A stretch of 64,000 nucleotides of DNA from Tsuneonella aeria. Its GTDB lineage: Bacteria; Pseudomonadota; Alphaproteobacteria; Sphingomonadales; Sphingomonadaceae. Below the pieces are notes generated by a model that saw only the letters and a list, made by a program, of their open reading frames with translations, did not search any database and was not told the origin of the DNA. Positions 1-64,000 of the stretch are shown here, one piece after another (the first letter of the stretch is position 1; every line of letters begins with the position of its first letter). The translations under genes were made by a program, and so were the position numbers. The DNA is taken from the NCBI RefSeq assembly GCF_009827495.1, contig NZ_WTZA01000001.1:186001-250000 (forward strand), in the 5' to 3' direction.

Positions 1-38
1 TGCGCCGCGGGCACGGAGAAAACCTTCTCTCCGATCGT

Positions 39-1061
39 TCAGGCGGGCGTGGCCTCTCGCAGCGATGAGCGATTGAGCGGGACGGTGAAGCAATACGTGA
101 CGCCGCGATCGCTCGGCACGCGATCGACAGCCGTTCCGAGGCCGCGGGCAACGGCGCCGACAATGCGCATTCCGAGGCCGGTTCCCGACGGCGCCTGTCC
201 TTCGGTGATCCCGCGACCATCGTCGGATACGCACACGATGACGTCGCCATCTCCGCGCCGTTCCAGGCGAATGCGGATCGTGCCGCCGGTCCCGTCCGGG
301 AAGGCATACTTGGCCGCGTTCCCGACCAGTTCGTTGACGATCACGCCGACGGCCACTGCCGCATCGGGGGGGACTTCGACATGGTCGGCGTCAACCTCCA
401 GCGCGATCTTGCCGCCGGACTGGGCGATCATCTGGCGCAGTTCGTCGGCCAGGGTGACGAGGTACGCGTCAAGGTCGATGGTGGTGAGATCGTCGCGGGT
501 GTAGAGCCGCTGGTGCACCTTGGCGATGGCCCGGATGCGGTTCTGAATGTCCTCCAGCACCTGGCGCACCGGTTCCTGCCTGGACTGATTTGCCTGCATC
601 GCCACGAAGCTGAGCACCATCTGCAGGCTGTTCGAAACGCGGTGGTGCACCTCGCGCACCAGCATCTCCAGCCGGTCGTTGGCGATCCGGAGCTCCGCCT
701 CGGCGCGGCGCTTGTCCCGTTCCAGCCTGTCGCGCGACAAGGCCTGGCGGAAGCGTCCGTCGAGCACGTCGAAGAAGCTGTCGCCCACGGTCTTCACGAC
801 GAAGTCGAGCGCGCCGGCGCGCAATGCGTCGACCGCCACCGCGGTATCGTCGTTCCCGGTCACGAACACGACCGGGGGATGATCTTCGAGCGCGACGATC
901 TCGTCGAGCATCTGGCGCCCGCTCTTGCCCGGCATGTGATTGTCGATCGCGACGAGATCGAAGGTTTCGGCGCGGATGAGGGCGAGCCCCGCGTCAGCGT
1001 TGGACGCGGTGGACACGACGAAACCTCGCCTGCCGAGCGCACGCTCGGTCAGACGGCACAT
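39..1061 (-). CDS. Receiver-HisKA_2 hybrid sensor kinase
   Basis: Two-component protein with an N-terminal receiver domain and a C-terminal HisKA_2/HWE-like kinase, probably cytoplasmic because no membrane segment is seen. From the ATG at 1061, the phosphoacceptor Asp is residue 40 (VAIDNHMPG) and the conserved Lys is about residue 90. The phospho-accepting His lies in EVHHRVSNSLQ near 139-140. ATPase boxes follow (NELVGNAAKYAF, DDGRGI, GTGLGMRIV). It is last in a three-gene signalling operon. Oddity: the receiver's first strand and acidic pocket (RILYVDDDDG) are encoded in frame just upstream, 1062-1091, with no ATG, GTG or TTG available. The real protein is therefore probably longer and starts at an unusual codon such as ATT at 1088. 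Family is clear; the start is uncertain. Confidence 0.85.
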   Translation of the reverse strand: MCRLTERALGRRGFVVSTASNADAGLALIRAETFDLVAIDNHMPGKSGRQMLDEIVALEDHPPVVFVTGNDDTAVAVDALRAGALDFVVKTVGDSFFDVLDGRFRQALSRDRLERDKRRAEAELRIANDRLEMLVREVHHRVSNSLQMVLSFVAMQANQSRQEPVRQVLEDIQNRIRAIAKVHQRLYTRDDLTTIDLDAYLVTLADELRQMIAQSGGKIALEVDADHVEVPPDAAVAVGVIVNELVGNAAKYAFPDGTGGTIRIRLERRGDGDVIVCVSDDGRGITEGQAPSGTGLGMRIVGAVARGLGTAVDRVPSDRGVTYCFTVPLNRSSLREATPA

Positions 1062-1099
1062 GCCGTCGTCGTCATCGACATAAAGAATGCGCGGCGAGG

Positions 1100-1543
1100 C
1101 TATTGGTCGTCGACCTCGGGCACCTGGATCACCGAAAGAAACAGGCCAAGCTGACGAATGGCGTCGGCGAAGCTTTCGTAGTTCACCGGCTTCGTGATGT
1201 AGACGTTGCAGCCGAGGTCGTAGCAGCGCTGGATCTCGATCTTGTCGTCGGTGGTGGTGAGGACGACCACGGGCGTGCGATGCAGCTTGGCGTCGCCCTT
1301 GATCCGTTCCAGGATGCTCGTCCCGCTCATGTCCGGCAGATTAAGGTCCAGCAGCACCATCGCCGGCCCATTATGCAAGGGGCCCTCGGGTGCATTGAAC
1401 AAGTAGTCCAGCGCGCTCGTCCCGTCGGTGAAATGGCGGATTTCGTTGGAGATCCCGGCCCGGCGAATGTTCTTCTCGATGAGACGCGCGTGGCCCTCAT
1501 CATCCTCGATCATCACGATGCCGACAGGCTGATGTGCATTCAT
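1100..1543 (-). CDS. Single-domain response regulator (Rcp1-like)
   Basis: Stand-alone receiver of 147 residues with no output domain. The acidic pair is at residues 14-15, the phosphoacceptor Asp at 66 (LLDLNLPDMSG), Thr at about 96-97 and the conserved Lys at 118 (YITKPV). The long insert between helix 2 and strand 3 resembles Rcp1-type regulators that work with histidine kinases. Its start overlaps the stop of the upstream CHASE3 kinase gene by four bases, and the receiver-kinase gene follows directly. It is therefore likely the phosphate shuttle between the two kinases, or a phosphate sink. That role is inferred from operon order only. Confidence 0.9.
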   Translation of the reverse strand: MNAHQPVGIVMIEDDEGHARLIEKNIRRAGISNEIRHFTDGTSALDYLFNAPEGPLHNGPAMVLLDLNLPDMSGTSILERIKGDAKLHRTPVVVLTTTDDKIEIQRCYDLGCNVYITKPVNYESFADAIRQLGLFLSVIQVPEVDDQ

Positions 1544-3051
1544 GTCACGGATTCCACTGGGATAAATGTCTCTGGCAACGAAAGAATGAACGTTGCGCCT
1601 TCGTCAAGCTGCGATTTGACCGTGATGTTGCCGCCGAGCCGATAGGCGAGTGCGCGCACGTTGGCGAGTCCGATCCCTTCGCCCGGCTGGTCCTGCGTTC
1701 CGGCCCGCCGGAACAGTTCGAATATCCGCTCCTGATCGTTCGGGTCGATCCCGCGCCCGTTGTCGCGTACGATGACTTCGACCATGCGGCCATCCCGCCG
1801 GCCGCTGACGGTGACCTCGCCCGGCCGCTTGGGGTCGAGGTACTTCAGCGCATTTTCGACGAGGTTGGACACGATCTGCTCGACCGCGATGCGATCGCTG
1901 CGGACGTCCGGAACAGGCTCCACGGTGACCCCCGCCCCGGCATCTTCCGCCAGCTGGTACAGCGACGCGACCACCCCGTCGACCAGGGCGTTCATGTCGA
2001 GCGTCTCCGGAGCGAGCTGGCGCCGCCCCTGGCGCGACAGTTCCAGGATCGAATTGATCAGCCGGTCCATCTTCTCCGTGGACTTGCGGATGAATTCCAG
2101 CGCTTCGGGCAAGTCCTCGTCAGCGGCGAGCCAGGCGGCTTCGTCGCGCAGATCGGGGTGTTCCGTAAACAGGGTGTCCATGAAGGCCCGGATTGTCTTG
2201 CGCGCGGTATCGAGTTCCGACGTGAAGCCGAGCACGTTGACCAGCGGCGAACGCAAATCGTGGCTGACGATATAGGCAAAGCGCTGGATTTCCGCATTGG
2301 CGCGCGTCAGTTCGGCCGTCCGTGCGGCGACCGCTTCTTCCAGCCCTTCGTTGCTGCGCTGCAAAGCCAGCTGCGTGCGCGTAAGATCGCGATTGTAGCG
2401 AAGAACCAGGAAAACGGCGGAGCCGAGGAAGACCACCAGGAGCGCGGTCGTCAGGCCGCCGATGAGATAGAACAGGTTGGAGGCGCTCTGCTGGGCGACG
2501 TTGCGGGAAAACAGCAGTTCCTGTTCCGTATCCATCATCGCGCTGGTGATTTGCCGGATTGCGCGGACGATCTGGACCCCGCGTTCGCGCTCGATGCCCA
2601 TCTCCCGGACCTGCGCAGTGGCGCCAGCCGGAGACAGAATGGCTTCGCGCACCACGGCTTCGCGTTCCGCATGAAGCGCGCGCACGCTTTCCACCCGTTC
2701 CAGCTGGACCGCGTTGTCCTGCACCAGTTCTTCGAGACTGGCCAGTTCCGCGGCGAACCCGGTTTCGGTCTCCCGGAGAATCCGCACGAAGTCGGAACTG
2801 GGCACGACCATCTGGCCGCGCCGGGCGGTTTCGAGCTGTTCGTTGATCGCCGCCAGCCGGCTGATCGTTCCTTCGACGCGCAGCGTGTGTTCGACCGCGC
2901 GCGTCCGGTCGTTGACCTGCCTGACGGAAATCACCGCCGCAACCAGGGCAATGGCAAGGAGAACGGCGCTGAGCGCCAGCAGGATGCCCACCGGTCTGCT
3001 GCCGGAAAACCGCAGCAGACCGAGCGGCGTGCGTAGCTTCTGGTCAGGCAT
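1540..3051 (-). CDS. CHASE3-type membrane sensor histidine kinase
   Basis: Inner-membrane sensor kinase of 503 residues. Membrane segments lie at about 21-43 and 193-218 and flank a helical periplasmic region that fits a CHASE3 sensor domain. A coiled-coil linker follows (about 225-255). The HisKA domain has its phospho-His at 264 (VSHDLRSPL), and the C-terminal ATPase domain shows LVENALKYL, DNGRGID and GEGIGLANV. It heads the signalling operon, overlapping the receiver gene by four bases, and its start overlaps the 3' end of parE by eight bases, so it is probably co-transcribed with parE. The signal sensed cannot be read from the sequence. Confidence 0.9.
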   Translation of the reverse strand: MPDQKLRTPLGLLRFSGSRPVGILLALSAVLLAIALVAAVISVRQVNDRTRAVEHTLRVEGTISRLAAINEQLETARRGQMVVPSSDFVRILRETETGFAAELASLEELVQDNAVQLERVESVRALHAEREAVVREAILSPAGATAQVREMGIERERGVQIVRAIRQITSAMMDTEQELLFSRNVAQQSASNLFYLIGGLTTALLVVFLGSAVFLVLRYNRDLTRTQLALQRSNEGLEEAVAARTAELTRANAEIQRFAYIVSHDLRSPLVNVLGFTSELDTARKTIRAFMDTLFTEHPDLRDEAAWLAADEDLPEALEFIRKSTEKMDRLINSILELSRQGRRQLAPETLDMNALVDGVVASLYQLAEDAGAGVTVEPVPDVRSDRIAVEQIVSNLVENALKYLDPKRPGEVTVSGRRDGRMVEVIVRDNGRGIDPNDQERIFELFRRAGTQDQPGEGIGLANVRALAYRLGGNITVKSQLDEGATFILSLPETFIPVESVT

Positions 3052-5020
3052 CGATCTTCTCGCGGTCGAATTCGGCTGCGTTGTTCTGGATGAAGTTGAA
3101 GCGGTGTTCCGGGTTGCGGCCCATCAACTGGTCCACCAGTTCCTTGATCGCGTGGCGCTGTTCGTGCTCGGGGGGCAGGGTGATGCGGACCAGGCTGCGC
3201 GATTGCGGCGACATCGTCGTTTCGCGAAGCTGCTGGGGATTCATTTCGCCCAGGCCCTTGAACCGCGAAACTTCCACCTTGCGGCCCTTGAACTGGGTGG
3301 CTTCCAGTTCCGCCCGGTGCGCGTCGTCGCGGGCATAGGCGCTCTCCTTCCCGGCGGTCAGGCGATAGAGCGGCGGCTGGGCCAGGAACAGGTGCCCGCG
3401 GCGCACGATGTCGGGCATTTCCTGGAAGAAGAACGTCATCAGCAAGGTTGCGATATGCGCGCCGTCGACATCGGCGTCGGTCATGATGACGATCCGGTCA
3501 TACCGCAATGCGTCGGCGTTGCAGTCCTTGCGGCTGCCGCAGCCCAGCGCCAGGATCAGGTCGGCGATTTCCGTGTTGGCGCGGATCTTGTCGCTGCTGG
3601 CGCTAGCCACGTTCAGGATCTTGCCGCGGATCGGGAGGATCGCCTGCGTCTTGCGGTCACGCGCCTGCTTGGCGCTGCCGCCGGCGCTGTCCCCTTCCAC
3701 GATGAACAGCTCGGTCTCTCCGCTCCCTTCGCCGGAGCAATCGGTCAGCTTGCCGGGCAGGCGGACCTTGCGCGCATTGGTGGCGGTCTTGCGCTTGATC
3801 TCGCGGTCGGCCTTGCGCTTCAACCGCTCGTCCATCCGCTCCATGACGGCGCCGAGCAGGGCGCGGCCACGCTCCATGTTGTCGGTCAGGTAGTGATCGA
3901 AGTGGTCGCGCACCGCGTTCTCGACCAGGCGCGCGGCTTCCGGGCTGGTGAGCCGGTCCTTCGTCTGGCTCTGGAACTGCGGGTCGCGGATGAATACGCT
4001 CAGCATGACCTCCGCGCCGGTCATCACGTCGTCGGCGGTCAATTCCCGCGCCTTCTTCTGCCCGGTCAGCTCCCCGAATGCGCGCAGCCCTCTGGTCAGC
4101 GCCGAACGGAGCCCCTGTTCGTGCGTGCCGCCATCGGGCGTGGGCACGGTGTTGCAGTACCAGCTGAACGATCCGTCGGACCACAGCGGCCAGGCGATGG
4201 CCCATTCCGCGCGCCCCTGTTCGTCGGGAAAATCCTGCGTGCCGGTGAACGGCTGGCTGGTCACGCACTCCCGCCCGGCGACCTGTTCCGCCAGATGGTC
4301 CGCCAGGCCGCCGGGAAACTTGAACACCGCTTCGGCCGGCACGTCTTCGCTGCTGAGCGACGGCGCGCATTTCCAGCGGATTTCGACGCCGGCGTAAAGG
4401 TATGCCTTCGACCGGGCGAGCGTGAACAACCGCTTTGGCGCGAACTGCCGGTCACCGAAGATTTCGGTGTCGGGGGTGAAGCTCACCGTGGTGCCGCGCC
4501 GGTTGGGCGTGGGGCCGAGGGTCTGGATCGGCCCCAGCGTGACGCCGCGGGCGAAGTCCTGCGCGTAGAGCTGGCGATCCCGCGCCACCTCCACCCGCGT
4601 GTGGCTGGACAGCGCGTTGACCACCGACACGCCGACCCCGTGGAGGCCGCCGCTGGTGGCATAGGCCTTGCCGGAGAACTTGCCGCCGGAATGCAGCGTG
4701 GAAAGGATCACCTCCAGCGTGGACTTGCCGGGGAATTTCGGATGTTCGGCAACCGGGATGCCGCGGCCGTTGTCGGCAACGGTCAGGCGGTTGCCTTCGT
4801 CGAGGCTGACCTCGATCCGCGTGGCATGGCCCGCGACCGCTTCGTCCATCGCGTTGTCGATGACTTCGGCGGCCAGGTGGTGCAGCGCACGGTCGTCCGT
4901 CCCGCCGATATACATGCCGGGCCGGCGCCGGACAGGCTCCAGCCCCTCCAGCACCTCGATCGACGAAGCGTCGTAGTCCCCACTGGAGGCCGGGGTGTCG
5001 GCGAAGAGATCGTCTGGCAT
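3044..5020 (-). CDS. parE: DNA topoisomerase IV subunit B
   Basis: ATPase subunit of topoisomerase IV, which pairs with ParC to unlink replicated chromosomes. The GHKL ATPase motifs are at residues 52-60 (EVIDNAMDE, catalytic Glu 52), 83-88 (DNGRGI) and about 124-133 (GGLHGVGVSV). The transducer domain follows. The TOPRIM motifs are EGDSAGGSA at about 442-450 and DADVDG at 515-520, which supply the metal-binding acidic residues. At 658 residues it has the short ParE architecture rather than the longer GyrB form, so ParE is preferred over GyrB. It reads leftwards into the CHASE3 kinase gene, which starts eight bases inside its end. Confidence 0.96.
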   Translation of the reverse strand: MPDDLFADTPASSGDYDASSIEVLEGLEPVRRRPGMYIGGTDDRALHHLAAEVIDNAMDEAVAGHATRIEVSLDEGNRLTVADNGRGIPVAEHPKFPGKSTLEVILSTLHSGGKFSGKAYATSGGLHGVGVSVVNALSSHTRVEVARDRQLYAQDFARGVTLGPIQTLGPTPNRRGTTVSFTPDTEIFGDRQFAPKRLFTLARSKAYLYAGVEIRWKCAPSLSSEDVPAEAVFKFPGGLADHLAEQVAGRECVTSQPFTGTQDFPDEQGRAEWAIAWPLWSDGSFSWYCNTVPTPDGGTHEQGLRSALTRGLRAFGELTGQKKARELTADDVMTGAEVMLSVFIRDPQFQSQTKDRLTSPEAARLVENAVRDHFDHYLTDNMERGRALLGAVMERMDERLKRKADREIKRKTATNARKVRLPGKLTDCSGEGSGETELFIVEGDSAGGSAKQARDRKTQAILPIRGKILNVASASSDKIRANTEIADLILALGCGSRKDCNADALRYDRIVIMTDADVDGAHIATLLMTFFFQEMPDIVRRGHLFLAQPPLYRLTAGKESAYARDDAHRAELEATQFKGRKVEVSRFKGLGEMNPQQLRETTMSPQSRSLVRITLPPEHEQRHAIKELVDQLMGRNPEHRFNFIQNNAAEFDREKIDA

Positions 5021-5077
5021 CGCGGCGCGATATAGGTCGGCGCGGGGCCGGCCATCAACGGCTGGCGAAAGTTATCG

Positions 5078-6256
5078 TCAGTCGGCGAACGAAGCCGGCG
5101 CGGGCGAGACGATGACGACCTGCCCGTCGCGCACCTCGCGCACCTCCATCGCCCGTTCGACGACGCCGCTCCTGCCGAAACGGAACACGCCGTCGAGGCC
5201 CAGGAACCCGTCCTCGTCGCGCAGCCGGGCGACGGGGAAGGGCTGGCCCGGCTGCCAGCCGTCGCCCGCGATTCGCAGGGCCAGCAGCACCGCGTCGTAC
5301 CCCAGCGTCGATACGCGATAGGGCTGGCTGCCGAAGCGGGTCCGGTAGCTTTCGGAAAAGCGCCGGAAACGGCCGTCGGACATCGCGGAGAACCATGCCC
5401 CGCGCAGCGCGGGCGTGCGCGGCACGTCGCTCTCGCCGCTCCACAGTTCGGTGCCCAGCAGCCTGACCGATCCCGTGGTCCGCGGGCGCAGGATGCCGGC
5501 CGCCTGTGTCGCCAGCCGCGATCCGTCGGCGATCAGCACCGCGTCGTACCCCCCTTTCTGCGACAGGCGGGTGGCCGCGCTGACGATCGAGGTGTTCCCG
5601 CGCGAATAGCTTTCGATCCCGCTGACCGTGCCGCCGTTCCCGGCCACGGCCGTGCGGAAAGCGGCGGCGGCACGGTCGCCGTATTCGCCTTCGGGCACGA
5701 TGGCCGCGAACCGGGCCGAGCCCGCGCGCCGGGCGTAGGCGATCGTGCGCTCCACCGACTGTTCCGGCGCCTGGCCCATGACGAAGACGTCGGGCGCGGC
5801 GACCTGGCTGTCGTTGGAGAAGGTGATCATTGGCACGTCGGCCGGGCGCGCAGCGGCGAGTGCCTGGCTCACGTCGGCCGAAAGCAGGGGGCCGAGGATC
5901 AGGGCGTTGCCGTCGGCGATCGCCCGCTGCGCCGCGCCGCGCGCGCCGGTGGCGGTATCGTAAGTGGTGATGCGGATCGTGTCGGCATTGGTATCGAGCA
6001 GCGCCATCGTCGTCGCGTTCGCGATGGACCGCCCCACCGCGCCGTTATCGCCCGACATGGGGACCAGCAGCGCGACCCTGTGCCGTGTCTCGTCGACCGG
6101 CAGGCCGGGCGTCGCCACCGGGGCGGGGGTGGGGGTGGGCAGGGGGTCCGGGCCCGGCACGGGCGCGCCGCCGCCGGGGATCACCTTGCATCCGGCCAGC
6201 AACAGGCCCAGGCCCGCCACCATCAGCGTGCGCCGGTTCAGACCACCCATGTTCAT
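5078..6256 (-). CDS. LpoA-like penicillin-binding protein activator, lipoprotein
   Basis: Periplasmic-binding-protein-like lipoprotein of 392 residues. It begins with a Tat/Sec-like stretch (NRRTLMVAGLGLLLAGC), giving a lipidated Cys at residue 23. A Pro-rich linker (about 27-48) leads into a type-1 periplasmic binding fold like that of LpoA/YraM and amino-acid ABC receptors. LpoA activates PBP1A in the outer-membrane-facing periplasm; the same role here is inferred. The start at 6256 is chosen because GGGGAG sits eight bases upstream; a second ATG at 6250 is spaced less well. The open frame continues far upstream across rsmI, but that is antisense shadow. Placement next to rsmI and yraN matches the classic yraL-yraM-yraN arrangement. 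Confidence 0.85.
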   Translation of the reverse strand: MNMGGLNRRTLMVAGLGLLLAGCKVIPGGGAPVPGPDPLPTPTPAPVATPGLPVDETRHRVALLVPMSGDNGAVGRSIANATTMALLDTNADTIRITTYDTATGARGAAQRAIADGNALILGPLLSADVSQALAAARPADVPMITFSNDSQVAAPDVFVMGQAPEQSVERTIAYARRAGSARFAAIVPEGEYGDRAAAAFRTAVAGNGGTVSGIESYSRGNTSIVSAATRLSQKGGYDAVLIADGSRLATQAAGILRPRTTGSVRLLGTELWSGESDVPRTPALRGAWFSAMSDGRFRRFSESYRTRFGSQPYRVSTLGYDAVLLALRIAGDGWQPGQPFPVARLRDEDGFLGLDGVFRFGRSGVVERAMEVREVRDGQVVIVSPAPASFAD

Positions 6257-6283
6257 GCTTGCCGCTCCCCGCGTACCTGGTTC

Positions 6284-7153
6284 ATGAGGCCGCCTGTGTC
6301 CCACCAAACATCTGCGACCGCGCCAAAATCCCTGGCACCCGGCCTCTACATCGTCGCGACGCCGATTGGCAATCTCGGTGACATCACGCTGCGCGCCGCC
6401 GATACCCTGCGCGCCTGCGACGCGGTGGCGTGCGAGGATACGCGGGTGACGGGCAAGCTGATGAAGCACCTTGGCGCGTCCAAACCGCTCTGGCGCTATG
6501 ACGACCATGCGAGCGCGCAGGACCGTGCGCGGCTGATCGGCGCGATGCGGACGCAGGCGGTGGCGTTGGTCAGCGATGCCGGCACGCCGCTGGTGTCCGA
6601 TCCCGGCTTCCGCCTGGTGCGCGAGGCGCGCGCGGCGGGGGTGCCGGTCGTGACCCTGCCGGGCCCCTGTGCGGCCGTCGCGGGCCTGACGCTGTCGGGC
6701 CTGCCGAACGACCGTTTCCTGTTCGCCGGTTTCCTGCCGGCAAAGGAGAAGGCCCGCGCCGACATGCTGGCCGCGCTGGGGGATATACCGGCCACGCTGA
6801 TCTTCTACGAAACCGCACCGCGGCTGGCGAAGTCCCTGGCGGCGATTTCCGCGGTCCTGCCGGGCCGCGAGGTGGCGGTGGCGCGCGAGCTGACCAAGCT
6901 TCACGAGGAATGCCGCACGGGCGCCCCGGATGCACTGCTGGCGCATTATGCGGCGCACCCGCCGAGGGGGGAGATCGTGCTGCTCATCGCCCCGCCTGCC
7001 GAGGCAGCCCCCGATGCGGGTGATGCGGAGGCGCAGCTGGCGGCGGCGCTCGAGACGATGAAGCCTTCGCAGGCCGCCGGGCTCGTGGCGAAGGCGACGG
7101 GGCTCGACCGCAAGGCGCTCTACGCCCGCGCGCTCGAACTGCGCGACCGGTGA
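6284..7153 (+). CDS. rsmI: 16S rRNA (cytidine-1402-2'-O)-methyltransferase
   Basis: SAM-dependent enzyme that 2'-O-methylates C1402 of 16S rRNA in the decoding centre. It is a tetrapyrrole-methylase fold protein of 289 residues. Visible family motifs are LYIVATPIGNLGD near the N-terminus, CEDTRVTGKL, the SAM-binding VSDAGTPLVSDPG and the FYETAPRL segment. Start at ATG 6284, because the in-frame region further upstream is antisense to the lipoprotein gene. No strong ribosome-binding site is visible. The divergent lipoprotein starts only 27 bases away, so the two promoters must reach into each other's coding regions. Its stop overlaps yraN by four bases. Confidence 0.95.
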   Translation: MRPPVSHQTSATAPKSLAPGLYIVATPIGNLGDITLRAADTLRACDAVACEDTRVTGKLMKHLGASKPLWRYDDHASAQDRARLIGAMRTQAVALVSDAGTPLVSDPGFRLVREARAAGVPVVTLPGPCAAVAGLTLSGLPNDRFLFAGFLPAKEKARADMLAALGDIPATLIFYETAPRLAKSLAAISAVLPGREVAVARELTKLHEECRTGAPDALLAHYAAHPPRGEIVLLIAPPAEAAPDAGDAEAQLAAALETMKPSQAAGLVAKATGLDRKALYARALELRDR

Positions 7154-7512
7154 CGGGCGGTGTGCGGCGCCAGCGGGCCGAACGGCACGGCCGCAAGGGC
7201 GAGCTTGCGGCGGAGCTGTTCCTGCGCGCCAAGGGCTGGTCGATCCTAGACCGGCGGCGCAAGACGCCCGTCGGCGAGATCGACCTTGTCGCCCGGCGCG
7301 GCAGGCTGGTCGCCTTCGTGGAAGTGAAGTGGCGCGCGCGGGCCGACGATCTGGGCATCGCGGTGGACCTTTACCGCCTGCGCCGCGTGGCTGCTGCCGC
7401 CGAGGCGGTCGCGCACGAATACGCGAAAGAGGGCGAGTATCTGCGGATCGACGTGATCCTGCTTGCGCCGGGCCGGATGCCGCATCACATCGTCAACGCC
7501 TGGCAGCCCTGA
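7150..7512 (+). CDS. yraN: YraN family (UPF0102) nuclease-like protein
   Basis: Small protein of 120 residues with the UPF0102 endonuclease-like core: the Glu and Asp of PVGEIDLVARRG and the EVKWRAR segment (E-x-K) form a PD-(D/E)xK-type site. The biochemical function of the family is not settled. It starts with GTG at 7150, which overlaps the rsmI stop as GTGA, so translation is probably coupled. gshB follows after ten bases. Linkage of rsmI, the LpoA-like gene and yraN is widely conserved and supports the assignment. Confidence 0.9.
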   Translation: MTGGVRRQRAERHGRKGELAAELFLRAKGWSILDRRRKTPVGEIDLVARRGRLVAFVEVKWRARADDLGIAVDLYRLRRVAAAAEAVAHEYAKEGEYLRIDVILLAPGRMPHHIVNAWQP

Positions 7513-7522
7513 AGGATACCGA

Positions 7523-8476
7523 ATGACCTTGCGCGTCGCAGTCCAGATGGACCCGCTGGAATCGATCAACATCGCCGGCGATTCCAGCTTCGCCCTGATG
7601 ATGAGCGCGCAGGCGCGCGGGCACACCCTGTTCCACTACGACGCGGGCGACCTGACCCTGGATGCCGCCGACCGGCTGACTGCGCAGGCCCGGCCCGTGC
7701 GCGTGCAGCCCGTCCAGGGCAGCCACTTCACCGCGGGCGATCCCGTGCGGATGGACCTTGGCCGCGATATCGACGTGGTGCTGATGCGGCAGGACCCGCC
7801 GTTTCACATGGGCTACATCACGGCGACGCACCTGCTGGAGCGGATCGAGAGCGAGACGCTGGTGGTCAACAACCCGGTCAGCGTGCGCAACGCGCCGGAA
7901 AAGGTGATGGTGCTGGATTACCGACGCTTCATGCCGCCGACCCTGGTCACCCGCTCGGCAGACGAAGTCCGCGCGTTCCAGCGCGAACACGGGGCGGTGG
8001 TGGTGAAGCCGATCCACGGCAATGGCGGCAAGGCGATCTTTCGCGTGCCGGCCGATGGCGACAATCTTGGCGCCTTGTTCGAGGTGTTCAACCAGACCTG
8101 GCCCGAACCGCACATGGTACAGCCGTTCCTGCCTGACGTGGCGAACGGCGACAAGCGCATCGTCCTGGTCGATGGCGAAGTGGCCGGCGCGATCAACCGC
8201 AAGCCGGGCGAGGGGGAGTTTCGTTCTAACCTGGCGGTCGGCGGTAGCGCCGAGGCGACCGACCTCACCGACCGGGAACAGGAAATCTGCGCGGCGATGG
8301 GCCCCCGGCTGAAGGCGCTGGGCCTGATCTTCGTGGGCATCGACGTGATCGGCGGGCAGTGGCTGACCGAAATCAACGTCACCAGCCCCACCGGCATCGT
8401 GGCCATCGACCGCTTCAACGGCACCGATACGGCGGGTCGCATCTGGGACGCGATCGAAAGCCGCCTGGCGCGCTGA
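7523..8476 (+). CDS. gshB: Glutathione synthetase
   Basis: ATP-grasp enzyme joining gamma-glutamylcysteine and glycine to make glutathione in the cytosol. It has 317 residues, the usual prokaryotic GshB length. The N-terminal VAVQMDPLESI is a family signature. The ATP-grasp region includes VVVKPIHGNGGKAIF, and metal/substrate residues lie in LTEINVTSPTGI near the C-terminus. ATG 7523 is preferred over the in-frame upstream start at 7463 because AAGGA precedes it at good spacing and it matches the family N-terminus. It follows yraN by ten bases in one operon, and dedA lies 31 bases on. Confidence 0.96.
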   Translation: MTLRVAVQMDPLESINIAGDSSFALMMSAQARGHTLFHYDAGDLTLDAADRLTAQARPVRVQPVQGSHFTAGDPVRMDLGRDIDVVLMRQDPPFHMGYITATHLLERIESETLVVNNPVSVRNAPEKVMVLDYRRFMPPTLVTRSADEVRAFQREHGAVVVKPIHGNGGKAIFRVPADGDNLGALFEVFNQTWPEPHMVQPFLPDVANGDKRIVLVDGEVAGAINRKPGEGEFRSNLAVGGSAEATDLTDREQEICAAMGPRLKALGLIFVGIDVIGGQWLTEINVTSPTGIVAIDRFNGTDTAGRIWDAIESRLAR

Positions 8477-8507
8477 ACCAATCGCCGGCCGCGCCGTTGG
8501 GGATTCC

Positions 8508-9113
8508 ATGCACGGGTTCATCATCGAGGCGATCGCCCGCGGGGGATATGTCGGCATTTTCCTGCTGATGGTGCTGGAGAACGTTTTCCCGCCTGTCCCC
8601 AGCGAAGTCATCATGGGCGTGGGCGGCGTGCTGGTGACGCGCGGCGACATGGCGTTCTGGCCTTTGCTGACCGTCGGCACGCTGGGCACGGTTGCCGGCA
8701 ATTACGCCTGGTTCTGGATCGGCAACCGCTGGGGATACGAACGCACGCGTCCATTCATCGAACGCTGGGGACGCTGGCTGACAATCGACTGGCAACACAT
8801 GGAATCGGCCAGCCGGTTCTTCCGCCGGCACGGGCAGTGGGTGGTCTTCTTCCTCCGCTTCAGCCCGTTCATGCGGACGATGATCTCGCTCCCCGCCGGG
8901 CTTGCCCACATGCCGGTCGGGCGGTTCCTGGTGTTCACGGCGGCCGGGTCGGCGATCTGGAATGCCCTGCTGATCCTGGGCGGGACGGTGCTGGCCCGTT
9001 TCCTCGGCGAGTATGAAGCGGTGATGGGCTGGGGCATCCTCGCGCTTATCGGCCTCGCGATCGCCGGCTACATTTGGCGCGTCGTCACATGGAAGCCGCG
9101 CACCGGCGACTAA
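8508..9113 (+). CDS. DedA family membrane protein
   Basis: Integral membrane protein of 201 residues from the DedA/SNARE-associated family, whose members act as lipid scramblases or flippases and affect proton-motive force and envelope integrity. Visible family features are a re-entrant region with NVFPPVPSEVIM (about 25-36), the conserved FxRFSPFMRT segment near residue 120 and at least four hydrophobic segments. GGGGA lies just upstream of ATG 8508. Its 3' end overlaps the convergent xerC by four bases. The precise lipid substrate cannot be told from the sequence. Confidence 0.9.
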   Translation: MHGFIIEAIARGGYVGIFLLMVLENVFPPVPSEVIMGVGGVLVTRGDMAFWPLLTVGTLGTVAGNYAWFWIGNRWGYERTRPFIERWGRWLTIDWQHMESASRFFRRHGQWVVFFLRFSPFMRTMISLPAGLAHMPVGRFLVFTAAGSAIWNALLILGGTVLARFLGEYEAVMGWGILALIGLAIAGYIWRVVTWKPRTGD

Positions 9114-10000
9114 CGCCCGCGCGGATGGGCCGTGCGATAGGTTTCCAGCATCGTGGCCGCATCCACCCGGGTGTAGATCTGCGTGGAGCCGAGACTGGCG
9201 TGGCCAAGCAGTTCCTGCAGGCTGCGCAAGTCGGCCCCCGCCCCCAGCAGATGCGTGGCGAAGCTGTGGCGGAGCGCGTGCGGCGTGGCCGTGGTGGGTA
9301 GCCCCAGCGCGGCGCGGGCGCGGGCCATGGCTTTCTGCACCATGCCTTGGCCAAGCGGCCCGCCCTTTGCGCCCCGGAACAGGGGTTCTTGGTCTGCCAG
9401 CGGATAAGGACAGCGGGCCACGTACAGTTCCACCGCGTCGCGCACCGCGGGAATGATCGGCACCACGCGCTGCTTGCCGCCCTTGCCGGTCACCACCAGC
9501 GTTTGCCCGAGCGGCGCGTCCCCCGCGGTCAGCGACAGCGCCTCGGCAATGCGCAGGCCCGCGCCGTACATCAGGAACAGGACGGCGCGGTCACGCGATC
9601 CGATCCAGTCCTCCGCCGCGCCGGCTGCCACCAGTTCGGCCACGTTCACCGCGTCGTCCGGGGTCACAGGGCGGGGCAGGCCCTTCTTCATCCGCGGCCC
9701 CCGCAGTCGAGGAGATACGGCATCCCCGCCGGACTGGCTGCGCGCAAAGGCAATGAACCCCTTTAGCGCGGAAAGCTCCCGCGCGGCGGAAGCGTTGCCG
9801 ATGCCATCCGCCCGCCGTGCCGCAAGCTGCCGTCGCAGGGCAGGCGCTTCGAGCGCGGCCACGCCATGCCAGTCACCGATCCCGGTTTCGCGCAGAAGCC
9901 GCGCGGCCGCCGCCACATAAGCGCGCACGGTGTGCGGACTGCGCCGCCGCCCGAGCGCGAGGTGGGCGCCCCACGCCTCCAGCATGTCCGCAGCGTTCAT
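9110..10000 (-). CDS. xerC: Tyrosine recombinase XerC
   Basis: Site-specific tyrosine recombinase of 296 residues that with XerD resolves chromosome dimers at dif. The N-terminal SAM-like core-binding domain covers about 1-95. The catalytic domain carries Arg in GAGLRIAEAL, Lys in TGKGGKQR, HALRHSFATHLL (His and Arg), the LLGHASLGSTQIYTR histidine and the nucleophilic Tyr. XerC is preferred over phage integrase because of its length, the standard XerC/D domain set and a housekeeping context with no phage genes nearby. The start overlaps hemW by four bases (ATGA). Confidence 0.93.
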   Translation of the reverse strand: MNAADMLEAWGAHLALGRRRSPHTVRAYVAAAARLLRETGIGDWHGVAALEAPALRRQLAARRADGIGNASAARELSALKGFIAFARSQSGGDAVSPRLRGPRMKKGLPRPVTPDDAVNVAELVAAGAAEDWIGSRDRAVLFLMYGAGLRIAEALSLTAGDAPLGQTLVVTGKGGKQRVVPIIPAVRDAVELYVARCPYPLADQEPLFRGAKGGPLGQGMVQKAMARARAALGLPTTATPHALRHSFATHLLGAGADLRSLQELLGHASLGSTQIYTRVDAATMLETYRTAHPRGR

Positions 10001-11148
10001 GCGGTGACCAGCCCCGGCGCGACCAGTTCGCCCAGCAGCGCGTCGAGCAACGGCATGCCGGCTTCCGTCACGCTGACCCGCCAGCCTTCCTGGCGAACGA
10101 GCCCGAGCGAGACGTGGAAGGCCAGCCGGTCGAAATCGACCATCTCGTTGAGCGGCAGGACGAAGCGGCGCGCCATTGCGGCCAGATCGACGCCCTCCGC
10201 CAGGCGAAGGCCCATCAGCAACGCTTCCGCCGCCTGTTCACGCGTGCCCAGCGCCCGTTCTTCCGCGATGCCGTGCCCGGCGTCCGCGATGGCTGCGAGC
10301 CAGTTTTCAGGCTTCTTGTGGCGGACGGTCGCCATCTCGCCGCGCCGCCCGTGAGCGCCCGGTCCGATGCCGACGTAATCCTGGTAACGCCAATAGGCCA
10401 GGTTGTGCCGGCTCTCATGGCCGGGCCGCGCGTGGTTCGACACCTCGTAGGCAGGAAGGCCGGCCGCCGCCGTCATTTCCCGCGTCATCGCGAACAGATC
10501 GGCGGCCGGGTCGTCGTGAAGCGGCGCAAAGGCGCCCTGGCGCACGTCGGTCGCGAACCGCGTGCCGGGCTCTATCGTCAGCTGGTAAAGCGACAGGTGA
10601 TCGGTGCCGAGGTCGATCGCGCGCGCCAGCTCGTTCCGCCAGGCCGCGGCACCCTGTTCGGGCCGGGCGTAGATGAAATCGGCATTGACCCGGGCAAACA
10701 CGCGCTGCGCGATCCGGAGCGCGGCCACGCCTTCCTCCGCGCCGTGGAGCCGGCCGAGGAAACGGAGCGCCGCGTCGTCGAGCGACTGGAGGCCCAGCGA
10801 CACCCGGTTGACGCCCGCGGCGGCAATGCCGGCGAACTTGTCCGCTTCCACCGAAGAGGGGTTGGCTTCGAGCGTGATCTCGATCCCGGGCGCAAAGCCC
10901 CACAGGCGTTCGGCCTCCGCCAGCAGGTCGGCGACCAGCGCCGGCGGCATCAGGCTGGGCGTGCCGCCGCCGAAGAACACGCTGTCCAGCGCCTCGCCCC
11001 CGGCGCGCGCGGCCTCGTGGCGCATGTCGGCGATCAGCGCCCCGCGCCATAGTGTGTGGTCCACGCCTTCGCGCACATGGCTGTTGAAGTCGCAATAGGG
11101 GCATTTGCGCGCGCAGAAGGGCCAGTGGATATAGAGCGCGCGCGCCAT
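9997..11148 (-). CDS. hemW: Heme chaperone HemW (radical SAM)
   Basis: HemN-like radical SAM protein of 383 residues. HemW binds heme and hands it to target proteins; it is often misnamed coproporphyrinogen III oxidase. The Fe-S motif CxxxCxxC is at residues 12, 16 and 19 (FCARKCPYCDF). The GGGTPSLM stretch binds SAM, and the HNLAYWRYQDYVGIGPGAHG segment is typical of the HemW branch. It lacks the N-terminal extension of true HemN. The gene overlaps xerC by four bases downstream and is divergent from the CAP-domain gene across 50 bases. Confidence 0.94.
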   Translation of the reverse strand: MARALYIHWPFCARKCPYCDFNSHVREGVDHTLWRGALIADMRHEAARAGGEALDSVFFGGGTPSLMPPALVADLLAEAERLWGFAPGIEITLEANPSSVEADKFAGIAAAGVNRVSLGLQSLDDAALRFLGRLHGAEEGVAALRIAQRVFARVNADFIYARPEQGAAAWRNELARAIDLGTDHLSLYQLTIEPGTRFATDVRQGAFAPLHDDPAADLFAMTREMTAAAGLPAYEVSNHARPGHESRHNLAYWRYQDYVGIGPGAHGRRGEMATVRHKKPENWLAAIADAGHGIAEERALGTREQAAEALLMGLRLAEGVDLAAMARRFVLPLNEMVDFDRLAFHVSLGLVRQEGWRVSVTEAGMPLLDALLGELVAPGLVTA

Positions 11149-11198
11149 GGTGCCTTTTTTCAGAATCGCTTAACCGATTTCGCTATAGCGTAGATCGG

Positions 11199-11732
11199 AT
11201 GGGAATGCGGGGTTTCGTCTTTTCTGCCGTGGCGGGCGCGGCAATCGCCGTGTCGGGCGTGCCCGTGGGCGCGTCGGGCTCGGTCGACAGCGCGGCGTCC
11301 TTCGCCGGACGGCTGCTCAATGCGCACAATGTCGAACGGGATCGCGCGCAGGTGCCGCGCCTGCGCTGGTCGCGCGAACTTGCACGGGATGCCGATGCCT
11401 GGGCGCAGTCGCTCGCCCGCAAGGGACGGCTGGAACATGCGCGTGCAGACCAGCGGCGCACCATGGGGGAAAACCTCTGGATGGGGTCCGCCGGTTACTA
11501 CAGCGCCGAAGACATGATCGGCGGGTTCCTGGCGGAACGGGCGCACTTCCGCCCCGGCGCCTTCCCCCAGGTCTCGCGCACCGGCAACTGGGCCGACGTC
11601 GGCCACTACACGCAAGTGATCTGGCCCAGCACGCAGGAAATCGGCTGCGCGGTCGCGCGGGGCGGGCAGCACGATTTTCTCGTCTGCCGGTACTACCCGG
11701 CCGGAAACATGATCGGCCAGACGGTCGGCTAG
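11199..11732 (+). CDS. Secreted CAP-domain protein
   Basis: Secreted protein of 177 residues with an N-terminal signal peptide (roughly 1-26, hydrophobic VFSAVAGAAIAVSG) followed by a single CAP/SCP (PR-1-like) domain. CAP cavity residues appear as His 80 (LEHAR), Glu 91 (GENLW) and His 136 (VGHYTQVIW). Two cysteines at about 150 and 163 (IGCAV, LVCRYYP) are placed to form the usual disulphide. Bacterial CAP proteins have no single agreed function, and a cell-envelope role is a guess. Its end overlaps the convergent rdgB by four bases. Confidence 0.85.
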   Translation: MGMRGFVFSAVAGAAIAVSGVPVGASGSVDSAASFAGRLLNAHNVERDRAQVPRLRWSRELARDADAWAQSLARKGRLEHARADQRRTMGENLWMGSAGYYSAEDMIGGFLAERAHFRPGAFPQVSRTGNWADVGHYTQVIWPSTQEIGCAVARGGQHDFLVCRYYPAGNMIGQTVG

Positions 11733-12370
11733 CGCCCGAACTGGTCCGCGACCAACCGGGCGAATGCATCGGCGCGGTGGCTGATGCGGTGCTTTTCGTC
11801 GGGATCGAGCTCGGCAAAGGTTTCGGAGCGTCCGGCCGGTACGAACACCGGATCGTATCCGAAACCCAGAGTGCCGCGCGGGGGCCAGGTGAGGGTGCCC
11901 TCCGCCCGCCCTTCGTACACGCAGCTTTCCCCGTCGGGCCAGGCGATCGCGAGCACGCAGGTGAACCACGCATCGCGCGGGGTGCCCGGGCCGAGCTGTT
12001 GCAGCATGCCTTCGACTTTGCCCATGGCCATGAACCAGTCGCGGCCCGGAGCCCCTTCGAACCACTGCCGTTCGGCCCAGTCCGCGGTATAGACACCCGG
12101 CCGGCCGTCCAGCGCCGCCACCGAAAGGCCGCTGTCATCCGCCAGCGCGGCCATGCCCGATCCCTCGGCCGCCGCGCGCGCCTTAAGCATGGCGTTCTGC
12201 ACGAATGTCGTGCCGGTTTCCTTTGGTTCCGGCAGGCCGAGCGAGCCTGCGCTGATGCATTTGACGCCATAGGGATCGAGCAGTGCGCCAAGCTCCTTCA
12301 GCTTCCCGGCGTTGTGCGTGGCGATCACCAGGGTGCTCGAACCGATCCGGCGCGCGGCCCCCCCGTTCAC
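11729..12370 (-). CDS. rdgB: XTP/dITP diphosphatase (RdgB/HAM1 family)
   Basis: House-cleaning pyrophosphatase that hydrolyses dITP and XTP to keep deaminated purines out of DNA. It has 213 residues. The N-terminal [13 protein letters not shown], the acidic [19 protein letters not shown] and the C-terminal FGYDPVFVP and [10 protein letters not shown] motifs are diagnostic. Start chosen as GTG 12370, which overlaps the rph stop as GTGA; the frame runs on through rph but that part is shadow. Pairing of rph and rdgB in one operon is common in alphaproteobacteria. Confidence 0.94.
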
Positions 12371-13080
12371 CGCGTGGCGCTTTCCTGCGCGCGGAACACC
12401 TGTGCGCACCCGATCTGGGCGAGGCGCAGAAGGCGCAGCAGGCCTTCCTCGTCGTATGTCGCGCCTTCTGCGGTGGCCTGCACTTCGGCGATCCGGCCGC
12501 CTTCGATCAGCACGAAGTTCGCGTCGGCGTCGGCGGCGGAATCCTCGATGTAGTCGAGGTCGAGCACGGGCGTGCCGTTGCAGATGCCGCAGCTGATCGC
12601 GGCCACTTTCGCCTCGATCGGATCGGCGGTGATCGCGCCCGATGCCAGCAGCTTGTCGACCGCCAGGCGCAAGGCGACCCAAGCGCCGCTGATCGCCGCC
12701 GTCCGGGTGCCCCCGTCGGCCTGAATCACGTCGCAATCGAGCACGATCTGCCGTTCGCCGAGCTTTTTGAGGTCCACCACAGCGCGCAGCGAACGGCCGA
12801 TCAGCCGCTGGATTTCCTGCGTCCGCCCGCTCTGCTTGCCCTTGGCCGCCTCGCGCTGGCCGCGCGTGTGCGTGGCGCGCGGCAGCATCGAATACTCGGC
12901 CGTGACCCAGCCTTCGCCCTTGCCGCGCAGCCATGGCGGAATGCGTTCTTCCACGCTGGCGGTCACGAGGACGCGGGTATCGCCGAAGCTGACGAGGCAG
13001 CTGCCCTCGGCATGTTTCGTGAAACCGGTTTCGATAGCGATGGCGCGCATCTCGTCGGGCGCGCGGCCGGATGGTCGCAT
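12367..13080 (-). CDS. rph: Ribonuclease PH
   Basis: Phosphorolytic 3'-exoribonuclease that trims tRNA 3' ends. It has 237 residues, the full family length. It begins [12 protein letters not shown], the usual RNase PH opening, and carries the phosphate/RNA-binding [16 protein letters not shown] segment with nearby [37 protein letters not shown] follows in the C-terminal half with its acidic metal site. It is first in the rph-rdgB operon and divergent from hrcA, with 81 bases between the two starts. Confidence 0.96.
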
Positions 13081-13124
13081 GAGGTGTCCTTTATGAATCG
13101 AAAGCCGCGCCTACGCGCTTGGCC

Positions 13125-13152
13125 CTTGTGGCGGCAAGAGCAGGCTCTAGAT
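13125..13152 (+). promoter_or_regulatory. Possible sigma-32-type promoter of hrcA-grpE
   Basis: CTTG at 13125 is followed after 17 bases by TCTAGAT at 13146-13152. The alphaproteobacterial heat-shock form is CTTG-N17/18-CYTATNT, so the -35 and spacing fit but the -10 does not match well. The TCTAGAT box lies only about ten bases before the hrcA ATG, which would leave almost no leader. The CTTG...CAAG stretch also forms a short dyad. This is a weak call resting on position and heat-shock context. Confidence 0.3.
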
Positions 13153-13161
13153 TGGCCGGGT

Positions 13162-14205
13162 ATGCCCACACCGCCCGTCACCGAGCTCAGCAGCCGCGCG
13201 CGCGATATCTTCCGGCTTGTCGTGGAAGGTTATCTCGAAAGCGGACAGCCGGTGGGATCGAAGACGCTGTCGGGCGACGCCGGGCTGAACCTGTCGCCAG
13301 CGTCGATCCGGTCCGTCCTTGCGGAGCTGGAGGCGCTGGGCCTGCTGGCGGCACCCCACACCAGCGCGGGCCGGATGCCGACGACCAGTGGCCTGCGCCT
13401 GTTCGTGGACGGCATGATGCAGGTCGCCGAACCGACCCGGCAGGAACGCCGGGCGATCGAACACCGTCTTGCTGCGCCCGGCCCCATAGAAGCGGCGCTG
13501 GAGGCGACGAGCGCGCTGCTGTCAGACATATCGGGCGCTGCCGGCATGGTCATGGTGCCGCGCCGGGAACCGCGGCTGGTGCAGCTTTCGCTGGTCCCAC
13601 TCTCCGCAACGCGCGCGCTCGCGGTGCTGGTGGGGGAAGACGGCGGTATAGAAAACCGTGTCATCGATCTTGCTCATCACACCAGCCCATCCGCGCTGGA
13701 ACAGGCGAGCAATTACGTCACCGCGCGGCTCGCCGGGCGGACCCTGGGTGAAGCCGCGGCGGCCATGCGGGCCGAGCTTGCTGCGGGCAAAACCCAGCTC
13801 GACGATGTCAGCCGCGACCTGGTGGAACGCGGGCTTGCCGTCTGGAGCGAAGACGCCGCGCGCCGCCCGGTCCTGATCGTCCGGGGGGCGGCGAACCTGC
13901 TGGACGAAACCGCGCTGGGCGATATCGAGCGTGTGCGCCAGCTGCTCGACGATCTCGAAAACAAGCAGACGGTCGCCGAACTGCTCGATTCGGCGCGCGA
14001 CGCGGACGCGACCCGCATCTTCATCGGCAGCGAGAACCGCCTGTTCGCGCTCAGCGGATCGTCGGTGATCGCCTCCCCCTATCGCGATCGGCAGGGCCGG
14101 GTGGTGGGCGTGCTGGGCGTGATCGGACCGACGCGGTTGAATTATGCGCGGGTGGTCCCCATGGTGGATTTCACGGCCCGATCCCTGGGCAAACGCATCG
14201 GATGA
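13162..14205 (+). CDS. hrcA: Heat-inducible transcription repressor HrcA
   Basis: Repressor of 347 residues that binds CIRCE operators and controls groESL or dnaK genes. An N-terminal winged-helix DNA-binding domain (about 1-75) includes LVVEGYLESGQPVGSKTL and the LSPASIRSVLAELE recognition region, followed by PHTSAGRMPT. The C-terminal part carries SSVIASPY and GVLGVIGPTRLNYARVVP. Start at ATG 13162 gives the normal N-terminus. No CIRCE element (TTAGCACTC-N9-GAGTGCTAA) was found upstream of hrcA or dnaK here, so its main target is probably groESL elsewhere. It overlaps grpE by four bases. Confidence 0.95.
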   Translation: MPTPPVTELSSRARDIFRLVVEGYLESGQPVGSKTLSGDAGLNLSPASIRSVLAELEALGLLAAPHTSAGRMPTTSGLRLFVDGMMQVAEPTRQERRAIEHRLAAPGPIEAALEATSALLSDISGAAGMVMVPRREPRLVQLSLVPLSATRALAVLVGEDGGIENRVIDLAHHTSPSALEQASNYVTARLAGRTLGEAAAAMRAELAAGKTQLDDVSRDLVERGLAVWSEDAARRPVLIVRGAANLLDETALGDIERVRQLLDDLENKQTVAELLDSARDADATRIFIGSENRLFALSGSSVIASPYRDRQGRVVGVLGVIGPTRLNYARVVPMVDFTARSLGKRIG

Positions 14206-14804
14206 GCGACAAAAAACCAATGATCGACGAAGACAAGCGAGCAGCCGACGACGCTGTGGCGAAGGAACTCGACGGTGTGCCGGCCGACATGATCGACGAG
14301 GCTGGCGACGCGGCGGACGCATCCGGCGAAAACCTGTCCGAGGCTTTGGCCATGATGAAGTCGGAACTCGACGCGGCGAAGCAGGAAGTGCTTTATGCCC
14401 GCGCCGAGACGGAGAACGTGCGCCGCCGGATGGAAAAGGACGCGGCCGACGCGCGCGCCTATGCCGCGACCGGCTTCGCCCGCGACGTGCTGTCGGTCAG
14501 CGACAACCTGTCCCGCGCGATCGAGGCTGTGCCTGCCGATTTGCAGGACGATGAACGCCTGAAGGGGCTCGTCGCGGGAATCGCGGCGACCCAGCGCGAG
14601 CTGGAGAAAGTCTTCGGCCAGCACGGCATCACCCGCGTCGCCTCGATCGGCCTGCCGCTCGATCCCAATCAGCATCAGGCGATGCTGGAGGTTCCCTCGG
14701 ACAGCCACGAGCCCGGCACCGTGGTGCAGGAAATGCAGAGCGGCTGGATGATCAAGGACCGCCTGCTGCGGCCGGCGATGGTGGCGGTGGCGAAGAAGCC
14801 TTGA
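14202..14804 (+). CDS. grpE: Nucleotide exchange factor GrpE
   Basis: Co-chaperone of 200 residues that releases ADP from DnaK. It has an acidic, disordered N-terminus, a long helical dimerisation region (about 45-110, including YARAETENVRRRMEKD) and a C-terminal beta-domain. That domain shows the family signature around LPLDPNQHQAMLEVPS and the final MIKDRLLRPAMVAVA. The start overlaps the hrcA stop by four bases (ATGA), giving a hrcA-grpE operon. dnaK-dnaJ lies about 1.8 kb downstream, separated by genes on the other strand. Confidence 0.96.
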   Translation: MSDKKPMIDEDKRAADDAVAKELDGVPADMIDEAGDAADASGENLSEALAMMKSELDAAKQEVLYARAETENVRRRMEKDAADARAYAATGFARDVLSVSDNLSRAIEAVPADLQDDERLKGLVAGIAATQRELEKVFGQHGITRVASIGLPLDPNQHQAMLEVPSDSHEPGTVVQEMQSGWMIKDRLLRPAMVAVAKKP

Positions 14805-14844
14805 CCGTTGCCTTGATGGCGCTTTTCGGCGGCGAAGCGGGCTG

Positions 14845-15282
14845 TTAATCGAAGACCGTTGGGCTGAACTCTTTAGCCACGGCTTTCAGATCAGCTTCGC
14901 ATTGTCTGAGGTCCGCGAGCGTAAGTAATAATCCCTGCCGTCCGAGCCGAGCCTGGTTCTGGACGTTAGAGAACATCGCCTTCGGACTGTTCTCTACGTC
15001 CAGGATTTCCATCTGACTATGGATTACATCGCACCGGATTCGCTGGAACTTCCGTAGCGTCTGAAGTTGCTCGTCCACGCGCTTTTTCGCCATCTTCGAA
15101 TACTGTGGACTCGCAGGAACCTTTGCAATCGCTTCAATATTCTGGCTCATCAATTGATTCTGTGTGAGCCTCATCGCGCGCATTCGTCCCCGCAGCGCAA
15201 GATCGGCGGCATTGTAGGCGTCAATAAGAAGACTTCGCGCCACGTGCATTTCAAGGACGACGTCAGGAGTGGTTGCACTCAT
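14845..15282 (-). CDS. Uncharacterised orphan protein, AT-richer than neighbours
   Basis: Open frame of 145 residues that I do not recognise. It lacks a signal peptide and membrane segments and looks mainly helical, with many Gln, Met and Leu residues and charged runs such as KKRVDEQLQTLRKFQRIRCD. Two cysteines are present (RCDV and QCEAD). Base and codon use is noticeably AT-richer than in the flanking grpE and dnaK genes; TTA, AAT and AGA codons appear that are otherwise rare in this window. That suggests recent transfer. It sits alone on the minus strand with 41 bases to grpE on one side and an unremarkable gap of about 130 bases on the other. A function is not proposed. Confidence 0.6.
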   Translation of the reverse strand: MSATTPDVVLEMHVARSLLIDAYNAADLALRGRMRAMRLTQNQLMSQNIEAIAKVPASPQYSKMAKKRVDEQLQTLRKFQRIRCDVIHSQMEILDVENSPKAMFSNVQNQARLGRQGLLLTLADLRQCEADLKAVAKEFSPTVFD

Positions 15283-15413
15283 TGAACTTAGGTAGCGCGA
15301 AATCCCGGCCGTAATCTAAAGCACACTGCCGGGGCTCCAATGGGACGCGTACCCTCTTGAACGCATTCTGTCCGGCGGGTCGCGGCACTTATTCCTTGGG
15401 CCTGCCCGCGTGC

Positions 15414-15947
15414 TCAGGCCCCCGCAAACCGCACCAGCATATCGTATGCGCGCGGATCCGCGACGCCCGCGACCTGCACGCCGTTCCGCAGCCAGAAAGC
15501 GTGTTTCACGATCTGGGCCTGTTGCTCGATCCCGTATCGTTCGAGGCTCCAGCCCGGCTTGAGGCTGTAATCGTAGCGGCAGAACGGGTGGCGGTGGAGC
15601 AGCAGGTACCATTCGCCGCGCGCCTGTGTCTGCCACACGTGCGTCATCTCGTGGATGAACAATCCTTGCGCGATCGGGCCGGCTCGGGCGAAGTCGTCGC
15701 AATATCCCTGTCCATGGGGATGGAAATGCAGGTGGCCGCGCGGCGCCATCGTGACGGCGCGCGGCTGGAAGGGAAAGAACTTGCGCCGGCGAATGGTCAC
15801 CTGGTCGTAATCGATCGCGGTTCCGAAGACGCCGCGCGCAAGGGCGATTTCGCCTTCGGTCAGCCGCCGCTCTCCGCCGACCGGGCAGGCCGGCGCGAGC
15901 TGTCCCTCCTGCGTCTCGATTCCGAGCGTATCGATCCGTTCCGTCAG
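15414..15947 (-). CDS. vgr-related HExxH (zinc-protease-like) protein, apparent CTG start
   Basis: Protein of about 177 residues with a zinc-binding HEMTHVW motif (H-E-x-x-H), preceded by the conserved RRRKFFPFQPR and followed by HPFCRY, KPGWSLERYGIEQQAQIV. This matches what sphingomonad annotations call vgr-related protein; the function is unknown. The first canonical start is GTG 15800, but conserved-looking sequence (GERRLTEGEIALARGVFGTAIDYDQV) runs upstream in frame. The only plausible initiator is CTG at 15947, which overlaps the stop of the upstream PCuAC gene as CTGA. That is the same geometry as the ATGA overlaps elsewhere in the window. The gene is sure; the start is inference. Confidence 0.7.
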   Translation of the reverse strand: MTERIDTLGIETQEGQLAPACPVGGERRLTEGEIALARGVFGTAIDYDQVTIRRRKFFPFQPRAVTMAPRGHLHFHPHGQGYCDDFARAGPIAQGLFIHEMTHVWQTQARGEWYLLLHRHPFCRYDYSLKPGWSLERYGIEQQAQIVKHAFWLRNGVQVAGVADPRAYDMLVRFAGA

Positions 15948-16423
15948 CGTTCGTCCCCGGCGGCACGGATTTCGACGGGGAAGGTATGACGCGCGCCGCC
16001 CGATACGATGACCGTCGCTTCGGTGGTTCCGCCCGGCTTCAGCGACGCATCCGGCTCCATCGCCATCATGTGCTTGCCGCCTGGTTCGAAGGTGACCCTG
16101 GTCCCTTTCTGCAGCGGAACGGGCAGCATTTCCATCATCTGCACCTTGAAGTCGTATTCCCCGTAATCGTGGAACATCGCGCTCTTCGCGCCTTTCACTT
16201 CTGCCCGGTTGAGGGCCAGGCTCCGGTCGCCGTCATAGGCGAGATCGAAGTAGATCGCCGCCGGATTGCCGCTGACCGGGGCAAGCACCATCCGCGCGTT
16301 GGAGATCGTCATGCCGGGTATGGTATTTTCCGGGGCGGCCGGCGCCTCGGCAGGCGTTTCGCCGCAGCCCGAAAGCGGCAGGGCGGCAGCGGCGAGGGCG
16401 AATGCGAATAGCGACCGGTTCAT
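15944..16423 (-). CDS. PCuAC-type copper chaperone, lipoprotein
   Basis: Periplasmic copper-binding protein of 159 residues. The signal peptide ends in LPLSGC, so Cys 20 is probably lipidated. The PCuAC domain shows the Cu(I)-ligand spacing expected for the family: a His in MFHDYG, then MMEM, and later the HMMAME cluster. Such proteins deliver copper to the CuA site of cytochrome oxidase. Start at ATG 16423 is backed by AGGGGA upstream; the open frame continuing beyond it is antisense to dnaK. It shares a short divergent region with dnaK and overlaps the vgr-related gene by four bases. Confidence 0.88.
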   Translation of the reverse strand: MNRSLFAFALAAAALPLSGCGETPAEAPAAPENTIPGMTISNARMVLAPVSGNPAAIYFDLAYDGDRSLALNRAEVKGAKSAMFHDYGEYDFKVQMMEMLPVPLQKGTRVTFEPGGKHMMAMEPDASLKPGGTTEATVIVSGGARHTFPVEIRAAGDER

Positions 16424-16471
16424 GCGATTTTTCCCCTGGTTGTCCTGCTGTGGGCGTAGCGCGCCAGATAT

Positions 16472-16499
16472 CTTGTGCCAAGCCAAAGCACACCTATAT
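16472..16499 (+). promoter_or_regulatory. Sigma-32 (RpoH) promoter of dnaK
   Basis: CTTG at 16472-16475, a 17-base spacer and CCTATAT at 16493-16499 match the alphaproteobacterial RpoH consensus CTTG-N17/18-CYTATNT at every defined position. It lies about 107 bases upstream of the dnaK ATG, predicting a leader of about 100 bases. No CIRCE operator is present, so heat control of dnaK-dnaJ is expected to run through sigma-32 rather than HrcA. Confidence 0.75.
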
Positions 16500-16606
16500 C
16501 GCCACTCGCAAACCGAGCCGCCGAAGTGCCTTGCCGCAGAATGCGGGAGGCCGGCAGGCGGTGTCCAACAATCGGCCTGCAACGGGCTCAAGTGAATAGG
16601 GAAGAC

Positions 16607-18529
<1,923 letters not shown>

Positions 18530-18550
18530 TCAGCCTGATGAACAGCCAGC

Positions 18551-18581
18551 CCGCCACCGGTGCCCCGCGCATCGGTGGCGG
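18551..18581 (+). repeat. Strong inverted repeat between dnaK and dnaJ
   Basis: CCGCCACCG at 18551-18559 pairs perfectly with CGGTGGCGG at 18573-18581 around a 13-base loop. No T-run follows, so it is not a standard intrinsic terminator. In the transcript it would form a stable stem 23 bases before the dnaJ start. It may protect the dnaK message or reduce dnaJ output relative to dnaK; this role is inferred from position. Confidence 0.6.
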
Positions 18582-18604
18582 CTGAGCATGCGGCCGGGAT
18601 CGTC

Positions 18605-19720
18605 ATGTCCACCACCGAAATCGATTTCTACCAGGTGCTCGGCGTAAGCCGCGATGCCGATGGCGCGACGATCAAGTCCGCCTATCGCCGGCTTGCCATG
18701 CAATACCATCCGGACCGCAATGCCGGGTGCAAGGAGAACGAGGACAAGTTCAAGGCCGTGTCCGCGGCCTACGAATGCCTGAAGGATCCGCAGAAGCGCG
18801 CCGCGTACGACCGGTTCGGCCATGCCGCGTTCCAGCAGGGCATGGGCGGTGGCCAACCGGGCGCCGACTTCGGCGACATCGGCGACATATTCGAAACGAT
18901 CTTCGGCAGCGCGTTCGGCGGCGGCGGACGCGGTCCGGCACGGCGCGGCGCGGACTTGCGCTACGACATGGAGATCACGCTCGACGCGGCATTCCATGGG
19001 GAACACCGCGAGATCTCCATCGAAGTCAGCCAATCGTGCGACACCTGCCACGGGTCCGGCGCCACGCCGGGAACCGACGTGCGACGCTGCAACTTGTGCG
19101 GCGGCCACGGCAAGGTGCGGGCCAAGCAGGGGTTCTTCGTGGTCGAGCGGCCGTGCCCGAGCTGTCACGGGCGGGGCGAAGTCGTCGAGGAGCCGTGCCG
19201 GTCATGCAGCGGCGAAGGCCGCGTGGACCGGCCGCAGGTGCTGGACGTCGAAATCCCGCCGGGGGTCGATACCGGCACCCGCATCCGCCTGTCCGGCAAA
19301 GGGGAAGCGGGCCCGCGCGGCGCGCCCCCGGGCGACCTGTACATATTCGTCCACGTGCGTCCGCACCCGGTGTTCGAACGCGAAGGCACCACGCTGGCCA
19401 CGCGCGTCCCGATCAGCTTCACGATGGCGGCGCTGGGCGACACGATCGAGATCCCCGATCTTGGCGGCGAGAGTCATTCGGTGTCGATCCCGGCCGGCAT
19501 CCAGTCGGGCAAGCAGCTCCGCGTGCGCGGTGGCGGCATGCCCGTGCTTCAGGGTCGCGGGCGCGGGGACCTTGTGGTCGAGATCGTCGTGGAAACGCCG
19601 ACCAGGCTCAGCCGCGCGCAGCGCGACCTGCTGCAGCAATTTCGCGACACGGAGACCGGGGACGAGTGCCCGGAGAGCCGCGGATTCTTCAACAAGTTGA
19701 AGAGCGCATTCGGCGGTTAG
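18605..19720 (+). CDS. dnaJ: Chaperone protein DnaJ (Hsp40)
   Basis: DnaK co-chaperone of 371 residues. The J-domain is N-terminal with HPD at 35-37. A Gly/Phe-rich linker (about 75-115) is followed by four zinc-finger repeats: CDTCHGSG, CNLCGGHG, CPSCHGRG and CRSCSGEG. The two beta-barrel substrate-binding domains follow, ending in FFNKLKSAFGG. The start at ATG 18605 gives the normal J-domain N-terminus; the frame continuing upstream to 18560 falls in the dnaK-dnaJ gap. A full zinc-finger set marks it as true DnaJ rather than CbpA. Confidence 0.97.
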   Translation: MSTTEIDFYQVLGVSRDADGATIKSAYRRLAMQYHPDRNAGCKENEDKFKAVSAAYECLKDPQKRAAYDRFGHAAFQQGMGGGQPGADFGDIGDIFETIFGSAFGGGGRGPARRGADLRYDMEITLDAAFHGEHREISIEVSQSCDTCHGSGATPGTDVRRCNLCGGHGKVRAKQGFFVVERPCPSCHGRGEVVEEPCRSCSGEGRVDRPQVLDVEIPPGVDTGTRIRLSGKGEAGPRGAPPGDLYIFVHVRPHPVFEREGTTLATRVPISFTMAALGDTIEIPDLGGESHSVSIPAGIQSGKQLRVRGGGMPVLQGRGRGDLVVEIVVETPTRLSRAQRDLLQQFRDTETGDECPESRGFFNKLKSAFGG

Positions 19721-19747
19721 GGAACGTTTCGTCGGCTGGCGCGGCCG

Positions 19748-22054
19748 TCACTTTCCCAGAATCTCCTGCCGGATGCCGTCGACCAGCGAACCATCCGCCG
19801 TCAGCCGCCCGTCCTCTTCCTCGAGGATCGCGAGGAAGGCGCGGCGCTTGAAGGCGGCAAGGGCGCCTTCGTCGAATCCTTCGACGGTGGAGGCTACCAG
19901 GTCGATCATCCGTTCTGCGCCGTGCAGCCGGCCCCACAGATAGTCGTTCTCGCGATAGGCGCGGCTGAAGAAGGCGCCGAAGTTGTAGAATTCGGTCCCC
20001 CGCAGCGTCGCGCTGGTCCCGCCCGCGCGGATGGAGCGCGCGTCTTCCGGGCTGATCCGGTCGACTTTCACCGCGTCGAACTCCGTCAGCCCTTCGTTCT
20101 GCACCAGCGGCAGCGTCGCCGCGTCGTAGAACGGGAAGCCGAGGTAGGCGAGCAGCACCCGCCGGCGGAGCCCGCGCGGCATCGCCTCCAGCGCCTCGGC
20201 CAGCATCCGTTCTGCCTCCACATCGACTTCGGGAAGCAGGCGCCGCTCGGCCAGCGCATCGAGCACGGCGCCCGGGTCTTCCATTACGCGGCCGGCCATG
20301 ACGGCGAAGTCATCACCCAGCCGGGCACCGCTTTCCTCGTCGAAGTAGAGCGCGAGGATCGCGTAGATCGCCTCGCGCGCATCGTCGAGCGCGTGATCGG
20401 GGATATCGGGATCGGCCTCCCATTCGCGCGAAAGACGCCGGGCGATCAGCCGAAGGCGGCGCACGCGAAAGGCAAGGTCGTGGGCACGCAGGAACGCCAC
20501 GGCGTCATCGCTCAGGCCACCATTGCTTCCCGCCAGCGAGAACAGTCCGCGATCGTCGAGTTCCCGCCGGAGCCGCAGGGCAACAGGGGCCGGCCCCTGC
20601 GCCATCAACCCCGGCGCGGAATCGGCCACGATCCGCGCGAGCGTGTCGACGATGCCTGCGACCTTCGCCTGTGCGTAGGGTTGAAAGGCATAACCGGCGC
20701 TGCTGGCCGCGGCTTCTTGCGCCTTGCGCCGCCAGTTCGCCAGCCGGCGCGGGGTCGGCTTGTCGAGGAACAGGGTGAGGCCGAACAGCTTCTCGACCGT
20801 CGCCTCGACCTCCGGCCGCAACGCCGCGACGATGCGCGCCAGACGCACTGCGTCGTGGGACTGGCGCTCCAGCGCGTCGAGGTTGTCGCGAATGGGCTGT
20901 TCGCGCGGAATGCTCGACAGAGAGCCGACAATCGCCTCGAAGAAGCCGACGGGCTGGCTGCGCGCATGGTCCGCGCTGCCGAACCGGTCAGGCCGGGGGT
21001 CGATATAGACGAACCGCCGGTCCACCTCCCGCTGCGCCGGGCGCGCGGGCAGCGCGGCGCGGGCAGCCGCGAACGGCGCGTTGATGAGAACCGATCCATC
21101 GATCAGCGAGACATGCTCGGCCCCGCCCTGGCGCATGTGCACCGGCATGATCCGTTCCAGGAACGTCGTGCGGCCGCTCCATGGCCGGCCGCTTTCCGCC
21201 GCCAGCTGGTCGATCTCGGCGAGGCGCAGGGGCGGGAATGCACCCGGGAAGCTGGCGGTGGCACGTGCGGCCAGCGTCAGCTCCAGCGGTTCGGCCAGGC
21301 TCTCGCCGCCATGGGGCGGGGCCTTGCTGCGGAAGGTGATCGGCAGGCGGTGCTCGCTCTCCTCCACGGTCGGCGGGCTGTTGAGCCGCAGCAGCGAAAG
21401 GTAACCGCGAAAGTCCGTCGCGGTCACCATCAGGTCGAGCGGATGGCCCGCCGGCAACAGCGGCGCCTCCGCCGATCCCCGGCCCACCGCTTGCAGCGCG
21501 TCGAGCAGGAGCCGCGCAAACCCCACGCCGGAAAACGGCGGTTCGAACCAGCGCCCGCGCACGAGGTGGGACACCTTGCTGCGGACTTCGGCGCGGGTTT
21601 CTGGCGCGACGCTTTCGCTGACGACGTTGCCTGGCCGGCGCAGCAGCCACCACACCAGCGGCATGGCCCATAGCTTCGCCGCCCGGGACCATGGGCGCGC
21701 GCGGGGATCGAGCAGCCGGTCGACGTCGGCGTTGGCCAGCCACAGTTCCGTGAGCGGCTCCAGGCTGTGCCCGGAATGGATTGCCTGGGCCAGGAACACC
21801 GCATTGATGCCGCCCGCGCTGGCCCCGGTGACGATATCGGGCAGCACGCGCAGGCGCAGGTCATGATGCGCGTGAATATGCGCCAGAACATCGTGATAAA
21901 CGTCGCGCACGCCGCCAGTTCGCGCGCCGGTGCTGTGAAAGTCGCGGCTGGCGCGGGCGAGGTGCCAGACCTCCTTGGTCACCCCGTGCATGTACACCGC
22001 CAGGCTCACGCCGCCGTAGCAGACCAGGGCGATGCGAAGTTCCTTCTGACGCAT
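19748..22054 (-). CDS. Patatin-like phospholipase with long C-terminal domain
   Basis: Patatin-family lipid acyl hydrolase of 768 residues, much longer than a simple patatin domain. The N-terminal domain has the oxyanion-hole strand LVCYGGVSLAVYMHG (about 11-24), the nucleophile elbow GASAGG with Ser 79, and the catalytic Asp in LIDGSVLINAPF. The remaining half or more is mostly helical and probably corresponds to the DUF3376-type extension found in large bacterial patatins. No signal peptide is obvious, so a cytoplasmic or membrane-associated role is likely. Convergent with dnaJ (27-base gap) and divergent from the GFA gene. The substrate is unknown. Confidence 0.85.
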   Translation of the reverse strand: MRQKELRIALVCYGGVSLAVYMHGVTKEVWHLARASRDFHSTGARTGGVRDVYHDVLAHIHAHHDLRLRVLPDIVTGASAGGINAVFLAQAIHSGHSLEPLTELWLANADVDRLLDPRARPWSRAAKLWAMPLVWWLLRRPGNVVSESVAPETRAEVRSKVSHLVRGRWFEPPFSGVGFARLLLDALQAVGRGSAEAPLLPAGHPLDLMVTATDFRGYLSLLRLNSPPTVEESEHRLPITFRSKAPPHGGESLAEPLELTLAARATASFPGAFPPLRLAEIDQLAAESGRPWSGRTTFLERIMPVHMRQGGAEHVSLIDGSVLINAPFAAARAALPARPAQREVDRRFVYIDPRPDRFGSADHARSQPVGFFEAIVGSLSSIPREQPIRDNLDALERQSHDAVRLARIVAALRPEVEATVEKLFGLTLFLDKPTPRRLANWRRKAQEAAASSAGYAFQPYAQAKVAGIVDTLARIVADSAPGLMAQGPAPVALRLRRELDDRGLFSLAGSNGGLSDDAVAFLRAHDLAFRVRRLRLIARRLSREWEADPDIPDHALDDAREAIYAILALYFDEESGARLGDDFAVMAGRVMEDPGAVLDALAERRLLPEVDVEAERMLAEALEAMPRGLRRRVLLAYLGFPFYDAATLPLVQNEGLTEFDAVKVDRISPEDARSIRAGGTSATLRGTEFYNFGAFFSRAYRENDYLWGRLHGAERMIDLVASTVEGFDEGALAAFKRRAFLAILEEEDGRLTADGSLVDGIRQEILGK

Positions 22055-22146
22055 GGCTGCGTGTGTGGCAGCTTGATCGTTCCATTGCCACCCGCCGAAT
22101 TGCGGCTTGCCGCGCGCGATTGTTCCACTAATGTTCCGTCACGATC

Positions 22147-22557
22147 ATGGAGGTGGGTATGCTGGCTGGAAGTTGCTGCTGCGGCACGGTTCGTTTCGAA
22201 GTTTCCCAGTCTCCCACCATGATGGGGACGTGCCATTGCACCCGCTGCCGCAAGGTGGGCGCCAGCACCTTCGTGTTTGTCGATCGGGCCGCGTTCGAAC
22301 TGGTCGCGGGGCAGCCTGCGCTTGCGACGTACCAGCCGGAAGACGGGTACAAGTACGCGCGGGACTTCTGCAGCCGCTGCGGGACCGCGCTTGGCGAAAT
22401 CAGCGGCGATGGGGACAGTTTCCCCATACCGGCGAACTGCTTCGACGATCCGCTTGATCTGGCGGTCAAGTTCCACGAATTCGTGGCCGAGAAACCGGGA
22501 TGGCTGCCGATCTGCGACGACGCGCGCCAATTCGCGGGCCATCCCCACAAGGATTGA
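22147..22557 (+). CDS. GFA/CENP-V family zinc protein
   Basis: Small cysteine-rich protein of 136 residues from the GFA (glutathione-dependent formaldehyde-activating-like) family. Zinc ligands are visible in GSCCCGTVRF, GTCHCTRCRK and FCSRCGTALGE. Many members are not shown to act on formaldehyde, so the general family name is safer. ATG 22147 is used; a second ATG at 22159 (MLAGSC) is also possible and closer to the usual N-terminus. radA starts five bases after its stop, so the two are probably co-transcribed. Confidence 0.85.
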   Translation: MEVGMLAGSCCCGTVRFEVSQSPTMMGTCHCTRCRKVGASTFVFVDRAAFELVAGQPALATYQPEDGYKYARDFCSRCGTALGEISGDGDSFPIPANCFDDPLDLAVKFHEFVAEKPGWLPICDDARQFAGHPHKD

Positions 22558-22562
22558 AATCG

Positions 22563-23930
22563 ATGGTGAAGACCAAGCGCCGCTACGTCTGCCAGGCCTG
22601 CGGTTCGGTCTCGAGCCGCTGGCAGGGACAGTGCGCCGATTGCGCCGAATGGAACACGCTGGCCGAGGACGCGCCGGCGACCGTGTTTTCGATGAGGCAC
22701 GACTTGTCGAGCGGGGGCCGGGCGATCGCGTTCGAAGCGCTGGATGCACCGTCGGAGCCACTGGTGCGCCTGCCGACCGGTCTCGCGGAATTCGACCGCG
22801 CGCTGGGCGGGGGCCTGGTCCCGGGCAGTGCCGTGCTGATGGGCGGCGACCCTGGCATCGGCAAGTCCACGCTCCTGCTCCAGTCCGCCGGCGCTGTGGC
22901 GAAGCGGGGCCTCGGCGTTGTGTACGTCAGTGGCGAGGAAGCGGCCGGTCAGGTGCGGATGCGCGCCGGACGGCTGGGCCTTTCCGACGCGCCCATCCGC
23001 CTCGCGTCTGCCACCGGGGTGCGCGATATCATCACCACGCTGTCGCAAGGCCAGCCCCCCGCGTTGCTGGTCATCGATTCCATCCAGACCATGCATTCCG
23101 ACACCATCGAAGGCGCGCCGGGAACCGTCAGCCAGGTGCGCGGATGCGCGTTCGAGCTGATCCGTTACGCCAAGGAAAACGGCGTGGCTCTGGTGCTGGT
23201 GGGGCACGTCACCAAGGACGGCACCATCGCCGGCCCCCGCGTGCTGGAACACATGGTCGATGTGGTGATGAGCTTCGAAGGGGAGCGCAGCCACCAGTAC
23301 CGCATATTGCGCGCGCTCAAGAACCGTTTCGGCGCGGTGGACGAGATCGGCGTGTTCGCCATGGAGGGCGCCGGGCTGGCCGAAGTGGGCAACCCTTCGC
23401 TCCTGTTCCTTTCAGGCCGGACCGAGCCTCTGGCGGGCAGCGCGGTGTTTCCCGCGCTGGAGGGGACGCGTCCCGTGCTGGTGGAAATCCAGGCGCTGAT
23501 CGTGCGGCTGCAATCGGGCGCCACGCCGCGCCGCGCGGTGGTGGGGTGGGATTCGGGCCGCCTCGCGATGCTGCTTGCGGTGCTGGAATCGCGCTGCGGG
23601 CTGAATTTTTCCTCGGCCGAAGTTTATCTCAACGTGGCCGGCGGATACCGTCTTTCCGACCCGGCTGCCGATGTCGCCGTTGCGGCGGCGCTGGTTTCCG
23701 CGCTGGCGGACAAGCCGCTGGAAACGCACGCGGTATGGTTCGGCGAAGTGTCGCTGGCAGGCGAAATCCGGCAGGTCGCGCACGCGGGGCTGCGCCTGCG
23801 CGAAGCGGCGAAGCTTGGATTTGCTTCGGGCTACGGCCCCGCCGAGGTGGACACTGGTTCATCCGGACTTAACTATCGCGGGCTAGGCCGGCTCTCCAAT
23901 CTCGTTGACCAGGTTGTGGCTCAGGCATAA
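22563..23930 (+). CDS. radA: DNA repair protein RadA
   Basis: RecA-like ATPase of 455 residues that processes recombination intermediates and promotes branch migration. It has an N-terminal zinc finger (CQACG ... CADCAEWNTL), Walker A GGDPGIGKST at about residues 97-106, Walker B in ALLVIDSIQT, the RadA-specific KNRFG motif (ALKNRFGAVDEIGVF), and a C-terminal Lon-protease-like domain (about 290-455). The start at ATG 22563 places the zinc finger correctly; the longer frame upstream overlaps the GFA gene. cvpA follows after 16 bases. Confidence 0.96.
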   Translation: MVKTKRRYVCQACGSVSSRWQGQCADCAEWNTLAEDAPATVFSMRHDLSSGGRAIAFEALDAPSEPLVRLPTGLAEFDRALGGGLVPGSAVLMGGDPGIGKSTLLLQSAGAVAKRGLGVVYVSGEEAAGQVRMRAGRLGLSDAPIRLASATGVRDIITTLSQGQPPALLVIDSIQTMHSDTIEGAPGTVSQVRGCAFELIRYAKENGVALVLVGHVTKDGTIAGPRVLEHMVDVVMSFEGERSHQYRILRALKNRFGAVDEIGVFAMEGAGLAEVGNPSLLFLSGRTEPLAGSAVFPALEGTRPVLVEIQALIVRLQSGATPRRAVVGWDSGRLAMLLAVLESRCGLNFSSAEVYLNVAGGYRLSDPAADVAVAAALVSALADKPLETHAVWFGEVSLAGEIRQVAHAGLRLREAAKLGFASGYGPAEVDTGSSGLNYRGLGRLSNLVDQVVAQA

Positions 23931-23946
23931 TTGCACGCAAGATCGC

Positions 23947-24480
23947 ATGACGGGCTTCGACATCATCGTACTCATTGTCGTCGGGATAGCGGCGGCCGGC
24001 GGTTTCATGCGCGGCTTCGTGCAGGAAGCGCTGTCGCTGGCGGCATGGGCCCTGGCGATCCTTGCCATCCATTACTTGCACACGCCGCTCTACGACTGGC
24101 TGGTCGGGCAGATCGGCAATCCAACCGGCGCGGCGATCCTCGCGTTCGCGCTGCTTTTGCTCATCCCCTATGCCGGCATGAAGCTGATCGCGGGGCGCCT
24201 GGGGGAAACGACACGGACATCGCTGCTCGGCCCGATCGACCGGGTGCTGGGCTTCGGCCTCGGCGCGATCAAGGGCGCCGTCGTGGTGACATGCGGCTTT
24301 GCCCTGCTGGTGCTGGGATACGATGCGGCATGGGGTATCGGCGGCCGGCCCGACTGGATCACCCAGGCGCGGACCTACACGCTCGTCAACGCCAGCGCCG
24401 ATGCGCTGGTGCAGATGATCGAGGAGCGGAATTCGGCGGCCGAATCGCAGGATGCGGCCATCCGTGACTTCGGCCCATGA
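23947..24480 (+). CDS. cvpA: CvpA family membrane protein
   Basis: Inner-membrane protein of 177 residues. Four hydrophobic segments are visible at about 5-20, 30-46, 60-78 and 100-122, with the CvpA hallmark AAGGFMRGFVQEALSLAAW near the N-terminus. CvpA is named for colicin V production in E. coli and lies beside purF there; its wider role in envelope stress is only partly known. Here it follows radA and overlaps the Fe/S scaffold gene by four bases (ATGA). Confidence 0.88.
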   Translation: MTGFDIIVLIVVGIAAAGGFMRGFVQEALSLAAWALAILAIHYLHTPLYDWLVGQIGNPTGAAILAFALLLLIPYAGMKLIAGRLGETTRTSLLGPIDRVLGFGLGAIKGAVVVTCGFALLVLGYDAAWGIGGRPDWITQARTYTLVNASADALVQMIEERNSAAESQDAAIRDFGP

Positions 24481-24917
24481 CGGCCGGCGCCGGCGGAGCG
24501 CTCTATACCCCTGAATTGCTGGCGCTGGCGGTCTCCTTGGGAAAGGTGCCGCTGCGCACCGACCTGCCGCTGCGCGGTGACGCACGCTCGGCCACGTGCG
24601 GCAGCACGGTCACGGTCGGCTGTGCAGTGGATGGGGACGGCCGGATAGAGCACGTCGGCGTGCAGGCGGCTTCCTGCGCGGTCGGCCAGGCGGCGACGGC
24701 GCTGTTCGTCCAGGGCGCGATGGGCCTGGACCGTGCGGCGATCGCAGGGGCTCGGGATGAACTGGCCGCATGGCTGGCCGGGACCGGACCCGCGCCGCGG
24801 TGGCCGGGCATCGACGCGCTGGACCGGGCGCGCGCCTATCCCGCCCGTCACGGTGCGATAATGCTGGCGTGGAATGCCGCTCTCGCCGCGCTTCCAAAGG
24901 ACCAGGTGGATCGCTAG
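24477..24917 (+). CDS. SufU/IscU-like iron-sulphur scaffold, third Cys missing
   Basis: Protein of 146 residues related to NifU-N/IscU/SufU scaffolds. Cysteines at 41 (ATCGST) and 67 (ASCAVG) match two cluster-binding positions; another lies at 49. In the C-terminal part, where SufU proteins have a Cys in an R-x-K-C-A-x-L-A-W context, this protein reads RHGAIMLAW, so the third ligand Cys appears to be Ala. It may therefore be a divergent scaffold, a carrier or a non-cluster paralogue. It overlaps cvpA by four bases, and the GTG/ATG region of the MHS transporter follows at once. Confidence 0.75.
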   Translation: MTAGAGGALYTPELLALAVSLGKVPLRTDLPLRGDARSATCGSTVTVGCAVDGDGRIEHVGVQAASCAVGQAATALFVQGAMGLDRAAIAGARDELAAWLAGTGPAPRWPGIDALDRARAYPARHGAIMLAWNAALAALPKDQVDR

Positions 24918-24952
24918 TGGAAGCGGCTCAAGGGCAGGGGAGCCGGGCCGTC

Positions 24953-26632
24953 ATGAACGCCACCACGATCGAAGGGGATGTGCCGCACGCCCCTAGCGCG
25001 AGCGACATCCGCCTGGTCATCGCCGCATCGTCCGCCGGCACGATCTTCGAATGGTATGATTTCTTCATCTACGGCACGCTCGCCGCGCTGATCGGCCAGG
25101 CGTTCTTTCCCGCTGGGAACGAAACGCTCCAGATATTGCTGGTATGGGCCGGCTTCGCCGTCGGCTTCGGCTTCCGGCCTTTGGGGGCGATCCTGTTCGG
25201 CTACCTCGGTGACCGGCTGGGCCGCAAGTACACGTTCCTCGTCACCGTGACGCTGATGGGCGTGGCGACCGCGGGCGTGGGCCTGGTGCCCAGTGCCGCG
25301 ACCATCGGCCTCGCGGCCCCGGCCATCGTGATCCTGTTCCGGATCATGCAGGGCCTGGCGCTGGGCGGAGAATACGGCGGGGCAGCGGTCTACGTGGCGG
25401 AACACGCACCGCCCGAAAAGCGCGGTTTCTATACCAGCTTCATCCAGGCCAGCGTGGTCGGCGGCTTCGTGTTGTCGATCCTGGTCGTACTCGTTTGCCG
25501 CGCGGTCATTCCCGCCGCCGAGTTCGAGGCATGGGGCTGGCGCGTTCCCTTTCTCCTCAGCCTGATCCTGCTCGCGATCAGCTTGTGGATGCGGCTCAAG
25601 CTGTCGGAAAGCCCGGTGTTCAAGGCGATGAAGGAATCGGGGGAAATGGCGCGCAATCCCTTCGTCGAAAGCTTTACCTACCCCGGCAACAAGAAGCGCA
25701 TATTCGTCGCCCTTTTCGGCATCACCGGCGTGCTCACGACGATCTGGTACACCGCGTTCTTTTCGGGGATGAGCTTCCTGCGCGGGCCGATGCGGGTCGA
25801 ACCGGGCATTGTCGAATGGGTCATGCTGGCCGCAGGCGTGATCTCGATGGGGCTCTACCTGGTGGTGGGCAAGTGGTCAGACCGGGTGGGCCGCAAGCGC
25901 CCGATCATCATCGGCGCGGCCGCGACTCTGGCCCTGATGTTCCCGATCTTCTGGGGCATCGGCGCGCTCGCCAATCCGGGCCTGGGGGCGAGCGCCCAGG
26001 CGGCACCGGTAGTCGTGCACGGGACGGACTGCACGTACGATCCCTTCGCCAGCAGGCAGGCGTCCGCGTGCGGGCGAATGCTCGCCGACCTGACGGCGCT
26101 CGGCATACATTACGAGGTCGATGCACGGCCGTGCGCGCCGACGGCGGAGTGCGCGGCGAATGCGATCACCGTCGGCGAACGGCTGCACGTCTATTCCGGG
26201 ATGGAGGACGACGCGCGCAAGGCCGCGCTGCAAGGCTGGCTGGAACAGGCGGGATATGATTTCACGCCTCAGTCGCCGCCCCTGGGTGCCCTCGTCGGCA
26301 TTGTCGCACTGCTGAGCGCGATGGGGCTGCTCTCGGCCTTGACCTACGGTTCGGTCGCGGCGCTGCTGGCCGAGATGTTTCCGCCGCAGATCCGCTACAG
26401 CTCGATGTCCATCCCGTACCATATCGGCGCCGGATACCTTGGCGGCTTTCTGCCGCTGATCGCTGCCTACATCGTGGCGACGACGGGAGATCCCTACGCC
26501 GGGTTGTGGTACACTTGGGTGGCCGTGGCGTTCGGCCTGGCGGTGGCATGGTGGGGCCTTGACGGCGGTCCCCCGCGCGATTTCATCATCCAGTCGGCCG
26601 AAGCCCCGCCCGTATCGCCGGCGCGCCCGTGA
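24953..26632 (+). CDS. MHS-family MFS transporter with long extramembrane insertion
   Basis: Major facilitator of the metabolite:H+ symporter (MHS/ProP-ShiA) group, 559 residues against a usual 430-450. EWYDFFIYGTLAA in TM1 and the GYLGDRLGRKYTF loop are diagnostic. About 90 extra residues lie near 352-442, between the late C-terminal helices, with four Cys (TDCTY, SACGR, RPCAP, AECAA) and no membrane segment. They may form a disulphide-linked periplasmic or cytoplasmic lobe. ATG 24953 follows AGGGGAG; an in-frame GTG at 24917, at the scaffold stop, is an alternative. The substrate is unknown. The stop overlaps alr by four bases. Confidence 0.85.
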   Translation: MNATTIEGDVPHAPSASDIRLVIAASSAGTIFEWYDFFIYGTLAALIGQAFFPAGNETLQILLVWAGFAVGFGFRPLGAILFGYLGDRLGRKYTFLVTVTLMGVATAGVGLVPSAATIGLAAPAIVILFRIMQGLALGGEYGGAAVYVAEHAPPEKRGFYTSFIQASVVGGFVLSILVVLVCRAVIPAAEFEAWGWRVPFLLSLILLAISLWMRLKLSESPVFKAMKESGEMARNPFVESFTYPGNKKRIFVALFGITGVLTTIWYTAFFSGMSFLRGPMRVEPGIVEWVMLAAGVISMGLYLVVGKWSDRVGRKRPIIIGAAATLALMFPIFWGIGALANPGLGASAQAAPVVVHGTDCTYDPFASRQASACGRMLADLTALGIHYEVDARPCAPTAECAANAITVGERLHVYSGMEDDARKAALQGWLEQAGYDFTPQSPPLGALVGIVALLSAMGLLSALTYGSVAALLAEMFPPQIRYSSMSIPYHIGAGYLGGFLPLIAAYIVATTGDPYAGLWYTWVAVAFGLAVAWWGLDGGPPRDFIIQSAEAPPVSPARP

Positions 26633-27669
26633 CCGACTTGCCGCCGCCGACCCTGCGGCTCGATCTCGATACGGCGGCGCTTGCGGGCAACTGGCGCGCG
26701 CTCGATCGGCTTTCCGGCGCGGCCACGGCGGGCGCTGCCGTGAAGGCAGACGCATATGGCCTGGGGGTGGATCGTACGGTGCCCGTTCTGGCCGCTGCGG
26801 GCGCCCGCGATTTCTTCGTCGCGCACTGGAGCGAAGTGCCCGCAGTCATCGCGCATGTCCCCGCCACGCAGGTATCCGTGTTGCATGGGCCGGCGAGCGA
26901 GGCGGACTGCGCATTTGCCCGGTCGACCGGCGTACGTCCCGTGCTGAACAGCGCGGAACAGGTGGCGCGATGGCGAAACACCGGCGGCGGTGCGTGCGAC
27001 GTGATGATCGACACCGGCATCAACCGCCTGGGCCTGCCGCATGGCGCCGCGGCCCTGGATGCGCTCGACGGCCTGGCGATCGACACGCTGCTCTCCCACC
27101 TCGCATCGGCCGACGAGGATTCAGCGCAGAACACCCGGCAACTCGAACGCTTCCGCGAAGCCTGCGCTCGCATCCCGGCGCGGCGCCGCAGCCTGGCTAA
27201 CAGCGCGGGTATCGCGCTCGGCGCCGCTTACGCATTCGACCTCACGCGGCCCGGCCTCGCGCTCTACGGCGGAATCCCGCGCGCCGATATGGCGGCCGTC
27301 ATCCGCCAGGTGGCCTATCCGCGCACGTCGATCCTGCAGGTCCGCCGCCTGGAGCCGGGCGACGCCGTTGGCTATAACGCCACGTTCGTCGCCGACGCAC
27401 CCATCCGCGCTGGCGTCGTCTCGCTTGGATATGCAGACGGCTTCCTGCGGTGCTGGGGCGCAAGGGGCGCGCTGGCGAACGAAGAGCGCCGCCTGCCGCT
27501 GCTCGGCAAGGTGTCGATGGACATGGTCATCGTGGACCTGTCGAACGCTCCCGAACTGCGCGAAGGCGACTGGCTGGACGTGCCCTACGCGCTGCCGGAG
27601 GCAGAGGCAGCGAGCGGCCTTTCGCAATACGAACTGCTCACCAGCCTCGGCCGCAGGTTTCGCCGCTGA
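26629..27669 (+). CDS. alr: Alanine racemase
   Basis: PLP enzyme of 346 residues interconverting L- and D-alanine for peptidoglycan. The PLP-binding Lys is residue 39 in AAVKADAYGLG and the catalytic Tyr is 249 in VGYNATF. SLGYADGF and GKVSMDM, from the C-terminal beta domain, are also typical. It starts with GTG 26629, overlapping the MHS transporter stop as GTGA, so expression depends on that operon. Length is slightly short of the family norm but both catalytic residues are present. Confidence 0.95.
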   Translation: MTDLPPPTLRLDLDTAALAGNWRALDRLSGAATAGAAVKADAYGLGVDRTVPVLAAAGARDFFVAHWSEVPAVIAHVPATQVSVLHGPASEADCAFARSTGVRPVLNSAEQVARWRNTGGGACDVMIDTGINRLGLPHGAAALDALDGLAIDTLLSHLASADEDSAQNTRQLERFREACARIPARRRSLANSAGIALGAAYAFDLTRPGLALYGGIPRADMAAVIRQVAYPRTSILQVRRLEPGDAVGYNATFVADAPIRAGVVSLGYADGFLRCWGARGALANEERRLPLLGKVSMDMVIVDLSNAPELREGDWLDVPYALPEAEAASGLSQYELLTSLGRRFRR

Positions 27670-27672
27670 TTT

Positions 27673-27714
27673 TGCTGCGCACAAAAATCCGCAGCATTTA
27701 TTGCGCTGCAATAA
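27673..27714 (+). promoter_or_regulatory. Two adjacent dyads upstream of phaR (candidate PhaR operator)
   Basis: Two inverted repeats lie side by side in the alr-phaR gap. TGCTGCG (27673-27679) pairs with CGCAGCA (27690-27696) around ten bases. TTATTGC (27698-27704) pairs with GCAATAA (27708-27714) around GCT. Both contain the TGC/GCA arms reported for PhaR binding sites in related bacteria, so autoregulation of phaR is plausible. The first dyad, followed by ATTTATT, could instead act as a terminator for alr. Confidence 0.45.
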
Positions 27715-27762
27715 CTGCGAATGCTAAGTCCGGGCCGAAGGCAGCAGAGCGGGAAGCATGGA

Positions 27763-28353
27763 ATGGCAAGGCGGACGGAAAGCTCCGACGGCGTGACGAT
27801 CATCAAGAAGTACGCCAACCGGCGGCTCTATAACACGGCGTCTTCCAGCTACATCACGCTCGACGATCTTGCGAAGATGACGCGCGACGGGGTGGAGTTC
27901 CGGGTCCTCGACGCCAAGACGGGCGAGGAAATCACCCATTCCATCCTTACCCAGATCATCATGGAAGAAGAAGCGAGCGGGGAGCAGATGCTGCCGGTCA
28001 GCTTTTTGCGCCAGCTCATTTCGATGTACGGCAATTCGATGCAGGCGATGATGCCGGGCTACCTCGACGCGATGATGGCAAACTTCCGCGACAACCAGAC
28101 GAAGTTGCAGGATGCATTCCAAGGGGGGGGCGGGGCCAATCCGCTGGCCCGCATTGCCGAAACGAACCTTGCCATGATGCGCGCGGCCACCGAAGCGCTC
28201 GTGCCGCGCCGGGGGGATGCAGCGGGAACAGCCTCCACCGCGAAACCGGTTGAGCCCGAAGCGCCCGCTGGAGACGATGGCCGCGACGAACTGGCCGAAC
28301 TGCGCGCGCAGATGGCCGCCATGCAGAAAAAGCTCGACGCGCTTGGCAAATGA
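27763..28353 (+). CDS. phaR: Polyhydroxyalkanoate synthesis repressor PhaR
   Basis: Transcriptional repressor of 196 residues that binds PHA granules and controls phasin and PHA genes. The N-terminal PHB/PHA accumulation DNA-binding domain is clear: IIKKYANRRLYNTASSSYITLDDLAKM (about 12-38). A central region with many Met and Gln follows, then a low-complexity Pro/Ala stretch and a C-terminal coiled coil (ELAELRAQMAAMQKKLDAL). ATG 27763 is preferred; the frame can be extended to 27721. No PHA synthase gene lies in this window. Dyads upstream suggest self-control. Confidence 0.92.
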   Translation: MARRTESSDGVTIIKKYANRRLYNTASSSYITLDDLAKMTRDGVEFRVLDAKTGEEITHSILTQIIMEEEASGEQMLPVSFLRQLISMYGNSMQAMMPGYLDAMMANFRDNQTKLQDAFQGGGGANPLARIAETNLAMMRAATEALVPRRGDAAGTASTAKPVEPEAPAGDDGRDELAELRAQMAAMQKKLDALGK

Positions 28354-28416
28354 TCGGCCCGGCCGGTAGGGCGCGCGCCGCGACAAAAATAGACGACAAC
28401 CGAAAGACCGATTCCA

Positions 28417-29958
28417 GTGTCCCAGATTCGCCATGCCTTGTCGGTCAAACGCGCCGACGACTTCGCCCAATGGTACCAGGAGGTGATCTCCGCCGCGGAC
28501 ATGGCCGAGGAATCGGGCGTGCGCGGATGCATGGTCATCAAGCCATGGGGTTACGGCATCTGGGAACGGATCCAGCGCCTGCTTGACGACCGGATCAAGG
28601 CGGCGGGACACGACAACGCCTATTTCCCCCTGTTCATCCCCTTGCGGAATTTCGAACGCGAGGCGGAACATGTCGAAGGCTTCGCCAAGGAGATGGCGGT
28701 CGTCACCCATCACCGCCTGATCGCGGATGGCAATGGCGGGCTGGTGCCGGATCCCGATGCCAGGCTGGAAGAACCGCTGGTCGTGCGCCCGACATCGGAA
28801 ACCATCATCGGCGATGCCATGGCGCGCTGGGTGCAGTCCTGGCGGGACCTGCCACTCAAGCTCAACCAGTGGGCCAACGTCGTGCGCTGGGAGATGCGCA
28901 CGCGGATGTTCCTGCGCACCAGCGAATTCCTCTGGCAGGAAGGGCACACGGCGCACGAAACTGCCGAACAGGCGCGAGAGCACACGCTCCGCATGCTGGA
29001 AGTCTATCGCGCCTGCGCGGAAGACGATCTTGCGCTGCCTGTGATCGCTGGCGAGAAGCCCGAGAACGAACGCTTCCCCGGCGCTGTCGAGACCTGGTCG
29101 ATCGAGGCGATGATGCAGGATGGCAAGGCGCTTCAGGCCGGCACCAGCCACTACCTGGGCACCAATTTCGCAAAGGCCAGCGGAATCCGCTTCCAGAATC
29201 GCGAGGGTACGCAGCAGCTGGCGCACACCACCAGCTGGGGCGTCTCCACGCGCATGATCGGCGGCGTGATCATGGTGCACGGCGATGACGACGGGCTGAA
29301 AGTGCCGCCCGCCATCGCCCCGTGGCAGGTCGTGATCGTGCCCATGTTGCGCGAAGACGACGGCGACGCCGCGCTGCTGGCGTATTGCGATGATCTGCGC
29401 GCCCGGCTCGTCGCCTCGCGCGCGCTGGGCGAACCCGTCCGCGCCCTGCTGGACGACAAGCCGGGGAAAGCGGCTGCCAAAAGGTGGGACTGGGTCCGCA
29501 AGGGCGCGCCGCTGATCGTGGAGGTCGGCCCCCGCGACATGGCGGACGGCAAGGTCAGCCTGCTGCGCCGCGATGCGCTGTGGGCCGATAACGGCAAGCC
29601 GGCATTCGAGGCACCGTCCGTGGACGAGGTCGTCTCGTCGATCCCGGGAATGCTCGAAACGATGCAGTCCTCGCTGCTGGCCCATGCCGCGGCGGAGCGC
29701 GATGCCCGGATCACCCGCGGTGTTGCCGACTGGTCCCAGGTCGAAGCGGCATTTGCCGACGGCGTGAAGAACCCCGGCTGGATCGAGATTCAATGGTCGA
29801 AGCCAACCGGAGCCACGCTCGATGGGATCGTCGAACGTCTGAAGGCGCTGAAGCTGACGCTGCGCAATGTCCCGCAAGGCAGCGCGGCGGCGGACGGTAC
29901 GTGCATCTTCACAGGCGACCCCGCCGTGGAAAGGGTCCTGGTCGCGCGCGCTTACTGA
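28417..29958 (+). CDS. proS: Prolyl-tRNA synthetase, archaeal/eukaryote-type
   Basis: Class II synthetase of 513 residues that charges tRNA-Pro. It resembles the archaeal/eukaryotic ProRS form: the N-terminus goes straight into the catalytic core (VKRADDFAQWYQEVI, MVIKPWGYGIWERIQ). The class II motifs include VVRPTSETI, VVRWEMRTRMFLRTSEFLWQEGHTAH and the late HTTSWGVSTRMIGG. An anticodon-binding domain and a zinc-domain-like C-terminus follow. The bacterial-type INS editing insertion is absent, so Ala-tRNA-Pro clearance must come from a separate protein if it occurs. Start is GTG 28417, which gives the correct N-terminus. Confidence 0.94.
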   Translation: MSQIRHALSVKRADDFAQWYQEVISAADMAEESGVRGCMVIKPWGYGIWERIQRLLDDRIKAAGHDNAYFPLFIPLRNFEREAEHVEGFAKEMAVVTHHRLIADGNGGLVPDPDARLEEPLVVRPTSETIIGDAMARWVQSWRDLPLKLNQWANVVRWEMRTRMFLRTSEFLWQEGHTAHETAEQAREHTLRMLEVYRACAEDDLALPVIAGEKPENERFPGAVETWSIEAMMQDGKALQAGTSHYLGTNFAKASGIRFQNREGTQQLAHTTSWGVSTRMIGGVIMVHGDDDGLKVPPAIAPWQVVIVPMLREDDGDAALLAYCDDLRARLVASRALGEPVRALLDDKPGKAAAKRWDWVRKGAPLIVEVGPRDMADGKVSLLRRDALWADNGKPAFEAPSVDEVVSSIPGMLETMQSSLLAHAAAERDARITRGVADWSQVEAAFADGVKNPGWIEIQWSKPTGATLDGIVERLKALKLTLRNVPQGSAAADGTCIFTGDPAVERVLVARAY

Positions 29959-30077
29959 CGGCTGGGCGCGTCAACGGTAGCTGAGGTTTCCCCGCGAGCC
30001 GTGCCGGGATCGGCGTTCGCGCCGCTCACCAAAGGCGAAGGGTGACAAGCCCCTGGGCGCGCCCCATATCTCCTCCC

Positions 30078-32354
30078 ATGAATTCACGTCACCAGAACGG
30101 TATGCCCAGCCGGGCGCAGATCCTCGAATTTTTGCAGACCAGCGAATCGACTGCCGGCAAGCGGGAGATCGCCAAGGCCTTCGGCCTGAAGGGGCACGAG
30201 AAGATCGCGCTCAAGGCGCTGCTCAAGGACATGGCGGAAGAAGGTCTGATCGATGGCCGCAAGACCGCTTATCACCGCATGGGCGGCGTGCCGAAGGTCA
30301 CAGTTCTGCGTGTCGCGGAGATCGAGGATGGGGAAGCCTATGCCATTCCCGACGCCTGGAGCCCGGACGACGCGACGCCGCCGCCGCGGCTGCGCGTGGT
30401 TGAAGGCAAGAAGGGGAAGAACGGCAATCGGCTCCCCGCACTGAAGGTTGGCGACCGCATCCTGGCCCGGACGGAGGAAACCGGGCGCGGATGGCGGGCG
30501 CATCCGATGAAGAAGCTGGCCGCCCGTACCGAGGGGTTGATGGGGGTGGTGGAGATCGACGGCGCGGGCAAGGGCTGGCTCGCCCCCGTGGACAAGCGGG
30601 TGCGCACGTCCTCGCCCATTGCCGACATGGGCGGGGCCGCAGAAGGGCAACTCGTGATTGCCGAACCCGCGGGCAAGTCGCCCCGCGCCGGGGTGAACGT
30701 GGTGGAGGTGATCGGCGACCCGCTGGCGCCCAAGGCATTCAGCCTGATCGCCATCGCCAAGCACGGCATCCCGCACGTGTTCCCCGACGCCGCGATAGAG
30801 GAAGCGGAACGGGCGGCCGCCTTGCCCCTTTCGGCCGATCACCGCGAGGACCTGCGCGCCGTGCCCATCGTCGCCATCGATCCTGCCGACGCGCGTGACC
30901 ATGACGACGCGATCTGGGCGGAGCCTGACGGCAACGGCGGCTACCGCGCGATCGTCGCCATCGCCGACGTCAGCTTCTACGTCCGGCCGGGCGGCCAGCT
31001 CGACCGCGAGGCGCGCAAACGCGGCAATTCGGTCTACTTCCCCGACCGGGTCGTGCCGATGCTTCCCGAAGTGTTGAGCGCCGACGTCTGCAGCCTGAAG
31101 GAAGGCGTGGACCGCGCCGCGATGGCCTGCCACTTGCGCATTTCGCCCGAAGGCAAGGTGACGAGTTGGCGCTTTACCCGGGCGCTGGTACGCATCGCGC
31201 ACAATATCGCGTATGAAGACGCGCAGGCCGCCATCGATGCGGGCGATGCGCCGGAACACCTGGCGAACCTGTGGGGGGCATGGGCGCTGCTCGCGGCCGC
31301 GCGCGCCGCGCGCGATCCGCTGGAGCTGGAGCTACCGGAGCGCCAGGTCCGGCTGGACGAGGAGGGGAAGATCTCCGAAATCCGCGTGCGTGAACGGCTG
31401 GATGCGCACCGCGTCGTGGAAGATTTCATGATCGCCGCCAACGTGGCCGCGGCCAAGGCGCTGGAGGCCAAGACCGCGCCGGTCGTCTATCGCGTGCACG
31501 AAGTTCCCGGGCGCGAGAAGCTCGTCGCACTGCGCGAATACATGAAAACGTTCGGCCACAGCCTCGCGCTGGGTCAGGTGGTGACGCCGGGCCTGTTCAA
31601 CCGAATGCTGAAGGACATCGCTGACGAAAGCGAGAAGGCTCAGGTGATGGAGGCGGTGCTTCGCAGCCAGACACAGGCCTATTATGGGCCCGAGAACGCC
31701 GGGCACTTCGGTCTCGCGCTCGGCTCTTACGCGCATTTCACCTCGCCGATCCGCCGCTATGCCGACCTGCTGGTCCACCGCGCGCTGGTCGACGCCTACA
31801 AGCTGGAGCAGCCGGCACCGACGGGCGGCCTCCCCGACAGCAGCGGCCTCGCCGACCGCGACCGCGCCGATCTGTCCAAGGTGTCGGACGCCATCAGCAA
31901 GGCGGAGCGCCGGGCGATGGAAGCGGAGCGCGAGACGATCGACCGCTACGTCGCGGCATGGCTCGCCAGCCGGGTGGGCGAAGTGTTCGAAACCCGCATC
32001 ACCGGGGTGCAGAGCTTCGGCTTCTTCGCCACCATCGTCGGCCTGGGCGGCGACGGGTTGGTGCCCGTCTCGACGCTGGGGCAGGAGTATTTCTCCTACG
32101 ACGAAGGCGCGCAGCGGCTGGTCGGCGGCGACAGCGGCACGACCTATGCGCCGGGCGATCGGCTGGAACTGCGGCTGGCGGAGGCCAATCCCCTCACCGG
32201 GGCGCTGAAGTTCGAGCTGCCGGGCGGCGAAGGCCGGATCGAACCGCGCGGCGCGCGCCCGGCGCCCAAGGTGCGGGCGAAACCCGCCAGCGGCCCCATG
32301 CAGGGCAAGCGCGGCAGGCCGGGCAACATCCGCCACCAGGGCCGCAAGCGCTAG
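30078..32354 (+). CDS. rnr: Ribonuclease R
   Basis: Processive 3'-5' exoribonuclease of 758 residues able to degrade structured RNA. An N-terminal winged-helix segment (about 8-75), cold-shock/OB regions and the RNB domain with the catalytic Asp cluster DPADARDHDDAIW are visible, plus the HFTSPIRRYADLLVHR motif. A C-terminal S1 domain (GEVFETRITGVQSFGFFATI) and a basic tail end the protein. Three in-frame starts exist: GTG 30042, ATG 30078 and ATG 30102. ATG 30078 is chosen as the first ATG. The neighbouring universal stress gene is convergent with a 13-base gap. Confidence 0.95.
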   Translation: MNSRHQNGMPSRAQILEFLQTSESTAGKREIAKAFGLKGHEKIALKALLKDMAEEGLIDGRKTAYHRMGGVPKVTVLRVAEIEDGEAYAIPDAWSPDDATPPPRLRVVEGKKGKNGNRLPALKVGDRILARTEETGRGWRAHPMKKLAARTEGLMGVVEIDGAGKGWLAPVDKRVRTSSPIADMGGAAEGQLVIAEPAGKSPRAGVNVVEVIGDPLAPKAFSLIAIAKHGIPHVFPDAAIEEAERAAALPLSADHREDLRAVPIVAIDPADARDHDDAIWAEPDGNGGYRAIVAIADVSFYVRPGGQLDREARKRGNSVYFPDRVVPMLPEVLSADVCSLKEGVDRAAMACHLRISPEGKVTSWRFTRALVRIAHNIAYEDAQAAIDAGDAPEHLANLWGAWALLAAARAARDPLELELPERQVRLDEEGKISEIRVRERLDAHRVVEDFMIAANVAAAKALEAKTAPVVYRVHEVPGREKLVALREYMKTFGHSLALGQVVTPGLFNRMLKDIADESEKAQVMEAVLRSQTQAYYGPENAGHFGLALGSYAHFTSPIRRYADLLVHRALVDAYKLEQPAPTGGLPDSSGLADRDRADLSKVSDAISKAERRAMEAERETIDRYVAAWLASRVGEVFETRITGVQSFGFFATIVGLGGDGLVPVSTLGQEYFSYDEGAQRLVGGDSGTTYAPGDRLELRLAEANPLTGALKFELPGGEGRIEPRGARPAPKVRAKPASGPMQGKRGRPGNIRHQGRKR

Positions 32355-32367
32355 GCGCCGCGGCCGG

Positions 32368-32820
32368 TCAGCTCAGCCGGTCGATGTCCTCGTCGCTCAA
32401 GCCGCCGGGGACGACGAACAGAGGGCAGGGCAAGTGCCCGGCATGGGCGGAAAAGTGGTTGACCAGCGGACCTGGCCCGCCATCGGCAGCGGCGCCAAGG
32501 ACAAGCGCGGCCACCTCCGCGTGGTCGGCCAGGTAATCGCGGATCACGCCCTGCGCGTCGCCCGTGCGCACCGCGATCACGGGCATCTTGCCGCTTTCGG
32601 CGAAGATCGATCCGGCCGCGCTGCTGGCGACCATCTCGGCCCGGTCGTATGCCTCCTGCTCTATCGTGGCCTGGACGCCGCCGAACGCATTGAAGTTTTC
32701 GCGTGGGACCAGGGCAAGGATGTGCACCGTCCCCCCGGTCTTCATCGCGCGGCGGCTGGCAAAGCGCAGCGCGCGCCGCGCCTCGTCCGTTTCGTCCATG
32801 ATCACCAGATAGACGCGCAT
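32368..32820 (-). CDS. Universal stress protein (UspA family)
   Basis: Cytoplasmic protein of 150 residues with the Rossmann-like Usp fold. It opens with MRVYLVIMDETDEARRALRFA and carries ADHAEVAALVLGAAADGG and PLFVVPGGLSDED, near where Usp proteins place the GxxG-(S/T) nucleotide-binding loop. That loop is imperfect, so nucleotide binding is uncertain. Start at ATG 32820; the frame beyond it crosses into the E2 gene on the other strand and is shadow. Divergent from the pyruvate dehydrogenase E2 gene. Confidence 0.8.
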   Translation of the reverse strand: MRVYLVIMDETDEARRALRFASRRAMKTGGTVHILALVPRENFNAFGGVQATIEQEAYDRAEMVASSAAGSIFAESGKMPVIAVRTGDAQGVIRDYLADHAEVAALVLGAAADGGPGPLVNHFSAHAGHLPCPLFVVPGGLSDEDIDRLS

Positions 32821-32950
32821 CGATCCCAACCCCCTGCGCTTGCGGGCGCGGGCGGAATATCGGCGCAAATCGTTATCAGGGCAAGCGGCTTGCCCGGACG
32901 CTACGGCTTTGCCAAAGCGGGCATCGATCCCGCCTGAGTGAAGGACAGCC

Positions 32951-34264
32951 ATGCCCACCCCGATCAAGATGCCCGCCCTTTCGCCGACGATGGAAGAAGG
33001 CACGCTTGCCCGCTGGCTGGTGAAGGAAGGCGACACGGTCAGCGCGGGCGATGTCATGGCCGAAATCGAGACAGACAAGGCGACGATGGAATTCGAAGCG
33101 GTGGACGAAGGGACCATCGCCAAGATCGAGGTGCCCGAAGGCACCGAGGGCGTGAAGGTCGGCACCGTCATCGCGATGCTTGCGGGCGAAGGCGAGGATG
33201 CGTCGGCCCCTGCACCCGAGGCCGCGAAGCCGTCTCCCCCTCAGGAGAAGGAGCTGGACGAGGGGAACGCGGCACGCTCTCCCACGCCCGCGCCGGCCCC
33301 CTCTCCTTCCGTCGGCAAGCCGGCTCCCGCCTCCCCCCCTTCCGGTGGAGAAGGCAAGGCCCGCATCATCGCATCCCCGCTCGCCAGGCGGATCGCCGAG
33401 CAGAATGGCGTCGACCTCGCGAGTGTGCAGGGCACCGGCCCTAACGGCCGTATCGTAAGAGCCGACGTTGAAGGCGCGAAACCGGCTGGCGCGCTGACCG
33501 CTCCGGCCCCGGCAGCGCAGGCTTCGGCCGCTTCGACACCGGCGCCGGCCGCCACGCCGGCGCCCGACTTCGGCATTCCGTTCGAGGCGGAGAAGCTCAA
33601 CAACGTCCGCAAGACGATCGCGCGCCGCCTGGTGGAAGCCAAGCAAACCGTCCCGCACTTCTACCTCACCATGGACGTGCGGCTCGATGCCTTGCTCAAG
33701 CTGCGCGCAGAGCTGAACGCGGCGCTGGAACCGCAAGGTGTCAAGCTCTCGGTCAACGACATGCTGATCAAGGCGCTTGCCAAGGCGCTACTGCTGACGC
33801 CCAAGGCCAACGTCAGCTTCGCCGGTGATGAACTGCGCAAATATTCCCGCGCCGACATCTCGGTCGCGGTCGCCGCGCCGTCCGGCCTCATCACCCCGAT
33901 CGTGATCGACGCGGGCAGCAAGTCCATCAGCGCCATCGCCGCCGAGATGAAGGGGCTGGTGGACAAGGCGCGCGAGGGCAAGCTGCAGCCGCACGAATAT
34001 CAGGGCGGCACGGCCAGCCTCTCCAACCTGGGCATGTATGGGATCAAGCAGTTCGACGCGGTGATCAACCCGCCGCAAGGCATGATCATGGCGATCGGCG
34101 CGGGCGAGAAGCGCCCCTATGTAGTCGACGACGCGCTCGCCATCGCCACCGTGATGAGCGCCACCGGCAGCTTCGACCACCGCGCAATCGACGGCGCCGA
34201 CGGGGCTGAACTGATGAGCGCGTTCAAGGCGCTGGTGGAGGCGCCGCTGGGATTGGTGGCTTGA
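32951..34264 (+). CDS. pdhC: Pyruvate dehydrogenase E2 (dihydrolipoamide acetyltransferase)
   Basis: Core subunit of the pyruvate dehydrogenase complex, 437 residues. It has one N-terminal lipoyl domain with the lipoylated Lys at 43 ([12 protein letters not shown]), a long Ala/Pro/Ser-rich linker (about 80-135), the peripheral-subunit-binding domain ([16 protein letters not shown] ... GTGPNGRI), a second Ala/Pro linker and the acetyltransferase domain. The active-site [15 protein letters not shown] lies near the end. GAAGGA precedes ATG 32951. The E3 gene lpdA lies 760 bases downstream. The E2 linker contains sequence resembling the short palindromic element found before lpdA. Confidence 0.95.
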
Positions 34265-34605
34265 TGGCGCCGAGCAATTGGCAGGAATGGGTCGCTTGGG
34301 CGGGCATTGTCATTCCGCTTGCTGTACTCGCTTGGACGGCTTGGAAGTTCACGGCTGACCGATCAGAGCAGCGCAAGCATCGGCGGTGCGAGCATTTTTT
34401 CTCGGTCACCGACAAAATAGCCCAATCCGAAGGGAGTTTACTCTCAAGGGTTGCAGCACTCTACGAGTTACGCCGGTTTCCTGAGTATTCCGAAGTCATC
34501 GTTCGGATGACCGAGGCTCCCGAAATCGTTGGGGGTGGTAGAGCGAAAGCTGTTCTCCAGCAGGAGTTTCGCCTTACCCAAGAGGCGATGAAGAAGGATG
34601 CCTGA
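34264..34605 (+). CDS. Uncharacterised single-pass membrane protein, AT-richer
   Basis: Open frame of 113 residues that I cannot assign to a family. One N-terminal hydrophobic segment (about 9-27, WVAWAGIVIPLAVLAWTAW) is followed by a basic, soluble part (KFTADRSEQRKHRRCEHFF) and a helical C-terminus. The topology suggests a membrane anchor with a cytoplasmic tail. Codon use is less GC-biased than in pdhC or lpdA. Its ATG overlaps the pdhC stop by one base and its end overlaps the thioesterase start by eight bases, so it is wired into the operon although it looks foreign. Possibly an insertion between pdhC and the thioesterase. Confidence 0.6.
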   Translation: MAPSNWQEWVAWAGIVIPLAVLAWTAWKFTADRSEQRKHRRCEHFFSVTDKIAQSEGSLLSRVAALYELRRFPEYSEVIVRMTEAPEIVGGGRAKAVLQQEFRLTQEAMKKDA

Positions 34606-34966
34606 CCGCGACCCCCTCATCCGCGTCACCGCCATGCCGGCGGATACCAATCCCTATGGTGGGGTGTTCGGCGGGTGGCTGATGAGCCAGATGGCGCTCG
34701 GCGCCGGATCGCTGGCGAGCAGGGTGGGGAAGGGCAAGGCAGTGGTCGTCTCGGCGACCGACTTCGCGTTTCCCGGCGCGATGGCGGTGGGGGACGAGCT
34801 CAGCGTTTATTGCGAGATCGCCGCGACTGGCACTACCTCGCTGACCATCACCGCCGAGGGCATCGCGCGCGAGCGCAACGGCGAGGCGACGGTCAAGGTG
34901 GCGCAAGGCACGTTCAAGTTCGTGCTGCTCGATGAGAATGACCGACCGCGCGAGGTGGCGCTGTGA
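34598..34966 (+). CDS. Acyl-CoA thioesterase, hotdog fold
   Basis: Hotdog-fold protein of 122 residues of the YciA/acyl-CoA hydrolase group. VTAMPADTNPYGGVFGGWLMSQM matches the family N-terminus, where Asn/Asp and the GGVFGGWLM helix bind the substrate thioester. KAVVVSATDFAFPGAMAVGDELS forms the central strands. It probably hydrolyses acyl-CoA in the cytosol; chain-length preference cannot be told. It overlaps the orphan membrane gene by eight bases and lies between the E2 and E3 genes of pyruvate dehydrogenase, which suggests a link to acetyl-CoA metabolism. Confidence 0.85.
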   Translation: MPDRDPLIRVTAMPADTNPYGGVFGGWLMSQMALGAGSLASRVGKGKAVVVSATDFAFPGAMAVGDELSVYCEIAATGTTSLTITAEGIARERNGEATVKVAQGTFKFVLLDENDRPREVAL

Positions 34967-34970
34967 CGCG

Positions 34971-35012
34971 GCCCCCTCTCCCCAACCCCTCTCCCGCAAG
35001 CGGAGAGAGGCT
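34971..35012 (+). repeat. REP-like palindromic element before lpdA
   Basis: A pyrimidine-rich stretch (CCCCCTCTCCCCAACCCC) leads into a hairpin: CCTCTC-CCGC-AA-GCGG-A-GAGAGG at 34988-35010, with one bulged A. CTTTT follows. This form, CCTCTCCCGCAAGCGG-like, recurs in many alphaproteobacterial intergenic regions. It could be a repeated extragenic palindrome, a weak terminator, or both. Only one clear copy is in this window. Confidence 0.55.
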
Positions 35013-35026
35013 TTTAGGAAAGACCC

Positions 35027-36442
35027 ATGGCTGACACTCAATACGACGTCATCGTGCTCGGCAGCGGGCCGGGCGGCTATGTCGCGGCGATCCGCTGCGC
35101 GCAGCTCGGTCTGAAAACCGCCATTGTCGAGCGGGAGCTGCTCGGCGGCATCTGCCTCAACTGGGGCTGCATCCCGACCAAGGCGCTGCTGCGATCGGCC
35201 GAGATCAAGCACTATATGGACCACGCCGCTGATTACGGCCTCAAGGTCGCCGGCGCGATCGAGGCTGACCTGGGCGCAGTCGTCAAGCGCAGCCGGGGAG
35301 TCGCCAAGCAGCTCAATGCCGGCGTCACCCACCTGATGAAGAAGAACAAGATCACAGTGCACATGGGCGAAGGCACTCTGACCGGCCCGACCTCGCTGAC
35401 CGTGAAAGCCGAGAAGGGCGAGGAGAAACTCACGGCCAAGCACGTGATCGTCGCCACCGGGGCCCGCGCGCGCGAATTGCCCTTCGCCAAGGCGGACGGC
35501 AAGCGCGTGTGGACCTATCGCCATGCGATGACCCCAGGCGAGATGCCGACCAAGCTGCTGGTCATCGGCAGCGGCGCGATCGGGATCGAATTCGCCAGCT
35601 TCTACAATGACATGGGTGCCCACGTGACCGTGGTCGAGATGCTCGACCGGATCGTGCCGGTGGAGGATGCCGACATCTCGGCCTTTCTCGAGAAGAGCCT
35701 GACCAAGCAGGGCATGACGATCATGACCGGCGCCGGTGTGGAGTCGCTCGAGGTCGGGGCGGACGGCGTGAAAGCGAAGATCAAGGCGAGGGACGGCAAT
35801 GTCTCTGAAGGCGAGTTCAGCCACGTCATCGTCGCGGTCGGCATCGTGCCGAACACCGAGAACATCGGGCTGGAAAAGCTCGCAGAGATGGACCGCGGGT
35901 TCATCCAGATCGATCCCTATGGCCGCACGAAGTCGAAGGGTCTGTGGGCCATCGGCGACTGCACGCCGGGCCCATGGCTAGCACACAAGGCCAGCCACGA
36001 AGGCGTCACCGCGGCAGAGGCGATCGCTCAGGAACTGGGCAACAAGGACGTCAACCCGCACCCGCTGGACCGCAACAACATCCCCGGCTGCACTTATTGC
36101 CACCCCCAAGTGGCATCGGTGGGCATGACGGAGGCCAAGGCCAGGGAGGCCGGCCATGAGGTGAAGGCGGGGACCTTCCCCTTTATCGGCAACGGCAAGG
36201 CCATCGCGCTCGGCGAGGCGGAGGGCTTCATCAAGACCGTCTTCGACGCCCGGACCGGCGAACTTCTGGGTGCGCACATGATCGGTGCGGAAGTGACCGA
36301 GCTCATCCAGGGCTACGTCGTAGGCAAGACGCTGGAGACAACCGAAAGCGAGCTGATGCAGAGCGTTTTCCCGCACCCGACGCTGAGCGAGATGATGCAC
36401 GAAAGCGTTCTCGCAGCGTACGGCCGGGCGCTGCATATCTGA
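35027..36442 (+). CDS. lpdA: Dihydrolipoamide dehydrogenase (E3)
   Basis: Flavoprotein of 471 residues that reoxidises the dihydrolipoyl groups of 2-oxoacid dehydrogenase complexes. The FAD-binding motif is VLGSGPGGYVAAIR (about 10-23). The redox disulphide is Cys 43/Cys 48 in GGICLNWGCIPTK. The NAD-binding GSGAIGIEFASFY, the second FAD motif GLWAIGDCT and the C-terminal HPTLSEMMHE active-site base are all present. AGGAAAG precedes ATG 35027. Its place after pdhC supports a role in pyruvate dehydrogenase. Confidence 0.97.
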   Translation: MADTQYDVIVLGSGPGGYVAAIRCAQLGLKTAIVERELLGGICLNWGCIPTKALLRSAEIKHYMDHAADYGLKVAGAIEADLGAVVKRSRGVAKQLNAGVTHLMKKNKITVHMGEGTLTGPTSLTVKAEKGEEKLTAKHVIVATGARARELPFAKADGKRVWTYRHAMTPGEMPTKLLVIGSGAIGIEFASFYNDMGAHVTVVEMLDRIVPVEDADISAFLEKSLTKQGMTIMTGAGVESLEVGADGVKAKIKARDGNVSEGEFSHVIVAVGIVPNTENIGLEKLAEMDRGFIQIDPYGRTKSKGLWAIGDCTPGPWLAHKASHEGVTAAEAIAQELGNKDVNPHPLDRNNIPGCTYCHPQVASVGMTEAKAREAGHEVKAGTFPFIGNGKAIALGEAEGFIKTVFDARTGELLGAHMIGAEVTELIQGYVVGKTLETTESELMQSVFPHPTLSEMMHESVLAAYGRALHI

Positions 36443-36535
36443 TCCGCCGCCGTTCGTCGCATAGCGCGGCAGATCGTCGCAAATTCCAGGAACGCCGGCG
36501 CATACGGAGCGCTTTGGTGTCGAGGAGCGACGACG

Positions 36536-36688
36536 ATGGAATTCGAACTGGACGAACGCTTGTTTGAACCTGTCGAGCCGCTCATCGAGCAGGACAAGGA
36601 TGCGGCGCACCCTATGCAGGAGAGCTACCGCGCGCCGCGCGTGGCGGACACGGCGATCGACATTCCAGAACAGGAAGCATGCTCCTGA
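36536..36688 (+). CDS. Small acidic protein of unknown function (50 aa)
   Basis: Fifty-codon open frame, ATG 36536 to TGA 36688. AGGAG lies eight bases upstream, one of the best ribosome-binding sites in the region. The peptide is acidic at the N-terminus (MEFELDERLFEPVEPL), more basic in the middle (ESYRAPRVADTA) and ends EQEACS, with its only Cys at residue 49. It has no signal peptide or membrane segment. It follows lpdA by 93 bases and is convergent with the pssE-like gene. I do not recognise it. A peptide precursor or a small regulatory protein are both possible, but no maturation enzymes are nearby. Confidence 0.5.
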   Translation: MEFELDERLFEPVEPLIEQDKDAAHPMQESYRAPRVADTAIDIPEQEACS

Positions 36689-36698
36689 CCCTCGCGGG

Positions 36699-37172
36699 TC
36701 AGAGGCTGGCGAAAAACGCGCGAAGCGTGGCGAGAAGCGGTTCCCGCTGCGTCCAACTGTCCTCCCCCATCGGCTCGAGGCCGGGGGTCAGAACCAGCCG
36801 TTCCAGGTCGTTATCGGTCCAGGCGACGTGAATGCCGGGACGGTCTTCGAACGCCCGGGCCGTGGCCATCTGGTGATCGTTTCGGTGCTCGTTCAAGGCG
36901 AATTGGCGGGGGAACAGGATCAGGGGTATGCGGCTCCGCGCCGCGGCGAAGATCGTGCCGATTCCCGCGTGGCCGATCAGGACCGACGCTTCAGATAGCA
37001 AAGCGTCAAAGCGCGCAGGTTCGATAAAGGCGTGCTGTTCGAGATGCGGGTAGGGGCCGGGCGCCTGGCATATTTGCGCGACTATATGGAGCCCGCTCCG
37101 CCCCGCGATCCGGTCGAGCGATTCAAGCAGGCGCGGGAAGGGCAGCTGCGTGCCGACGGTTGCCAGGATCAC
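36699..37172 (-). CDS. pssE: PssE/Alg13-like glycosyltransferase catalytic subunit
   Basis: Protein of 157 residues like the C-terminal, nucleotide-sugar-binding half of GT28/Alg13 enzymes. It opens MILATVGTQLPFPRLL and has SEASVLIGHAGIGTIFAAA, where the Gly-rich loop holds the donor, and PLILFPRQFALNEHRNDHQM. Start chosen as GTG 37172, overlapping the pssD stop as GTGA and giving the exact family N-terminus; longer frames to 37223 or 37235 overlap pssD and look spurious. It needs its PssD partner for membrane association, by analogy with Alg13/Alg14. Confidence 0.85.
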   Translation of the reverse strand: MILATVGTQLPFPRLLESLDRIAGRSGLHIVAQICQAPGPYPHLEQHAFIEPARFDALLSEASVLIGHAGIGTIFAAARSRIPLILFPRQFALNEHRNDHQMATARAFEDRPGIHVAWTDNDLERLVLTPGLEPMGEDSWTQREPLLATLRAFFASL

Positions 37173-37648
37173 AGCACCGCGCCCGAATAGGTCGCGCCCG
37201 TTTGTTGGGCGATCGCGGGCCATTGCGTCAACCACAGATCCGCGTGGCGCCGCGCCTTCTGGCCCGCAAGGGACATCTCATCGGCATTGGCCACGCTGTC
37301 GATCCAGACCGTTCGCACGCCCATCTTGCGCGCGATGGCGATAGCGAGCAGGCCGGGGAGCGCGCCGGTTGTCACCACCACGGTCGGCTGGACGATCACG
37401 AGCAGGGCTGTCAGCGCGAACGCACAGCGCAGCGCTCGCAGCGGCTGTTTGCGATTGCAATCGGGGATCACGTGCGCGCGAATGCCGGCACGGTCGGCGA
37501 GACCGGGGAGTGTCGTGGCGTAATGGACCGTCGTGTCCTGGAACGCCCCGCGAAGCTGCAGGAGTTCGTCCCAATGCCCCCCGCCCGAGGCAATGGCCAG
37601 CACGACTCTCGTTTCTTTCGAACTCCGGTTCACGCTGCCCCAACTCAC
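37169..37648 (-). CDS. pssD: PssD/Alg14-like glycosyltransferase membrane partner
   Basis: Protein of 159 residues matching the Alg14/PssD half of split GT28 enzymes. VVLAIASGGGHWDELLQL at about 15-32 is the typical N-terminal loop. A hydrophobic stretch (ALRCAFALTALLVIVQPTVVVTTGALP) probably attaches it to the membrane. ADLWLTQWPAIAQQ ends the protein. With PssE it should add a sugar, often glucuronic acid, to a lipid-linked exopolysaccharide precursor. Start is GTG 37648; another GTG lies a few codons in. Part of a GT2-pssD-pssE set on this strand. Confidence 0.85.
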   Translation of the reverse strand: MSWGSVNRSSKETRVVLAIASGGGHWDELLQLRGAFQDTTVHYATTLPGLADRAGIRAHVIPDCNRKQPLRALRCAFALTALLVIVQPTVVVTTGALPGLLAIAIARKMGVRTVWIDSVANADEMSLAGQKARRHADLWLTQWPAIAQQTGATYSGAVL

Positions 37649-37787
37649 TCCGCCATCCGCCTAATGGCAGTTAACGTCTGTAAGGCCATTGCGTTCATCG
37701 AGAAAGCCACAGAATCAACGCCTTCCCGCGCAGACTGCTGAGGGACAGGGCATCGGCCTGGTTTGTTGGAACGGGGAAGCGGATCAG

Positions 37788-38630
37788 TCAGCGCGTCGAC
37801 GTGTCACGATGCCAGACCCCCGCACGCCCGGTCATTACGTTGATCGCATAACGAACGCGCCCGAGCAGCTTTATGCAGAGATAGATGATCCGGTCGATCG
37901 GCGAGACCCCTCCCCCGAGATGGGCGCGCGTAGGGCCGGGGCCGGCTTTCAGCTTGCGTAGCTGGACGTTTCCCGCGTGCCAGCGCGCCTCGCACGCAAC
38001 GAGCTGGGTCACGGTCCGGGGTGCCTCGACGACGGATTTGACGGGGATTTCGCCGAACGCGGACACGCGCCGCTGCTGTGAGAGCGGGAACGACCAGCGC
38101 ACATACGTGTCGTCGGCAATGACCGGCGGCAGCGAACCCAGCATGGCCGCGCCTTCCTTAGAAAGGCCGTACACGCCGCTGCCGCCGACGCCTTCCGCCC
38201 GGTATCCGTGACGGGACCAGACGCGGTAATAGGCCCGCGTCCAGCGATCGGAATTCTCGGTGACGACATGCGGTGCGGGCGAAGCGACCATGACACCCGG
38301 TTCCCGCAATGCTTCGGCCAAACCCAGGAGCGCCGGATACTCGATCCCGATATCGGCATCGACGACAAGGACGGGAAACATCTTGGTCCTGCGCAACCCT
38401 TCGTTGATGGCGGCCGATTTGGATCCTTGAGCGATCTCGATCACCTCGGCGGCCGGATCTGCGCGGCGGGCGGCGTCCGCGGTGTCGTCGGTGCATCCGT
38501 TCGGCACTACGATGACGTGAAAGTGATCGCGTGCGCCTGCCCCGCGCCGCATCGACTGCAAGGTCCGTCCGATGACTCGCGCCTCGTCATGCGCCGGCAC
38601 GATCACGGTGAAGCCCGCCTGGCCCGTCAT
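37788..38630 (-). CDS. Glycosyltransferase family 2
   Basis: GT-A fold glycosyltransferase of 280 residues. VIVPAHDEARVIGRTLQSM and VVPNGCTDDTADAAR are the donor-binding start. LVVDADIGIEYPAL carries the metal-binding DxD (DAD). Acceptor-side motifs include GSGVYGLSKEG and ADDTYVRW. A short hydrophobic region near the C-terminus may touch the membrane. It leads the GT2-pssD-pssE group, with 139 bases between it and pssD. No polymerase, flippase or export gene is nearby, so the set is either partial or acts with enzymes elsewhere. Confidence 0.85.
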   Translation of the reverse strand: MTGQAGFTVIVPAHDEARVIGRTLQSMRRGAGARDHFHVIVVPNGCTDDTADAARRADPAAEVIEIAQGSKSAAINEGLRRTKMFPVLVVDADIGIEYPALLGLAEALREPGVMVASPAPHVVTENSDRWTRAYYRVWSRHGYRAEGVGGSGVYGLSKEGAAMLGSLPPVIADDTYVRWSFPLSQQRRVSAFGEIPVKSVVEAPRTVTQLVACEARWHAGNVQLRKLKAGPGPTRAHLGGGVSPIDRIIYLCIKLLGRVRYAINVMTGRAGVWHRDTSTR

Positions 38631-38744
38631 GTTCCGCCCGATCCTCCGACAAGCGCCTCTCGCGCCGGTCGCGGGAACATCGCCGGTCCCGCTGGTTCAT
38701 CCAGTGGACGGCCGATTTGACGCTTCAATATGGAAGAACGCGCC

Positions 38745-38931
38745 ATGGTCCGGATCCTCATGCTCTATCATTGGTCCTATGGCCGCATCGAGGCGATGGC
38801 GGAAGTCATGGCAGACGGCACCCAGTCGGTCCAAGGAACGCGAGGTCGACATACGCCGCGTGCCGGAACTCGTCCCCGACGATGTCGCGCGGCAATCGGG
38901 ATACATAGGGGATCAAGGAGCCCCGCTAGCC
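38745..38931 (+). pseudogene. wrbA: Truncated, frameshifted wrbA remnant
   Basis: About 62 codons that resemble the N-terminus of WrbA, a flavodoxin-like NAD(P)H:quinone oxidoreductase. MVRILMLYHWSYGRIEAMAE lies in one frame from 38745. After the ACGC at about 38837 the similarity jumps one base, to EVDIRRVPELVPDDVARQSG, ending near APLA at 38931. The remaining two-thirds of WrbA is missing: 24 bases on, the 3' end of tRNA-Lys begins. A one-base insertion and a large deletion therefore killed the gene. A sequencing error could explain the shift but not the truncation. Confidence 0.75.
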
Positions 38932-38954
38932 AAGCGTCCGAAAAGGTGGGGGAG

Positions 38955-39030
<76 letters not shown>

Positions 39031-39080
39031 ACGCCGTCGTTCATCCGGCCCGATGGGGCCCGCGAATCGCCGGGAGAGGC

Positions 39081-39109
39081 GCATATAGCGGCTCGTTCGC
39101 GATTGCCAA
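39081..39109 (-). promoter_or_regulatory. Promoter of tRNA-Lys
   Basis: On the minus strand TTGGCA (39104-39109) lies 17 bases before ATATGC (39081-39086), or 16 before TATATG. This is a fair sigma-70-type promoter about 50 bases upstream of the mature tRNA 5' end, in the gap after rodA. The GC-rich stretch between them would be the transcribed leader. Confidence 0.5.
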
Positions 39110-39126
39110 GAGCCTCTCGCCGCCAA

Positions 39127-40242
39127 TCAAGCTAGCGACTGGCGACCGCCGCGCATGTTCCACCGGTTGATCATCATCAGCGTGCCCAGACAGATCATGT
39201 TGGTCATCATCGAACTGCCCCCGTGGCTCATGAAGGGCAGGGGAATGCCGACAACCGGCGCCAGGCCCATGACCATCGACAGGTTGATGGCGACGTAGAA
39301 GAATATCGTCGCGACCATCCCGCCGCCCAGCAGGCGCGCGAACCGATCGTTCGACGCCATGGCGACGCGCCAGCCCCAACGCAGGATCAGGAAGAACACG
39401 CCGAGCACGAACACCCCGCCCAAGAGGCCCCATTCCTCAGCCATGGTGGCGAAGACGAAGTCGGTATGCGGTTCCGGAAGGTAGTTGAGGTGGCTCTGCG
39501 ATCCTTGGCCGAAACCCTTGCCAGTCAGCCCGCCCGATCCGATCGCGATCTTTGACTGGGTGATGTGGTATCCGGTCCCAAGCGGATCGCTCTCCGGATC
39601 GAGGAACGTGAACACCCTGTTCCGCTGGTAATCGTGCAGCAGGAAGAAGAACGAGAACGGCGCCGCGACGACCAGCACCCCGGCACCGGCCATGAACCAC
39701 CACAGCGGCAGGCCGGCGAGGAACATGACGCAGACTCCGCCAAACGCGATTGCCGTGGCGGTCCCGAGATCGGGTTGCAACAGAACCAGCAGCACCGGCA
39801 TCCCGATGATCACGGCCGCCGGAACGAGCGATCGCCAGGTGGGGATCATGCCAGAAGGCAAGTCGGCGTAAAAACGCGCAAGGGCCAGCACGATGGCCGG
39901 CTTCATGAGCTCCGACGGTTGCAGCACGATGAAGCCGAGATCGATCCAACGCTGGCTGCCGCCGCCCACGAAACCCAGCAATTCCACCGCGAGCAGAAGC
40001 AGCAGAATGACGACGTACGCGGGGTACGCCACCAGGCGCACGATATCCTTGCTGAACAAGGTCATCACGCTCGCCATGACTAGGAACACCGCAAAGCGCA
40101 CCAGGTGTGACGCAGCGAACGTGCTGAACGTCCCGCCGGCGGCGGAATCGAGCACGGCCGCGCCGAACGCGATCAACAGGATGAGCGGCAGGAGCATCTG
40201 CCACGGCTGGCGGGCGATGGGGGCCGGGATGACGGAATTCAT
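39127..40242 (-). CDS. rodA: Peptidoglycan glycosyltransferase RodA
   Basis: SEDS-family integral membrane protein of 371 residues that polymerises glycan strands in the elongasome. About ten hydrophobic segments are visible. SEDS motifs include the GGGSQRWIDLGFIVLQPSELMKPA region, LVLLQPDLGTATAIAF with its functional Asp, and GIPLPFMSHGGSSMM near the C-terminus. It is the last gene of the mreB-mreC-mreD-mrdA-rodA cluster and overlaps mrdA by four bases. tRNA-Lys lies downstream. Confidence 0.96.
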   Translation of the reverse strand: MNSVIPAPIARQPWQMLLPLILLIAFGAAVLDSAAGGTFSTFAASHLVRFAVFLVMASVMTLFSKDIVRLVAYPAYVVILLLLLAVELLGFVGGGSQRWIDLGFIVLQPSELMKPAIVLALARFYADLPSGMIPTWRSLVPAAVIIGMPVLLVLLQPDLGTATAIAFGGVCVMFLAGLPLWWFMAGAGVLVVAAPFSFFFLLHDYQRNRVFTFLDPESDPLGTGYHITQSKIAIGSGGLTGKGFGQGSQSHLNYLPEPHTDFVFATMAEEWGLLGGVFVLGVFFLILRWGWRVAMASNDRFARLLGGGMVATIFFYVAINLSMVMGLAPVVGIPLPFMSHGGSSMMTNMICLGTLMMINRWNMRGGRQSLA

Positions 40243-42296
40243 CGCGGATCACCCCCGGCGGCGGGGGCTGCGCGGCCCACCGGCTCGGGCGGCGGGTTTA
40301 CGGCGGCTGTTTCAAGAGGTTGCGGCGCGCGGGATTCGGCATCCACCCGCGCAAACACGTCCTCGACGCGGCGGGGCGCCGGTCCGATCCGCTCGCCGGC
40401 AGCGCTGGCATACGAACGATAGCGCGCTTCCAGGCGCTGCTGCGGCGTACCGCCCCACTGTTTCTCCAGCGCGTCGAGCGCCTCCAGCCCCTTCTTCGGG
40501 TCGAACATGAAGGTCATGACATCCCGCGCAATCGGGTAGGCAGAGGCCGATCCGCCGCCATGCTCGATGACCACGGCACCGGCGTAGCGTGGATTATCGA
40601 ATGGCGCGAAGAATATGAACAGGCCGTGGTCGCGATACTTCCACAACCCGCCTTTGCCGCTGGAGATGTTGAGGCCGACAACTTGCGCGGTCCCGGTCTT
40701 GCCGGCCATTAGCACGTCGGGGATGGGCAGCTTGGCCCGGCCCGCGGTTCCAGGCCCGTTGACCACGTCGCTCATCGCCTGTTGCATCACCTGCACGTGA
40801 TCGCCGTGGAAATTCATCGACGCGGGCTGCGGCAAGGACGGGTCCAGCAGCAGGCGCGGCATCAGCTTGCGGCCTGTGGCGAGGCGCCCCGCCATAACCG
40901 CGAGCTGCAGCGGATTGGCCAGCATGTAACCCTGGCCGATGGTCGCGTTCACGGTGTCGTAGGGTTGCCAAGCCTGGCCATATTTCTTCAGCTTCCACGC
41001 CGGGTCGGGCACGGTGCCATAGAACTGGCTGAGGACAGGCAGCGGGAATTCTTCGCCCATGCCGCAACGCCGCGCCATCGGCGCGATGACATCCATGCCG
41101 AGACGCTGGGCGAAGTAATAGAAATAGACGTCGCATGACTGGTACACGGCCTTGGCCATGTCCACGGTGCCGTGGCCGCCGCGGTCCCAGCAATGGAACG
41201 TGCGATTGCCGACCCGCAGGCCGCCGCGGCACGAAACGGTTGCGTTCGGATCAAGCCCAGCCTCGAGAAAGGCCATCGCGACCATCGGCTTGACGGTGGA
41301 CCCCGGCGGATAGAGCCCCTTCAATACCTTGTTGCGAAGGGGCACCCGCTCGTCCTGGCTGAGCATCGAATATTCGATACGGCCGATGCCGTCGGAAAAG
41401 CTGTTGGGATCGAAGCTGGGCATCGACGCCATGCACAGCAGGTCACCGGATTGGCAGTCCATGACCACGACCGAGCCCGACTCCAGCCCGATGCGGCGGG
41501 CTGCATAATCCTGCAACGGCCCATCGATCGTCAGCGTGAGAGGCTTGCCCTGGATGTCCTCGCGCGTTTCGAGGTCGCGGACGAGGCGGCCGGACGCCGT
41601 CACCTCGACCCGCCGTGCGCCGGGCACCCCCCGGAGGCGCTTCTCGAATTGCTTTTCCAGGCCGTCCTTGCCGATCTTGTAGCCTGGGGTGATCAGGATC
41701 GGGTTGCGGTCCTTCTCGTACTCTTCGGCGCTCGCCGGGCCGACGAACCCGATTAGGTGCCCGACCGAAGGGCCGGTGGGATAGAAGCGCGAAAAGCCGC
41801 GCTGCGGCACAACGCCCGGTAGGTCGGGAAGACGCACGCTGACGGCCGCGAACTGTTCGTAGTCGAGCCCGCTTGCCACCTCGATCGGCGCAAAGCCGCG
41901 CGCCTCATCGATCTTGTCGTGAAGATCCTGCACCTTTTCGGCGTCTAGGCCCAGGATGGGGGCGAGGGCAGCCACTTCGCCCTTCGGGTCCCGCATGCGT
42001 TCCGGAATGATGTCGACGCGAAAGTCCGCCTTGTTCGAGGCGAGCGGCGCGCCGTTCCGGTCGAGTATCCAGCCACGCCGGGGAGGGATCAACGACAGGT
42101 TGACCCGATTGCTTTCCGCCTCGGTACGATACTTCTCGTTCTCGAAGATGGAGAGGTAGGCCATCCGCCCAGTGAGCAGCAGCCCCAATCCGCCCTGTAG
42201 CGCCCCTATCACAAAGCTGCGCCGCTCGAATGTCGTCGCCAGTGTCGCCGGGCTCACGAACGGCTTGGCGCGCCTCCGGCGCCGTCGCGCGATCAT
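40239..42296 (-). CDS. mrdA: Penicillin-binding protein 2
   Basis: Transpeptidase partner of RodA, 685 residues. One N-terminal membrane anchor lies at about 28-50, followed by the pedestal domain and the transpeptidase domain. The active-site Ser is 333 in GSTVKP (SxxK, Lys 336), the second motif is SCD at 387-389 as in many PBP2s, and KTG is at 533-535. The C-terminal tail after about 620 is Pro/Ala-rich and low complexity. It overlaps both rodA and mreD by four bases, so the elongation genes are translated in step. Confidence 0.96.
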   Translation of the reverse strand: MIARRRRRRAKPFVSPATLATTFERRSFVIGALQGGLGLLLTGRMAYLSIFENEKYRTEAESNRVNLSLIPPRRGWILDRNGAPLASNKADFRVDIIPERMRDPKGEVAALAPILGLDAEKVQDLHDKIDEARGFAPIEVASGLDYEQFAAVSVRLPDLPGVVPQRGFSRFYPTGPSVGHLIGFVGPASAEEYEKDRNPILITPGYKIGKDGLEKQFEKRLRGVPGARRVEVTASGRLVRDLETREDIQGKPLTLTIDGPLQDYAARRIGLESGSVVVMDCQSGDLLCMASMPSFDPNSFSDGIGRIEYSMLSQDERVPLRNKVLKGLYPPGSTVKPMVAMAFLEAGLDPNATVSCRGGLRVGNRTFHCWDRGGHGTVDMAKAVYQSCDVYFYYFAQRLGMDVIAPMARRCGMGEEFPLPVLSQFYGTVPDPAWKLKKYGQAWQPYDTVNATIGQGYMLANPLQLAVMAGRLATGRKLMPRLLLDPSLPQPASMNFHGDHVQVMQQAMSDVVNGPGTAGRAKLPIPDVLMAGKTGTAQVVGLNISSGKGGLWKYRDHGLFIFFAPFDNPRYAGAVVIEHGGGSASAYPIARDVMTFMFDPKKGLEALDALEKQWGGTPQQRLEARYRSYASAAGERIGPAPRRVEDVFARVDAESRAPQPLETAAVNPPPEPVGRAAPAAGGDPR

Positions 42297-42850
42297 CCGA
42301 GGACTCGCACGCGGGACAGGCGGAAACGATCAAGCCCGGCCACCAGGCGGGAAAGCAGCGGGATGATGCTCACCGACAGGACGATTTGCGGCAACAGGAC
42401 GAGCAGCATCGTGCCGTCGACCCGGCCGCCCGAGAAAAGGGCGGCGATAACCAGATACCAAGTCACTATGACCCCTGCCACCAGCCAGTCCTGAAAGAAT
42501 CCGCGCCAGGGGAACCGTGCTTCGAACAGTTCCATGCCCAGCATGGTCACGGACCACAGCGCTATCGCGCTTCCGAATGGCTGGCCGCTGAACAGGTCGT
42601 CGAACAGCCCGAGCGGGAAACCCGCCCACACCGGCAGGAGACCAGGTCGCACGAAGCGCCAGGACAGCAGGAGGAGGTAGCCGAGCGGCGGCATGAGCGG
42701 GACCGCGCTGGCGATGGGAAGCTGCGGGATCAACGATCCCAGCATGATCGAAAGGACCGGGACCGCGTAGGCAAGCAGCGGCGAGTGAGTCCGGTTGATC
42801 TTGCTGCCGTAGCGATCGCGCCGGGCTCGGGCGGAAATTTCGCCGATCAC
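42293..42850 (-). CDS. mreD: Rod shape-determining protein MreD
   Basis: Small integral membrane protein of 185 residues with about five hydrophobic segments and a basic N-terminus. MreD links MreC to the peptidoglycan synthases. FVRPGLLPVWAGFPLGLFDDLFSGQPFGSAIALW is the recognisable MreD core, with the conserved Asp pair. Little else is conserved in the family, and the assignment also leans on its position between mreC and mrdA with four-base overlaps on both sides. Confidence 0.92.
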   Translation of the reverse strand: MIGEISARARRDRYGSKINRTHSPLLAYAVPVLSIMLGSLIPQLPIASAVPLMPPLGYLLLLSWRFVRPGLLPVWAGFPLGLFDDLFSGQPFGSAIALWSVTMLGMELFEARFPWRGFFQDWLVAGVIVTWYLVIAALFSGGRVDGTMLLVLLPQIVLSVSIIPLLSRLVAGLDRFRLSRVRVLG

Positions 42851-43749
42851 GCGCCTTCAGCCTCGCCCACCGTTTCGGCCACGGGCGTCGCGGCCGCTTC
42901 CAGCGCGCGCTGCTGCCAGATCGGCTCCACCGCCACGAAATCCGTCGCGGCGGGATCGCTGATCACCGCGGCCACGCCGCCGTCTTCGGTGACTTCCTGC
43001 AGGATCGCCACGGCGATGCCCGGGCGATAGTAGCCTCCGGCCCCGCTGGTGACGAACACGTCCCCCTTCTTCAGCGGATTGATGCCCAGATTGATCAGGC
43101 GAATGCGGAGGCGTCCGTCGCCGCGCCCTTCGGCGAACGCCACGATCTCATCCCGGGAGCGCCGGACCGGAATCACGCTTTCGCTATCGGCCAGCAACAG
43201 CACGCGCGAACTGTCCGGTGCGACTTCCAGTATGCGGCCCACGACCCCCCGGGGGGAGCGCACGGGCATCCCCACGGCCACGCCCTGGTTGCTCCCCGCC
43301 CCGAGATAGGCAAACCGCCGCGTGCTGGACGCGGTGGACCCGATAAGGCGCGCGATGGCGACCGGCTTCACCGCGCCCTCCCGAAAGCCGAGCAGGGCCT
43401 TGAGGCGCGCGTTTTCTCCCCGCACCGCCTCTGCTTCCTTCAAGCGGATGCGTGCGATTTCCACCTCGCGCTTCAGTGCCGCGTTCTGGCTGCCCGCGGC
43501 GAGATAGCCCGAGATCGTGTCGAACAGGTCCTGGCTTCCTGCACGTGTCGCGGCGCTTGCCCTGCCCACCGGGGTGACGGCTTCAGACGCCGTTCCGCGC
43601 AGGCCGTTGAACGTCGACGGCCGCCATAACGAGATGGCGAGCAGCGCGGCCCCGACGGCAGCGCCGATCGCGGCGAGCACATAGCCCGTGAACAGTCCGT
43701 ATTGCGCCCTGCGTGAATGCCCGGAGCGCCGTGAGGTATGCGGCGCCAT
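42847..43749 (-). CDS. mreC: Rod shape-determining protein MreC
   Basis: Bitopic periplasmic scaffold of 300 residues. A short cytoplasmic N-terminus precedes one membrane segment (about 19-42). A coiled coil follows (about 85-115, ALKREVEIARIRLKEAEAV) and then the two beta-domains, with ARLIGSTASSTRRFAYLGAGSNQGVAVGMPV and GVVGRILEVAPDSSRVLLLAD. It ends in a short Ala/Glu-rich tail. MreC organises PBP2-RodA along MreB filaments. mreB lies 14 bases upstream and mreD overlaps by four bases. Confidence 0.95.
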   Translation of the reverse strand: MAPHTSRRSGHSRRAQYGLFTGYVLAAIGAAVGAALLAISLWRPSTFNGLRGTASEAVTPVGRASAATRAGSQDLFDTISGYLAAGSQNAALKREVEIARIRLKEAEAVRGENARLKALLGFREGAVKPVAIARLIGSTASSTRRFAYLGAGSNQGVAVGMPVRSPRGVVGRILEVAPDSSRVLLLADSESVIPVRRSRDEIVAFAEGRGDGRLRIRLINLGINPLKKGDVFVTSGAGGYYRPGIAVAILQEVTEDGGVAAVISDPAATDFVAVEPIWQQRALEAAATPVAETVGEAEGA

Positions 43750-43763
43750 GTCAGATCATCCTG

Positions 43764-44984
<1,221 letters not shown>

Positions 44985-44997
44985 CTAGGGGCCGGGC

Positions 44998-46839
44998 ATG
45001 GCTGATATTCGCCGCCTGCCGGAGCATCTGGTAAACCGCATCGCGGCGGGCGAAGTGGTGGAGCGCCCGGCGGCGGCCCTCAAGGAACTGATCGAAAACG
45101 CGATCGACGCGGGCGCAAGTTCGATATCAGTGCTGCTGGAGGAAGGCGGCCTCGACCGGATCGAGGTAACCGACGATGGCTGCGGCATGACGGCCCCTGA
45201 GATGGCGCTCGCCCTGGAACGGCATGCGACGTCCAAGCTGCCGGAAAGCCTGATCGGAGCCGACGGTGCGATCGAACAGGTCGTCACGCTCGGTTTCCGG
45301 GGCGAGGCGCTGCCCAGCATCGCAAGCGTAGCGCGGCTGACGATCGAGAGCCGCCCGCGCGGCAGCGAGGCGGGTTGGCGCTACGTGGTCGATCACGGCA
45401 TGCTGGCGGGAGAAGGGCCCGCCGCCCTGCCGCCGGGCACGCGCGTGCGGGTGGAACAGCTCTTCGCCCGGGTGCCGGCGCGCCGCAAGTTCCTGCGCAG
45501 TGCGCGCAGCGAATATGCCGCCTGCCTCGACGTCGTGAAGCGTCTGGCCATGGCCCGGCCTGACATCGGCGTGACTCTCGAGCATGGCAGCCGGCGGATC
45601 CTGTCGCTGCAAGCCGGGCAGGCGCTGGCTGACCGGGTTGCGCAGATTGTCGCGCGCGAGTTGAAGGACAATGGCGTCGCGATCGAGCTGGAGCGGCCGT
45701 CGCCGTCGGGCACGATGCGCCTTGGCGGAATTGCCGGTCTGCCGACCTACAACCGGGGCGTTGCAGACCACCAGTACCTGTTCGTCAACGGCCGACCGGT
45801 GAAGGACCGCCTCCTCGTTGGGGCCGTGCGGGGCGCCTATGCCGATATGCTGGCGAAAGACCGGCATGCAGTGCTCTCGCTGTTCCTGACCATCCCGCCC
45901 GAAGACGTCGACGTGAACGTCCACCCCGCCAAGACGGAGGTCCGTTTTCGGGATGCGGCAGGGGTGCGCGGGTTCATAGTTTCAGGCCTGCGCCAGGCGC
46001 TCTCCACCGGCGACCGGCGCAGCGCGCAAACACCCGACGCCGCGGCCATGCGCAGGTGGACGACAGAGCCTGCCCCGGCGGCGGACACGCTCGGTTCGAT
46101 TTTTTCCACCCGCGCGTGGTCGGTCGCGTCCGCAGGGGTGCATGAGCCTGCATCGGCGTGGCGGGCCCATGAGGATGCGACGCTGGCCGTCCCGCTCGGC
46201 CGGGCGGAAGAGGCCGCGCCCATGCCTGCCGATGCGGCCGACTACCCGCTCGGCGTCGCACGCGGACAAGTTGCGCAGACGTACATCGTGGCAGAGGCAT
46301 CCGACGGGCTGATCCTGGTTGACCAGCACGCTGCGCACGAGCGTCTGGTGCTTGAACGCCTGCGTGCCGCAGGCGCCGGCGTTGCAACGGCGCGCGCGCA
46401 GGCACTGCTCATCCCCGAAGTGGTGGAGCTGGACGAGGTGGATTGCGACCGCCTGGAAACCGCGGCGGACAGCCTTGGCGCGGTCGGGCTTTCGATCGAG
46501 CGCTTCGGCCCCGGCGCCATGCTTGTGCGCAGTCTGCCGCACGCGCTGGCCAACGCCGATCCGCACGCGTTGCTGCGCGACATCGCCGACGACATCGCAC
46601 AGCACGGACCGACCGCGGACGGTGGCTCGCTGCTGCTCACTGAGAAGCTCGAGCTGGTGCTGGCAACCATGGCCTGTCACGGATCGGTCCGCGCGGGCCG
46701 TGCGCTGTCCGTGGCTGAGATGAATGCCCTGCTTCGGGAGATGGAACGCACGCCGCGTTCGGGCCAATGCAACCATGGACGGCCAACGTGGGTTAAGCTT
46801 TCGATGACGGACGTCGAAAAACTGTTCGGGAGACATTGA
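44998..46839 (+). CDS. mutL: DNA mismatch repair protein MutL
   Basis: GHKL ATPase of 613 residues that couples MutS recognition to strand repair. ATPase motifs near the N-terminus are ELIENAIDAGA (catalytic Glu), VTDDGCGM and GFRGEALPSIASVA. A Pro/Ala-rich, poorly conserved linker covers about 350-420. The C-terminal dimerisation domain holds LVDQHAAHERL and MACHGSVRAGRALS, and ends QCNHGRPTWVKLS. The CHGRPT-like metal site common to endonuclease-type MutL is present in part; the DQHA(x)2E motif (DQHAAHE) suggests nicking ability. Confidence 0.95.
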   Translation: MADIRRLPEHLVNRIAAGEVVERPAAALKELIENAIDAGASSISVLLEEGGLDRIEVTDDGCGMTAPEMALALERHATSKLPESLIGADGAIEQVVTLGFRGEALPSIASVARLTIESRPRGSEAGWRYVVDHGMLAGEGPAALPPGTRVRVEQLFARVPARRKFLRSARSEYAACLDVVKRLAMARPDIGVTLEHGSRRILSLQAGQALADRVAQIVARELKDNGVAIELERPSPSGTMRLGGIAGLPTYNRGVADHQYLFVNGRPVKDRLLVGAVRGAYADMLAKDRHAVLSLFLTIPPEDVDVNVHPAKTEVRFRDAAGVRGFIVSGLRQALSTGDRRSAQTPDAAAMRRWTTEPAPAADTLGSIFSTRAWSVASAGVHEPASAWRAHEDATLAVPLGRAEEAAPMPADAADYPLGVARGQVAQTYIVAEASDGLILVDQHAAHERLVLERLRAAGAGVATARAQALLIPEVVELDEVDCDRLETAADSLGAVGLSIERFGPGAMLVRSLPHALANADPHALLRDIADDIAQHGPTADGGSLLLTEKLELVLATMACHGSVRAGRALSVAEMNALLREMERTPRSGQCNHGRPTWVKLSMTDVEKLFGRH

Positions 46840-47354
46840 TGACCTCACGGTTCCACGCCGCCGCGCTGTCGGTCACGCTGCTGATGCTGTCCGCCTGCGC
46901 CGAGGAAGAGGGCCCTAGCCCTGCCGAGAAAGCCCGCATGAACGAGGCCGCCGTGGCCGAGGTCAAGGCCGCGCAAGTCCCACCGCCGACGCCGGTGACG
47001 CCCGACACGATCGGCTTTGCCGACGTCGAACAGTACGATCTTTTCGGCGCGGGCTGCAACTTTGCGCTCGCCGACAGCGGAACGCCCGTCGCGCTGCTTC
47101 AGCCGGAACGGGGCTACATGAAGATCGACGGGAAGCTGGTGCCTTTCGCCCCCGACGCGGGAAGCGACGTGCTGCCGCTGGGCACCCGATCGCGCTACAC
47201 CGGCGCGGCGTGGTCGCTCATCCTCGATCTGTCATCCGCAGAAGGCAAACAATCGGGGATGGAGACGGTCGATTATCCCGCGCGTTTCGTGCTGCGTAAC
47301 GATCGGGACCAGATCGTCTATCAGGCCAGCGGGATCGCGCAGTGCGGTAGTTAG
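46839..47354 (+). CDS. Putative lipoprotein of unknown function
   Basis: Protein of 171 residues with a lipoprotein signal peptide ending in MLSAC, so Cys about 20 would be lipidated. A charged, Ala/Glu-rich stretch and a short Pro run (PPPTPVTPDT) precede a compact domain with YDLFGAGCNFALAD and SGIAQCGS, whose two Cys may pair. I do not recognise the domain. ATG 46839 overlaps the mutL stop by one base, so the gene is translated with mutL. Its end overlaps the convergent maoC-like gene by four bases. Confidence 0.7.
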   Translation: MTSRFHAAALSVTLLMLSACAEEEGPSPAEKARMNEAAVAEVKAAQVPPPTPVTPDTIGFADVEQYDLFGAGCNFALADSGTPVALLQPERGYMKIDGKLVPFAPDAGSDVLPLGTRSRYTGAAWSLILDLSSAEGKQSGMETVDYPARFVLRNDRDQIVYQASGIAQCGS

Positions 47355-47815
47355 GTTTCGATCGCCGCATCCGGGTCACGAACCTGGATCAGGCCGTTCG
47401 AAACCATGGACATGACCGGTTCGTCGTTCTGGTTGAAGACGGTGAGCCGGGACTTGAAAATGCCCATCTCGGGCCGCGACTCGCTGCGCCGCTTCTCGAG
47501 GACAGTTGATTCCACCCGCAGCGTGTCGCCAGGGTACACGGGCTTGATCCACCGCAACTCGTCGATCCCGGGCGAACCGAGGCCGGCCTGGCGGTTTTCT
47601 TCCATGTTGCGGACCAGCATCGACATCGTCATCGCGCAAGTGTGCCAGCCGCTTGCGGAGAGCCGGCCGAAATGCGTCTTCGCGGCTGCATCGTCGTTGA
47701 GGTGGAAGGCTTGCGGATCGTATTTTTTCGCGAACTCGACCACTTCCTCTCGCGTGACCTCGTACCGGCCAAACCGCGCCTTGCGGCCGACTTCGATGTC
47801 TTCAAAATAATCCAT
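47351..47815 (-). CDS. MaoC-like dehydratase
   Basis: Hotdog-fold protein of 154 residues of the MaoC/(R)-specific enoyl-CoA hydratase group. FEDIEVGRKARFGRYEVTREEVVEFAKKYDPQAFHLND at the N-terminus carries the catalytic Asp/His pair (DPQAFHLND), and SASGWHTCAM follows. The family hydrates enoyl-CoA in fatty-acid or PHA metabolism; the exact substrate is unknown. It starts only five bases after the His-rich outer-envelope gene and so may lie in the MerR-controlled operon, although its function fits that context poorly. Confidence 0.85.
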   Translation of the reverse strand: MDYFEDIEVGRKARFGRYEVTREEVVEFAKKYDPQAFHLNDDAAAKTHFGRLSASGWHTCAMTMSMLVRNMEENRQAGLGSPGIDELRWIKPVYPGDTLRVESTVLEKRRSESRPEMGIFKSRLTVFNQNDEPVMSMVSNGLIQVRDPDAAIET

Positions 47816-47820
47816 GCGCC

Positions 47821-49185
47821 TTAGTCCCCCAGGCTGAATCGTGCGAACACAGTGTAGCTGAAAGGACTGCGCCCATAATAGGGGTCGAGCGCCGCGGGCT
47901 TGGCATACGTTGCCGCCGATCCGCCAAGTGCGAGGTTCAATGGACCGAGAGGGACGCGATAGGCGTAGCCGGCCTGGAACTTCGTCACGCGAAACGGTTG
48001 ATCGTGGAGCGGGTCGTGGTGATCGGGAAAAAGTTCGTCGTTCTTCACGTTCTCGATCCTGCCGAACACCGTATGCCTGTCCGTCAGGTCGTAGTTCACT
48101 TCACCAAGCCACGCCGTCAGCGTTTTGCCGGGTTCGCGATCCTTGGCGCTGAATGCCGCCATCGCCGACAGCCCGCGAGCGTTGTTGTACTGGGCGGACA
48201 GGGTCGTCCGATGTTCGTCCTCCCCCGGATGCAGTTCTTCCGGCTGCTCGATTCGGCCGTGGCTTGCCTGCAGCAACCAGGCTGGCGAGGGCGCATAGCT
48301 CGCGCGCACGCTCCACGAATCCAGCCGGGGCTTTTCGATGTTCCAGCGATATTCGTCCGGCTCGCGCCCACGGAAGGTGCTGGCCTCAAGCTGCCAGCGC
48401 GGCGCCGCGACCCCGGCAGAGATCACGCCATAGGTGATGTGGGTGGAGTCGAACCAGTGGTGGGTGATGGGGGCTTCCGGATTATAGCGCGCGCTGGCCC
48501 GATGCATGAACGTGCTCGGCCCCAATGCCGGTTCCCCGACCGGCCCGCCGTAGATGAACGCGGTCGTCCCGTCCGCGATGTCGATATCGAGCCGGCCGAC
48601 CAACTCCATGAACAGGTCGTGGGGATGCTGCCGATCGACGAGCGCTTCGCCATACGCGACCTCACCCGTAGCAAAGAGGTTGGGATAGCCATCATGGCGC
48701 ATCAGCGGCTCCAGGCTCAACATCGTCCGGGCGGTGAACTTCCCGCCCTCGAACGGCGCCGAGATCGTCGCCATCGCCATGGACTGGACGTAGAACTTGT
48801 CGTCGCCGCGAACCCCGCCCTGGTCGGTGTAGACCGGCCAGAGGAAACCGTGTAGCATCAGGCTGGCATCGCCTCCCAATCCAACCATGGCGCCATGGCT
48901 CATCGTCTCGTTGGCGGGCACGCGCGCGGTGCCCGAACCCTCTCCGGAATGCGTGATACCGCCGTGTCCCGCACCGCGGTGAGACATCGCTGAATGGTCC
49001 ATCCCCGAATGGTCCATCCCCGCATGACCTTTCCCGGAATGGTCCATGTGGACGTGATCCGTCGGGGAGGCGGTCGGTGCGGCCGGTTCCGTCGCGGGCG
49101 TGTCATGGCCCGCGTGGCGGTCCTGGGCGAAAAGTGGGACGGGCTGGGCCAGGACGGCCGCGCCGAGAATCCATCGCGTTATCAT
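47821..49185 (-). CDS. His-rich envelope protein, probable metal-related porin
   Basis: Protein of 454 residues with a signal peptide (about 1-21, ILGAAVLAQPVPLFAQ). The next 70 residues are packed with His, Met and Asp in MDHSG-type repeats, a likely metal-binding region. The rest is rich in alternating strands with many Trp and Tyr, consistent with an outer-membrane beta-barrel, although the last residue is Asp rather than the usual aromatic. It is 21 bases downstream of the broken glutaredoxin-MauE gene and five bases upstream of maoC. Position behind the mer-like promoter suggests metal-induced expression. Confidence 0.7.
   Translation of the reverse strand: MITRWILGAAVLAQPVPLFAQDRHAGHDTPATEPAAPTASPTDHVHMDHSGKGHAGMDHSGMDHSAMSHRGAGHGGITHSGEGSGTARVPANETMSHGAMVGLGGDASLMLHGFLWPVYTDQGGVRGDDKFYVQSMAMATISAPFEGGKFTARTMLSLEPLMRHDGYPNLFATGEVAYGEALVDRQHPHDLFMELVGRLDIDIADGTTAFIYGGPVGEPALGPSTFMHRASARYNPEAPITHHWFDSTHITYGVISAGVAAPRWQLEASTFRGREPDEYRWNIEKPRLDSWSVRASYAPSPAWLLQASHGRIEQPEELHPGEDEHRTTLSAQYNNARGLSAMAAFSAKDREPGKTLTAWLGEVNYDLTDRHTVFGRIENVKNDELFPDHHDPLHDQPFRVTKFQAGYAYRVPLGPLNLALGGSAATYAKPAALDPYYGRSPFSYTVFARFSLGD
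48992..49051 (-). repeat. Tandem 15-base repeats encoding MDHSG-like units
   Basis: Four consecutive 15-base units, 48992-49006, 49007-49021, 49022-49036 and 49037-49051, with the first two nearly identical (GAATGGTCCATCCC). On the coding strand they encode pentapeptides such as MDHSG and HAGMD in the metal-binding part of the His-rich protein. Copy number may vary by slippage. Confidence 0.8.
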
Positions 49186-49206
49186 CGGTCGAAATTTCCA
49201 CGAATA

Positions 49207-49880
49207 TCAATGGTAGAAGATCATCCAGACCGCCATCGCGATCATGGCAAGGTTCTCGCTCAGTGACACGAACCCCAGGGGCACGTTGCTCGATCCGCCC
49301 ACACAGGCGCACTTGATCGAGCGCTTTTGCACGTAGACGGCGTAGAAGACGCTCACGGCCCCGATCGTGCCGATTACGAGCGCAACCGGAATCGACACCC
49401 AGTCGAGCGCCTGCGCGGCCATCAGCGTGCCGGCCAGGAACTCGAGGTACGGGTACGCATAGCTGTAAGGCACCCATCGTCTGGCGAGCAGGTCGTAGCC
49501 CAGGAACATGCTCGAGAACTTCTCGACATCCTGCAGCTTGAGCATGGCGAGAATGACCATCGCGAAGCTGACAAACCATTCGCCGGCGCGCACGGTGAAC
49601 GGGTTGCCGAACACCGCGTAGCTTACGGCGAGCGCCAGCGCCCCGGCCGCCGCGAAAACCGCCAGTACCGGGACGTAGCGTGTCGATCCGTCAGCCGGAA
49701 GCGGCTTGCCGAAGAACGCGCGAAGGTCGGTGTAGCCGCCGATTCGCCGCCCATCGATCGATCGTCCACCGTGTAGCCATGACGTTCGAGCAGCCATTTG
49801 GCCTTGATGCCATACGGACATGTATGGTCCGGCAGCGCCATGCGGGTGAGGCTTGCGGTCTTGGAACCTGTCATGCGCAT
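49207..49880 (-). pseudogene. Glutaredoxin-MauE fusion broken by internal deletion
   Basis: The N-terminal part, from ATG 49880 (or 49874), encodes a glutaredoxin-like start with LPDHTCPYGIKAKWLLERHGYTVDD. The C-terminal part, in another frame, encodes IDGRRIGGYTDLRAFFGKPL and a MauE/DoxX-type membrane region with about four helices and KCACVGGSSNVPLGF. The frame changes at 49754-49763, at a run of overlapping GATC repeats. About 25-30 residues normally found between the two glutaredoxin halves are absent. The deletion therefore removes part of the thioredoxin fold and shifts frame. The membrane half could still be made if re-initiated. Confidence 0.7.
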
Positions 49881-49881
49881 G

Positions 49882-49913
49882 CTTATAACCTCCGTACCAA
49901 GGTACGGAGTCAA
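49882..49913 (-). promoter_or_regulatory. mer-type operator/promoter
   Basis: Minus-strand -35 TTGACT (49908-49913) and -10 TATAAG (49882-49887) are separated by 20 bases, the long spacing used by MerR-family activators. The spacer holds a perfect dyad, CTCCGTACC-AA-GGTACGGAG, at 49890-49909. Its core, TCCGTAC-N4-GTACGGA, is the half-site pair of the classic mercury mer operator as I recall it. Transcription would begin about at the first ATG of the gene, so the message is leaderless or starts at ATG 49874. Confidence 0.8.
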
Positions 49914-49915
49914 GC

Positions 49916-50302
49916 GTGAAAGCGATGCGCATATCCGATCTGGCCGCTTCGGCCGGCGTCGGCGTGGAAACGGTGCGATTCTACCAGCGGAAAGGTCTGA
50001 TGCCGGCGCCGCGGGGCGAAGCCCGGGGCGGCCGTCGTTATGGCGCGGAGGACGCGCGGCGGCTGCGCTTCGTGCGGCGGGCGCAGGCGGCGGGATTTAC
50101 CCTTTCCCAGATCGCGGAACTCATAAACCTGGACCGCAGTGACGATCGCACGCGCGCGCGTACGATGGCGCAGGATAGAATCGCCGCGCTCGAGGCGGAA
50201 ATCGCGCGGCTCGAGGATGCACGCCGCGCGTTGGGCAAGCTGGCCCACGACTGCGCCCGCGGCGGGGCGGGACCATGTCCCATCCTCGCCGCCTTCGATT
50301 GA
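49916..50302 (+). CDS. MerR-family metal-type regulator lacking the first sensor Cys
   Basis: Activator/repressor of 128 residues. The winged-helix DNA-binding domain (about 5-75) shows MRISDLAASAGVGVETVRFYQRKGLM. A dimerisation helix follows, then a C-terminal CARGGAGPCPIL loop. This resembles the metal-binding end of mercury MerR (Cys 117 and 126 there), but no Cys occupies the position of MerR Cys 82: the segment reads LDRSDDRTRAR. Mercury binding in the usual three-Cys way is therefore not possible. GTG 49916 has GGAG six bases upstream, inside the operator, so it should repress itself. Confidence 0.85.
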   Translation: MKAMRISDLAASAGVGVETVRFYQRKGLMPAPRGEARGGRRYGAEDARRLRFVRRAQAAGFTLSQIAELINLDRSDDRTRARTMAQDRIAALEAEIARLEDARRALGKLAHDCARGGAGPCPILAAFD

Positions 50303-50304
50303 CG

Positions 50305-51105
50305 TTACAGCCGAGGCTTCAGGTTGTCTTTGCGGATGTCAGGTATGATCCGGTACCGCGCGATGATCAGGCTGAACACGCCGAACAGGATCAGGCCGAG
50401 AGCGACCAGAGGATAAATCACTCCATTATCGCTCAAGGCGACCAGCGCTTCGCCGAGGCCCTTTATCTCGCCTGACCGGGAGAACCATGCGCCCTTGATC
50501 AGCGACCACCCGATGAGCGCGAAGACGACCGCCCGCGAGGCATGGCCGGCGCGCCCGATCGGTTCGACATAGCGCGGCGCGCTGCCGCTGACGTGCTTCA
50601 TGAAATTGCCTGTGTAGGCGTTCTTGGCCTGCACCGCCGCGGCAACGAGGAAACCAAGGCCAACGAGTCCCAGCAGCACCGGTCCCATATCCCAGGTAAG
50701 CAGGCTGCCGGCCACCTCCTGACCGCTGCCGCCTTCGCCCGCGGACTGCTGCTTTTCTCCGGCGGCGAATTGGTAGGCGGTATAGGCGAGGACGAGGTGC
50801 GCGATCGCGCTTGCCGCTGCGCCCACGCGCTTTCCCTTGCCCGAGGCGTCGTCGCTATGACTCTCGATATTGGATGCCGCGTCGATTGCCTTGAATACCG
50901 CGTATGCGAGCAGGCCCAGGGCGACGAGGTAAAGAATAACCTCGCCCATCGGCGCATCCTGGATCATGTCGAACACGGCGGCCTGACCGTCGCCCGCCTT
51001 GCCGGCCGTCGACAGGGCCAGGTATCCCAGCAAAATATAAACCACCCCGCGCGCGGCGTAGCCTATGCGCACGAGCCAGCTGAACTTCTCGGACTTGTCG
51101 ACCAT
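50305..51105 (-). CDS. DUF1206 membrane protein
   Basis: Integral membrane protein of 266 residues with six hydrophobic segments arranged as three repeated pairs, each starting with an RxGYAARGVVYxLLG-like helix (residues about 12-32, again near 95-115 and 190-210). This three-fold repeat is the DUF1206 pattern. Function is unknown. ATG 51105 has AGGGGA upstream and fits better than the in-frame start at 51132. It is convergent with merR, two bases apart, and is not part of the metal cassette. Confidence 0.85.
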   Translation of the reverse strand: MVDKSEKFSWLVRIGYAARGVVYILLGYLALSTAGKAGDGQAAVFDMIQDAPMGEVILYLVALGLLAYAVFKAIDAASNIESHSDDASGKGKRVGAAASAIAHLVLAYTAYQFAAGEKQQSAGEGGSGQEVAGSLLTWDMGPVLLGLVGLGFLVAAAVQAKNAYTGNFMKHVSGSAPRYVEPIGRAGHASRAVVFALIGWSLIKGAWFSRSGEIKGLGEALVALSDNGVIYPLVALGLILFGVFSLIIARYRIIPDIRKDNLKPRL

Positions 51106-51163
51106 CGCGGCTATTCCCCTTTTCGCGCCCAACGTGCGAGTGCGTGGAAGGTGCCCAGCGCGA

Positions 51164-52264
51164 TCAGACGTTGAACTTGAACATCAACACGTCGCCGTCC
51201 TGGACGAGGTACTCCTTGCCTTCCTGCCGCAGCTTGCCCGCTTCGCGCGCGCCAGATTCGCCCCCCAGCGCGACGTAGTCGTCGAACGCGATCGTCTCCG
51301 CGCGGATGAAGCCCCGTTCGAAATCAGTGTGAATCTCACCCGCGGCCTGGGGTGCCTTGGCCCCGGCCGGAAACGGCCAGGCGCGCGCCTCCTTGGGGCC
51401 GGCCGTGAAGAAAGTCTGGAGGCCGAGCAGCCGGTAGCCGGCCTTGATCACCCGGCTGAGCCCGCTTTCGGTGAGGCCCAGGTCCGCAAGATACTCCGCG
51501 CGTTCTTCTACCGGCATGGTGACGAGTTCGCTTTCGATCGCCGCGGAAACAACAACCGCTTGGGCGCCTTCGGCCGAGGCTTTCTCGAACACCCGCGCGG
51601 ACAGGTCGTTGCCCTCGGCCGCATCGCTCTCAGCCACGTTGCAGACATACAGGACGGGCTTCGCGGTAAGGAGCTGCGCCTGACGGAACAGGCGTGCCTC
51701 TTCCTCGTCCCTCGGCTCCGTCAGGCGGGCGGGCTTGCCCTCGCGCAGCAGATCGAGCGCCTGGCCGAGCACGCTGGCGAGCACTTTCGATTCCTTGTCG
51801 CCGCCGGTGGCCTTCTTCGCGGCGGCGGGCACGCGCTTTTCCAGGCTTTCGAGATCCGCAAGCATCAGTTCGGTTTCCACCACCTCGGCATCGGCGATGG
51901 GGTCCACGCGGTTGCTCACGTGCTGGATGTCATCATCCTCGAAACAGCGCAGGACGTGCACGATCGCGTCCACTTCGCGAATGTTGCCGAGAAACTGGTT
52001 CCCCAGGCCTTCGCCCTTGCTCGCGCCCTTTACCAGCCCGGCGATGTCGACAAACCCAAGCTGCGTTGGGATGATCTTGGCGGACTTCGCGATGGACGCG
52101 ATCGTTTCAAGACGTTCGTCCGGCACCGCGACCTGCCCGACGTTCGGTTCGATAGTGCAGAACGGATAATTCGCGGCCTGCGCGGCCTGCGTTTCAGTGA
52201 GCGCGTTGAACAGGGTGGACTTGCCGACGTTCGGCAGGCCGACGATCCCGCAGCGGAAACCCAT
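51164..52264 (-). CDS. ychF: Redox-regulated ATPase YchF (Obg family)
   Basis: TRAFAC NTPase of 366 residues that prefers ATP over GTP and associates with ribosomes. Walker A GLPNVGKSTLFNAL is near residue 10; the G4 position reads NVAE rather than NKxD, explaining the ATP preference. DIAGLVKGASKGEGLGNQFL is the switch II region, and the C-terminal TGS domain holds FTAGPKEARAWPF and ALGGESGAREAGKLRQEGK. It stands alone with 59 bases to the DUF1206 start and is divergent from the TPR gene. Confidence 0.96.
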   Translation of the reverse strand: MGFRCGIVGLPNVGKSTLFNALTETQAAQAANYPFCTIEPNVGQVAVPDERLETIASIAKSAKIIPTQLGFVDIAGLVKGASKGEGLGNQFLGNIREVDAIVHVLRCFEDDDIQHVSNRVDPIADAEVVETELMLADLESLEKRVPAAAKKATGGDKESKVLASVLGQALDLLREGKPARLTEPRDEEEARLFRQAQLLTAKPVLYVCNVAESDAAEGNDLSARVFEKASAEGAQAVVVSAAIESELVTMPVEERAEYLADLGLTESGLSRVIKAGYRLLGLQTFFTAGPKEARAWPFPAGAKAPQAAGEIHTDFERGFIRAETIAFDDYVALGGESGAREAGKLRQEGKEYLVQDGDVLMFKFNV

Positions 52265-52364
52265 CTTCTGTACCTTGTGATGCGTGAAAGCGCGCGCCCT
52301 AGCGAGCCTGGGCGCGCTTGGCCAGCTTCACCAAATATTTGGGAGCGCGCGTTAGCCTGTGCAT

Positions 52365-53885
52365 ATGACCAATCGCATTACGCCCGCCGTGCTCGCTGTC
52401 GCGATGTTTTTTACCAGCGCCTGCGCCCCGTCGCCGGAGGAGTCGCTGGCCGAGGCGCGCGCCAGTTTCGCCGAGCACCGTTTCAGCGAAGCGCGCGTCC
52501 ACTTGCTCTCGGCAATCGAGGGCGGGGAAGTAGATGGGGCCGCGCTCGATTTGCTGGCGCGGACTCAACTGGAGCTGGGTGACGGGGAAGGGGCGATGAC
52601 GACGCTGGAACGGCTCCGCGCCATGGACCGTGCGCCGGCAGACGCCGCGATCCTGGCAGGGGATGCGCAGCTGCTGCGCGGGAAGCCGGATCTTGCCATC
52701 GCCAGCGTGGAGGGGCTCCGCACCTCCGAAGCATGGCGTGTTCGCGCGCTTGCCGCGCTGCGCGGCGGCGACCATGCAGGCGCCTCGCAGGCATTTACGG
52801 CCGGGGCGGCGGCAGACGGATCGCGGGCACGCCTGCTGGGCGAGGCCGCGCGCTACGCCTTGCTGCGCGGCGACCTGGAAGGAGCGCGGACTGCGCTTGC
52901 CGGCGCGCGCGGGAAGGACGAGCCGCTTGAGGCCATGCTCGCCGCCGGTGAGCTTGCTGCCGCCGAGGGGCGCCATGACGCAGCACTCGCCGAGTACGAG
53001 GCAGCCGGAAAGCGGTGGCCTGAAAGCAGGCCGGTCCTGCTGGGACGGCTGAGCGCCCTGGGTGACCTTGGCCGGACGACCGAGATGGCACCCCTGCTCA
53101 AGGCTGCCGCGGCACGCACGCCTGGCGACCCGTCGATTGTCTATCTCCAGGCCCGGCTCGCGGCAGCCGAGGGCGACTGGCAGCGAACCCGGTCCATTCT
53201 TCAGCCAGAGGAAGAGCGCCTGGACACGATGCCGCAAGCGCAGCTGCTTTACGGCCAGTCGCTTGGCGAGCTCGGCCTCCATCAACAGGCGATCGGGCAT
53301 TTTCGAGCCTATTTGCGCAGCCAGCCGGGCCGCCCGGCGGCTCTGCGGCTGCTGGGCCGGGCGCAGCTCGCTTCCGGCGATGCGCCCGCAGCGGTCGCCA
53401 CGCTGCGCCCGTTGGCCTCGGCACCGGGCGCGCGCGCCGGAGACGTCGCCTCGATGGCGGCTGCGACCAAGGCGGCTGGAACGCCCGATGCCGCACAGTG
53501 GCAGGCCCGGGCACGCGACGCTGGGGCACAGACGCTCGCCACGCGGTTGGCACAGGCTGACGCGGCGCTGCGCAAGGAGGATTGGTCGGGGGCGTCAGCG
53601 GGCTACCGCGCGATCCTGGGCATGACCGATGGACGCAACGCGATGGTGCTCAACAACCTGGCCTACGCCGAAGGGAGGCAGGGCAACCACGCCGTGGCGC
53701 ACGAACACGCGCAGGCGGCCCTGAAGCTCGCGCCTGGCAATGCGTCGGTGCTCGACACAGCGGGCTGGATCATGGTGGAAGGGGGGATCGACCGCGAAGG
53801 CGGCATCGCCCTGTTGCGCAAGGCGGCAGAGCTGGCGCCGCAGAACCCTGCGATCGCCCGGCACCTGGCGCTCGCCACCCGCTAG
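52365..53885 (+). CDS. TPR-repeat lipoprotein
   Basis: Protein of 506 residues with a lipoprotein signal peptide ending in FFTSAC. The remainder is built of tandem TPR-like helix pairs, for example ARASFAEHRFSEARVHLLSAIEGG near the start and NLAYAEGRQGNHAVAHEHAQAALKLAPGNASVLDTAGW near the end. It is Ala/Leu/Gly/Arg rich throughout. Such proteins scaffold envelope complexes, and TPR lipoproteins are often found with exosortase/PEP-CTERM systems, which fits the PEP-CTERM protein gene that lies convergent to it. ATG 52365 is preferred over GTG 52359. Confidence 0.75.
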   Translation: MTNRITPAVLAVAMFFTSACAPSPEESLAEARASFAEHRFSEARVHLLSAIEGGEVDGAALDLLARTQLELGDGEGAMTTLERLRAMDRAPADAAILAGDAQLLRGKPDLAIASVEGLRTSEAWRVRALAALRGGDHAGASQAFTAGAAADGSRARLLGEAARYALLRGDLEGARTALAGARGKDEPLEAMLAAGELAAAEGRHDAALAEYEAAGKRWPESRPVLLGRLSALGDLGRTTEMAPLLKAAAARTPGDPSIVYLQARLAAAEGDWQRTRSILQPEEERLDTMPQAQLLYGQSLGELGLHQQAIGHFRAYLRSQPGRPAALRLLGRAQLASGDAPAAVATLRPLASAPGARAGDVASMAAATKAAGTPDAAQWQARARDAGAQTLATRLAQADAALRKEDWSGASAGYRAILGMTDGRNAMVLNNLAYAEGRQGNHAVAHEHAQAALKLAPGNASVLDTAGWIMVEGGIDREGGIALLRKAAELAPQNPAIARHLALATR

Positions 53886-53918
53886 GGGAAGGATGGCAGC
53901 GCCAGGGCCGGATCGGAT

Positions 53919-54629
53919 TCAGGCGTAGGCGAGGGCCGGGGCGCCGGCAGCGCCGGTCGCCGCTTGGCGACGACGGCTGCGGAATGCCAGGGCCGCCGCG
54001 CCAAGGCCGAACAGGACAAGCATTTCCGGTTCCGGAACCGGCGTTCCGCCAGAGCTCGTGATCACAGCGCCGTTACCTGAACTGATCGGTCCCGCACCCG
54101 AGACCGACTGGTAGCGCACGAAGAAGTTGTCGAGCGTGAGCGAGGTGATCGGCTGGGCGAAACCCAGCGTCAGCGAACCGGAACCGATGTCGCCGGTGGT
54201 CACGCCGCCGTTCCCGCCGGCGCAGCTGTTCGATCCGCCAGCCTTGAAGCAGACGTCGACACTGCCGATGCCGTTCGGATAGCTGCTGCCGGTCAGCGCA
54301 TCGTTGTAGGTGCCGGTGCTTGAAGCCGTGGCGATCTGCGCGTCGGTGTCGAAGGCGAAGCTGGAGATGCGCGATTCGACGCCGGAGCCGGTTGTGTTGT
54401 TGACCGTGTAATCGAACGTGTAGCTCGTGCCAGTCACGCCGGTGAGCGTGAAAGTGGTCGAAGCGGTGAGGCCATCGACCATAGTGCCGCCCGAAAACCC
54501 GTTGTAGTTGAGTGTGAAGGTCGTGCCGACATCGTCAGCATCGAACGTGATCGGATCGGCCAGTGCGGGTGTTGCAGCGACCAGCGCGGCGAGCGCCGTG
54601 CCGACGAGAATGAATTTGGAACGGCGCAT
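53919..54629 (-). CDS. PEP-CTERM sorted surface protein
   Basis: Exported protein of 236 residues. A signal peptide covers about 1-24 (ILVGTALAALVAATPALA). The Thr/Ser/Gly-rich middle, beginning DPITFDADDVGTTF, looks like a beta-sandwich and includes one Cys pair (VDVCFKAGGSNSCAGG). The C-terminus is a PEP-CTERM signal: PVPEPEM, a hydrophobic helix (LVLFGLGAAALAF) and RSRRR, followed by an unusually long Ala-rich tail. Exosortase would cut at PEP for surface attachment; none is in this window. ATG 54629 has GGGGGAAA upstream. Confidence 0.85.
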   Translation of the reverse strand: MRRSKFILVGTALAALVAATPALADPITFDADDVGTTFTLNYNGFSGGTMVDGLTASTTFTLTGVTGTSYTFDYTVNNTTGSGVESRISSFAFDTDAQIATASSTGTYNDALTGSSYPNGIGSVDVCFKAGGSNSCAGGNGGVTTGDIGSGSLTLGFAQPITSLTLDNFFVRYQSVSGAGPISSGNGAVITSSGGTPVPEPEMLVLFGLGAAALAFRSRRRQAATGAAGAPALAYA

Positions 54630-54798
54630 TTCGGTTTCCCCCGGAAAGGTTTGTGCTGCCCAAATCGCAAACAAGTCCGCCGGCTCCAAGCGCCGCGTTG
54701 GCGGTGTGCCAGGTTAGGACGAGTTAGCGAACGCTGCCTACCTTCCTCCCGCGTGCAAAGCGCTTGCGCGGCGTGACGCGTGTTGTCAGACCGGCGCG

Positions 54799-55029
54799 AT
54801 GGGACGCGCCCTTTTTGCTTCGCTGGCCGTGCTCGCCCTGGGCGCGTGCGAAACCACCAACTCCCACGACTGGATCGGCGGGCCCGGGACGTCGTTCGAC
54901 CAGGCAGAGCGGACCTGCCTTGCCATGGTCGAATCGGTTGCGAAGGAAGCAGACCGCCGCGATTTCTTCATCGGGTGCATGCAGGCACTTGGTTGGACTC
55001 CCCGGCCGGGCGCTTCGATCGCAGTCTAG
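54799..55029 (+). CDS. Small putative lipoprotein
   Basis: Open frame of 76 residues with a signal peptide ending in ALGAC, so Cys about 17 may be lipidated. The mature part contains two further Cys (RTCLAMV, FIGCMQALGW) and a helix with EQ/AERTCLAMVESVAKEADRRDFF. No family is recognised. Its end overlaps the convergent CPBP protease gene by four bases. Size and the clear lipobox support a real gene, but no other evidence does. Confidence 0.6.
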   Translation: MGRALFASLAVLALGACETTNSHDWIGGPGTSFDQAERTCLAMVESVAKEADRRDFFIGCMQALGWTPRPGASIAV

Positions 55030-55637
55030 GCCGCCGGGCCCGGTTCGCAATAGCCCAGCCTGATGAGCTCGCGGTGGAGCGTCCGGAGCGCCCAGACGTC
55101 GTATAGCGCGTGCGCGACCATGACCGTCACCAGGCTCCCGGTCGCCCAGTAGACCGCGCCGAAGATGATCCCCGCGACGAGTATGATCGCCGTGATCAGC
55201 GGCCGGGCGAGGTGGATTGCCGCGAACCCGGCGGCCGCCAGCACGACGGCAAGCGCGGGATGCATCCAGTCGGTCAGCAATGTCTGCAAGCCGCCGCGGA
55301 ACACGGCTTCTTCCCCGATCCCGGCACACAGGGCCAGCCAGACATAATTCCGCATGCCCGTGCGGGCGGGAAAGATCTGCGCCATGCGCGCCTGCTGGCG
55401 CGCGGTATGTTCGAGGAAATCGGGAAACAGCCGGAAAACGGAGGCGAGAACCGCGATCAGCACGCCTCCGAAAACCAGCCCTTGCAGCACGGGCCGCCAC
55501 CCGAAATCCACGAAGTCGGCGACGTCGCGCCCCGAAAGCACCCACAGCGCCACGCCCGCACCGATCAGCAGCAAGGCCTGTGCAGCAAGGGCGAGCGCCA
55601 CCTTGCCAGGCGTCAGCGCGGCGCTTCCGTCAGCCAT
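55026..55637 (-). CDS. CPBP-family intramembrane metalloprotease
   Basis: Integral membrane protein of 203 residues of the CPBP (CAAX/ABI, Rce1-like) group. Several hydrophobic segments carry the catalytic motifs: Glu 109-Glu 110 with Arg 114 (GIGEEAVFRGG), His 142 (AAIHLARP) and His 176 (VMVAHALYD). These are the residues that bind metal in Rce1-type proteases. The bacterial substrates are mostly unknown. The start overlaps the pth stop region by eight bases, so it is likely expressed with pth. Confidence 0.88.
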   Translation of the reverse strand: MADGSAALTPGKVALALAAQALLLIGAGVALWVLSGRDVADFVDFGWRPVLQGLVFGGVLIAVLASVFRLFPDFLEHTARQQARMAQIFPARTGMRNYVWLALCAGIGEEAVFRGGLQTLLTDWMHPALAVVLAAAGFAAIHLARPLITAIILVAGIIFGAVYWATGSLVTVMVAHALYDVWALRTLHRELIRLGYCEPGPAA

Positions 55638-56211
55638 GCAGCCGCAGGGCGATCTCGCTCATGAAGCGGGGGTCGTCGCCGGCCGCAAGCCAGGACGCCT
55701 CCGCCCCGATTGCCGCCAGCATGTCGGTGAGATCGTCCATCTCCGCCTTGGCGTAATTGCCCAGCACGTGGCCTGTCACCCGGTCCTTGTGCCCCGGGTG
55801 GCCGATGCCGATGCGCACGCGGCGGAACTCGGCGCCGCCGAGCTGGGTCATGTGCTTGTCGATCGACCGCAACCCGTTGTGCCCGGCCAGCCCCCCGCCG
55901 ACCCGCACTTTCACCTTGAACGGCGCGAGGTCGAGCTCGTCGTGGAATACGGTCAGCGCTTCCGCGTCGAGCTTGTAGAAGCGCAGCGCTTCGGCAATGC
56001 TGCGGCCGCTTTCGTTCATGTATGTCGCAGGCTTCAGCAGCAGGACCCGCGCGTTGCCGATGCGCCCTTCCTGCACCCACCCGCTGAACTTCTTCTGCAC
56101 GGGACCGAACCCGTGCATGTCCGCGATCACGTCGAGCGCCATGAAACCCACGTTGTGCCGGTGCATCGCGTATTGCGGACCGGGGTTGCCGAGACCTGCC
56201 CAGATTTGCAT
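55630..56211 (-). CDS. pth: Peptidyl-tRNA hydrolase
   Basis: Enzyme of 193 residues that recycles peptidyl-tRNA dropped from ribosomes. GLGNPGPQYAMHRHNVGFMALD at the N-terminus holds Asn 9 and the catalytic His 19. KPATYMNESG and HDELDLAPFKVKVRVGGGLAGHNGLRSI, with the Asp of the catalytic pair, follow; VRIGIGHPG is in place. It lies downstream of rplY in the usual bacterial order, with a terminator between the two. Confidence 0.96.
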   Translation of the reverse strand: MQIWAGLGNPGPQYAMHRHNVGFMALDVIADMHGFGPVQKKFSGWVQEGRIGNARVLLLKPATYMNESGRSIAEALRFYKLDAEALTVFHDELDLAPFKVKVRVGGGLAGHNGLRSIDKHMTQLGGAEFRRVRIGIGHPGHKDRVTGHVLGNYAKAEMDDLTDMLAAIGAEASWLAAGDDPRFMSEIALRLHG

Positions 56212-56240
56212 GGCGGCGTCCTATGCACACAGTGGTCGAA

Positions 56241-56272
56241 AAGCAAAACGCCGGCCCATCGCTGGACCGGCG
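56241..56272 (-). terminator. Intrinsic terminator after rplY
   Basis: On the minus strand CGCCGGTCC pairs with GGGCCGGCG (one T-G wobble) around the loop AGCGAT, at 56249-56272, followed by TTTTGCTTTT. This is a classic Rho-independent terminator between rplY and pth. pth must therefore rely on readthrough or its own promoter in the remaining short gap. Confidence 0.8.
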
Positions 56273-56304
56273 CTTCGCCGTAATGTTCGGTTGCGCGAAG
56301 CGGC

Positions 56305-56964
56305 TTATTCGCTCGCCGCGTCTCCGGCGTTGTCGTCCGCAGGTGCGGCCGCGCCATCGCTATCGCCGGCAGCTTCGGCGCCTTCGGCCTTCTTGAGGGC
56401 GGAGGGAGCGACCAGCGTGGCGATGGTGAAATCACGATCGGTGATCGCGCTTTCCGCGCCCGCCGGCAGGGTCACTTCGCTGATGTGGATCGCATCGCCC
56501 ACATCCTTGCCGGTGACATCGATTTCGATCTGGTCAGGGATCTTGTCGGATTCGCAGATCAGTTCAAGATCGTGGCGGACGATGTTGAGCACGCCGCCCT
56601 TCTTGAGGCCGGGGCTGTCCTCTTCGTTAAGGAACACGACCGGCACCGCGACCTGGATCTTGGCGTTCTTCGCGAGACGCAGGAAGTCGACGTGGACCGG
56701 ACGTTCGGTCACCGGGTGGAACGCAACATCCTTGGGCAGGGTGCGGACCGACTTGCCGCCAACGTCGATCATCACGATCGAGTTCATGAAATGACCGGTG
56801 CCGAGCTGGCGGGTCAGTTCCTTCGCCTCGACATGGATCATCAGGGGTTCTTCCTTGCCGCCGTAGATCACGGCGGGAACGCGGCCATCGCGGCGCAGAA
56901 TACGGGAGGCTCCCTTGCCAGCCCGTTCGCGCGCCTCGGCCGGCAGGGTCAGAGCGTCGCTCAT
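56305..56964 (-). CDS. rplY: Ribosomal protein L25/general stress protein Ctc
   Basis: Protein of 219 residues that binds 5S rRNA. It is the long TL5/Ctc form: an N-terminal L25 domain ([30 protein letters not shown], later [14 protein letters not shown]) and a C-terminal beta domain ([35 protein letters not shown]). A low-complexity Ala/Asp-rich tail ends the protein. AGGCAAGTACC lies before ATG 56964. Followed by a strong terminator, then pth. Confidence 0.95.
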
Positions 56965-57070
56965 GGTACTTGCCTTTCAATGCGGTTGAATGCCCGGTCC
57001 GCCACGCCTCCAGGGATGACCATGACGCCGGAACGCGGGCCGTTAGCGGCGCAGGAGGAGAAAGGCAAGC

Positions 57071-57949
57071 TCAGCGCACGCGGGTGACGGTGTAGCCCCG
57101 TGCTGCCAGTAGCTCCGGCAGGCCGGATGGCGGGGCCATATGCGCCGCGCCAACGGCAACCAGCGGGCGCTTGCCGCTGGCGTAAATGGCGGCGAGACGC
57201 TCGACCCAGGCGCGGTTGCGGCGGGTCAGAAGCGCTTCGCGCAGGCCGGGGTCCGCCAGCATCCCTTCGTCCGCTTCGCGCGCGATAGCTTCCATGTCTC
57301 CGGCGAGCCACAGGCGGGCGAGGCGAGCGCTGTCATCCGTGTCCATCGTATCTTCCCCGACCACGGCGCCCAGCAGGTCGCGCTGGTCGCTTTCGGGGAG
57401 GCCGTCGAAGATCGCGAACTGGCCTTCGATGCCTTCAAGTTCCACGATCGGACGCCCTTCGAGAGCGGTGACGAGCGCGCGGTCAACCCCGTTTCCTCCG
57501 CTGGATTCGTCCGCAAGCCGCGACAGCATGATGGCCGCGCCCCATGTCTCGATCGCGCGAAAGTCCGCCTCGCGATAGTTGCCCTTTGCTAGGAGCGCGG
57601 CAAGCCGTTCCCGCATCCCGCCGGGCACCCGCCCAGATAGTGGGGGCAAGCCATCCGAATGGGCCATCCGGGTGAATGTGGCGGCCAGCTTCCCGCGGTC
57701 GTCGAGGTCGGCCACTTCGACCACCAGCATATCGGTGCTTACGATCGCGCGGTCGATCGCGGGTGTCCGCCACGCGGTGCCCGCTGGCAGGGCGTGAATC
57801 GTGCCAAACAGCCATCCCGCCGCGCGGCCATCGGGCCGGGTGACTTCCCACAGCGCTGGCGAGGGCGGCGGCAGGTCCCCGCGTGCCCCTTCGCCACCGC
57901 ACGCGCCAAGGGCGACGGCGAGCGCGAGGGCGAAGACGCGGCGGATCAC
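57071..57949 (-). CDS. TraB/GumN family lipoprotein, second copy
   Basis: Protein of 292 residues of the TraB/GumN (Tiki-like) family. The signal peptide ends in LGAC, so Cys 17 may be lipidated. The family signature LFGTIHALPAGTAW is near residue 48, the paired Glu lies in VVEVADLDD, and the C-terminal VAVGAAHMAPPSGL carries the second GxxH. Tiki-like members are metal-dependent proteases, but bacterial members are little studied. The GTG start at 57949 overlaps the first copy's stop as GTGA. Confidence 0.82.
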   Translation of the reverse strand: MIRRVFALALAVALGACGGEGARGDLPPPSPALWEVTRPDGRAAGWLFGTIHALPAGTAWRTPAIDRAIVSTDMLVVEVADLDDRGKLAATFTRMAHSDGLPPLSGRVPGGMRERLAALLAKGNYREADFRAIETWGAAIMLSRLADESSGGNGVDRALVTALEGRPIVELEGIEGQFAIFDGLPESDQRDLLGAVVGEDTMDTDDSARLARLWLAGDMEAIAREADEGMLADPGLREALLTRRNRAWVERLAAIYASGKRPLVAVGAAHMAPPSGLPELLAARGYTVTRVR

Positions 57950-58869
57950 TGGACGCGGACGGACTGGATGCCGCGCTTGCCCAGCGCCGCCTGCACGCTC
58001 TCGGCTCCGGCAAGGTGGCCCGCGCCGACGGCCATGAACACCGTGCCGGGCTGGTCCAGCCGCTGGTCGATCCATTCGGCCCAGTTGCGGTTGCGCGCAT
58101 AAAGCAACCGGTCGGCGAGGGCGGGATCATCCTGCAACTGCTCGTTCATCAACGCCGCGAGCTTGTCGGCATCGCCCACGCTCCACGCGTCGACCATCGC
58201 CTGGAGCTGCGGCACTACCTTGTCGAGGTTTTCCGCAGCTGCCATCAGGAAGGCGACTTGAGCATCCTGCGGCAGCTCGTCGAACAGCTTCATCTGCATC
58301 TCGACCGTTTCCACCGCGCCGCGCTCCACGTTCGTGCCGGCCTTGCCCTCGAGCACTTTCTCGACCCCGCTCTCCGGGTTCCAGCCGGTCTGGATCAGGG
58401 GCAGCATCGAAAGGGTCATGCCGGCGAACCACGGGTCGAACCGGTCGAACGCTTCCACCGGCACTTTCAGCTTTGTGAGGGCGGCTTCGTAGGTAGCCTT
58501 CTGCTCAGGGGTCAACAGGGCGCGCAAGTTCTTGTCGGCGGGCAGCATGGCATAGCTCATCATGACCTGTTGCATCTTCGGGTCGCTCAACGCGGCAGGC
58601 GGCAGTTCTGTGACGATGGAGCCCGAGGATTCCAGTGCACGGGCGATGCGCGCGTCGTACCACTGCGTGTCCTTGGGCAGGACATGCACGGTCCCGAACA
58701 GGTAGATCGTGGTGTCCTCGTCCGCCACCTTCCAGAGCGCCGGACCGGCTGGCGCAGCGACAGGCGCGGCGGCTGCGAGGCGTGCTGCATCTTGCGTGGC
58801 GGCGCATCCGGGCAGGAACAGCAGGCCGAGGGCGGAGGCGAGGGTTCGAAGCAGTCTGGTCTTCAGCAT
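57946..58869 (-). CDS. TraB/GumN family lipoprotein, first copy
   Basis: Protein of 307 residues with the same architecture as its downstream neighbour: lipobox LLFLPGC (Cys 22), LFGTVHVLPKDTQW near residue 56, and FMAVGAGHLAGAESV close to the C-terminus. The two copies are clearly related but divergent, so the duplication is old. Its start lies 34 bases after the stop of the six-helix membrane protein gene on the same strand, so that gene may be transcribed with this pair. Both products should be anchored in the periplasm. Partner or substrate unknown. Confidence 0.85.
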   Translation of the reverse strand: MLKTRLLRTLASALGLLFLPGCAATQDAARLAAAAPVAAPAGPALWKVADEDTTIYLFGTVHVLPKDTQWYDARIARALESSGSIVTELPPAALSDPKMQQVMMSYAMLPADKNLRALLTPEQKATYEAALTKLKVPVEAFDRFDPWFAGMTLSMLPLIQTGWNPESGVEKVLEGKAGTNVERGAVETVEMQMKLFDELPQDAQVAFLMAAAENLDKVVPQLQAMVDAWSVGDADKLAALMNEQLQDDPALADRLLYARNRNWAEWIDQRLDQPGTVFMAVGAGHLAGAESVQAALGKRGIQSVRVQ

Positions 58870-58903
58870 GTGAGTAATCTCCAGGGAACGGGGTAACGAA
58901 AGC

Positions 58904-59557
58904 TCAGGAAAATCGGCGCAGGCCCCAGACTGCGGCCCAGACCGCCATCACGATCAGGAACGTCGCCATATAGTGGGGTTCGGGCAGGAATCCGCCGCGC
59001 CAGGCCATCCACCAGGTCGGGGCGATGGCCGAGTAGGCGTACACGGCGACAAGCGCGCCATCCTTGTACGACAGCGCCTCGTGCTCGTCGATGCTGCGCC
59101 ACCAGCGCCAGCTGACCGCGGGCACGGCGGTGAGGAACACTGCGATCGTGACAAGAGCGGCGAACGGCGGCACGGGGCCGGTCGAGATCGCCAGCGGATC
59201 GCCATCGAGTGCCGAGATCTGCAGCGCGGCGCCAAGCACGGCGCCAATCGCCATCGAAAGGATCACCATCCGCCGCGCGGTGCGCTGCCTGGGCGACATG
59301 ATACCGCCCGTCAGCTTTCGGCCCACACGCCACAGCGCCCAGCCGCAGCCCGCGACCAGCAACACCGCGATCGCGAGCCCGGTGGCGGCGCGCGCCGGGT
59401 TGCGGATCGCTCCCTCGCTGGCCGCGACGGCGAGGCCCGCCAGGAGGCCGATGCCGAACAATAGCGCCAGCCCCGCGATTGCGGCCACGGCGATGTCCCG
59501 GAAGCTGGGTCCATCGGTTGGTTCCCGGAAAGTATCGAGAGGCTCAGGGCTGGTCAT
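58904..59557 (-). CDS. Six-helix membrane protein, XRE-linked
   Basis: Integral membrane protein of 217 residues with six hydrophobic segments, at about 22-46, 58-80, 95-113, 126-146, 160-180 and 190-212. It has a polar N-terminus (PEPLDTFREPTDGPS) and no recognised catalytic motif. Its start overlaps the XRE regulator gene by 14 bases, the arrangement seen for small regulator/membrane-protein pairs in many bacteria. Function unknown. Confidence 0.75.
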   Translation of the reverse strand: MTSPEPLDTFREPTDGPSFRDIAVAAIAGLALLFGIGLLAGLAVAASEGAIRNPARAATGLAIAVLLVAGCGWALWRVGRKLTGGIMSPRQRTARRMVILSMAIGAVLGAALQISALDGDPLAISTGPVPPFAALVTIAVFLTAVPAVSWRWWRSIDEHEALSYKDGALVAVYAYSAIAPTWWMAWRGGFLPEPHYMATFLIVMAVWAAVWGLRRFS

Positions 59558-59738
59558 CGAAGATCTCCTCGATCGGAAGTTCGAACAGGCGGGAAATGCG
59601 GAAGGCGAGGGGGAGCGAGGGATCGTGCTTGCCGGTCTCGATGGCGTTCACTGCCTGGCGCGAGACGTCGAGCCGCAGCGCCAGTTCGGCCTGGCTCCAG
59701 TCGCGCATGGCGCGCAGGACTTTGAGACGGTTCTGCAC
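59544..59738 (-). CDS. Small XRE-family (Cro/C1-type) regulator
   Basis: DNA-binding protein of 64 residues, almost all a single HTH_3 domain. LKVLRAMRDWSQAELALRLDVSRQAVNAIETGKHDPSL contains both helices of the HTH, and LFELPIEEIF closes it. There is no effector domain. GTG 59738 directly follows the stop of the small upstream protein, and the gene overlaps the membrane protein gene by 14 bases. The dyad at 59942-59957 in the operon promoter is its likely binding site. Confidence 0.9.
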   Translation of the reverse strand: MQNRLKVLRAMRDWSQAELALRLDVSRQAVNAIETGKHDPSLPLAFRISRLFELPIEEIFDDQP

Positions 59739-59909
59739 TCAGGACATCGCGATTGCGCCAAGACCCGGCAGACCTACCGCGCCGCCGCCACCACTGCGCG
59801 AAGGTACGCCGCGATCCGGCAGGGCGAAAGCGCCGGCCGCCAGCAGCAACCCCGCAATCGCCGCCGCCAGCAGCGCCATGGTGCGGTGAGATTTCGCGGC
59901 GTGCTTCAT
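59739..59909 (-). CDS. Small membrane or exported protein (56 aa)
   Basis: Open frame of 56 residues, ATG 59909 to TGA 59739. A basic N-terminus (MKHAAKSHRT) precedes a hydrophobic segment (MALLAAAIAGLLLAAGAFAL), then a Gly-rich tail (RSGGGGAVGLPGL). It is either a single-pass membrane peptide or a secreted peptide cut after AFA. Its stop abuts the XRE start, placing it first in a three-gene operon. No family is recognised. Confidence 0.65.
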   Translation of the reverse strand: MKHAAKSHRTMALLAAAIAGLLLAAGAFALPDRGVPSRSGGGGAVGLPGLGAIAMS

Positions 59910-59941
59910 GACTTGGCCCCAATTCCGAATCAGTGGTGAGT

Positions 59942-59986
59942 GTCAGGTTTCCCTGACTTAATGTCGCGCACTGATTACACTGTCAA
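59942..59986 (-). promoter_or_regulatory. Promoter and XRE operator dyad
   Basis: Minus-strand -35 TTGACA (59981-59986) is followed about 17 bases later by a weak -10 (CATTAA or ACATTA). Overlapping its downstream side is a perfect inverted repeat, GTCAGG-GAAA-CCTGAC, at 59942-59957. A repressor there would block the promoter, as expected for autoregulation by the encoded XRE protein. The -10 is the weak point of this call. Confidence 0.55.
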
Positions 59987-60044
59987 GCAAACCTTACATC
60001 GCACTCTGTTGACCCGTCCACGGCCATCCGCCATGGCCCGGGCC

Positions 60045-60956
60045 ATGAGCGCCGCCATATCCCGTGACCCGAAACGCAGCTTCCAGGACATGATTTTGGC
60101 GCTCCACGATTTCTGGAGCGCGCAGGGCTGCCTGATCCTTCAGCCGTATGACATGCGCATGGGGGCTGGCACTTTCCACACAGCCACCACGCTCCGCGCC
60201 CTGGGGCCGGAACCGTGGAACGCCGCCTTCGTGCAGCCGTGCCGCCGCCCGACGGACGGGCGGTATGGCGAGAACCCCAATCGTCTCCAGCATTACTACC
60301 AGTACCAGGTTATCCTGAAGCCGAGCCCGCCGGATCTGCAGGAACTCTATCTCAAGAGCCTGGCCGCGATCGGCATCGATCCGCTGAAGCACGACATCCG
60401 CTTCGTGGAGGACGACTGGGAGAGCCCGACGCTGGGCGCCTGGGGCCTTGGCTGGGAAGTCTGGTGCGACGGGATGGAGGTGACGCAGTTCACATACTTC
60501 CAGCAGATGGGCGGCTTTGACTGCAAGCCGGTGGCGGGGGAACTGACCTACGGGCTGGAGCGGCTGGCGATGTACCTTCAGGGTGTCGACAACGTCTATG
60601 ACCTGGCGTTCAACGCCCAAGGGGTCTCCTACGGCGAGGTTTTCCTCGAGAACGAGCGGCAGATGTCGAAGTGGAACTTCGAAGTCGCCGACACCGATGC
60701 CCTGTTTGACCTGTTCGCCAAGGCCGAGGCGGAGTGCCGCAACGCGCTCGCCGCCGACGTGCCCATCGCCGCTTACGAACAGGCGGTGGAGGCAAGCCAC
60801 GTGTTCAATCTGCTCCAGGCCCGGGGCGTCATCAGCGTGCAGGAACGGGCCAGCTACATGGCGCGGGTGCGCGATCTGGCGCGGTCTTCGTGCGAGGCCT
60901 ACGCCGCGATGAAGGCGCCCGAATGGCAGGCGCGATACCCCGGATGGTCGCTGTGA
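60045..60956 (+). CDS. glyQ: Glycyl-tRNA synthetase alpha subunit
   Basis: Catalytic subunit of the heterotetrameric bacterial GlyRS, 303 residues. [27 protein letters not shown] is the family start, followed by [56 protein letters not shown] (motif 2 region) and [16 protein letters not shown] (motif 3). ATG 60045 gives a normal length; ATG 60033 and an open frame back to 59940 are alternatives, and none has a convincing ribosome-binding site. glyS follows by 34 bases. Confidence 0.95.
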
Positions 60957-60963
60957 TAGTGCG

Positions 60964-60979
60964 AAAGAGAATTCTCTTT
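60964..60979 (+). repeat. Perfect 16-base palindrome between glyQ and glyS
   Basis: AAAGAGAATTCTCTTT is a perfect palindrome that in RNA can fold as a six-base stem with an AATT loop. It lies 11 bases before the glyS ATG and so includes or masks the region where a ribosome-binding site would be. It may tune glyS translation, or it may be chance. Confidence 0.5.
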
Positions 60980-60990
60980 GAGGCCGCAAG

Positions 60991-63267
60991 ATGAGCGAAT
61001 TCCTTCTCGAGCTCCGCTGCGAGGAAATTCCCGCACGCATGCAGGCGGGCGCGCGCGCCGATCTGGAAAAGCTGTTCCGCAAGGAAATGGACGCCGCAGG
61101 CATTGCGCCGCGCGCGATCACGGTGTGGTCCACCCCGCGCCGCCTCGCGCTGATCGCGCGCGATCTGCCGGACGCGACCGAGCCGGTGCGCGAGGAAACG
61201 AAGGGCCCCCGCACCAGCGCGCCTGACCAGGCGCTGGAGGGTTTCCTCCGCAAGACCGGCCTCGCGAAGGAGCAGCTCGAAGATCGCGGCGGCGTGTACT
61301 TTGCGGTCGTCGAGAAACCGGGCCGCGCGGTCCGCGATGTCCTGGCCGAGGCGATCCCGGCGATCGTCCAGGCGTTTCCCTGGCCCAAGTCGATGCGCTG
61401 GGGCGCGGCGTCGCTCAGCACGGAGAGCCTGCGCTGGGTCCGCCCGCTCAGCGGGATCGTCGCGATCCTTGGCGAGGATTTGGTCGAGTGCGAGGTGGGC
61501 GGCGTCGCCAGCGGCTATGCCACGCTCGGCCACCGTTTCCACCACGACGGGCCGATCACGATCGGCGGCGCGCACGATTACGCGGAAAAACTCCGCGCCT
61601 GCCACGTCATCGTCGATCATGCCGAACGGCAAGACCTGATCCGTGATGGCGCTCGCCGCGCTGCCGAGGCCGAAGGGCTGACGCTGGTGGCAGACGAGGG
61701 CCTGGTGGTGGAGAACGCCGGTCTCACCGAATGGCCGGTGCCGCTCCTCGGCCGTTTCGACGCTGCGTTCCTCGACGTGCCGCCCGAAGTCATCCAGCTC
61801 ACCGCGCGCACCAACCAGAAGTATTTCGTTTGCAACGACAGCGCGGGCAAGCTCGCCAACGCGTTCGTCTGCACCGCCAATATCGACGCGGCCGACGGCG
61901 GCGCGGCGGTGGTCGACGGCAACCGCAAGGTCCTCGCCGCGCGCCTTTCCGATGCGCGGTTCTTCTGGGAGCAGGACCGCAAGGCCCCGCTCGCGCAGCA
62001 CGCGAAGAAGCTGGAGCGGATCACCTTCCACGAGAAGCTCGGCACGGTCGCCGACAAGGTCGAACGCGTGGCGAAGCTGGCGCGGTGGCTGGTGGAGGAG
62101 GGTATCGTCAAGGGCGCCGACCCCGCCCAGGCCGAGCAGGCCGCGCGCCTCGCCAAGGCCGATCTGGTTACCGAGATGGTCGGAGAATTTCCGGAACTTC
62201 AAGGGCTTGTGGGCGGATATTACGCCCGATCCGAAGGTCTGCCTGATCCCGTGGCGGATGCCATTCGCGATCACTACAAGCCGGCGGGGCAGGGCGACGA
62301 TGTTCCCACCGCTCCGGTCACGGTGGCGGTCAGCCTCGCTGACAAGCTCGACACGATCTGCGCCTTCTTCGGGATCGACCAGAAGCCGACCGGTTCGAAA
62401 GATCCGTTCGCGCTGCGCCGGGCTGCGATCGGCGCGCTGGAGCTGATCGCGCGTAACGACCTGCGGATGCCGCTGACACAGGTGGTGCGGGGCGCGCTGG
62501 CCAACCGTGCGCGCCAGGACAGCGACAGTGCGGCGACTCACCGGCTCGACAGGTCGGCAACCGAAGTGCTCGATTTCTTCGCCGACCGCCTGAAAGTCCA
62601 GCAGCGCGAGGCGGGCGTGCGTCACGACCTCATCGACGCTGTGTTCGCGCTGGGCCGAAACGCGGGAAATCCGGAAGACGACCTGGTGCGCCTGCTTGCC
62701 CGGGTGAAGGCCTTGCAGGTCTTCATGGAGACCGAAGACGGCGCCAACCTGCTCGCCGGCTACAAGCGCGCCGCGAACATCCTCAGGAAGGAAGGCGCCG
62801 CGCAGGCATCGAATAGGGACGGTGGCGGCGATGGCGCGAACGCGCCCGCGACACCAGCGTCCGCCGGCACGAAGGGGGCCCTGCAGACCCCGGGCATTCC
62901 CCGCACGGGCGAGGAAGACCCGCTGGCGATGGTCGACGATCCCGATCTCGCCGCCGTGGTCCAGGCGCGGCTGGCGATCGAGAAGGAGCGCGAGAATCCG
63001 CTTTCCTACACGCCGGAACCTGCCGAAAAGGCGCTGATGGAGGCGCTCGACCTTGCGGAGCCCACCGCGACCGCGGCGGTGGATGGAGAGGATTTCGCCG
63101 GCGCGATGGCCGCGCTCGCGAGGCTGCGGGCACCGATCGATGCGTTCTTTGACACCGTGACCGTGAACGATGCCGATCCGGCCAGGCGTGATGCGCGCCT
63201 GGGGCTGCTGGCCCGCCTGCGCGATGCTGTGCACCGGGTGGCGGATTTTTCCCGGATCGAAGGGTGA
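60991..63267 (+). CDS. glyS: Glycyl-tRNA synthetase beta subunit
   Basis: tRNA-binding subunit of bacterial GlyRS, 758 residues. It opens SEFLLELRCEEIPARM. HD-like and core segments follow (VWSTPRRLALIARDL, EKLGTVADKVERVAKLA, FALRRAAIGALELI). The C-terminal anticodon-binding part ends FDTVTVNDADPARRDARLGLLARLRDAVHRVADFS. The usual length is about 690 residues; the extra lies around 602-653, a Gly/Ala/Pro-rich insertion (NRDGGGDGANAPATPAS and onwards) between helices of the C-terminal domain. The insertion stays in frame. Confidence 0.96.
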   Translation: MSEFLLELRCEEIPARMQAGARADLEKLFRKEMDAAGIAPRAITVWSTPRRLALIARDLPDATEPVREETKGPRTSAPDQALEGFLRKTGLAKEQLEDRGGVYFAVVEKPGRAVRDVLAEAIPAIVQAFPWPKSMRWGAASLSTESLRWVRPLSGIVAILGEDLVECEVGGVASGYATLGHRFHHDGPITIGGAHDYAEKLRACHVIVDHAERQDLIRDGARRAAEAEGLTLVADEGLVVENAGLTEWPVPLLGRFDAAFLDVPPEVIQLTARTNQKYFVCNDSAGKLANAFVCTANIDAADGGAAVVDGNRKVLAARLSDARFFWEQDRKAPLAQHAKKLERITFHEKLGTVADKVERVAKLARWLVEEGIVKGADPAQAEQAARLAKADLVTEMVGEFPELQGLVGGYYARSEGLPDPVADAIRDHYKPAGQGDDVPTAPVTVAVSLADKLDTICAFFGIDQKPTGSKDPFALRRAAIGALELIARNDLRMPLTQVVRGALANRARQDSDSAATHRLDRSATEVLDFFADRLKVQQREAGVRHDLIDAVFALGRNAGNPEDDLVRLLARVKALQVFMETEDGANLLAGYKRAANILRKEGAAQASNRDGGGDGANAPATPASAGTKGALQTPGIPRTGEEDPLAMVDDPDLAAVVQARLAIEKERENPLSYTPEPAEKALMEALDLAEPTATAAVDGEDFAGAMAALARLRAPIDAFFDTVTVNDADPARRDARLGLLARLRDAVHRVADFSRIEG

Positions 63268-63325
63268 GTTCCGCTTCCAGAACTGGGTAACCTGTGGTCC
63301 ACCTTTCAACATTCAGGGACGTTGC

Positions 63326-64000
63326 ATGAACGAAACGGTTTATCCCTTCGGCGGCGGCGCGCCGCATGTCGATGCCCGGCAGAAGGACAAGACCGTCACT
63401 GGCGGCAAGGGGGCGAACCTTGCCGAAATGGCCGCCATCGGCCTGCCTGTTCCCCCCGGCTTCACCATCACCACCGAAGAATGCGTCCGCTACCTGGCGG
63501 AAGGCGGCGCGTTTCCCGAATCGCTGAGAGCTTCGGTCGACAAGGCACTGGCGCATATCGAAAAAGCGGTCGGCAAGCGCTTCGGAGATGCGGCCGATCC
63601 GCTGCTCGTGTCCGTCCGGTCAGGGGCGCGGGTCTCCATGCCGGGCATGATGGACACGGTGCTGAACCTGGGCCTCAACGACGCGACGGTGGAAGGGCTC
63701 GCGACGGTGAGCGGAGACGAACGGTTCGCCTGGGACAGCTATCGCCGGTTCATCCAAATGTATTCCGACGTGGTCCTGGGCCTGGACCACGGGCTGTTCG
63801 AAGAAGCGCTGGAAATCGCCAAGGAAGACAGGGGCTACTTCGCCGATACCGAGATGGCGGCTGAAGACTGGCGGGAGCTTGTGGCGCGGTACCGCGCGAT
63901 CGTCGATCAGGAACTGGGCGCCCCGTTCCCGCAAGACGTGACCGAGCAGCTCTGGGGCGCGATCCGCGCCGTGTTCGACAGCTGGGATTCGGACCGCGCC
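63326..64000 (+). CDS. ppdK: Pyruvate phosphate dikinase, 5' part
   Basis: First 225 codons, cut by the window edge. PPDK interconverts pyruvate, ATP and phosphate with phosphoenolpyruvate, AMP and pyrophosphate. TVTGGKGANLAEMAAIGLPVPPGFTITTEEC is the N-terminal nucleotide-binding start, and LLVSVRSGARVSMPGMMDTVLNLGLND with GDERFAWDSYRRFIQMYSDVVLG are family signatures. The catalytic His domain and PEP-binding domain lie beyond 64000. It starts 58 bases after glyS and may have its own promoter. Confidence 0.95.
   Translation, partial: MNETVYPFGGGAPHVDARQKDKTVTGGKGANLAEMAAIGLPVPPGFTITTEECVRYLAEGGAFPESLRASVDKALAHIEKAVGKRFGDAADPLLVSVRSGARVSMPGMMDTVLNLGLNDATVEGLATVSGDERFAWDSYRRFIQMYSDVVLGLDHGLFEEALEIAKEDRGYFADTEMAAEDWRELVARYRAIVDQELGAPFPQDVTEQLWGAIRAVFDSWDSDRA

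What the first reader, a model, noticed from the sequence alone, without database searches (positions are those of the whole stretch)
47351..50302. MerR cassette with a mer-identical operator driving a broken glutaredoxin-MauE fusion, a His-rich barrel and a MaoC gene
A MerR-type regulator is divergent from a leftward set of genes behind a promoter with 20-base spacing and the dyad TCCGTAC-N4-GTACGGA, the half-site pair of the mercury operator as I recall it. No merT, merP or merA is present. The first gene was a glutaredoxin fused to a MauE-like membrane domain, and the next encodes an MDHSG-rich, probably outer-membrane protein. This looks like a metal or thiol-stress cassette built differently from known mer, cue or czc systems. 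The link of maoC rests only on a five-base gap.
Basis: partly seen in the sequence, partly recalled or inferred. Interest (0 to 1): 0.7.

Follow-up and report, generated by a model that had tools for sequence, protein, structure and literature searches.

The report
MerR copper cassette with broken glutaredoxin
A bacterial metal switch, most likely for copper, controls a membrane glutaredoxin gene (damaged here but intact in relatives) and an outer-membrane pore gene, and it offers a testable role for a widespread glutaredoxin whose function is unknown.

Summary
A MerR-type gene (49916-50302) faces a leftward promoter (TTGACT, 20 bases, TATAAG) with the dyad TCCGTAC-N4-GTACGGA. The first gene, a glutaredoxin-MauE fusion, is broken by a 73-base deletion; next is a Met/His-rich predicted 16-strand barrel. 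maoC lies near ychF in genomes without the cassette (15 of 30 maoC loci), so I exclude it.

The MerR/Grx-MauE pair is widespread: 71 of 80 Grx-MauE loci in named genomes have a divergent MerR-type gene within 3 kb. Of 90 such pairs (19 found from the barrel), 87 carry the half-sites with at most one mismatch. The operator resembles mer, but the sensor does not: two loop cysteines spaced as in CueR, third mercury cysteine missing.

The context is copper: copper genes beside the genome's second, intact copy; CueR in place of this MerR in Methylobacterium; barrels beside CsoR-type, CueR-like and copper-ATPase genes; no MerA over cut-off. I read it as a copper-type MerR module, a new variant of a known kind, partly inactivated here. 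The family includes S. meliloti SmGrx3, of unknown function. Metal specificity is inferred, not measured.

The parts
49916..50302 (+). merR-type regulator, 128 aa (GTG at 49916, or ATG at 49925)
   Evidence: Pfam MerR_1 and MerR-DNA-bind; below every NCBIfam cut-off, best TIGR02051 MerR 100.6 of 150.85; C113 and C121 kept in 91 of 92 aligned rows
49882..49913 (-). promoter of the leftward genes: TTGACT, 20-base spacer, TATAAG
   Evidence: sequence; of 87 related promoters a 20-base spacing fits best alone in 53, tied in 23, another spacing in 11
49891..49908 (-). operator dyad TCCGTAC-CTTG-GTACGGA inside the spacer
   Evidence: sequence; half-sites GTAC-N4-GTAC exact in 79, one mismatch in 8, absent in 3 of 90
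49623..49874 (-). glutaredoxin fragment (frame A): ATG at 49874, 7 bases after the -10 box; CPYG motif kept; runs out of frame after the deletion and stops inside the mauE stretch
49752..49764 (-). deletion junction (73 bases absent relative to relatives), within a cgatcgatcg repeat
49207..49762 (-). mauE fragment (frame B), open to the natural stop, including the CAC loop
   Evidence: Pfam MauE 1.6e-12; 88% identical to the intact G008 copy over residues 59-241
47821..49185 (-). outer-membrane barrel gene, 454 aa, Met/His-rich N-terminal part modelled at low confidence
   Evidence: AlphaFold2 model with 16 long strands, mean pLDDT 64.3; best Foldseek hits are porins, best E 6.5e-10; at least 7941 related proteins
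47351..47815 (-). maoC-type dehydratase: neighbour only, not counted as part
   Evidence: Pfam MaoC 5.6e-16; near ychF without any cassette gene in 15 of 30 loci

Best explanation
A MerR-family activator with a CueR-like two-cysteine site binds Cu(I) (or another coinage metal), twists the overlong 20-base promoter and switches on a short operon. In relatives the operon gives (1) a membrane glutaredoxin-MauE protein, a thiol unit with one Grx cysteine and a CAC loop that I place on the same, cytosolic, side, acting on glutathione-bound or protein-bound copper or on copper-damaged thiols, and (2) a porin-like outer-membrane barrel with a Met/His-rich periplasmic tail that binds copper or lets it out, working like CopB/PcoB without belonging to that family. 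In this genome the Grx-MauE gene is a fresh pseudogene, so the switch now serves mainly the barrel, while the intact second copy on the 626 kb contig, beside copper genes, can supply Grx-MauE. Shown: anatomy, deletion, conservation of gene pair and promoter, copper neighbourhood. Inferred: inducer, direction of copper movement, redox chemistry, co-transcription, freshness of the break.
For: Divergent MerR-type gene within 3 kb in 71 of 80 Grx-MauE loci of named genomes; shared promoter half-sites in 87 of 90 pairs. Sensor: C113 and C121 in 91 of 92 rows, seven residues between them in 89, no Cys at positions 77-78; the CueR-classified L134 protein also has seven and lacks that Cys, the MerR of the mer-like operon has eight and a Cys. 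27 sampled regulators form one group (100/98) split from CueR-type and mer-like ones. The own second copy lies between a copper-type P-ATPase (TIGR01511 610.3, cut-off 397), a DUF326 four-helix protein and a CopA oxidase (795.4, cut-off 478.95). Regulator exchange: Grx-MauE behind CueR (159.8, cut-off 147.4) with a CCTTCC/GGAAGG operator in Methylobacterium; barrel behind a CueR-like regulator (145.3, just under cut-off) and behind CsoR-family genes in two loci (one by Pfam, one by motif). Copper genes near Grx-MauE in 30 of 80, near barrels in 2 of 44. Annotated plasmids: Sphingobium baderi MerR, glutaredoxin, barrel, heavy-metal ATPase, TolC; Pontibacter copper ATPase, barrel, four-helix copper protein. 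In G009 the same operator also precedes a copA-type oxidase.
Against: 50 of 80 Grx-MauE loci have no tested copper gene within about 9 kb, and several reference genes were picked from that same set, which favours it; the 2-of-44 control uses shorter stretches. The MerR scores nearer to NCBIfam MerR (100.6) than CueR (77.1). The strict operator occurs in only 8 of 289 class genomes, and of its 10 places only 3 adjoin Grx-MauE and 1 MerR-barrel; 2 lie by the mer-like operon and 4 by other MerR relatives or other genes. Grx-MauE also occurs without MerR or operator at the maoC site in 5 of 30 loci; second copies in G001 and G005 show neither MerR nor operator, and the one in G008 has MerR but no operator by my pattern. 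A 20-base spacing is not the best fit in 11 of 87 promoters. 24 of 44 barrel loci have neither MerR nor Grx-MauE. An Smgrx3 mutant showed no defect in the tests reported (PMC6315971, passages).
Confidence: 0.65

Rival explanations
1. A mercury-responsive offshoot of mer that lost transport and reductase genes.
For: Operator half-sites equal those of a mer-like operon with MerA found here; best NCBIfam score is MerR.
Against: The mercury cysteine is absent in all 91 filled rows and the loop spacing is that of CueR; no MerA over cut-off in the genome; no MerA active-site motif (recalled) in 80 Grx-MauE loci; neighbours are copper genes.
Confidence: 0.12
2. A thiol-stress switch: the regulator senses oxidised or electrophile-modified thiols, and Grx-MauE repairs them.
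For: Glutaredoxin as first gene; SmGrx3 has low deglutathionylation activity and is listed with heat shock as inducing condition (PMC6315971, passages); MerR relatives include SoxR and NmlR.
Against: The conserved two-cysteine loop matches metal sensors; copper neighbourhood; exchange with CueR.
Confidence: 0.15
3. The 73-base deletion is an assembly error and the operon is intact.
For: One assembly only; the junction lies in a short cgat repeat; the mauE frame is otherwise open.
Against: 73 bases is not a usual base-calling error; the contig is 2.1 Mb in a genome rated 99.99% complete.
Confidence: 0.08
4. Grx-MauE and barrel are general envelope genes placed beside copper genes by chance, with no shared function.
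For: Barrel and Grx-MauE each occur alone in many loci.
Against: Joined behind the same promoter at the ychF site and at other sites (5 of 15 triples elsewhere by YchF match, though L177 and perhaps L181 keep neighbours of that site), and on a plasmid.
Confidence: 0.1

Closest known systems
SmGrx3 (SMa0280) of Sinorhizobium meliloti 1021
   Same: Grx (CPYG) fused to MauE; the pSymA locus is 76% identical to the intact copy of this genome; divergent MerR with a C-x7-C loop and the same promoter with one half-site mismatch. I take the pSymA locus to be SMa0280; the record held here carries no annotation of it.
   Different: The window gene is broken; no barrel match in the 12.7 kb S. meliloti stretch. 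A review calls SmGrx3's function not yet elucidated (PMC6315971, passages).
CueR copper regulators
   Same: C-x7-C loop without the third cysteine; CueR stands in place of this MerR beside Grx-MauE in Methylobacterium
   Different: 77.1 bits against a cut-off of 147.4; separate group in the tree; GTAC-N4-GTAC operator instead of CCTTCC/GGAAGG; 20-base spacing
mer operon regulator and operator (Tn501/Tn21, recalled; G457 here)
   Same: operator half-sites; best NCBIfam model
   Different: no third cysteine, loop of seven, no mer genes beside it; one base more spacing than the recalled 19
CopB/PcoB outer-membrane copper proteins
   Same: Met/His-rich N-terminal repeats (recalled for CopB) and a barrel
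   Different: no Pfam CopB hit among 10 members at E up to 10; best structural matches are porins
Gig system of Cupriavidus metallidurans
   Same: GigT, a membrane protein loosely related to DoxX, is proposed to act with glutathione in copper resistance (PMC10304878, passages)
   Different: no glutaredoxin fusion or MerR/GTAC promoter described in the passages seen; homology not tested

Membership tests
mercury MerR regulon | three metal cysteines including the one at the start of the dimer helix | tested here: not met
   two cysteines in the window protein; D77-R78 in place of the third (position by recalled Tn501 alignment), no Cys there in 91 filled rows
mercury MerR regulon | mer-type operator half-sites | tested here: met
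   TCCGTAC-N4-GTACGGA; same in the mer-like operon of G457
mercury MerR regulon | merA controlled | tested here: not met
   no MerA over cut-off in the genome
CueR | NCBIfam TIGR02044 cut-off | tested here: not met
   77.1 of 147.4
CueR | C-x7-C loop without the third cysteine | tested here: met
CueR | Cu(I) response | not testable with these tools
   needs reporter or binding assay
Grx-MauE (SmGrx3) family | Grx domain with CPYG joined in frame to MauE | tested here: not met
   both parts present in the window but frame broken by 73 bases; intact in 5 syntenic relatives and in the own second copy
Grx-MauE (SmGrx3) family | three conserved cysteines (Grx C26, C220, C222) | tested here: met
   98 of 98 aligned rows, which include the second copy of this genome but not the broken window gene; C26 and CAC are still present in the window's two fragments
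CopB (PF05275, accession recalled) | Pfam CopB match | tested here: not met
   absent for 10 members at E up to 10
operon with maoC | maoC linked to the cassette independently of the ychF site | tested here: not met
   maoC near ychF without cassette genes in 15 of 30 loci

The most novel reading that the evidence does not exclude
A widespread, undescribed class of copper-sensing MerR regulators (mer-type operator, CueR-type sensor) governs a membrane-bound glutaredoxin and, in sphingomonads, a Met/His-tailed porin: a glutathione-linked copper defence that would explain SmGrx3.
Probability: 0.5. Interest if true: 0.65.

Novelty: new variant of a known kind. Interest (0 to 1): 0.5.

Why it matters
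Grx-MauE proteins are common (7999 scored matches, a capped number), yet a review states that the role of the one studied, SmGrx3, remains to be elucidated (PMC6315971). A strongly conserved metal-type promoter and a copper neighbourhood give a direct test. The same promoter shows that mer-like operators need not mean mercury, which matters for annotating metal-resistance genes. The barrel family (7941 scored matches, capped; among the 120 listed the named ones are mostly 'hypothetical protein') gains a likely role. The window itself is a degraded copy, so the interest lies in the family.

Tried and rejected
maoC as a member: rejected. Mercury reading: weakened. CopB membership of the barrel: rejected; no solved relative by sequence at E up to 10. 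The operator as a specific marker of this family: rejected, since other MerR relatives and a mer-like operon carry it. The best Foldseek matches of the Grx-MauE model are glutaredoxins over about 80 columns, E 1.2e-3, so they say nothing on MauE; the CAC loop is modelled at low confidence. A first spacing count (88 of 90) broke ties in favour of 20 and included three promoters without the half-sites; I replaced it. Paper searches for a published link of MauE or DoxX, glutaredoxin, MerR and copper listed no title or abstract that describes this module; apart from the passages cited, I saw listings only, and the library lacks most subscription papers. Not followed: of three plasmid records with the barrel, Sphingobium sp. 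YBL2 was not opened; (PMC8226930, passages) did not mention SmGrx3. Rows dropped: of 19 match rows, ten were not studied further (G000 itself, eight weak partial hits, and the second piece of the G035 gene); set B is 9 loci plus 35 of 41 (the other six were the window or already held). Of 44 maoC matches only the 30 fetched were examined. L102 was left out of alignment A6 because its stretch runs past the stop; one search shows that the stops of L102 and L178 lie at the natural end. In the tree three of four further MerR genes of this genome (L004-L006) and L121 were not picked up by the script.
Full report
Place. The window lies in a 2.75 Mb, two-contig genome (G000).

Anatomy. The regulator (49916-50302 +) and the leftward genes share one short divergent region. 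On the minus strand it reads TTGACT, then 20 bases holding TCCGTAC-CTTG-GTACGGA, then TATAAG. The glutaredoxin start that aligns with relatives is the ATG at 49874, 7 bases after the -10 box, so the message may be leaderless; among the 19 promoters found from the barrel, 12 have their first ATG 6 to 10 bases after the -10 box. The MauE frame opens upstream of the promoter, so its own first ATG is not usable from this promoter.

The break. Against four relatives (G008, G009, G010, G014) the window lacks 73 bases in the middle of the Grx domain. The lost stretch covers the T66-P67-Q68 positions that are at least 97% conserved in 98 aligned relatives, and the frame shifts. The mauE part stays open and 88% identical to G008, which suggests a recent event. 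Intact copies exist in five syntenic relatives and on the second contig of the same genome.

What belongs together. In 44 barrel loci of the order (9, 35), 15 have divergent MerR plus Grx-MauE plus barrel, 4 have MerR plus barrel, 1 has Grx-MauE plus barrel, 24 have neither. One of the four MerR-barrel loci (L204) has a CueR-like regulator and operator. In several loci a small secreted protein with a C-x-G-C motif precedes the barrel. maoC is different: of 30 maoC loci examined, 15 show ychF nearby and no cassette gene, 6 have the cassette, 5 have Grx-MauE only, 4 show neither ychF nor cassette in the stretch. Within the 11 genus genomes, 5 have the full set at this site (the window's with the broken gene), 2 have Grx-MauE only, 4 have none apart from two weak partial barrel matches elsewhere.

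The pair is wide. Of the 80 best Grx-MauE loci in named genomes, 71 have a MerR-type gene within 3 kb in divergent orientation; most are Alphaproteobacteria, some Gammaproteobacteria. The 80 are the best of 582 confirmed matches (a capped list), so they are near relatives of the query. With 19 pairs from the barrel set this makes 90 promoters: GTAC-N4-GTAC exact in 79, one mismatch in 8, absent in 3. In the 87, a spacing of 20 between the hexamers fits best alone in 53, tied in 23, another spacing in 11. Two of the three exceptions are Methylobacterium loci with a CCTTCC/GGAAGG-like operator; the regulator of one (L134) passes the NCBIfam CueR cut-off (159.8 of 147.4), the other (L129) was not scored but sits beside it in the tree. 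The 27 sampled Grx-MauE or barrel regulators are split with 100/98 support from these and from the mer-like relatives (midpoint root, drawing only).

The sensor. C113 and C121 are kept in 91 of 92 rows, which include the three CueR-type ones. The script finds seven residues between them in 89; L135 has eight, L178 has seven with an extra cysteine inside, and L209 is cut short. Positions 77-78, where mercury MerR has its third cysteine (alignment with Tn501 MerR recalled), hold no cysteine in any filled row. This favours a monovalent coinage metal; it is inference.

Copper context. The second copy in this genome lies between a copper-translocating P-ATPase (610.3 bits, cut-off 397), a DUF326 protein and a CopA oxidase (795.4 bits, cut-off 478.95). 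In G008 and G009 the second copy also lies by such an oxidase, and in G009 the operator recurs in front of it; the G008 copy has MerR but no operator by my pattern, and the second copies of G001 and G005 have neither in the stretch seen. Tested copper genes occur within about 9 kb in 30 of 80 Grx-MauE loci and in 2 of 44 barrel loci (Fisher p 2.8e-5). This test leans towards my reading, because several reference genes were taken from the first set, the second set has shorter stretches, and loci of related organisms are not independent. Two barrel loci have a CsoR-family gene directly upstream, L037 by Pfam and L202 by motif. Plasmid records agree: Sphingobium baderi has MerR, glutaredoxin, barrel, DUF305, heavy-metal ATPase and TolC; Pontibacter akesuensis has copper ATPase, barrel and a four-helix copper-binding protein. 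Sphingobium carries the exact operator.

Limits of the operator. The strict form was found in 8 of 289 genomes of the class, at 10 places: 3 by Grx-MauE, 1 by MerR-barrel, 2 by the mer-like operon of G457, 4 by other MerR relatives or other genes. It marks a branch of the MerR family, not this cassette alone.

Structures. The barrel model (10 sequences, pLDDT 64.3) has 16 long strands; its first 84 residues, Met/His-rich, are modelled below pLDDT 50; the best of 944 Foldseek hits are porins. The Grx-MauE model (31 sequences, pLDDT 78.3) has a Grx fold and five long helices in the MauE part besides a shorter one, with the CAC loop between the last two. If the Grx domain is cytosolic and the five helices span the membrane, the CAC loop faces the same side; this is inference.

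Known member. The Sinorhizobium meliloti 1021 pSymA locus has the family's gene, a divergent MerR and the promoter with one mismatch in a half-site. A review (passages read) reports low deglutathionylation activity of SmGrx3, no mutant defect and unknown function. I propose copper as the missing condition.

Verdict. The finding is real and the module is widespread; the copper role is likely but unmeasured; the window copy is partly inactivated; maoC is not part.

Noticed in passing
window 50305-51132: A DUF1206 membrane gene lies between ychF and the cassette; it is present in some relatives and absent in others, so this site may take up genes repeatedly.
   Followed up: partly
L039, L040, L050, L052, L053: Grx-MauE sits directly before maoC with neither MerR nor operator (5 of 30 maoC loci), so it can be held without this switch.
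   Followed up: partly
L179, L180, L181, L182, L183, L184, L186, L190, L199: Small secreted proteins with a C-x-G-C motif and a Pro-rich end precede the barrel; they resemble DUF2946-type proteins (name recalled, not scanned).
   Followed up: partly
L228 (G009), 1312 minus: A second copy of the operator precedes a copA-type multicopper oxidase, a possible further target of the regulator.
   Followed up: partly
L239 and L243 (G330): The strict operator occurs twice near an MFS-like gene and a MerR relative without the third cysteine: other regulons of this operator type remain to be described.
   Followed up: no
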